From a virus: a stretch of 22,567 nucleotides of DNA. Positions 1-22,567 of this stretch are shown here, piece by piece. How positions within the stretch are numbered: position 1 is the stretch's first letter; every line of letters begins with the position of its first letter. Location: the IMG/VR virus record IMGVR_UViG_3300030419_004891, positions 1-22,567 of that record, one strand, 5' to 3'. Made by a program: the position numbers and the translations under genes. Under the pieces are notes generated by a model, which searched no databases, was not told where the DNA came from, and saw only the letters and a program-made list of their open reading frames with translations.

Positions 1-1275
1 TGAAGCCAATCGCTACAGATCGTTCTCCAGAAACATCGGCATAGCCCCCCAAAGCAATAGCACCAAAAGCGTCTGATGTTGCTGATTGACCAATAGCCAT
101 TCCGAAATCCGCAGTAGTACCATCTCCCACTACAGCCGAGTTGCCTATAGCTATGGACTGACCATCATAAGCCTTAGCACTATATCCCAATGCCAGAGAA
201 TTATACCCCTCGGCACGGGAGTTGTGGCCAATAGCCATCGCCTGATTGGTATTGGTATAAGAACTTGTACCTATAGCTATGGTGCGTCTTCCATTCGCAG
301 TAGAACTCGTGCCAATAGCAATAGCATCGAAATCTCCACCCACAGCATAAGCGCTAGAACCTATAGCAATATCATAGGCATATGGATGATTAGTACCCAC
401 CACCGCATTATTACCAATACAAACATTGACACCACTCGTGCGGATATCGTAGACATTGAGGACGCCTGACGGTGTCATAGCGGCTACGTTTGTTCCAGCC
501 GAGTTTTGCCACTGCATCAAATCAGTTGTCTGGGCAGCAGACGCTATCTGGCGGAACTGTTGGCCATTTGGTAATGAGAGATGAGATCCAAACACGCCCG
601 ACAACATAACACTAGTCTGAGCAGAACCAGAAGCTACCACAAAATGCTTTTCGGGAGCAACTACCCCATAACCCAACCCTACAGCAAATTTACCAGCAGC
701 ATTTGCTTGATAACCAATTGCAACACTACCATATTGTGCAGCAGTTCTGGCACCATACAGACACGCCTGAGTAGAATCATATCCTGCTATGTACGCCCCT
801 TGAGTCCCTACTATAGTAGTCATGCTTGCTGTGGTGTTTGTAGCGACGTAGTTTACCTTCTGGCCTATTCCCACCGTGTCAGACCAAGCGCTCACTGCGT
901 ACTGATTGATACCTATCATGACGGCTCTTCGATCAGCGGGAGTGCCGCCAATATTTACAGTACTATCGTGAGCGTCTGCATTATTACCAATAGCAACGGA
1001 CTCGTATCCACCACCGGTGTTGTTGCCTATAACTACTCCATAGGTGCCCTGAGTGTTTGCACCTATAGCTACAAGACCATGGCTCGCAGTAGCTTTTGGG
1101 CCTATGGCTACACCACCATTCGACTGAACCCGCGCGCCTGATCCTATAGCAATACCGAGATCCGAAGTTACATTAGCAGATGTTCCGATAGCTATTGCGT
1201 CATCAGCACTAACATAAGCACCAGAGCCAATACTAACGGGGCCTAGATAATTAGCGTCACCACTGTTGGCGATAA
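1..1275 (-). repeat. Fibre mega-repeat unit C (partial)
   Basis: This third copy is cut by the left edge. It contains YadA-like repeats, a neck module at about 434-640, then further YadA-like repeats (AIALGGYADVSGERSVAIG) reaching the edge. Relative to unit B, the spacing between neck modules is 1695 bp rather than 1572 bp. That fits a different number of short repeats. Confidence 0.8.
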
Positions 1276-4200
1276 TTGTACCGCTCACTACAAGTACGCG
1301 GTCATTCGTAAACGCGGCGTTATTTTTGGCAAACAAGAATTGGGCATCTGCTCCAAAATTAGTTCCGTCAGAGTTATACTGAATCTGATGAATTGCACCA
1401 GCCGCCGAACCACCACCCACAGCAGAACCATTGAAACTCAGCGTTCCGCCGTCATTGTACAACGTGTTTGTTGTGACAGTAGGTGCATTACTCGCAAGGA
1501 CGATGCCAGAGTTACCTACGATAACACCCGTTGCCCGGACCATTGCGCCGTGACCCAATGCGTCAACCGTGTAAGTCGGAACGTTGCCACCAACGGCTAA
1601 TTTCTGGTCATTCGGGATGGCGGTGTAAGAGCCAAACACGCCCGAGATACCAACTTCAGCCGAAGTGTCACCCGATGCAATTACCCAACTCGTACCATGA
1701 GCCTGTGCTTCATAACCAATCGCCACGGACCTCTCTCCAAGAGCATCTGTGTAAGCACCAAGGGCGGTAGCATTTATTCCGGCAGCGGAGCTATCTTTAC
1801 CAAGAGCAATAGTGGTACTAGCACTTGCATTAGCACTTTTTCCTACGGCAATAGCAGCAAAACCACCAGCACTTGCACTGGCGCCAAATGCAGTCGCCTG
1901 ATCGTTGCCGCCGTTTGCGCCCCGCCCCACAACTGTACTCGACATGCCATTAGTGCTAGTACTAGTGCCTACTGCAACACAATATCCACCGCCACCACCT
2001 GCGGTAGTCGCACCACCTCCGATAGCCACATCACCTTGTCCCTGTGCTATTCCCAATAGGGCTATATTTCCACCGCCAACACCACCATAAACAACTTGAG
2101 CATTCGGGCCTAAGCAAACGCTGTGACCACTTGTGCGAATTTCATAAGCGTTGAGGATACCCGAGGGCGTCATCGAGGCGACGTTTGTTCCTGCCGAATT
2201 CTGCCACTGCATAAGATCAGTTGTCTGGGCGGCAGTAGCCATCTGTCTAAACTGTTGACCGTTGGGCATCGTAAGGTGCGTCTTCATAACACCTGACAGT
2301 AACACGTCAGTTAACGCAGAACCAGAAGCCACAACAAACCCGCCATCGGGAGCATGAGCGTAATTCCCTAGAGCCACAGCATGTTCACCTGCTTCTGACG
2401 AAGAACCAAGAGCGGTTCCACGATGTCCCGTTACTTCAGCATAATAACCTATCGCTGTAACGTCCTCTATATTAGTAGAAAGATGCTGCGCCCTATGGCC
2501 AATAGCTACGCTCCTCCTAACCCCGTTGGTATTGTTCCAACCAACCTGCTTGCCAATTGCAATACTGTTACTACCAGCGCGTGCTTGCACCCCTATAGCT
2601 ATAGCTTCCGTCTCGAAGTTTGTGGCCAGATATCCCATAGCCACACCGTTTTGATAAGATGTACACCCAATACCTATAGAAACAGAATTTGTTCCCCAGT
2701 AGTACTTACTTTGAGAGTCCTTACCAATAACAACATTGTTAGGCTGACCTGCGGATGCACCCTTACCAATAACAACATTATTGTCATATCCACCAATAGC
2801 TCCAGATCCAATAACAACCATACCCGGACGAGCAGCGTCGGCGGGATTAGTCACAATCGTACCGCTAACCATGAGAGTAACGTGGTTATCATTATCTCCC
2901 TTAATGCTCGACAGCACTTTGCCACCGGAACTCTTACTCTCAAAGTGAACTTTATTATCCACTATAGCAATACCAGAACCCGCAGTGAGAGAGCTGCCGC
3001 CAATCGCTGACCCGTTCCACTTCAAGTCAGAACCATCTCGGTAAAGCGTATAATCGGTTACCGCAGGAACGTTGTCTGACAAGACGACGCCAGAGTTACC
3101 TACGATAACACCCGTAGCTCGAACCATTGCGCCGTGACCCAATGCGTCAACCGTGTAAGTCGGAACGTTGCCGCCAACGGCGAGTTTCTGATCGTTCGGA
3201 ATCGCAGTGTAAGAGCCGAACACACCCGAAATACCGACTTCAGCCGAAGTGTCACCCGAAGCAATTACCCAGCTCGTACCATGAGCCTGCGCTCTCCAGC
3301 CAATCGCAACTGATCGCTCTCCAATAGCATCTGTATAACCACCAAGAGCAGTCGCACTCCAACCATCCGCAACTGCACCACCACCAATAGCAGTTGCTTG
3401 ATCAGCATTAGCTTTAGCTTCATTACCCATAGCCGTAGCCGTCGAATATTTAGCATCAGATCCATATCCAATAGCCACAGCTCCATAACCCTCAGCTTCC
3501 GCTTGAGATCCCACCGCCGTTGCTTGAGATGACGTAGCTTCTGAGTTGTTACCTATCGCTACAGTGCGTTGGTCGTTTGATTTTGCTGTATTGCCTATAG
3601 CAACTGCGCCAAACGACGCGCCAGCGGCTTCTGCATTCACACCTATGGCAACATCTAAGCTTCCTGTTTCCGCATTGTTTCCGATTGTCACAGAGGTACC
3701 GCTTGTGCGAATGTCGTAGACATTCAAGACACCTGACGGCGTCATAGCGGCTACATTTGTGCCAGCTGAGTTTTGCCACTGCATGAGGTCAGTTGTCTGC
3801 GCCGCCGTTGCCATCTGCCTAAACTGCTGTCCATTTGGCATCGTGAGATGCGTTTTCATAACACCCGACAGCAACACGTCTGTTTGTGCAGAACCAGAAG
3901 CTACAACAAAGTGACCATCGGGAGCAACAGCTTGGTGTCCAAGGGCAATTGCAAATTCACGAGCGACGGTCTTAAAACCAATAGCAACCGAGTGGCCACC
4001 ATGACCCGTAGTGGTATCATTAAATCCAGCCTCTTCACCAATAGCAATACTACGTGCCCCTATAGCGTCGGCCTTATAGCCAATAGCTATACCCTCGCTG
4101 GTTCTTGTTCTTGACTGGCCGCCTATCGCAACACCAGCAAACGCCGCTGAATTAACACCTTTACCAATTGCAATAGATTCATGCGCGGTCGCATTGGCTT

Positions 4201-7200
4201 CTGTCCCTATAGCTATCGCATATTGATCACTCGCCGTATTAGTCTGGCCTATTGCTATACCATTAGTATCGGAAACTATGGAATTTACACCTATAGCAAC
4301 GCCACGAGCAGCGGCACGAGTTTTAGATCCACCGCCATACGTGCCAGCGCCGATAGCAATGGCATTATCACCCGTCACATAAGTGCCAGAACCAATACTT
4401 ACCGGGCTGATGTAGGCGGCGTCACCACTACTCGCTATAATCGTACCACTAACCGCAAGGATATGACTATTCTTATGAACCCCACCTTGACCATCCGTAG
4501 TACGCCAGAAACCGGGATCAGCGCCAAAATTCGCCCCGTCCGCGTTATACTGAACCTGATAAATCGCGCCAGAGGCATTGGTAGTACTACTAGTAGCAGC
4601 TTCCCAATTGGGCACATTACCATTCATAGTCAGAACATGATTATCTGTACCCTTAGCCAGTCTCGTAAAAGTACTGCCATCATGGTAAAGTATGTCACCT
4701 TCGGCATTTGATCCAAAAGTAATATTAGATGTGTTGCCAGAGGCATAAGCCGCCACGCCAGATGCGGAATTAAGTGACAACGCTTCGCCTGAAGCATAAT
4801 TAGCGGTATTGGTGGCGGCAGTTATGTTAGTAGTATTGGTAGAAATGTTAGAAGCGTTAGTGGCGGTTAACCCGGAAGCATATGTCAACGACAGCGCTTG
4901 ACCCGAAGCGTAATTGGCGGTATTAGTAGCCGCTGTTATATTTGTAGTATTGGTTGAAATATTAGAGGCATTAGTGGCAGTTAAGCCAGAGGCATACGTC
5001 AACGATAGCGCCTGACCGGAAGCATAATTAGCAATACCAGAAACAGCAACAATATCACTAGCATTAGTGGTAATATTTGATGCGTTGGTGGCGGTTAGGC
5101 CAGAAGCATAAGTAAGCGACAGAGCTTCTCCAGAAGCATACTGAGCGGTCGGACTCGCCCCACCAGCACTAGCCAACTGAGTCCCATTAAAGTATAAAGT
5201 ACCCGCCACATTATAAAGCGTATTGTCAGTATCAGAAGGAGTACTGCTAGAAAGAACAACACCAGAATTTCCAACATTAACACCACTAGAATATAACCAA
5301 GAATCGAACTGATTAAGTCTACCGTTCTTAACACCACTAAATGATTTATTGGCGTCTAGTATTAGAGCCTTCGACGCTTCTGCGGTGCCATCAGTAGTAA
5401 CATTAACTTGACCAGATGCATACGCCGCCACGCCAGATACATATAAGTCATCATGAGCGTGACCAGATGCATAATGCGCAATGCCTGATACAGCAACTAT
5501 ATCACTAGCATTGGTAGTAATATTGGATGCGTTGGTAGCGGTCAATCCAGACGCATATGTTAATGACAAAGCTTCACCCGAAGCATAATTGGCCGTATTC
5601 GTGACCGCTGTTATGTTGGTTGTGTTAGTTGAAATATTCGACGTGTTGGTCGAAATGTTTGATGCGTTAGTAGCCGTTAGTCCAGAAGCATAAGTTAGCG
5701 ATAAAGCTTGGCCCGAGGCATAATTAGCTGTACTAGTAGCTGCCGTGATATTAGTAGTATTAGTCGAAATATTACTAGCGTTAGTGTTAATAGATGTTCG
5801 TAAAGCCCCAGAAGCCGTAACAATATCAGCAGCATTAGTTGCAATATTAGCAGCATTAGTCAGAGAATTACCAGAAGCATAAGCCGCAACACCTGAAGCA
5901 TAGTTAAGAGATTCAGCCTGTCCTGACCCATATACAGCAATACCAGAAACATAAACTAGCTGCGCAGTTGTTACATCGCCACCCCCTCCAGTAGCAGCTT
6001 CCCACGCAGGAACATTACCATCCATAGTAAGTACATGACTATCTGTACCCTTAGGAAGTCTTGTAAATGATGTACCATTATGATAAAGAATATCGCCCTC
6101 GGCATTTGAACCAAAAGCAATATTAGATGTATTACCAGAGGCGTATGCAGCAACACCAGAAACATATAGATCATCGTGCGCATGACCAGAAGCATAAGCA
6201 GCAATACCAGAAACTGCAACTATATCATCTTTATTTTCAATGGCTTGACCAGAGGCATAATTCGCTATATTGGTCGCAGATGTTATATTAGTCGTATTAG
6301 TGGAAATGTTCGATGTGTTGGTCGAAACATTCGACGTGTTAGTAGAGATGTTCGACGTGTTAGTACTAATATTAGAAGTGTTGGTTGCGATTGCTGTCTC
6401 GTTTTCAATCGCTTGGCCCGACGCATAAACAGCACGCCCAGAAACATAAACCATCTGAGCAGTCGTTACATCACCGATAGTAGATCCGTTGAATTTAAGC
6501 GTTCCACCATCATTGTATAAGGTGTTTGTGGTTACGGAGGGAGTATTACTTGCAAGAACAATACCAGAATTACCAACAATAACACCGCTAATCTGTGCCA
6601 TTCCCTGAACATCCAGATCATAAGCTGGCGATGTATTATTTCCTAACCCCACTCCTAATTTATTTCCAAATCCGATATTTACTCTATCATCATCTTCGTC
6701 AAGCAGTAACATCTGATTACCACCAACAACGAATCTTAATCTATCTTCAGCATCTGTTTCAATCCAAGTTCCCTTGTCTACCTCAAAGTATATTCTTTGG
6801 TCTTGATCTAAGTTTATGTCACCACCAGCGCCAACAACAATACCGGACGCTCCCACATGAATACCACTAGACTGTACCCACGCATCATGACCAACAACAT
6901 CTAACTTATAAGCAGGGGAACCTGTGCCAATACCCACTTTATCATTTGCGGCATCTGTTCTTATAAGGGTTTCATCATTATCCCCCTTTACTACAAAATC
7001 AATATCTGCCGCATTCTCATTAACTGTAACAGTGTCCGGGCTAGAGCCAGCAGATTCATCTAATGTGAGGAATGTTAAGTTACCAGCCACAAAGTCGAAT
7101 TGGTCGCCCCGAAGTCTGATGTAAGTATCGTTATCTCCATTATGATAAATATATTGATCCACATACATATTACCAAAAGTGGGAGTGCCACCAGTCACAA

Positions 7201-8803
7201 CACCTGACGCATAATTCGCAACACCTGATGCCACATTTAATGACGTAGCCTGTCCAGAAGAATATACAGCAATACCTGAAACATAATTTAACTGATCAGT
7301 AGTTACATCACCACTACCAACCTCACCAGAAGCATATACCGCAATACCTGAAACATAGTTTAGCTGCGCGGGAGTAACTGTACCACCACCACCAGCTAAA
7401 GGCGAACCATTCCAGTATAACCCACCACCAACGCTATATAATGTATTAGAGGTAACGGTAGGAGTACTATCGGTAACCTGTAGTCCCGCGCCACTAGCAA
7501 CCAAACCATTAGCAGAAACAATACCAGAATTACTTACACTTGCTAAAATACCATCAGAAGCGTTCACCCATTGAGTAAGATCAGCACTTTGAGCTGCTGC
7601 CGATTTGACAACAACACCCTTATCAGTAGCGGTATTAATACCCACATGAAACGTATCAGAAAGAGTAATATCAGCATTACCAATAGCCACTCTTTTACTA
7701 TCCATGTCACCTTTAATCAAGGTACCCATAGATGATGGAGAAGCATTTCCAATAAATAATAAATCATTACCAGTATTACTTTGCCCAGCAGATTTACCAA
7801 TATAAATACTGTCATTAGCTGTAGAGCTTTTTCCCGCCTCTTTACCAATACCAATAGATCTGGCAGCACCAGTAGAAGAATGACCAGCACCCCTACCAAC
7901 CCATGTTGAATCTACACCACCACCATTGTATCCCGCCTGATAACCAATAATTGTAGCATAGTTATCATTATATGAATTACCCGCTTCCATACCTACCGCA
8001 ACAGAATAACTACCAATACCAGAAGCCGCCTGATACCCCATAGCCACAAAACCAATTTCATAAGCATCAATACCTGCTTGATGTCCTATAGCTGTAGAAC
8101 AATGGCGCATTTTATGGCCAGCTTGATAGCCAACCGAAACAGCGTGATAAACCACAGAAGATGAACCAGCTGCAACCGGACCCGACTGATATCCAATATG
8201 AACATTTTGAGAACCGGTCTGATTTTTAACTGCCGCCTCAGTACCAATGATGACACTTTGATTTGCGCTCGTGACACCGCTACCAGCACCATGACCTATT
8301 AAAATATTACCATTATTAGATGGGCCAGTACTATCACCCACCAATAGACTCTTATTAGTAACATCAAATGAAAGTAAATGAGTAGAAGCGGGAGTTCCAC
8401 TAACATTCACATCATACAGTTCTGTAATTTTGGCATCTTTGATAATTGTCCCATTATCAAAAACTAAACCAGACGCGCCAACAATAGCTTGACTTTCCTG
8501 ATTTCGATAAACACTTTTTTCAGCAGGATAAGTAATAAATACCGTACCACTACCACCTAAGCTGATCTTATTGCCACTATTAGAGCTACCTAATATATAA
8601 TCACGCTCTAGATTACTAGAGCCATAGGTACCAATACCAACTTCCCATTTGTCATTTTCCTCAATGGTATAGTAGGTAATATCACCTGAGCTTAATACAG
8701 AACTAAATGTTTGAAATCCAACCGGACTTCCTGTAAAAGAAATACCCCCAGTACCTGTACTAGAAGTATTTTCCCTTACCCTATCAGCTACTTTAAGAGC
8801 CAT
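1..8803 (-). CDS. Giant phage fibre/adhesin with YadA-head-like repeats (partial, C-terminus off the left edge)
   Basis: ATG at 8803-8801 follows a GGGAG ribosome site. The frame reads without a stop to position 2, giving at least 2934 residues. Residues 1 to about 100 (MALKVADRVRENTSSTGTGG, ending near TYPAEKSVY) match the N-terminus seen in many aquatic-phage tail fibres, probably the virion-attachment end. Residues about 155-370 are a first block of YadA-like head repeats of about 15 residues (pattern S.AIG..A.A.G). Near 400-427 lies a TQWVNASDG-type segment. YASG/YVSG repeats follow, then two segments (about 541-571 and 665-715) of the NGDNDTYIRLRG / DEDDDRVNIG type. About 780-1350 is a long low-complexity stretch of YASG, ALSLTYASG and NTSNIST repeats. 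From about 1400 onward come YadA-like blocks alternating with neck modules. Such left-handed beta-roll and stalk repeats form trimers in YadA adhesins; trimeric receptor binding is inferred. No S74 chaperone-peptidase domain is visible; it could lie beyond the edge. Confidence 0.9.
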   Translation of the reverse strand, partial: MALKVADRVRENTSSTGTGGISFTGSPVGFQTFSSVLSSGDITYYTIEENDKWEVGIGTYGSSNLERDYILGSSNSGNKISLGGSGTVFITYPAEKSVYRNQESQAIVGASGLVFDNGTIIKDAKITELYDVNVSGTPASTHLLSFDVTNKSLLVGDSTGPSNNGNILIGHGAGSGVTSANQSVIIGTEAAVKNQTGSQNVHIGYQSGPVAAGSSSVVYHAVSVGYQAGHKMRHCSTAIGHQAGIDAYEIGFVAMGYQAASGIGSYSVAVGMEAGNSYNDNYATIIGYQAGYNGGGVDSTWVGRGAGHSSTGAARSIGIGKEAGKSSTANDSIYIGKSAGQSNTGNDLLFIGNASPSSMGTLIKGDMDSKRVAIGNADITLSDTFHVGINTATDKGVVVKSAAAQSADLTQWVNASDGILASVSNSGIVSANGLVASGAGLQVTDSTPTVTSNTLYSVGGGLYWNGSPLAGGGGTVTPAQLNYVSGIAVYASGEVGSGDVTTDQLNYVSGIAVYSSGQATSLNVASGVANYASGVVTGGTPTFGNMYVDQYIYHNGDNDTYIRLRGDQFDFVAGNLTFLTLDESAGSSPDTVTVNENAADIDFVVKGDNDETLIRTDAANDKVGIGTGSPAYKLDVVGHDAWVQSSGIHVGASGIVVGAGGDINLDQDQRIYFEVDKGTWIETDAEDRLRFVVGGNQMLLLDEDDDRVNIGFGNKLGVGLGNNTSPAYDLDVQGMAQISGVIVGNSGIVLASNTPSVTTNTLYNDGGTLKFNGSTIGDVTTAQMVYVSGRAVYASGQAIENETAIATNTSNISTNTSNISTNTSNVSTNTSNISTNTTNITSATNIANYASGQAIENKDDIVAVSGIAAYASGHAHDDLYVSGVAAYASGNTSNIAFGSNAEGDILYHNGTSFTRLPKGTDSHVLTMDGNVPAWEAATGGGGDVTTAQLVYVSGIAVYGSGQAESLNYASGVAAYASGNSLTNAANIATNAADIVTASGALRTSINTNASNISTNTTNITAATSTANYASGQALSLTYASGLTATNASNISTNTSNISTNTTNITAVTNTANYASGEALSLTYASGLTATNASNITTNASDIVAVSGIAHYASGHAHDDLYVSGVAAYASGQVNVTTDGTAEASKALILDANKSFSGVKNGRLNQFDSWLYSSGVNVGNSGVVLSSSTPSDTDNTLYNVAGTLYFNGTQLASAGGASPTAQYASGEALSLTYASGLTATNASNITTNASDIVAVSGIANYASGQALSLTYASGLTATNASNISTNTTNITAATNTANYASGQALSLTYASGLTATNASNISTNTTNITAATNTANYASGEALSLNSASGVAAYASGNTSNITFGSNAEGDILYHDGSTFTRLAKGTDNHVLTMNGNVPNWEAATSSTTNASGAIYQVQYNADGANFGADPGFWRTTDGQGGVHKNSHILAVSGTIIASSGDAAYISPVSIGSGTYVTGDNAIAIGAGTYGGGSKTRAAARGVAIGVNSIVSDTNGIAIGQTNTASDQYAIAIGTEANATAHESIAIGKGVNSAAFAGVAIGGQSRTRTSEGIAIGYKADAIGARSIAIGEEAGFNDTTTGHGGHSVAIGFKTVAREFAIALGHQAVAPDGHFVVASGSAQTDVLLSGVMKTHLTMPNGQQFRQMATAAQTTDLMQWQNSAGTNVAAMTPSGVLNVYDIRTSGTSVTIGNNAETGSLDVAIGVNAEAAGASFGAVAIGNTAKSNDQRTVAIGNNSEATSSQATAVGSQAEAEGYGAVAIGYGSDAKYSTATAMGNEAKANADQATAIGGGAVADGWSATALGGYTDAIGERSVAIGWRAQAHGTSWVIASGDTSAEVGISGVFGSYTAIPNDQKLAVGGNVPTYTVDALGHGAMVRATGVIVGNSGVVLSDNVPAVTDYTLYRDGSDLKWNGSAIGGSSLTAGSGIAIVDNKVHFESKSSGGKVLSSIKGDNDNHVTLMVSGTIVTNPADAARPGMVVIGSGAIGGYDNNVVIGKGASAGQPNNVVIGKDSQSKYYWGTNSVSIGIGCTSYQNGVAMGYLATNFETEAIAIGVQARAGSNSIAIGKQVGWNNTNGVRRSVAIGHRAQHLSTNIEDVTAIGYYAEVTGHRGTALGSSSEAGEHAVALGNYAHAPDGGFVVASGSALTDVLLSGVMKTHLTMPNGQQFRQMATAAQTTDLMQWQNSAGTNVASMTPSGILNAYEIRTSGHSVCLGPNAQVVYGGVGGGNIALLGIAQGQGDVAIGGGATTAGGGGGYCVAVGTSTSTNGMSSTVVGRGANGGNDQATAFGASASAGGFAAIAVGKSANASASTTIALGKDSSAAGINATALGAYTDALGERSVAIGYEAQAHGTSWVIASGDTSAEVGISGVFGSYTAIPNDQKLAVGGNVPTYTVDALGHGAMVRATGVIVGNSGIVLASNAPTVTTNTLYNDGGTLSFNGSAVGGGSAAGAIHQIQYNSDGTNFGADAQFLFAKNNAAFTNDRVLVVSGTIIANSGDANYLGPVSIGSGAYVSADDAIAIGTSANVTSDLGIAIGSGARVQSNGGVAIGPKATASHGLVAIGANTQGTYGVVIGNNTGGGYESVAIGNNADAHDSTVNIGGTPADRRAVMIGINQYAVSAWSDTVGIGQKVNYVATNTTASMTTIVGTQGAYIAGYDSTQACLYGARTAAQYGSVAIGYQANAAGKFAVGLGYGVVAPEKHFVVASGSAQTSVMLSGVFGSHLSLPNGQQFRQIASAAQTTDLMQWQNSAGTNVAAMTPSGVLNVYDIRTSGVNVCIGNNAVVGTNHPYAYDIAIGSSAYAVGGDFDAIAIGTSSTANGRRTIAIGTSSYTNTNQAMAIGHNSRAEGYNSLALGYSAKAYDGQSIAIGNSAVVGDGTTADFGMAIGQSATSDAFGAIALGGYADVSGERSVAIGF
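1276..2856 (-). repeat. Fibre mega-repeat unit B (about 1581 bp)
   Basis: This is the second copy of the unit, with the neck module at about 2129-2335 and the second conserved module at about 1496-1715. Its YadA-like stretch between the two modules is glycine-rich (GGVGGGN, TTAGGGGGY) and unlike the equivalent stretch of unit A. The scaffold is therefore conserved while the roll surface has diverged. Confidence 0.85.
2857..4440 (-). repeat. Fibre mega-repeat unit A (about 1584 bp)
   Basis: Unit boundaries are set by a recurring segment encoding VSGTI(I/V), seen on the plus strand as TCGTACC at 4441 and 2857 and TTGTACC at 1276. The spacings are 1584 and 1581 bp, both multiples of three. From N- to C-terminus the unit holds YadA-like repeats, a neck module (3701-3907), more YadA-like repeats, a second conserved module (about 3082-3300) and a linker. 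Copies differ in the number and sequence of the short repeats but keep the reading frame. Confidence 0.85.
4740..6470 (-). repeat. YASG / NTSNIST low-complexity repeat stalk within the fibre gene
   Basis: More than twenty imperfect repeats of YASG, YVSG, ALSLTYASGLTATN and (N/S)ISTNT(S/T)NI occur in one frame. Threonine, asparagine and serine dominate, with isoleucine or valine spaced as in heptad-like stalks. In the DNA this appears as repeated (cc/ca)agaagcata and ttagtagtatt blocks. The stretch probably forms an extended trimeric stalk between the N-terminal attachment region and the YadA-like heads. The structure is inferred; the repetition is directly visible. Confidence 0.75.
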
Positions 8804-8854
8804 GATCACTCCCACATATTAGGATTTATAGCTATAGTATATATCGCAAATCAG

Positions 8855-9142
8855 TTATGCGGCAGGACTAATATTGGGTGGAGTTGGTGAAGGAAGATGC
8901 TCTTTTTCTTTTTTAATTGCATGTGCTACCGTAACCTCTTTAATAAATTTACGAACCATACGATTTGCAAACTCATTAGGAGTTTCAGGATTTGGTATTT
9001 CTCTGGGGTTGTCGGGACCTTCCTCTTCACTGGGATCAAAGTCAGGATTCTCTACCATCTCTGAACGACCATAAGTCGAACACAAAGCGTTAATTACTCG
9101 TTCTACATCTTCATCAGCGATATCAATACAGAATTGCGCCAT
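8855..9142 (-). CDS. Small phage protein, probably virion-associated (95 aa)
   Basis: ATG at 9142 has an AAGGAG site 6 nt upstream. The protein has an acidic N-terminal half (IDIADEDVERVINALCSTYG, then a Pro/Glu/Asp-rich stretch near residues 35-57), a basic helix-like segment (FANRMVRKFIKEVTVAH, about 60-76) and a proline-rich tail. Small proteins of this general layout are common beside phage fibre and tail genes, but I cannot name a family with confidence. It lies 51 bp upstream of the giant fibre and 4 bp downstream of the 74-residue gene, so the three are probably co-transcribed. A structural or assembly role is inferred from position only. Confidence 0.8.
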   Translation of the reverse strand: MAQFCIDIADEDVERVINALCSTYGRSEMVENPDFDPSEEEGPDNPREIPNPETPNEFANRMVRKFIKEVTVAHAIKKEKEHLPSPTPPNISPAA

Positions 9143-9146
9143 AATA

Positions 9147-9371
9147 CTATCTCCTTAAACTATTTTCTATTAACGTATTAATGTTTAAACTAAATTGTTG
9201 TAACTGATTCATATTTAGCTCAAAATCTGCCGCCTTATTTATATTAAGAGGAAATGTTAAAAATGTTTTATTAAAATATAAAATAGGAGCCCCGCCCCCA
9301 AAGGGTTCAGTTCTAGCAGTATCATCATCTGCAAAAGGCGCTGCGGCGAATGGAGCACTACCAAAAGACAT
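9147..9371 (-). CDS. Small phage protein of unknown function (74 aa)
   Basis: ATG at 9371 is preceded by GCGGAGGG, a strong ribosome site. The N-terminus is rich in small residues and phenylalanine (MSFGSAPFAAAPFADDD), a style I associate with small proteins in phage structural clusters. The C-terminal half is hydrophobic and asparagine-rich (TFPLNINKAADFELNMNQL, QFSLNINTL), with two similar NIN-containing stretches. It is the first gene after the capsid-operon terminator and probably starts the fibre transcription unit. No enzymatic motif is seen and the function is unknown. Confidence 0.72.
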   Translation of the reverse strand: MSFGSAPFAAAPFADDDTARTEPFGGGAPILYFNKTFLTFPLNINKAADFELNMNQLQQFSLNINTLIENSLRR

Positions 9372-9413
9372 AATATACCCTCCGCTAATACATACACAAA
9401 AAAGCGTATATAA

Positions 9414-9445
9414 TAAAAAAGCTGCCCCAAAAAAAGGGACAGCTT
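9414..9445 (-). terminator. Intrinsic terminator after the major capsid gene
   Basis: On the minus strand, GCTGTCCC and GGGGCAGC form an 8-bp stem (one G-U pair), extended by AA/TT pairs. The loop is seven T residues, and a run of T residues follows. It sits 26 bp after the capsid stop codon and before the 74-residue gene. This is a classic rho-independent terminator. Confidence 0.88.
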
Positions 9446-9470
9446 CCTTAATGTAACGACAAAGGTTTGT

Positions 9471-10475
9471 TTAGAAGGAGCCCGCGAGAACACGTCGGTT
9501 ATCGAGAACACCAAAGCCCAATTCGGCCCAACCGTAATAACCCTGTCGCTGGTGACGATGGAGACCTTCGTCTTCAAAGATCTCAACGTTTTTCTTGACG
9601 GGCATCACGAAGCTATCATTAGCACCCTGATCCAACCCGATCACGAGTTCAACGTCGCTACTAGCAAGAGAACCACCAAGATCACTAATGAAGTACTGTT
9701 GGTATTCTTGCTTGTCACCAAATTCAAAGACATCATGCAAATTCACGCCAAAGATGCGCGTGAGAGCGGGACCATTGTCAGATGCAACATAAATTTCTCG
9801 TCGAGAAACTTCGTCCAACTGATCAACACCCCAGTTACGGATGTCTTCAATCGCTTCAGGCGAGCAGTAAAGATCACTCAAGCGACCCGGAGCAGTATTA
9901 CTATTACCGCCACCATTACGGCGCATGACTGTCTTCATCAAGCTAACCAAGCGCTTAGTAAATTGACCAGCAGCAGCATCAGCATCGTAAACCAAGATAT
10001 TACGATCAACTGCGGCGGCCAAAAGTGTGTGCCAACCATCGTCGTTAATCTTCTTAACGAACGAGGATTCAAGCACTTGCATGGCGCGAGCCACAACGTT
10101 CCAATTAGCTTCACGAGCATACTTGAGCAAGAAATCAATCGAGCTAGTAATGCCGTAAGTGTTAATCATAACGTAGTCGCCTTCGACGTGCCGTTCTGGA
10201 ATTCTTCCATTACCGGGATTCGTATAGGCAACGTGGTCAATCTCAGTACCGGGAGCCAGAAGATCCAATGGAAATTCAGGTGTGGCACCGGGTTCGAGGG
10301 GCATAGCGCCGTAAATAGATGTTACGATATCGCCAAACAAGACACCCTTACGGAGGGGGGTCTCAAGAGCTTTAGCAATCTCACGCTGAGCGGCGATTGC
10401 GACCGCCTTATCAGAGCTACCCGACTGTCGAAGTAATTCGATAAATTCGGGTGAGGGACGTTGTTGAGTACTCAT
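9471..10475 (-). CDS. Major capsid protein (HK97-fold type)
   Basis: This is the shell protein of the phage head. It has 334 residues from ATG at 10475, which has GGAG 8 nt upstream; a GTG at 10481 in the same frame has only a 2-nt spacing and is less likely. Length, composition and place (after protease/scaffold and decoration-like genes, before a strong terminator) fit an HK97-fold capsid protein. Recognisable traits are an N-terminal helical arm (residues 1-45), a central helix-rich segment (VVARAMQVLESSFVKKIN) and a C-terminal stretch near EDEGLHRHQRQGYYGWAELG that resembles the end of such proteins in other phages. No single motif proves it, so the assignment rests on sequence style plus gene order. 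Its strong ribosome site and private terminator fit high expression. Confidence 0.85.
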   Translation of the reverse strand: MSTQQRPSPEFIELLRQSGSSDKAVAIAAQREIAKALETPLRKGVLFGDIVTSIYGAMPLEPGATPEFPLDLLAPGTEIDHVAYTNPGNGRIPERHVEGDYVMINTYGITSSIDFLLKYAREANWNVVARAMQVLESSFVKKINDDGWHTLLAAAVDRNILVYDADAAAGQFTKRLVSLMKTVMRRNGGGNSNTAPGRLSDLYCSPEAIEDIRNWGVDQLDEVSRREIYVASDNGPALTRIFGVNLHDVFEFGDKQEYQQYFISDLGGSLASSDVELVIGLDQGANDSFVMPVKKNVEIFEDEGLHRHQRQGYYGWAELGFGVLDNRRVLAGSF

Positions 10476-10501
10476 ATTCACTTCTCCTTTTTTTTCAGTT
10501 G

Positions 10502-10996
10502 TTATTGAGCGATGTTGGTATTGGGAAGATCGATAAACACCTTAGCGTAACCATCTTCATCAACGTCTGATAGGAATCGTCCGACAACAAGGCTTGCGCC
10601 ATTTGAATCGTCCATTCCACCAATGTTCGATGACGAAAGGTTTCCGCTGTGCGCCAAGTAGGCCACATCGCCCGCGTTGGGATCAGTGCCTTCCAAGTTG
10701 CTGGTAACGACCCAACCCTTAGAAAGAAGTGTAACCTTGCCACCCTTTTGGACTTCATCTTTGTGTTGGTTCAAGTGTTGACGAGTGAGGTCAATATTGA
10801 CCATATCATTCACCAAAAGCCCAACAGGAACCTTCCCAGACGGAAGCGCTGCATAAGTCACAAGAGCCGTACCATCGTCCATCGAAGCACCAGAACCACC
10901 AGTGCTAATAACTGCAACACCACCCCTCGTAGCCGCTTCATTCATAAAGAATGAAATGTCAGTTTGTAACGTACTGCGATCAGATTTAAGAGCCAT
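10502..10996 (-). CDS. Putative head decoration / capsid-stabilising protein (164 aa)
   Basis: ATG at 10996 has AAGGAGAG 6-7 nt upstream. The protein contains many glycines and beta-type stretches (GGVAVISTGGSGASMDDG; KVTLLSKGWVVTSN; VGRFLSDVDEDGYAKVFIDL). It ends 21 bp before the capsid ribosome site region and directly follows the scaffold. In many phages a small decoration protein sits exactly between scaffold/protease and capsid genes, and the ALPSGKVPVGLLVNDMVNID segment resembles such capsid-surface proteins. The function is inferred from order and composition. Confidence 0.65.
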   Translation of the reverse strand: MALKSDRSTLQTDISFFMNEAATRGGVAVISTGGSGASMDDGTALVTYAALPSGKVPVGLLVNDMVNIDLTRQHLNQHKDEVQKGGKVTLLSKGWVVTSNLEGTDPNAGDVAYLAHSGNLSSSNIGGMDDSNGASLVVGRFLSDVDEDGYAKVFIDLPNTNIAQ

Positions 10997-11025
10997 TATA
11001 TCTCTCCTTTTATTATAAAACTAGA

Positions 11026-11712
11026 TTATTCGTCTTCTTGAACTGGAACCGATTGAAGAACTGAACCAAGCCACTCACTAGCTACTGCACGCAAATCATC
11101 CTGAGGATCATCTGTGCCAACAGCTTCTGCGATTGTAACTTCTGTAGATTCTTGTGCATCTTCCAACACTTCCTCACTTGCTTCAGCAGTGTCAACTTCT
11201 TCGTCGACCTCAGCCACAGCAGCAACTTCCGTCGTCGGTTCATCTTTTTCTTCGGCTTGTTGTGAATAACGCTTTTTCATTACAGCAATAATTTGCTCAA
11301 ATGTAGCGTCATCAAGCTCAGAAAACTGTTCCAATGTTGCAACAGCTTCTTCACCTTCAAAACCGATTTCTTCGAGTTGCAGTTTTCGTTGTGCTGCAAT
11401 CTCTTTTTGCCGCATAGCGGCCAACGCTTCTTCCTTAGAAGAAAGATCATCTGCCAATGCTGACAATTTTTCTTCCAATTCTTTCACGCTTTCTGCGCTG
11501 GTAGCTTTTTCGCTACTAAGAGATGCCACGCTCTCAATGAGCTGATCTACTTCATCTTGCTTAGCGGCCAAAGTAGTTTCCAGTTCAGCGATCTTTCCTT
11601 GAAGCTCTTCTTGCTGCCCAGCAGTCAACTGCTCTTGCAGCTCTTTGTTTGCAGCTTTAGCTTCCGCTAATTCTGCTCGCAAATCCGTAATTTGTTTATC
11701 ACTATCGGACAT
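11026..11712 (-). CDS. Nested in-frame scaffold protein (228 aa)
   Basis: Within the protease-scaffold frame, Met262 (ATG at 11712-11710) is preceded by AAAGGAG with a 6-nt spacer, as good a ribosome site as any gene start in the window. Translation from there gives only the coiled-coil scaffold (MSDSDKQITDLRAELAEA...), without the protease. The known parallel is lambda C/Nu3, where scaffold is made from an in-frame start inside the protease gene. The site falls exactly at the domain border, which argues against chance. The scaffold should be needed in many more copies than the protease. Confidence 0.75.
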   Translation of the reverse strand: MSDSDKQITDLRAELAEAKAANKELQEQLTAGQQEELQGKIAELETTLAAKQDEVDQLIESVASLSSEKATSAESVKELEEKLSALADDLSSKEEALAAMRQKEIAAQRKLQLEEIGFEGEEAVATLEQFSELDDATFEQIIAVMKKRYSQQAEEKDEPTTEVAAVAEVDEEVDTAEASEEVLEDAQESTEVTIAEAVGTDDPQDDLRAVASEWLGSVLQSVPVQEDE

Positions 11713-12495
11713 TTTACTCTCCTTTAACGAAGATATAGTTATAGTTTTTGCTTCAGACTCATCAAACGTCTTGTTGCTATCCAGTATTACACTACGAGGA
11801 TTAGCAGGTTGTGAAACCAAGCCTTTACCAGAGAACGATAAGTTTCGTAACAGTCTGCCAACTCTGTAGTTGTCATATGTTCCATTCCCGCCATACGATC
11901 TTAAGTGTTTTGTTAAAAATGCGGAAGCTTCGTTGCGAGGAATAACATTAGTTTGTCCATTCTCATCCAACAAAGCATAATCAAAGTTAGGAAATAAGCA
12001 TTCCATAGAAACAAACCATTTGCCATCTTCGATTTCCGCTATAATTTTATTCATGCGGTCTCGTTGTTCCGCATCACTCCACTCTGTATAGATTACAGAA
12101 GTCGTCAAAATATTAAACTGCTTAGGAAATTCACCATTTGGATTAAGCTCTACCCCATCAAAATCAACCGCAACATTACCAGTAATGTGACCAATAATGT
12201 CTTTTTCATTATGCATGAAATTAAACGGCTTATCCTCAGGTGTATCTTTAGCAGCCCACGTTTCTTTGGGATCAAACACGTCATCATTTTTATTCCAACC
12301 CGTACTAACCAAGATAGACTTTAAATAATAAAGATCCATTTGATCTTGATTTTCGGCAATCAATTTATCAAGAGCGGACGATTTAAATGTGGCAGATGGT
12401 TGATAAGTTTCCGCCACGGAACACCAAGCTAAAGTATTGTTACTAGCTAAAGCTTCTTGTAGACCATCGTCTATTTCTTGTTTATATATTTTCAT
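11026..12495 (-). CDS. Prohead maturation protease fused to scaffold
   Basis: 489 residues. ATG at 12495 lies 6 nt after GGAGG. Residues 1-240 look like a phage prohead serine protease: FMHNEKDIIGHITG gives a candidate catalytic His95, WFVSMEC gives candidate Ser163 (compare the SME-type active-site serine in T4 gp21-like proteases), and SGKGLVSQPANPRSV (about 222-236) is the typical end of the domain. Residues 262-489 are a highly charged coiled coil (about 268-370) followed by an acidic tail, as in scaffolding proteins. The product would cleave scaffold and capsid N-termini during head maturation. An internal ribosome site before Met262 points to a separately made scaffold. The gene sits between portal and decoration-like genes. 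Confidence 0.85.
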   Translation of the reverse strand: MKIYKQEIDDGLQEALASNNTLAWCSVAETYQPSATFKSSALDKLIAENQDQMDLYYLKSILVSTGWNKNDDVFDPKETWAAKDTPEDKPFNFMHNEKDIIGHITGNVAVDFDGVELNPNGEFPKQFNILTTSVIYTEWSDAEQRDRMNKIIAEIEDGKWFVSMECLFPNFDYALLDENGQTNVIPRNEASAFLTKHLRSYGGNGTYDNYRVGRLLRNLSFSGKGLVSQPANPRSVILDSNKTFDESEAKTITISSLKESKMSDSDKQITDLRAELAEAKAANKELQEQLTAGQQEELQGKIAELETTLAAKQDEVDQLIESVASLSSEKATSAESVKELEEKLSALADDLSSKEEALAAMRQKEIAAQRKLQLEEIGFEGEEAVATLEQFSELDDATFEQIIAVMKKRYSQQAEEKDEPTTEVAAVAEVDEEVDTAEASEEVLEDAQESTEVTIAEAVGTDDPQDDLRAVASEWLGSVLQSVPVQEDE

Positions 12496-12511
12496 GGGGT
12501 ACCTCCAGAAT

Positions 12512-12523
12512 CATAATACACAA
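12512..12523 (-). promoter_or_regulatory. TTGTGTATTATG motif upstream of the protease-scaffold gene
   Basis: On the minus strand TTGTGTATTATG lies 16 bp upstream of the ATG at 12495. It differs from the portal motif at one base. If it is a -10 box, the leader would be very short (about 11 nt), beginning at or just inside the ribosome site, which weakens the call. Confidence 0.35.
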
Positions 12524-12542
12524 AAAATTAAATCCACGGTAT

Positions 12543-14642
12543 TTATTGCCCAAATTCAGACAATTCAGCAAAAGCGGATGCGTATATGTATCGTAGTTCG
12601 GAGGTGTTTGGATTGCGATTATTCGCTATAGTAAAAGCATCAATTTTACTATCTGTTAAAGTATTGAAACCTTCAGCAGGCTTAGTACGCTGATCCAATA
12701 ACTGCTTAACGCTATCTGGAGTTATATCCATATAGGGTTGCATGCCAGTTAAAATGCAAAGCTTTAAATGTTCCAATTGATCGATTTGCGCTTTGTTTAA
12801 ACTACGCACATCTTTCTTACCGAAGTGTGATAAGGCAATAGGAGATACAATATCAGAAATTTTAGACTGTGCCTCCATAGCCCATAAGGTTGCACTAGTA
12901 GCGTCTCCACTTCTAGGTAGCACTCGTTTTTGTTTACGTTTCTGTGTATCGCGAGCCAACTTAGGTCGTCCAGCTTCTTGTTCTGGCTTCTTACTCTGTG
13001 AGGGGGACGCTGGTTCTACTGGAGCTACACTCATATCTGCTGAAGGTAACCCCAGTTTATCAAAGTACTCCTCAGTGTCTAAAACGTCTTTAGTAATACC
13101 AATTTTTGCCATATCCTCTTTATGTTGAGGATTATGGTATGGTCCTGCCTTTTTGGGGGCATTGACATCATTGGTCCGTTCACGCTCTTCACGTCGAACA
13201 CGAATCCGTTCGATTCCGGGTAATTCTCTAAATCTTTCCAAAAGTGTCTCCTGCGAAATAATGTCCCTATCTGCCAAATTAATCAGTAACTGCTTTTGAG
13301 CCGCTTCATCAGATAGTACAATTGAATCAAAGTGAATCTCGGCTGGAAATCTAAAACCCATAGCCTTTTGCACAATCTTAATCTCATGACGCCAGAAATT
13401 AGTCAAAATCTCTCGTCCATACTCTAATCGCTCAATCAGCGTTTTAAGCGATACAAAATTATTAGTATACCCCCCACTAGTATTAGCTCCAGTGAGGGTG
13501 GGAGGAATACCAAGACCAGCATAAATACTAGTAAGCACTGGTTGATATTTTTCGGCCCCCAAAAATCTATATACCTGAGACTGACTTTCTGTAAACTTTA
13601 ACTCAGGCCCCCACACCAAGTCCATTGTACCACCACCAACATTACTAGCTAGAATATCTCTAAGCTTATTAATAGCGGCTTTAGTGGGAATAATCTTATG
13701 ATCTAGATCGCCAACCGTCCATAATCGAACGTTAGAGATTGCGCCATCGAGCGCAGCAAGATCAGCAAGCTTCATCTTCTCAAGCATAATAATGTCATCA
13801 AGAATCGCATAAATCATGGGGTTAGCCCATAATAGCCAATCATCCTTTTTATAATGATAAAACCCAACTTCTTCTGGGTCTAGAGGAATAGTGCGATCAC
13901 CATTATCAAGCCTACGCTGTAAATCATTTGGAAGCGTTTTAAAAATAACCTTACTAAGGTTCGAGCTTTTAACTAATGATTCATAAGTATATTTAGATAG
14001 ATTTAACACATACTCAGGTTTACCTACTAACTGTGTACCATAATCTTTAACATCCACAGCTAGAGGGTTTAGAAAATCATACGACCACGGAATTTCACGC
14101 TTTTTAACCTTGAGATCTACGATCTCTAAATCTGCCGCTACGGATTTTCGTAATTCACGCTCCCGTGCCGCATTAAGTTTAGCTGTCTTTCTTTTAACGA
14201 CTACATTACCACATCTATAAAGGTAATTTAAAAATCTTTCAGATCTATCGACACCACCAATTTGCTGAAACCACTTACGGTAAAACTTTTCTATGGTTTT
14301 ATTTGGATGCACCAGCACTAATCCCTGAGAAGCAAAATCCCCCATCAAATCAATTACATTACGTATGATTCCCACTTTATCATACGCCTGCATACACATC
14401 TTGATAATACGCTTCTGTTGATTAGAAACCGATTCACCCGGACGAAAGTTATCATAATCTTGACGAAGAAAGCTCGTTCTTACAGATCTATTGGGCTCAA
14501 CGTCAATATAGCTTGTTCGTCGCCCGTAAGCTACAGCCTTTTGGATGCCATCATAAGCATCAATCGTGTCAGAAGTTTGAGAATATGCTTCTTGCCGTTG
14601 TGAGTCGCTATCCCATGTTCGGTACAGTGATGAGTTGGACAT
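12543..14642 (-). CDS. Portal protein
   Basis: 699 residues. ATG at 14642 has GGAG about 10 nt upstream. The portal is the dodecameric ring at the head vertex through which DNA is packed. Supporting features are a helical N-terminal wing (KVGIIRNVIDLMGDFASQGL, about 90-110), the segment LTSIYAGLGIPPTLTGANTSGG and the following long helix (LKTLIERLEYGREILTNFWR), both characteristic of portals that bind and process through the channel. A C-terminal extension of about 200 residues is basic, proline-rich and low-complexity in part (PVEPASPSQSKKPEQEAGRP), then helical. It lies directly after terminase and before protease/scaffold, the standard order. The extension past residue 500 could serve another head role. 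Confidence 0.88.
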   Translation of the reverse strand: MSNSSLYRTWDSDSQRQEAYSQTSDTIDAYDGIQKAVAYGRRTSYIDVEPNRSVRTSFLRQDYDNFRPGESVSNQQKRIIKMCMQAYDKVGIIRNVIDLMGDFASQGLVLVHPNKTIEKFYRKWFQQIGGVDRSERFLNYLYRCGNVVVKRKTAKLNAARERELRKSVAADLEIVDLKVKKREIPWSYDFLNPLAVDVKDYGTQLVGKPEYVLNLSKYTYESLVKSSNLSKVIFKTLPNDLQRRLDNGDRTIPLDPEEVGFYHYKKDDWLLWANPMIYAILDDIIMLEKMKLADLAALDGAISNVRLWTVGDLDHKIIPTKAAINKLRDILASNVGGGTMDLVWGPELKFTESQSQVYRFLGAEKYQPVLTSIYAGLGIPPTLTGANTSGGYTNNFVSLKTLIERLEYGREILTNFWRHEIKIVQKAMGFRFPAEIHFDSIVLSDEAAQKQLLINLADRDIISQETLLERFRELPGIERIRVRREERERTNDVNAPKKAGPYHNPQHKEDMAKIGITKDVLDTEEYFDKLGLPSADMSVAPVEPASPSQSKKPEQEAGRPKLARDTQKRKQKRVLPRSGDATSATLWAMEAQSKISDIVSPIALSHFGKKDVRSLNKAQIDQLEHLKLCILTGMQPYMDITPDSVKQLLDQRTKPAEGFNTLTDSKIDAFTIANNRNPNTSELRYIYASAFAELSEFGQ

Positions 14643-14688
14643 TTATATTGATCTCCGTCAATAATATTAAGAATAAGATCGTCAATTA

Positions 14689-14700
14689 CATTATACACAA
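14689..14700 (-). promoter_or_regulatory. TTGTGTATAATG motif upstream of the portal gene
   Basis: On the minus strand TTGTGTATAATG lies 46 bp upstream of the portal ATG, just after the terminase stop. It contains a perfect -10 hexamer (TATAAT) but only a poor -35. It resembles motifs before other late genes, so it is a candidate late promoter. Confidence 0.45.
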
Positions 14701-16683
14701 TTAATAAATGTCTTGCACTTTTTCTGCAAACCACGCAGGACCATGGTATAATTTCTCATTCTGAAACTTTATAGACGGGTCCGTTTTGGCAAAACCCCCT
14801 ATGGCACCATATTCAACAACATCTTTTTCAAATGACATACATCTTGCTGACATATTAGCCATAAGCAGTGATGAATAACGATCTTTACGAAGCCTACTCT
14901 TTTTGCCGGCCGCCACTTTAATTTCAGGTGTGTCCCACCGCTCACGCCCCATAGTAGTTTGTGTCATTACGATCATAGATAGTTCGTCTTTTAGTTCTTC
15001 AATTTCCATCACACAGTCTTCAAGCGTATCGTATTTTCTGCCGGCCGCTTTATCTTCTTCTAAAGATAGCCCAATACTAGCACTATCAAAAAATGGAAAC
15101 AAGAGTATTTTATCTTCAAAGTCCTTTCTCATTCCATGATTAGACTCAGCAAGCCAATCAGCGCGCGCAAATTGACACAAGCGTAAGATATGAAGTCCGG
15201 CATAATCATCTGTGTCTTTTTCCTTTTCTTCGATTACAGGCCAAATGGGGGCTTCTCCTTCGGGTATCTTATCTTTATCATGAAGCGCCTCCATTACAGC
15301 AATACCACCACCCTGCGCATCCAATGCAATTTCTAAACATGGAAACACTTTCATAAGGCTTCTAATCTTTTTTGCACAATAAGAATAAAAATCATCTTCA
15401 TCAACAATTCTCGATCTAAGTTTTTCTTTATGTTGTTGACGTGTCGTTGTCCAGCAATGCACGATACGCCTATGGTCAGGATGCACCTCTAAAACTACAA
15501 TACTAAAATTGTCAACTTCAGAAGCGGGATCAACACCAAATATATATCTTTTATCCGATGATCCCTTTAGCTGCGCCTCGAAAGAAATATCTCCAGAGGG
15601 TAATACAATTGGCTCATGAGGAGCAGTTGTACATGCTTCTAACAAACTACGCTTAAAGAAGCCTTGACTATCTGTAGTAAAACAAGCCCCATATTCCATA
15701 TTATAAATGCCTGAATGGATGGTAGCTTTTGCTCTTGCCACTTGACCTTCATCCATAAAACCATCTGGCAGTTTATCAACAGCCATACGAATAACAGAAT
15801 ATTCACGCCAATCAAATTCTGGAGGAACCTCCTCACCAAATAACTCTTGAAGTTTGTGGGGGTCTCCTTGACTTTTCACAATAGAACAATACCTTTTCCA
15901 ATATTCAGCAAAATGATTAAAATCATAATACGCTGTACCAGATAATATGATCTGGTTAGATTTTTGCATCATGCTGTCTTCAGTCTCGGTTTCTAGCGTC
16001 ACCCCTAATTCTTTAGCACGCCTACTTTTAGCTCGCGCCTTTACTTTCTCAATAGGGGATGCGGCCACAGCAGCAAAACCAGCAACAACATTTTCAAAAA
16101 TGTCTCGGGGTATAGATGCAAATTCATCAGCGATAATATCGTTGGCGCGCTGACCTCTAATTTTAGAACCATCACCCAATGGTAAACAGGTAACAGTACT
16201 TTGGTTGACATGCATCACACAACGATCAACATCACGCCGAGGCCCGCTATTGTTGTCACATAAATCTCTTAGGACGGGCGCATTTTTCCAAATGGTGTCC
16301 ATATACTCAAACAGCACTTTAGATTGACGAAAGGCCGCACCAACTACAATAATTTTACGTCGCGGCATAAATAGCGCACGCAATAATGGATATACAGATA
16401 ATAGAAAAGACTTTCCCATACCACGACTGCCAATCAACATGGGAAATTTACGATTCCATATTTCATATAGAATGAGAGACTGAAAAGGAGACAGCTCAAT
16501 ATTTAATATATATTTACAAGCAAAAGAAAAATACTCCGGGCGCATCATTAACCACGCTATGCGCTCCAGTAGTTTATCTTTATCTGCGCCACTAACCACA
16601 AAATCCATAGGATTAAATAGCTCACTATTGTCTACATCAAGACCTAACCATGCATCTTCTAATTTTTGTTGATCATCTATCAT
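14701..16683 (-). CDS. terL: Terminase large subunit (packaging ATPase/nuclease)
   Basis: 660 residues; powers DNA packaging into the prohead and cuts concatemers. The N-terminal ATPase has Walker A GSRGMGKS (residues 85-92), Walker B IIADE (183-187) and a coupling motif SGT (248-250). The C-terminal RNase H-like nuclease has FGVDPASE with Asp385 and IALDAQGGG with Asp455 as metal-ligand candidates. ATG at 16683 follows directly after the TAA of the upstream HExxH gene, and no Shine-Dalgarno sequence is seen (TTATAATGAATACTTAAATG upstream). Translation probably depends on coupling to that gene. Length and domain order are normal for the family. Confidence 0.95.
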   Translation of the reverse strand: MIDDQQKLEDAWLGLDVDNSELFNPMDFVVSGADKDKLLERIAWLMMRPEYFSFACKYILNIELSPFQSLILYEIWNRKFPMLIGSRGMGKSFLLSVYPLLRALFMPRRKIIVVGAAFRQSKVLFEYMDTIWKNAPVLRDLCDNNSGPRRDVDRCVMHVNQSTVTCLPLGDGSKIRGQRANDIIADEFASIPRDIFENVVAGFAAVAASPIEKVKARAKSRRAKELGVTLETETEDSMMQKSNQIILSGTAYYDFNHFAEYWKRYCSIVKSQGDPHKLQELFGEEVPPEFDWREYSVIRMAVDKLPDGFMDEGQVARAKATIHSGIYNMEYGACFTTDSQGFFKRSLLEACTTAPHEPIVLPSGDISFEAQLKGSSDKRYIFGVDPASEVDNFSIVVLEVHPDHRRIVHCWTTTRQQHKEKLRSRIVDEDDFYSYCAKKIRSLMKVFPCLEIALDAQGGGIAVMEALHDKDKIPEGEAPIWPVIEEKEKDTDDYAGLHILRLCQFARADWLAESNHGMRKDFEDKILLFPFFDSASIGLSLEEDKAAGRKYDTLEDCVMEIEELKDELSMIVMTQTTMGRERWDTPEIKVAAGKKSRLRKDRYSSLLMANMSARCMSFEKDVVEYGAIGGFAKTDPSIKFQNEKLYHGPAWFAEKVQDIY

Positions 16684-17010
16684 TTAAGTATTCATTATAA
16701 GAGTTATTATCTTTTCGTTTCTGGGATCATCTAGAAATCCTATAAGCCCCGTCGAAACCCTAGACACCACCTTCTCCTCATCATCATGACTTTGTATATG
16801 TGTTAAATGCCACATGGCGTGTAATATTTCATGCAGTAATGTATCTCGAATAACAGATGGAGCTACACCACAATATATTCTAATTTTCTTTTGGTCATTA
16901 CAGCAGTCTCCATACGCCTCACGTTCCTTAAATAATTTTTCTGACATTTCCTCGACTATGTATTCATGTCCTAGTACGTACACCTTAGTTGGAAGCTTCT
17001 TTCTGGCCAT
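16684..17010 (-). CDS. HExxH putative zinc metallopeptidase-like protein (108 aa)
   Basis: The motif HEILH (residues 60-64 of the chosen start) inside DTLLHEILHAMWHL is a gluzincin-type zinc site. A downstream DDEEKVVSRV stretch offers a glutamate as third ligand. Short phage proteins with this layout are widespread near terminase genes; their substrate is not known to me. The start is ATG at 17010, preceded by GTGGAGACAATA inside the upstream gene. An upstream ATG at 17037 has no ribosome site. It overlaps the ERCC4-nuclease gene by 26 bp and is immediately followed by terL. Peptidase activity is predicted from the motif only. Confidence 0.78.
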   Translation of the reverse strand: MARKKLPTKVYVLGHEYIVEEMSEKLFKEREAYGDCCNDQKKIRIYCGVAPSVIRDTLLHEILHAMWHLTHIQSHDDEEKVVSRVSTGLIGFLDDPRNEKIITLIMNT

Positions 17011-17494
17011 TATTGTCTCCACTATGAAACAATTCATTTAAACGCTTAAAGACACTATTACAAACAATAAAGGCATTATTCTTGTCGCCGCAAAATAGTA
17101 TTTTTGTATCGTACCACAATTGAAATTCAATCAGACATTTAAGTAAATATTTTCCCGTGACCCTCACTTTAGATCGTGCGCGCGTTGGTACCCTAGACCC
17201 CTCGGGATATTTCAAGAGATCACTCATAGTAAACTCACAAATAATAAATGAAAACTCGTAATCCCGCATTCTTTCCATCTCGGCTTGAAATGGCTTTTTC
17301 TTCCTACCTAAATTCATAGCTATTTCTGAAGTACATGCCTTACGCTCAATGCATATTACATCTTCAAAACCTTTTAGAGTATAATCCCCAGTATGTAAGG
17401 TGCCGATCTCCATGCCAGCACACTTATCATACTGAGAAAAACTCCACCCGTTTTGTTCACGGGTATCTTTAATAACTGTATAATTTGGTGACAT
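16985..17494 (-). CDS. ERCC4-type (XPF/Mus81-like) nuclease
   Basis: 169 residues. The N-terminal half carries the ERCC4 nuclease signature: DTREQ (10-14), TGDY (35-38) and IERKA (49-53). Asp10, Glu13, Asp37, Glu50 and Lys52 are the metal and catalytic candidates. The family cleaves branched or flap DNA; in phages such nucleases are linked to resolving DNA before or during packaging and to recombination. In the canonical GDX(n)ERKX3D motif the last Asp is replaced here by Ser-Glu. The ribosome site GAGG lies in the last codons of the preceding gene, which stops 1 nt before this ATG, so translation is likely coupled. Confidence 0.82.
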   Translation of the reverse strand: MSPNYTVIKDTREQNGWSFSQYDKCAGMEIGTLHTGDYTLKGFEDVICIERKACTSEIAMNLGRKKKPFQAEMERMRDYEFSFIICEFTMSDLLKYPEGSRVPTRARSKVRVTGKYLLKCLIEFQLWYDTKILFCGDKNNAFIVCNSVFKRLNELFHSGDNNGQKEASN

Positions 17495-17495
17495 G

Positions 17496-17747
17496 TTACC
17501 TCAATGTTACCGTATGTAAATCAATGTCGTATTCTATGTGACCACGCAAATGAACGTGATCTCCATACAATTTATTAAAAGCCGCAATATTCCAACCATG
17601 AAATACTCGACGCTCACCAGCAGCATGCGCCGCTAATACAGCATCCACATCTGGCTCCATAGGAGGTGGAACTGGATCTGGCATGGGAACAAAGTCGGGT
17701 ACAACTGGATCTACATGATCATGTGGTTCTGGTGTAAAGTCAGGCAT
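17496..17747 (-). CDS. Proline-rich small protein of unknown function (83 aa)
   Basis: Residues 1-32 are rich in proline, aspartate and valine (FTPEPHDHVDPVVPDFVP...). The remainder (AAHAAGERRVFHGWNIAAFN, then HIEYDIDLHTVTLR) looks like a small folded domain. An AAGGGG ribosome site overlaps the end of the HNH gene, and only 2 nt separate the two genes; 1 nt separates it from the ERCC4 nuclease. I do not recognise the family. The tight packing suggests function linked to the operon, but no role can be assigned. Confidence 0.7.
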   Translation of the reverse strand: MPDFTPEPHDHVDPVVPDFVPMPDPVPPPMEPDVDAVLAAHAAGERRVFHGWNIAAFNKLYGDHVHLRGHIEYDIDLHTVTLR

Positions 17748-17749
17748 GA

Positions 17750-18016
17750 TTAACCCCTTTTTTGAATTAAGCTTGTAAAATACGTAATGTAATGACTTTC
17801 CTTGCCTGTTATCTCTTTATGACAGTTCCAACATAAAGCAATCCCATTTTCTACATCATACCTCAAAGAAGCCGCCGATGACCACTTCATAATATGATGA
17901 ACATTAAGTCTTGCTTTCCTCCCTTTTGCTCCACACATTTGACAGGTAAATTTATCCCGCTTCAATACCCGCATTCTGAAGTCCTTGTACGCCGGATCGT
18001 TGTAGTCTCGCTTCAT
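17750..18016 (-). CDS. HNH endonuclease (phage packaging-associated type)
   Basis: 88 residues from ATG at 18016. GGAG is 10 nt upstream of this ATG but only 1 nt from the alternative ATG at 18025. The HNH core is visible: CQMCG zinc-binding pair, NVHHIMKW (first His pair), ENGIALCWNCHKEI (Asn, second Cys pair and final His). Small HNH proteins beside terminase genes are required for efficient genome cleavage and packaging in several phages (for example HK97 gp74). The start overlaps the end of the dehydratase gene by 65 bp, unusually long for this compact operon. Free-standing homing endonuclease is the alternative, but its small size and place favour the packaging type. Confidence 0.85.
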   Translation of the reverse strand: MKRDYNDPAYKDFRMRVLKRDKFTCQMCGAKGRKARLNVHHIMKWSSAASLRYDVENGIALCWNCHKEITGKESHYITYFTSLIQKRG

Positions 18017-19085
18017 GGATATCATTCTCCACCATACGTTGCACTAAAGATTTAAATGACACCTCAGGCTCCCACGCCAGTTTCTTTCTAGCTTTACTAG
18101 AAAGACCCAAAAGATAGTCTACTTCAGCTGGCCGATAAAACTTAGGATCAATTACTATGAAATCCTCATAATCATCCACCCCAATACCACAAAACGCTTC
18201 TACTAACAAATCACGCACCGCATACGCAACTCCTGTGGCCACAACATAGTCGTCAGGCTTCTTTTGTTGAAGCATCAACCACATGGCCCGCACATAATCC
18301 TCTGCATGTCCCCAGTCCCTTTTAGCGTCCAGATTCCCCAATCTAAGTTTTGGAAATTGAAATCCTTGAGATCTATCGGTCCTTCCCGCAATATATACTT
18401 CGTCCTCGTCTACTGTTACTAAGTCGCTCGGTCCCACATGGTGTTCTTCCATCCACGATACAAATTTCCCCAACCACTTGGTAACCTTACGTGTTACAAA
18501 ATTTTCCCCGCGCCGCTCAGATTCATGATTAAACAAAATCCCACTACAGCAAAACATCCCATAGGAGGCCCGATAATTATCTACCAAATAATGGGCCGCC
18601 ACTTTTGCAATAGCGTAGGGGCTCTGGGGTTGAAATGGCGTATCTTCATCTTGATATCGGTGCGCTTCGTGAAGTTCCGTACTAACACTATAATTTCTAC
18701 CAAACATCTCACTAGAAGACGCCTGATAAAACTTAATATCTTTTAGTCGACCCGAATATCTAATTGCCTCCAGTATATTCATACAGCCGCCCGCTGTAAC
18801 GTCCCACGTTAGGGAGGGTTGATTAAAAGAAGTACCCACATGAGACTGGGCAGCTAAATTGTATATCTCGTCGGGCTCATGTTGATTGACGATATTACTC
18901 ACATTAAATGCGTCCGTAATATCACCCTCGATGATTTGTATTTGGGGCAGAATATGATTAATCCTGACGAGCGTATCTACGCTGACTCGTCGGGTAACGC
19001 CCAACACTTCGTAGCCCTGTTCTAAAAGAAGTTCGGCTAGATAACTCCCATCTTGTCCCGTAATCCCAAAAATAATAGCTTTCAT
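17952..19085 (-). CDS. gmd: GDP-mannose 4,6-dehydratase
   Basis: 377 residues. Converts GDP-D-mannose to GDP-4-keto-6-deoxy-mannose, the precursor of GDP-fucose, GDP-rhamnose and related sugars. The extended-SDR signature is clear: GITGQDG (7-13, NADP binding), NLAAQSHVG (76-84), SSSEMFG (123-129), YAIAK (157-161, catalytic Tyr/Lys), LFNHESERRGENFVTRK and RPAEVDYLLG. Between FVTRK (200) and LRLGNLDAKRDWGH there are about 46 residues where E. coli Gmd has about 15, so this enzyme carries an insertion of about 31 residues (SDLVTVDEDEVYIAGRTD region). ATG at 19085 has AAGGAG 5 nt upstream, overlapping the stop of the preceding gene. Its presence in a packaging operon suggests modification of host or virion surface sugars. 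Confidence 0.93.
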   Translation of the reverse strand: MKAIIFGITGQDGSYLAELLLEQGYEVLGVTRRVSVDTLVRINHILPQIQIIEGDITDAFNVSNIVNQHEPDEIYNLAAQSHVGTSFNQPSLTWDVTAGGCMNILEAIRYSGRLKDIKFYQASSSEMFGRNYSVSTELHEAHRYQDEDTPFQPQSPYAIAKVAAHYLVDNYRASYGMFCCSGILFNHESERRGENFVTRKVTKWLGKFVSWMEEHHVGPSDLVTVDEDEVYIAGRTDRSQGFQFPKLRLGNLDAKRDWGHAEDYVRAMWLMLQQKKPDDYVVATGVAYAVRDLLVEAFCGIGVDDYEDFIVIDPKFYRPAEVDYLLGLSSKARKKLAWEPEVSFKSLVQRMVENDIHEARLQRSGVQGLQNAGIEAG

Positions 19086-19087
19086 AA

Positions 19088-19882
19088 TTACTCCTTGACT
19101 GTGTCCGCTGTTAGAAATGGCTGATCTACCATTCCGTCCTCATAGTTAGAATATTCTGACAACCGTTCTTTTTCCTTTTCTGTGGCGAGTCGCATTTTTT
19201 CCATCTCGATCCCGATGTGGTTACGGTAAGAGGGATCTGTTGCGATTTTTTTCACAAGCGCCGCAAATGTAAGCTTAGAATCTTCTATGGCTTTAATACG
19301 TTGCTCTCTGGTGCCCTTGAGGTCCTTGAGCATCGTCGCCTTGCGGGCCTGAAGATCCTTATAGTCTTTGGATAGTGTTTCCTGTGAAGCTCTTAGAATC
19401 GCTATCTGGCGCTCCATATTGATGATTAGATCCATGTCGCGCTGATCCTTGTCTCTAGCTTTTTCATCTTGCACCAATCTCTCGTTCATTAGCACCTCTT
19501 GCTGATTATCCATTTGGCTCTTGAGGATACGATTCATAAGAATTTCCAACTTGATAGTATCAATTATCTGCATTTCTTCTGTATGAAACACATCGTCCTT
19601 AAATTGGGACCACATCTTTTTGAAATGAAACTCAAACATTTCCAACTCTTCAGCCGAGAATTGGTTGGATAATTCGCGATAATAAGGTTTCGCCTTTAAT
19701 TCATTAGCTACAGCTGCCTCTTTTTTCTGAGAAGCCGAGAAGCCCACATTCTTTTCAATCCAGTCCCTAATTGAAGCAGGATCGCGATCTAGTTTCTCTG
19801 CGATCTGATCAGGAGAAAGAACCTCGGCTTGCGCCTCGATAAACGACATTTCATCAACGGAGAATCTACCCTTCTTCATCAT
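19088..19882 (-). CDS. HTH / coiled-coil protein, candidate terminase small subunit (264 aa)
   Basis: Residues about 8-45 form a helix-turn-helix-like domain (VLSPDQIAEKLDRDPASIRD, WIEKNVGFS) of the sort that recognises DNA in small terminases. Residues about 95-250 are a long, highly charged helix or coiled coil (DEKARDKDQRDMDLIINMER and on) without enzyme motifs. DNA binding plus oligomerising helix is the small-terminase plan, and no other small-terminase candidate is visible in this packaging cluster, although it is four genes away from terL. Two ATGs (19882, 19879) share the AAGGAG site; the second has the better spacing. The gene overlaps the sigma-like gene by 17 bp. The alternative is a regulator or scaffold-like protein. 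Confidence 0.62.
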   Translation of the reverse strand: MMKKGRFSVDEMSFIEAQAEVLSPDQIAEKLDRDPASIRDWIEKNVGFSASQKKEAAVANELKAKPYYRELSNQFSAEELEMFEFHFKKMWSQFKDDVFHTEEMQIIDTIKLEILMNRILKSQMDNQQEVLMNERLVQDEKARDKDQRDMDLIINMERQIAILRASQETLSKDYKDLQARKATMLKDLKGTREQRIKAIEDSKLTFAALVKKIATDPSYRNHIGIEMEKMRLATEKEKERLSEYSNYEDGMVDQPFLTADTVKE

Positions 19883-20405
19883 ATTCTCCTTCGATTATAC
19901 GTTTAATAACTTCAGTAATATTGGCCTTACGGCTTTTTGGCAGAGATGAGTTTGAGCGTAATTTAAGATAGTCTCCTCTCAGGTGCGCTGGGAGTTTTCT
20001 ATCTATCAAGTCTAGTATCTCCTCTAAATGGGCCTGATCAACGGTTTCATCTCGGGTGGCAATTGAATAGAGGCTATGAATGTCTATGGGTTCAAGGAGG
20101 CTGCGCTTACGGTCCTGTATCTTTTGGGCGTTTCCGTGGTCAAATCTATAATAGTTATCGCGTTTGAAATTCTTCAGGCGGTTATTAATGTGCGTGTAAA
20201 GGAAATTCTCTAGGGGCTTACTGGTGTCGTAACGGTCAAGGGCCTCTATACCCATTAAAAATGCTTCTTGCTGTATATCATCAACATCATATGAGGCAAA
20301 AACATATTTAGGGGCGAGTTTTCGGGCGATTTTATTAATCGTGTTGAGCACCTGTTGCTCACTCAGGTTCTTTGGTATCTTCATCCTCTTTAGTTTCCTC
20401 GGCAA
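19866..20405 (-). CDS. Sigma-70-region-2-like RNA polymerase sigma factor, probable late-gene regulator
   Basis: The segment DVDDIQQEAFLMGIEALDRY, DTSKPLENFLYTHINNRLKN, FKRDNYYR matches sigma-70 region 2 (core binding and -10 recognition). A C-terminal helix-rich part (LPAHLRGDYLKLRSNSSLPK, then ITEVIKRIIEG) may be a reduced region 4. The length of about 180 residues is that of phage late sigma factors such as T4 gp55. The start I prefer is TTG at 20405, with GGAGG 8 nt upstream. An ATG at 20441 in the same frame has no ribosome site, and one at 20384 has GAGG directly against it. The gene overlaps the preceding small gene. It would direct host polymerase to late promoters, an inference from family and context. 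Confidence 0.82.
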   Translation of the reverse strand: MPRKLKRMKIPKNLSEQQVLNTINKIARKLAPKYVFASYDVDDIQQEAFLMGIEALDRYDTSKPLENFLYTHINNRLKNFKRDNYYRFDHGNAQKIQDRKRSLLEPIDIHSLYSIATRDETVDQAHLEEILDLIDRKLPAHLRGDYLKLRSNSSLPKSRKANITEVIKRIIEGEYDEEG

Positions 20406-20529
20406 AAGACAGTCCTCCGGGGGGATCGGGGATATTGGCATCTAATATCTGCTGTACCTCCTCGTCTAGCTGGGCGGTACTTTTAGTATTCAACACGGTG
20501 TCGGCCAATTTGGTGCGTTTGTTACTCAT
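20359..20529 (-). CDS. Small acidic-tailed protein of unknown function (56 aa), first gene of the late operon
   Basis: ATG at 20529 has AAGGAG 5 nt upstream; the longer frame from 20556 has none. The N-terminus is basic (MSNKRTKLADTVLNTK), the middle has a helix (AQLDEEVQQILDANI) and the C-terminus is very acidic (EETKEDEDTKEPE). It overlaps the sigma-like gene and contains that gene's ribosome site, so the two are probably translationally coupled. Small size, charge polarity and pairing with the sigma-like factor could mean a partner or modulator of it, but that is speculation; I recognise no family. Confidence 0.68.
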   Translation of the reverse strand: MSNKRTKLADTVLNTKSTAQLDEEVQQILDANIPDPPGGLSFAEETKEDEDTKEPE

Positions 20530-20798
20530 GGGGGCTCCTTGTAGATAAGTGTACACACTATAATATACACTAAAAAGGAAATATACACAACAATTGTGCT
20601 AAAATAGGAGCTAGTCAGAACAGAATGGGTAAGACATTCAGAGAAATTTGAGTTGATTGTGTCTAAACCACCCCCGCATTTTCCTCGCCAGTCGCGGATT
20701 TTCAGACTGAACAGAAAATAGGGGGGCTGTTGAATGGTGCCCCAGAACCATGCACGCGACTTAGGCGTGGCTTGCGGGTTAAACCCTACTCCCCCACC
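20530..20798. other. Intergenic regulatory region between the acidic gene and the late operon (269 bp)
   Basis: No convincing gene is seen. On the minus strand just upstream of the 56-residue gene lies an AT-rich promoter-like segment (GTGTATATTATAG at 20561-20570, TTGTGTATAT at 20581-20590, and the palindrome GTGTACAC at 20550-20557). The part at 20721-20795 can fold into several short stems: GGGGG/CCCCC outer pair, ATGGT/ACCAT, CACGC/GCGTG with a 7-nt loop, GGGTT/AACCC. It superficially resembles a cloverleaf but does not satisfy tRNA rules. Confidence 0.55.
20551..20590 (-). promoter_or_regulatory. Candidate late promoter region of the minus-strand operon
   Basis: Two related AT-rich motifs, TTGTGTATAT (20590-20581) and GTGTATATTATAG (20570-20558), stand 31-52 bp upstream of the first operon gene. 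TATTAT/TATATT could act as -10 boxes, but no good -35 is present. Similar TTGTGTAT motifs occur ahead of other late genes in the window, so a phage sigma-like factor may read them. The palindrome GTGTACAC overlaps the downstream edge and could bind a regulator. Confidence 0.45.
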
Positions 20799-20987
20799 CT
20801 AGCAATCGGGGTCGAAGTCGTGCCACTCCTGCGCCTCATCGGGCTGGCGCTCATCGTTCCAATCGGCTTCGCTATCCACATCGCAATCGTCCGCGACATA
20901 TCCACCACCCGCATCAATGCAGTCCCAATCATAATCTTCGTTGGAATCGGTTTGGCGGTCAAAACGATCAAGAGGATCACAGCTCAT
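20799..20987 (-). CDS. Very acidic small protein (62 aa)
   Basis: ATG at 20987 has GGAG 7 nt upstream; the longer frame from 21017 has no such site. The protein has 23 Asp/Glu residues (18 Asp) against three Arg and no Lys, plus four Cys and several Trp/Tyr spread along it (NEDYDWDCIDAGGGYVADDC; NDERQPDEAQEWHDFDPDC). It is the only gene read from a strong consensus promoter on this strand, so it is probably expressed early. Strong negative charge with aromatic residues is shared with DNA-mimic inhibitors such as Ocr, but this is a resemblance in composition only. The function is unknown. Confidence 0.68.
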   Translation of the reverse strand: MSCDPLDRFDRQTDSNEDYDWDCIDAGGGYVADDCDVDSEADWNDERQPDEAQEWHDFDPDC

Positions 20988-21028
20988 CTCAACTCTCCAA
21001 TGAAAGGTAACATCCAAACAACTCCCTT

Positions 21029-21056
21029 ATTATATGTATCATCGACCATATGTCAA
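21029..21056 (-). promoter_or_regulatory. Strong sigma-70 promoter for the acidic gene
   Basis: On the minus strand, TTGACA (21056-21051), a 16-nt spacer and TATAAT (21034-21029) are both perfect consensus hexamers. The start of transcription would fall near 21022, about 35 nt before the ATG at 20987. This implies reading by host RNA polymerase, hence early expression. Confidence 0.85.
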
Positions 21057-21107
21057 GCGCATCAACAACAATTCTATAAAGATATAGCAAAATAAACAAA
21101 GTATTTA

Positions 21108-21184
21108 TAAGTACTTATATACCAACGACTTAGGGCCGCCGGGTGTGCCGCGCCGCACGTAAGTACTTACCACATAACGACTTA
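21108..21184. repeat. Paired 25-bp regulatory repeats, locus 1
   Basis: TAAGTACTTA-N6-AACGACTTA occurs at 21108-21132 and again at 21160-21184, 52 bp apart (about five helical turns). The first ten bases of each are a perfect palindrome, extended to 14 bp at 21106-21119 and 12 bp at 21159-21170. The spacer between the copies is GC-rich in an AT-rich setting. The pair lies between two divergent promoters, as expected for operators. A related pair is found at 22287-22363. Confidence 0.8.
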
Positions 21185-21225
21185 CAACTACTTTGAAAAC
21201 TTTCTAGTTTTTTGTGCAATTAGCA

Positions 21226-21253
21226 TTGACTTCTAAAGTTGATACGCTAAAAT
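21226..21253 (+). promoter_or_regulatory. Rightward sigma-70-like promoter 1
   Basis: TTGACT, 16-nt spacer, TAAAAT. It is followed by GACGATATAAG, a leader sequence repeated after the promoter at 22394-22422. It drives the 71-residue gene starting at 21295. Confidence 0.78.
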
Positions 21254-21294
21254 GACGATATAAGAAACAGGGACATTACTCAAAGGAGAGAGAC

Positions 21295-21510
21295 ATGAAG
21301 AGGATCGACGCAACGGTTTGGACGAGTGACGAACATGATGCCAACATGGTAGGTGATCGCACATGGCTTACCATCCGCATTGGTGACCATGAGATTCTGG
21401 TTAACGTTGACCGATGGGAGATTGATGACGCATTAGAGGATCTGGAAGATGAAAAAGAATCCCAATTAATTCTGGAAAGAATGCGAGCGAGTGACCAAAC
21501 TAGTCACTAG
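21295..21510 (+). CDS. Small early protein of unknown function (71 aa)
   Basis: ATG at 21295 follows AAAGGAGAGAGAC, a strong ribosome site. The protein looks like a small alpha/beta domain: MKRIDATVWTSDEHD, then a beta-rich WLTIRIGDHEILVNVDRW, then an acidic helix (EIDDALEDLEDEKESQLILE). I do not recognise it. It is the first gene of the rightward early series and is read from promoter 1. A hairpin (AGTGAC-caaacta-GTCACT, 21490-21508) overlaps its stop codon. Confidence 0.78.
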   Translation: MKRIDATVWTSDEHDANMVGDRTWLTIRIGDHEILVNVDRWEIDDALEDLEDEKESQLILERMRASDQTSH

Positions 21511-21543
21511 TGTAACCGATAATACTTATAGAAAGGAAAACAA

Positions 21544-21720
21544 ATGATCATCAAAGAAAAGACAATCAAAGTAGCGGACAACCGAAAGCAATGGATTACA
21601 ATGTGGGTCAATGCGAATGGTCAATACTGTATCGGGCGCATTGGGTTTGGCGGAATGCGGATAGCATGGCGCAAAGGACAAAAAAGCTATATCGAAAGAA
21701 TGTGGGAAAATTACGCTTGA
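21544..21720 (+). CDS. Small basic early protein of unknown function (58 aa)
   Basis: ATG at 21544 follows GAAAGGAAAACAA, the same type of ribosome site as the next gene. The product begins MIIKEKTIKVADNRKQWITM and continues through NGQYCIGRIGFGGMRIAWRK to a stop at 21718-21720. It is rich in Lys/Arg and Trp, which may mean nucleic-acid binding, but no family is recognised. The next gene's -35 box (TTGACA) overlaps its stop codon. The overlapping longer frame at 21591-21821 has no ribosome site and runs through that promoter, so it is a shadow. Confidence 0.72.
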   Translation: MIIKEKTIKVADNRKQWITMWVNANGQYCIGRIGFGGMRIAWRKGQKSYIERMWENYA

Positions 21721-21744
21721 CATTCCCTAGCCATACGCTAAAAT
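21717..21744 (+). promoter_or_regulatory. Rightward sigma-70-like promoter 2
   Basis: TTGACA, 16-nt spacer, TAAAAT. It starts inside the last codon of the 58-residue gene and serves the 77-residue gene at 21778. Its spacer end (ATACGC before TAAAAT) is the same as in promoter 1. Confidence 0.8.
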
Positions 21745-21777
21745 TGGGTATCACAACACACTCGAAAGGAAAAACAA

Positions 21778-22011
21778 ATGAACGTCAATCAAATCGAACT
21801 AACCAGAAACACCCGAGTTGAATCCGATACGGATGCATATCACATCCTGTCAAATCAATTCCAGCTTGATCAATACGTTCAACAATTCGGGAATGTCGAA
21901 GTTGTGTGGGATGATGATTGGACAGTGTACCGCGTGCCTAGCTTAGATGCGAAGCGTAATCAATACTGCGAAGCAAAGACGCGCGATTGTGCGCGCTGGG
22001 GTTGTGAATGA
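21778..22011 (+). CDS. Small early protein of unknown function (77 aa)
   Basis: ATG at 21778 follows CGAAAGGAAAAACAA. Visible parts are MNVNQIELTRNTRVESDTDA, a likely helix (YHILSNQFQLDQYVQQFG), a beta-type stretch (NVEVVWDDDWTVYRV) and a basic Cys-containing tail (CEAKTRDCARWGCE). No family is recognised. The stop overlaps the ATG of a 22-codon reading frame (ATGA). Confidence 0.75.
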   Translation: MNVNQIELTRNTRVESDTDAYHILSNQFQLDQYVQQFGNVEVVWDDDWTVYRVPSLDAKRNQYCEAKTRDCARWGCE

Positions 22012-22076
22012 AAATAATTCTATTATGTCTATTGAGCTATGTTGTAGGGTGTGCTATATTACACATGTTCGTTTAA
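22008..22076 (+). CDS. Possible 22-residue membrane or lipoprotein-like peptide
   Basis: This very short frame starts by ATGA overlap with the previous gene, encoding MKIILLCLLSYVVGCAILHM plus FV. It has one Lys, a hydrophobic core and VVGC, which fits a lipobox (Cys15). No separate ribosome site is visible, so it would rely on coupling. A promoter-like TTGAGC-17-TATATT lies within the same bases, so the sequence may be constrained for that reason instead. This is a low-certainty call. Confidence 0.33.
   Translation: MKIILLCLLSYVVGCAILHMFV
22032..22060 (+). promoter_or_regulatory. Rightward sigma-70-like promoter 3 (weaker)
   Basis: TTGAGC, 17-nt spacer, TATATT, 32 bp upstream of the ATG at 22092. 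Both hexamers deviate from consensus, but spacing and position match the neighbouring promoters. Confidence 0.5.
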
Positions 22077-22091
22077 CCTTTGGAGAATGAT

Positions 22092-22304
22092 ATGTTTGAG
22101 AAACTTGACAGCGCTATTCTAGAATTGTTCACGTATCAAGGTAAGACCTTAGCCGAATGGCAAGCTATACAGGACAGGCGAGGCAGAACGGATCATGAGA
22201 TGGAGAAGGATGAGAAGGCTGCAAGGATTGCACAGTATAGGCAATCTATCGAGAGGGGTGATGAACTATCATTCATTCCCCGAGCGCAAACCCTTACGTC
22301 ATAG
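22092..22304 (+). CDS. Small charged early protein of unknown function (70 aa)
   Basis: ATG at 22092 has TTTGGAG with a 6-nt spacing; an in-frame TTG at 22080 has none. The sequence is mostly helical and charged: MFEKLDSAILELFTYQGKTL, AEWQAIQDRRGRTDHEMEKD, EKAARIAQYRQSIERGDELS. No family is recognised. The third copy of the 25-bp repeat (22287-22311) overlaps its last codons. Confidence 0.72.
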   Translation: MFEKLDSAILELFTYQGKTLAEWQAIQDRRGRTDHEMEKDEKAARIAQYRQSIERGDELSFIPRAQTLTS

Positions 22305-22363
22305 GGACTTAGGGGCACGGGGGCCGCCCCGCCGCACGTAACCCCTTATGTAGTAAGGACTTA
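22287..22363. repeat. Paired 25-bp regulatory repeats, locus 2
   Basis: CAAACCCTTA-N6-AGGGACTTA (22287-22311) and TAACCCCTTA-N6-AAGGACTTA (22339-22363) again lie 52 bp apart. Aligned without gaps to locus 1 over 62 positions (21124-21185 against 22303-22364), I count 44 matches, including a 12-base run through CGCCGCACGTAA. A hairpin CCTTA-tgtag-TAAGG is also present. It precedes promoter 4 as locus 1 precedes promoter 1. Confidence 0.75.
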
Positions 22364-22393
22364 CGCTATTTCCTGTATTTTTCTATTTTTTTC

Positions 22394-22422
22394 TTGACGT
22401 GCTCAAGTTTGTATGGTAAAAT
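22394..22422 (+). promoter_or_regulatory. Rightward sigma-70-like promoter 4
   Basis: TTGACG, 17-nt spacer, TAAAAT, followed by TGACGATATAAG, the same leader as promoter 1. It drives the gene starting at 22462. Confidence 0.75.
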
Positions 22423-22461
22423 TGACGATATAAGACAATAGGAAACACGAAAGGAAAAGAC

Positions 22462-22567
22462 ATGAGCAAAGATTTGGGAACGGTGAACGGATGGATGGAA
22501 GATCCGAAAGAGTATATCGAACATCTAGAGAATTGTAGTTTCTCGGATGTCACCATCAAAATGCTGG
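22462..22567 (+). CDS. Start of a small early gene (partial, cut by right edge)
   Basis: ATG at 22462 follows AAAGGAAAAGAC. The 35 visible codons begin MSKDLGTVNGWMEDPKEYIE and continue HLENCSFSDVTIKML, with no stop before the window ends. Too little is visible to assign a family. Confidence 0.65.
   Translation, partial: MSKDLGTVNGWMEDPKEYIEHLENCSFSDVTIKML

Follow-up and report, generated by a model that had tools for sequence, protein, structure and literature searches.

Our findings suggest that the very long fibre of an uncultured marine phage reuses one structural connector, here called module A, which was copied between cassettes of the fibre and then held by selection; we give this reading a probability of about 0.62. 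The window, by which we mean the whole stretch of DNA analysed, is the entire virus record IMGVR_UViG_3300030419_004891 (22,567 bases), probably a fragment of a viral genome. On the minus strand, positions 2..8815 form a single uninterrupted frame, at least 2,938 codons long and still open at the contig end. It carries nine stretches of YadA head repeats (Pfam YadA_head, PF05658, E 2.9e-31), and we therefore take it to encode a fibre-type protein, probably a trimeric one. Virion structural genes lie upstream, where a major head protein, a portal and a terminase were recognised by their matches; the terminase is only ~25% identical to those of cultured phages. Amid these genes lies one for a GDP-mannose 4,6-dehydratase-like protein (17952-19085, minus strand; PF16363, E 4.5e-111), overlapped by an HNH endonuclease gene (17750-18025); an ERCC4-type nuclease domain is encoded at 16985-17494 and a sigma-70 region 2 protein at 19866-20441, both on the minus strand.

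Module A occurs twice as a block of 68 residues (AQAHGTSWVIASGD...GVIVGNSG from start to end), with copy A1 (AQAHGTSW...GVIVGNSG) at 3089..3292 and copy A2 at 1505..1708, both on the minus strand. A sister connector of 72 residues, module B (HFVVASGSAQTD...DIRTSG in B1), is present three times on the same strand (B1, 3698..3913; B2, 2126..2341; B3, 431..646). YadA-type head repeats fill the intervals from B1 to A1 (3293..3697, minus strand; a Pfam YadA_head match) and from B2 to A2 (1709..2125, minus strand; assigned by alignment), the latter having diverged from the former. The C-terminus of the fibre lies beyond the contig end. There, positions 1-50 of the window read ...LGGYADVSGERSVAIGF on the minus strand and stop about nine residues short of the start expected for one more module A, as judged from A1 and A2; the assembly may have broken off here because of this further, nearly identical copy.

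A codon-by-codon comparison of A1 and A2 bears out the central claim of an earlier, sequence-only reading, namely that the two segments differ at synonymous sites only. Their proteins are identical over all 68 residues, and the 18 base differences, which fall in 17 codons, are silent without exception; within the narrower limits HGTSW to GVIVGN (62 codons), the count is exactly 17, as against the approximately 17 reported. The range given for the module, 1496-3300, does contain both copies, but it also takes in the material between them and is not one segment. Protein identity extends from three residues before HGTSW to GNSG, is followed by a V/I exchange and then gives way to divergence. The differences comprise 14 transitions and 4 transversions (DNA identity 91.2%), and the sole codon changed at two bases is the leucine pair CTC/TTA, whose path averaging alone accounts for the single non-synonymous difference (nd = 1) returned by the NG86 method. 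Silent divergence (dS) amounts to 0.41 by NG86, or to 0.44 (bootstrap 0.23-0.78) if all 18 changes are counted as silent. Under neutrality, an outcome with all 18 silent has a chance of ~4e-11; in 20,000 simulated runs a mean of 5.2 of the 18 changes were silent and the maximum was 13. Omega is bounded from above at ~0.05 (95% limit). The view that the copies are not the product of a fresh duplication is thus supported. The nearby flanks do differ in protein, as had been noted, with 49-77% identity and dN of 0.16-0.50. Module A is under strong purifying selection at the protein level.

Is selection enough to explain the pair? The sequence-only reading invoked purifying selection, and in this it was right; copying or homogenisation is required besides, because the silent divergence of module A lies far below that of the rest of the cassette pair. 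Considering only codons that specify the same residue in both copies, silent change affects 17/66 in module A, compared with 32/60 between B1 and B2 (P 0.002), 35/58 in the heads between B and A (P 1e-4) and 15/19 in the right flank just past GNSG (P 7e-5); in the pooled rest of the cassette pair it affects 82/137 (P 6e-6), and the left flank (8/17) shows no significant excess over module A (P 0.14). Both A copies moreover have a GC3 of 0.50 against ~0.31 elsewhere (residue-matched permutation, P 5e-4), and this shared feature together with the low silent divergence suggests that the A copies are more recent in origin than the cassettes around them. Judged from these sequence comparisons, the module A block probably passed from one cassette to the other, by copying or homogenisation, when the rest had already diverged; in this one gene, either an event inside the gene (copying or gene conversion) or the import of both A copies could account for it. 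GC3 is likewise raised in all three B connectors, and in the B connector of the nearest relative, when each is compared with the rest of its own fibre.

Alternatively, selection might have acted alone, on a single ancient duplication of the whole cassette of which module A is simply the most constrained part. Such a history would accommodate the exclusively silent changes in A, as well as module B and the linkers with the same low dN. Constraint on a protein, however, leaves silent change untouched, and yet module A lies well below its cassette pair in precisely this class of change. Constraint on the DNA itself could lower it, but the longest unchanged run in the module, of 16 codons, is not significant (P 0.08), and on the same ground we rejected a conversion tract or a DNA constraint within that run. 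We thus regard selection alone as unlikely. A mosaic origin of B3, with a first half resembling module B of the nearest relative and a second half resembling B1, was suggestive by eye, but a test for conversion gave no significance (P 0.28; third positions, P 0.34).

How does module A behave between phages? Scans for relatives yielded 80 loci by terminase and 80 by the fibre N-terminal domain. The nearest relative, G001 (IMGVR_UViG_3300025277_000118), has a terminase 91% identical to that of the window, and over fibre residues 1-430 the two phages are 92% identical with a dS of 0.60. The G001 fibre is complete at ~2,290 residues and shows the same neck-head-B-head-A order, in one cassette rather than several, followed by a C-terminal domain with matches to tail fibre families (phrog_9017, E 3.4e-10). 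Its single module A is only 59% identical to that of the window, with saturated silent sites and a GC3 of 0.30, so that the module is uniform inside the window fibre yet variable between close phages. Strong conservation across phages is therefore not what we find: apart from G001, single-sequence and profile scans of IMG/VR viral contigs returned no other full module A, no relatives were found in cultured phages, and a scan of bacterial genomes with a profile of the cap returned none either. The dS range of the A pair (0.23-0.78) overlaps the 0.60 separating the window from G001 and therefore does not tell whether the copying came before or after these two lineages parted. The heads, by comparison, seem to move between phages, because the third head of the window is closer to a head of the phage locus L221 (G023:C1:160000-173842, on a 173.8 kb contig), whose fibre has several YadA-type head arrays, than to those of its own protein (dS 0.67 and dN 0.34, whereas heads within the window differ from one another by dS 1.45-1.90). 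Conceivably, the two A copies were not copied within the gene at all and one module was imported twice, independently, from related phages. The raised GC3 of both copies and the apparent mobility of heads would agree with such imports; close copies did not turn up in any other phage, although a donor may be unsampled, and we consider this origin very unlikely.

What might the connector do? Module A combines a head cap with the linker motif 'VG.G..P.Y..D......GVIVGNSG' and is placed between YadA-type head arrays. The cap, which closes a head array, is common to A and B and has 'ASG' (or GSG), 'SGV' and 'PN.Q' at fixed places. The second half of A, 'VGGNVPTYTVDALGHGAMVRATGVIVGNSG', is a form of a linker motif that recurs in this and related fibres, and the continuation of B, 'AAQTTDLMQWQNSAG', has relatives in other viral contigs. 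In an AlphaFold monomer model, the head between B1 and A1 is a confident beta-strand repeat (pLDDT > 90 in the core) and aligns with the BoaA head 3s6l (rmsd 6.8 over 131 residues) at Z 15.5, well above the next match at Z 7.6; model and alignment agree on a left-handed beta-roll. Plain Foldseek gave nothing significant, and the second aligner placed the head only. Modules A and B are unstructured in the monomer (pLDDT ~30), which would fit segments that become ordered only as trimers and would equally fit any segment with a shallow alignment; the connector fold of module A is accordingly putative. Its position and motif make the neck proposed by the sequence-only reading plausible, as a neck-like, trimeric connector, and a role in trimer registration would be a further step.

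The companion suggestion of a cleavage or attachment element found no support. The fixed sequence of module A and its place between heads could be expected of a cleavage, attachment or receptor-binding element. Searches of module A against Pfam at E up to 10, however, returned no curated connector family and no protease, autocleavage or attachment family, neither the head cap nor connectors A and B matched any Pfam family, and PHROG yielded only weak matches of unknown function. The module is also reused within the chain, differs by 41% in G001 and is accompanied by a second, similar connector present three times, all of which makes such a role scarcely probable. Very improbable, too, is an assembly chimera that merged A copies from different strains in one contig: although this is a metagenomic record that ends within the repeat region, its frame of 2,938 codons is uninterrupted, heads and necks differ between the cassettes, the same order of parts is found in G001, and A1 and A2 have no exact run in common longer than 50 bases, so that the copies should assemble apart.

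The protein-identical, silently diverged A pair is not special, as the same behaviour is seen in module B, in the YASG linkers and in repeats of relatives. Among the three copies of module B, dN is 0.05-0.15 and dS ranges from ~1.4 to saturation. We surveyed 40 distinct fibre-like frames of this phage and its relatives for repeat pairs that span at least 40 residues with a protein identity of 90% or more, and found 76 such pairs within genes, at 90-100% identity. Their low dN is partly built in, because protein identity was the criterion for choosing them, and the informative part is the range of dS, which extends from 0.02 to saturation and for most pairs from 0.3 upwards. Pairs with fully identical protein include 79 residues in L126 (dS 0.32), 40 residues in L101 (dS 1.6) and 42 residues in L097 (saturated). 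In the 8.8 kb of highly repetitive fibre coding DNA of the window, the longest exact direct repeat measures 50 bases. In such very long, repetitive fibres, selection may additionally reward silent differences between repeats, keeping proteins the same while removing sameness of DNA, because DNA-identical repeats would, as proposed, be lost by recombination. We attach only a very small probability to this idea, and the absence of exact repeats above 50 bases is so far explained equally well by simple age.

We envision a scenario whereby the fibre contains several neck-head-B-head-A cassettes, in which module A would close a YadA-type beta-roll head array and lead the chains into the next linker, possibly becoming ordered only as a trimer and holding the three chains in register. 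Heads would change fast or be swapped with other phages. At a later stage the A block would have been copied or gene-converted from cassette to cassette, or both copies imported from one source, and afterwards selection on the folded connector would have purged amino-acid changes while silent sites drifted.

Such a fibre resembles the YadA-type trimeric autotransporter adhesins (BadA, BpaC, YadA) in its beta-roll head repeats and neck-type connectors, and its sequence matches among YadA-type structures are 3s6l, 7o23, 2xqh and 1p9h. Unlike those adhesins, it belongs to a phage and shows no autotransporter anchor in an ORF that lacks its C-terminus in the window. The closest published parallels appear to be the BadA adhesin, whose repeated domains are reshuffled by recombination within the gene (PMC8859334), and crAssphage tail proteins, whose tandem BACON domains have multiplied through duplication as well as transfer from genome to genome (PMC6949934). 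The latter are likewise tail-associated domain repeats, albeit of a different domain, and the words 'synonymous' and 'nucleotide' are absent from the text of that paper, which accordingly did not deal with silent sites. Nothing close to an analysis of silent sites in phage fibre repeats was found in the literature. Tail fibres of marine phages have a constant N-terminus and a variable distal part, with YadA-type domains tied to host recognition (PMC3909814, PMC7029224); the phages concerned are T7-like and T4-like pelagiphages, whereas the fibre of the window is far longer and its terminase as remote from cultured phages as stated above. A corollary of our findings is that marine phages may assemble their very long fibres from fast-changing YadA-type heads and slow-changing connectors that are reused in a single protein. 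Protein-identical repeats in such genes would often be old and selected, not fresh duplications, and silent-site divergence can order the ages of modules inside one gene.

Follow-up and report, generated by a model that had tools for sequence, protein, structure and literature searches.

A compound four-half-site element in helical phase with sigma70-type promoters in arrays of uncultivated phages

A DNA element of about 94 bp, repeated along a block of small operons in uncultivated phage contigs, lies upstream of sigma70-type promoters in near-constant orientation and at distances that advance in steps of one helical turn. This orientation and spacing make it very probable that a promoter regulator docks at the element. 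We consider it likely, judging from sequence features, that the element is an upstream DNA platform for a sequence-specific protein that acts on the promoter downstream, most plausibly as an activator.

All sequences analyzed were metagenomic contigs. The window, meaning the whole stretch of DNA under study, is a 22,567-base uncultivated-virus record (IMGVR_UViG_3300030419_004891) with a contig GC content of 43%. Its minus strand carries terminase, portal, and head genes, and its plus strand carries small ORFs from 21,295 onward. The terminase and head proteins have only distant matches in phage records, and the portal protein had no match among 50,697 such records; the phage group looks broad and environmental, with no close cultured relative. 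Part of a small acidic-protein gene (20800-20869) shares 80-86% DNA identity with the Erythrobacter phages vB_EliS-L02 and XM05, and the rest of the surrounding 2.1-kb region has no match to either. Positions 1-8500 contain numerous long imperfect direct repeats, for example in 114-nt steps at 4704-5203, and may perhaps encode a repetitive tail or fiber protein.

Anatomy and distribution of the element

The initial annotation of the window described a 25-bp repeat in two pairs. Its pattern, YAA-N4-TTA-N6-A-N2-GACTTA, has exactly the four matches that were described, all on the plus strand, and had none in 100 dinucleotide shuffles of the window. In each pair the starts of the two repeats are 52 apart, as claimed, and the two loci do align without a gap over 62 bases with 44 identities; across the paired repeats, 50 of 77 bases are identical. 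The repeats are thus present, but the true element is larger, about 93 bp in the window, and every 25-mer has an imperfect palindromic symmetry of its own, YAAnnnnTTR-N5-YAAnnnnTTA.

Profile matches and the element map place the first element of the array, with its four half-sites and GC-rich core, at 21100-21192 on the plus strand. Pattern matching resolves a promoter-distal imperfect palindrome, TAAGTACTTA-N5-CAACGACTTA (21108-21132), and a promoter-proximal one, TAAGTACTTA-N5-TAACGACTTA (21160-21184), on either side of a core of 89% GC by base composition (21133-21159). A sigma70-like promoter, TTGACT-N16-TAAAAT (21226-21253), has a -10 that begins 55 nt past the element and is closely followed by CGATA (21256-21260), a second promoter-linked motif. 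The second element (22279-22371, same strand, located in the same way) comprises a promoter-distal repeat (22287-22311), a core of 93% GC (22312-22338), and a promoter-proximal repeat (22339-22363). Here the promoter is TTGACG-N17-TAAAAT (22394-22422), with a -10 beginning 45 nt past the element and CGATA close behind it (22426-22430). Both the GC-rich cores and the promoters 3' of each copy had been noted in the initial annotation and are borne out. The two element-to--10 distances differ by one helical turn. A third sigma70-like promoter in the window (21717-21744) has no element upstream.

The consensus drawn from 323 copies whose pairs are 53 bp apart shows four half-sites, TTYGnCGTAAGTnnTTA, arranged as two inverted pairs around the core, with five variable bases within each pair; the whole 94 bp is near-dyad symmetric. 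The TAA/TTA steps are near-invariant across copies. Pair spacing is most commonly 53 bp, is 52 in the window's clade, and is 48-50 in other lineages, so the exact spacing emphasized earlier (52 or 53) holds inside a clade and not beyond it. The proposal of two dimer platforms on one helix face fared similarly: dimer platforms are supported, but with 48-50 spacing in other lineages the two repeats do not follow a strict same-face rule throughout, and the phase-locked distance runs from element to promoter rather than from repeat to repeat. Apparent co-changes of the arms (GTAC to CCCC, AACG to AAGG) fall at positions where most copies differ from one another and are ordinary variation with no paired covariation. 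Uncultivated phage lineages with a pair spacing of 48, 49, or 50 include L084 (G014), L082 (G015), L091 (G016), L094, and L090, and their arms are nearer to a perfect palindrome.

An IMG/VR scan with a degenerate pair pattern of free gap length matched at least 120 stretches, in which the total pair length was mostly 59 (at least 98 matches) or 58 (at least 34, a count that includes the window copies several times). We built a 37-column profile from 110 different copies. At a score cut-off of 8 it gave at least 1879 matches in the pattern-selected loci, counting both strands and overlapping loci, versus 3 in reversed sequence. Merging left at least 970 units, with pairs 53 bp apart (at least 344) or 52 bp apart (at least 58); since these loci were selected for matching, the counts show specificity, not natural frequency. 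Copies are widespread and position specific in related uncultivated phage contigs. Element copies were found 5' of the terminase gene in all 13 listed terminase relatives with at least about 6.4 kb of sequence there; in several others with 4-6.3 kb of 5' DNA, copies were not reached or are absent.

Cultured phages were rejected as carriers, consensus BLAST matches being short and mostly confined to the GC core, and the pair pattern was not found in two Erythrobacter phages. Nor is the element evidently of host origin: among 84,980 species genomes seven contigs, from assorted MAGs, turned up, one of which lacked a unit at profile score, and none of 398 genomes from one phylum had the exact palindrome. 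Conjugative-type plasmids carry a near-identical palindrome as a single copy, TAAGTCGTTGATTTTCAACGACTTA or a close variant, a short way 5' of trwA or of a gene for a mobilization protein (L253 and L254, 2501-2529, in R7K and pHH2-227; L252, 2501-2533, in BPP5P1). This may be coincidence, given the weak BLAST E-values (0.06-0.7), and a search for TrwA homologues, run without a positive control, found none.

We mapped one contig whole (G002, 230,691 bp), 100,000 of 100,501 bp of a second (G011), and 15-60 kb of nine others. Each of these 11 mapped stretches has one array, and the window's two copies are the first two members of such an array. In the related contigs an array is a single 10-20 kb block in which 8-17 copies follow one another at intervals of about 1 kb, nearly all co-oriented with the genes; each copy separates a small operon from the promoter of the operon after it, and often overlaps or abuts the stop codon of the upstream gene. 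Orientation is poorly marked in a few copies, and after a DUF932 gene the final copy is sometimes reversed. Where sequence reaches the 5' boundary, it is formed by a conserved minus-strand block containing the genes F2 and F5; the far end in most contigs consists of the DUF932 gene, one further pair, and one to three single units. Gene content within the array is variable and gene order mostly preserved, with copies holding their position in related genomes.

Promoter association and helical phasing

Copy orientation was taken from the element alone, with promoters ignored. A sigma70-type promoter lies within 160 nt downstream of 311 of the 384 oriented copies (81%) and upstream of 54, so that pairs do precede promoters, though not always as the initial annotation had wondered; the remaining 73 have no promoter meeting our criteria, and none was assigned to the single units after the DUF932 gene. 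The promoter model is an E. coli-type consensus, and choosing the best match within 160 nt adds noise.

Distances from the end of the element to the -35 peak at 12, 22, 33, 44, and 56, and those to the -10 peak near 35, 45, 55, 67, and 78 bp, a period of about 10.6. Among 151 copies retained after clustering at 72% element identity, the phase coherence R reached 0.59 at a best period of 10.8; the nulls averaged 0.11, and none of the 4000 was as high. As a control, the distance from the -10 to the RBS had a coherence of only 0.16. The phasing persisted (p about 0.0003) after filtering for leader similarity, which left 91 or 54 copies, and was still detected in these filtered sets at distances of 50 or more (p 0.015 and 0.005). 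In some copies the -10 is over 90 nt away, and at such distances phasing is weak. A helically phased position upstream of a sigma70 promoter, the trait of a class I-like upstream activator site, is thus present.

The promoters also carry a CGAT(A) motif, which lies within the spacer in 97 of 151 cases, just past the -10 in 22, and in both places in none. The two CGATA classes seem to favor different halves of the array.

Phasing, position, and orientation together point to an upstream-bound protein in contact with RNA polymerase on one helix face. According to the mechanism that we propose, the four half-sites in their two inverted pairs would bind a protein, probably phage encoded and probably in the form of cooperating dimers. 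Once bound, this protein would act stereospecifically on the next sigma70-type promoter, most likely activating it by contacting RNA polymerase from upstream. With about 8-17 units per block, a bank of small operons would come under joint control, and these operons may be expressed early. Going further, we tentatively suggest that one dedicated regulator, with some 30-70 half-sites per block, switches the roughly 8-17 small-gene operons jointly, the two CGATA promoter types representing two expression classes. If true, such a one-regulator block would be a previously undescribed gene-control system of uncultivated phages.

Repression, folding, and recombination as alternatives

The same phase dependence would fit repression by looping, and the element could be an operator or silencer whose bound protein keeps the array off up to a later stage, through looping or spreading, or protects it against silencing proteins of the host. 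The many co-oriented copies do resemble the stoperators of cluster A mycobacteriophages (PMC6550527). We regard this reading as unlikely. The promoter itself is left uncovered in nearly all cases, the copies lying upstream of the -35, and activation is favored because copies, rare exceptions aside, leave the -35 free. Moreover, no tyrosine or serine recombinase or integrase was detected in the 11 contigs, some of which may be incomplete, in searches whose positive controls matched (PF00589 in 14 of 14 genomes); accordingly, nothing indicates a temperate lifestyle with a need for an immunity repressor.

A structural role is less probable still. The nested dyad symmetry, and the frequent location of the element at or over the upstream stop codon, might indicate a double hairpin or cruciform, a terminator for the upstream operon, or an RNA-processing site between operons, and a conserved RNA or DNA fold had been proposed in the initial annotation. 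Real copies indeed fold more stably than dinucleotide shuffles (-26.7 vs -20.2 kcal/mol), but no better than column-Markov resamples that preserve only neighbor preferences (p=0.87). The dependence joins adjacent columns, not pairing partners: when the suggested covariation analysis was run in relatives, the arms showed no covariation between pairing partners, and the core alone had a slight excess of complementarity. Near-invariant TAA/TTA steps with neighbor-only dependence form a pattern as in protein recognition. An intrinsic terminator was rejected, with a T-run of at least five past the core in just 6% of copies; no Rfam family matches the element. A fold would also not predict helical phasing to the next promoter.

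Least probable is a site-specific recombination site or mobile-cassette boundary resembling integron attC or the PeSL of T4-like phages: despite the cassette-like layout, the variable gene content, and an approximately 2-fold enrichment of alignment ends over the element, gene order is mostly kept, the recombinases named above were not found in the 11 contigs, promoter phasing is left unexplained, and similarity between copies is higher at one locus across different phages (0.69) than within one genome (0.60), which indicates inheritance in place.

Candidate binders and comparison with known systems

F2 (19866-20441, minus strand) has a sigma-70 region 2 only (PF04542, E 1.9e-8) and is conserved beside the array in every related contig that reaches there; the domain suggests that the phage has a sigma-like factor, perhaps serving late genes. 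F5 (19088-19882, minus strand), also conserved beside the array, has a predicted N-terminal three-helix HTH followed by long helices. F5 is a candidate element binder but could equally be a small terminase, and a fold search returned no confident match. F6, a small protein with a basic tail and a predicted three-helix HTH, occurs at the array start in nine of the 11 mapped contigs and was not found in the window. It is also a candidate element binder; the HTHs of small terminases, GcrA, and Myb matched it weakly, none at E<=0.001. Clear relatives of F5 and F6 are missing from the lineages with 48-50 spacing. When the contigs were searched for a T7-type RNA polymerase, the control itself matched nowhere.

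We see in these arrays an apparent coordinated regulon in a broad environmental phage group. The element marks the starts of transcription units among small genes of unknown function, and its profile provides a sequence tool for recognizing such phages. Helical phasing, readable from metagenomes alone, yields a bench-testable prediction on the contact between regulator and RNA polymerase.

No named element of this form was found in the open-access literature, in agreement with the initial annotation. Class I activator sites, such as those of CRP, are palindromes that keep a helically phased distance from the sigma70 promoter downstream of them. Unlike these, the phage element is a tandem compound of four half-sites confined to phage arrays. 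It also differs from an integron attC array, in that no integron-type tyrosine recombinase (PF00589) was found in cis in the 11 contigs, which may be incomplete.

Among phage repeats, the ESAS of cluster K mycobacteriophages are 17-nt imperfect inverted repeats with a variable spacer, near the SAS motif GGGATAGGAGCCC at start codons; many intergenic copies lie outside the structural module and are proposed regulators of gene expression (PMC12699233). The present element shares the many intergenic inverted-repeat copies outside the structural module and a proposed regulatory role. However, it has two pairs rather than one, clade-fixed spacing, and a GC-rich core, and it is tied to promoters by helical phase rather than to start codons; the sequences are unrelated. 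Stoperators are repressor sites present in 20-30 copies per genome, mostly in one orientation relative to transcription; they are asymmetric 13-bp sequences, mostly off promoters and scattered through temperate phage genomes (PMC6550527). The element is likewise multicopy and mostly co-oriented, but it is compound, 94 bp long, near-symmetric, confined to one block, and promoter linked in 81% of copies.

The PeSL of T4-like phages combine an early-type promoter with a stem-loop terminator between small genes in a variable region, and these cassettes mediate gene shuffling (as cited in PMC4503421). A promoter and a palindromic sequence likewise lie between small genes in our arrays, whereas the element lacks fold constraint and terminator features and its copies appear to stay put. 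In the archaeal halovirus HF2, intergenic repeats of 58 or 29 bp themselves carry promoters (PMC8707807). The element resembles these as a repeated intergenic sequence linked to promoters but differs in lying upstream of a separate sigma70-type promoter. By the features tested, the element would appear to work like an upstream activator site and to fall outside ESAS/SAS, stoperators, PeSL, and the HF2 repeats.
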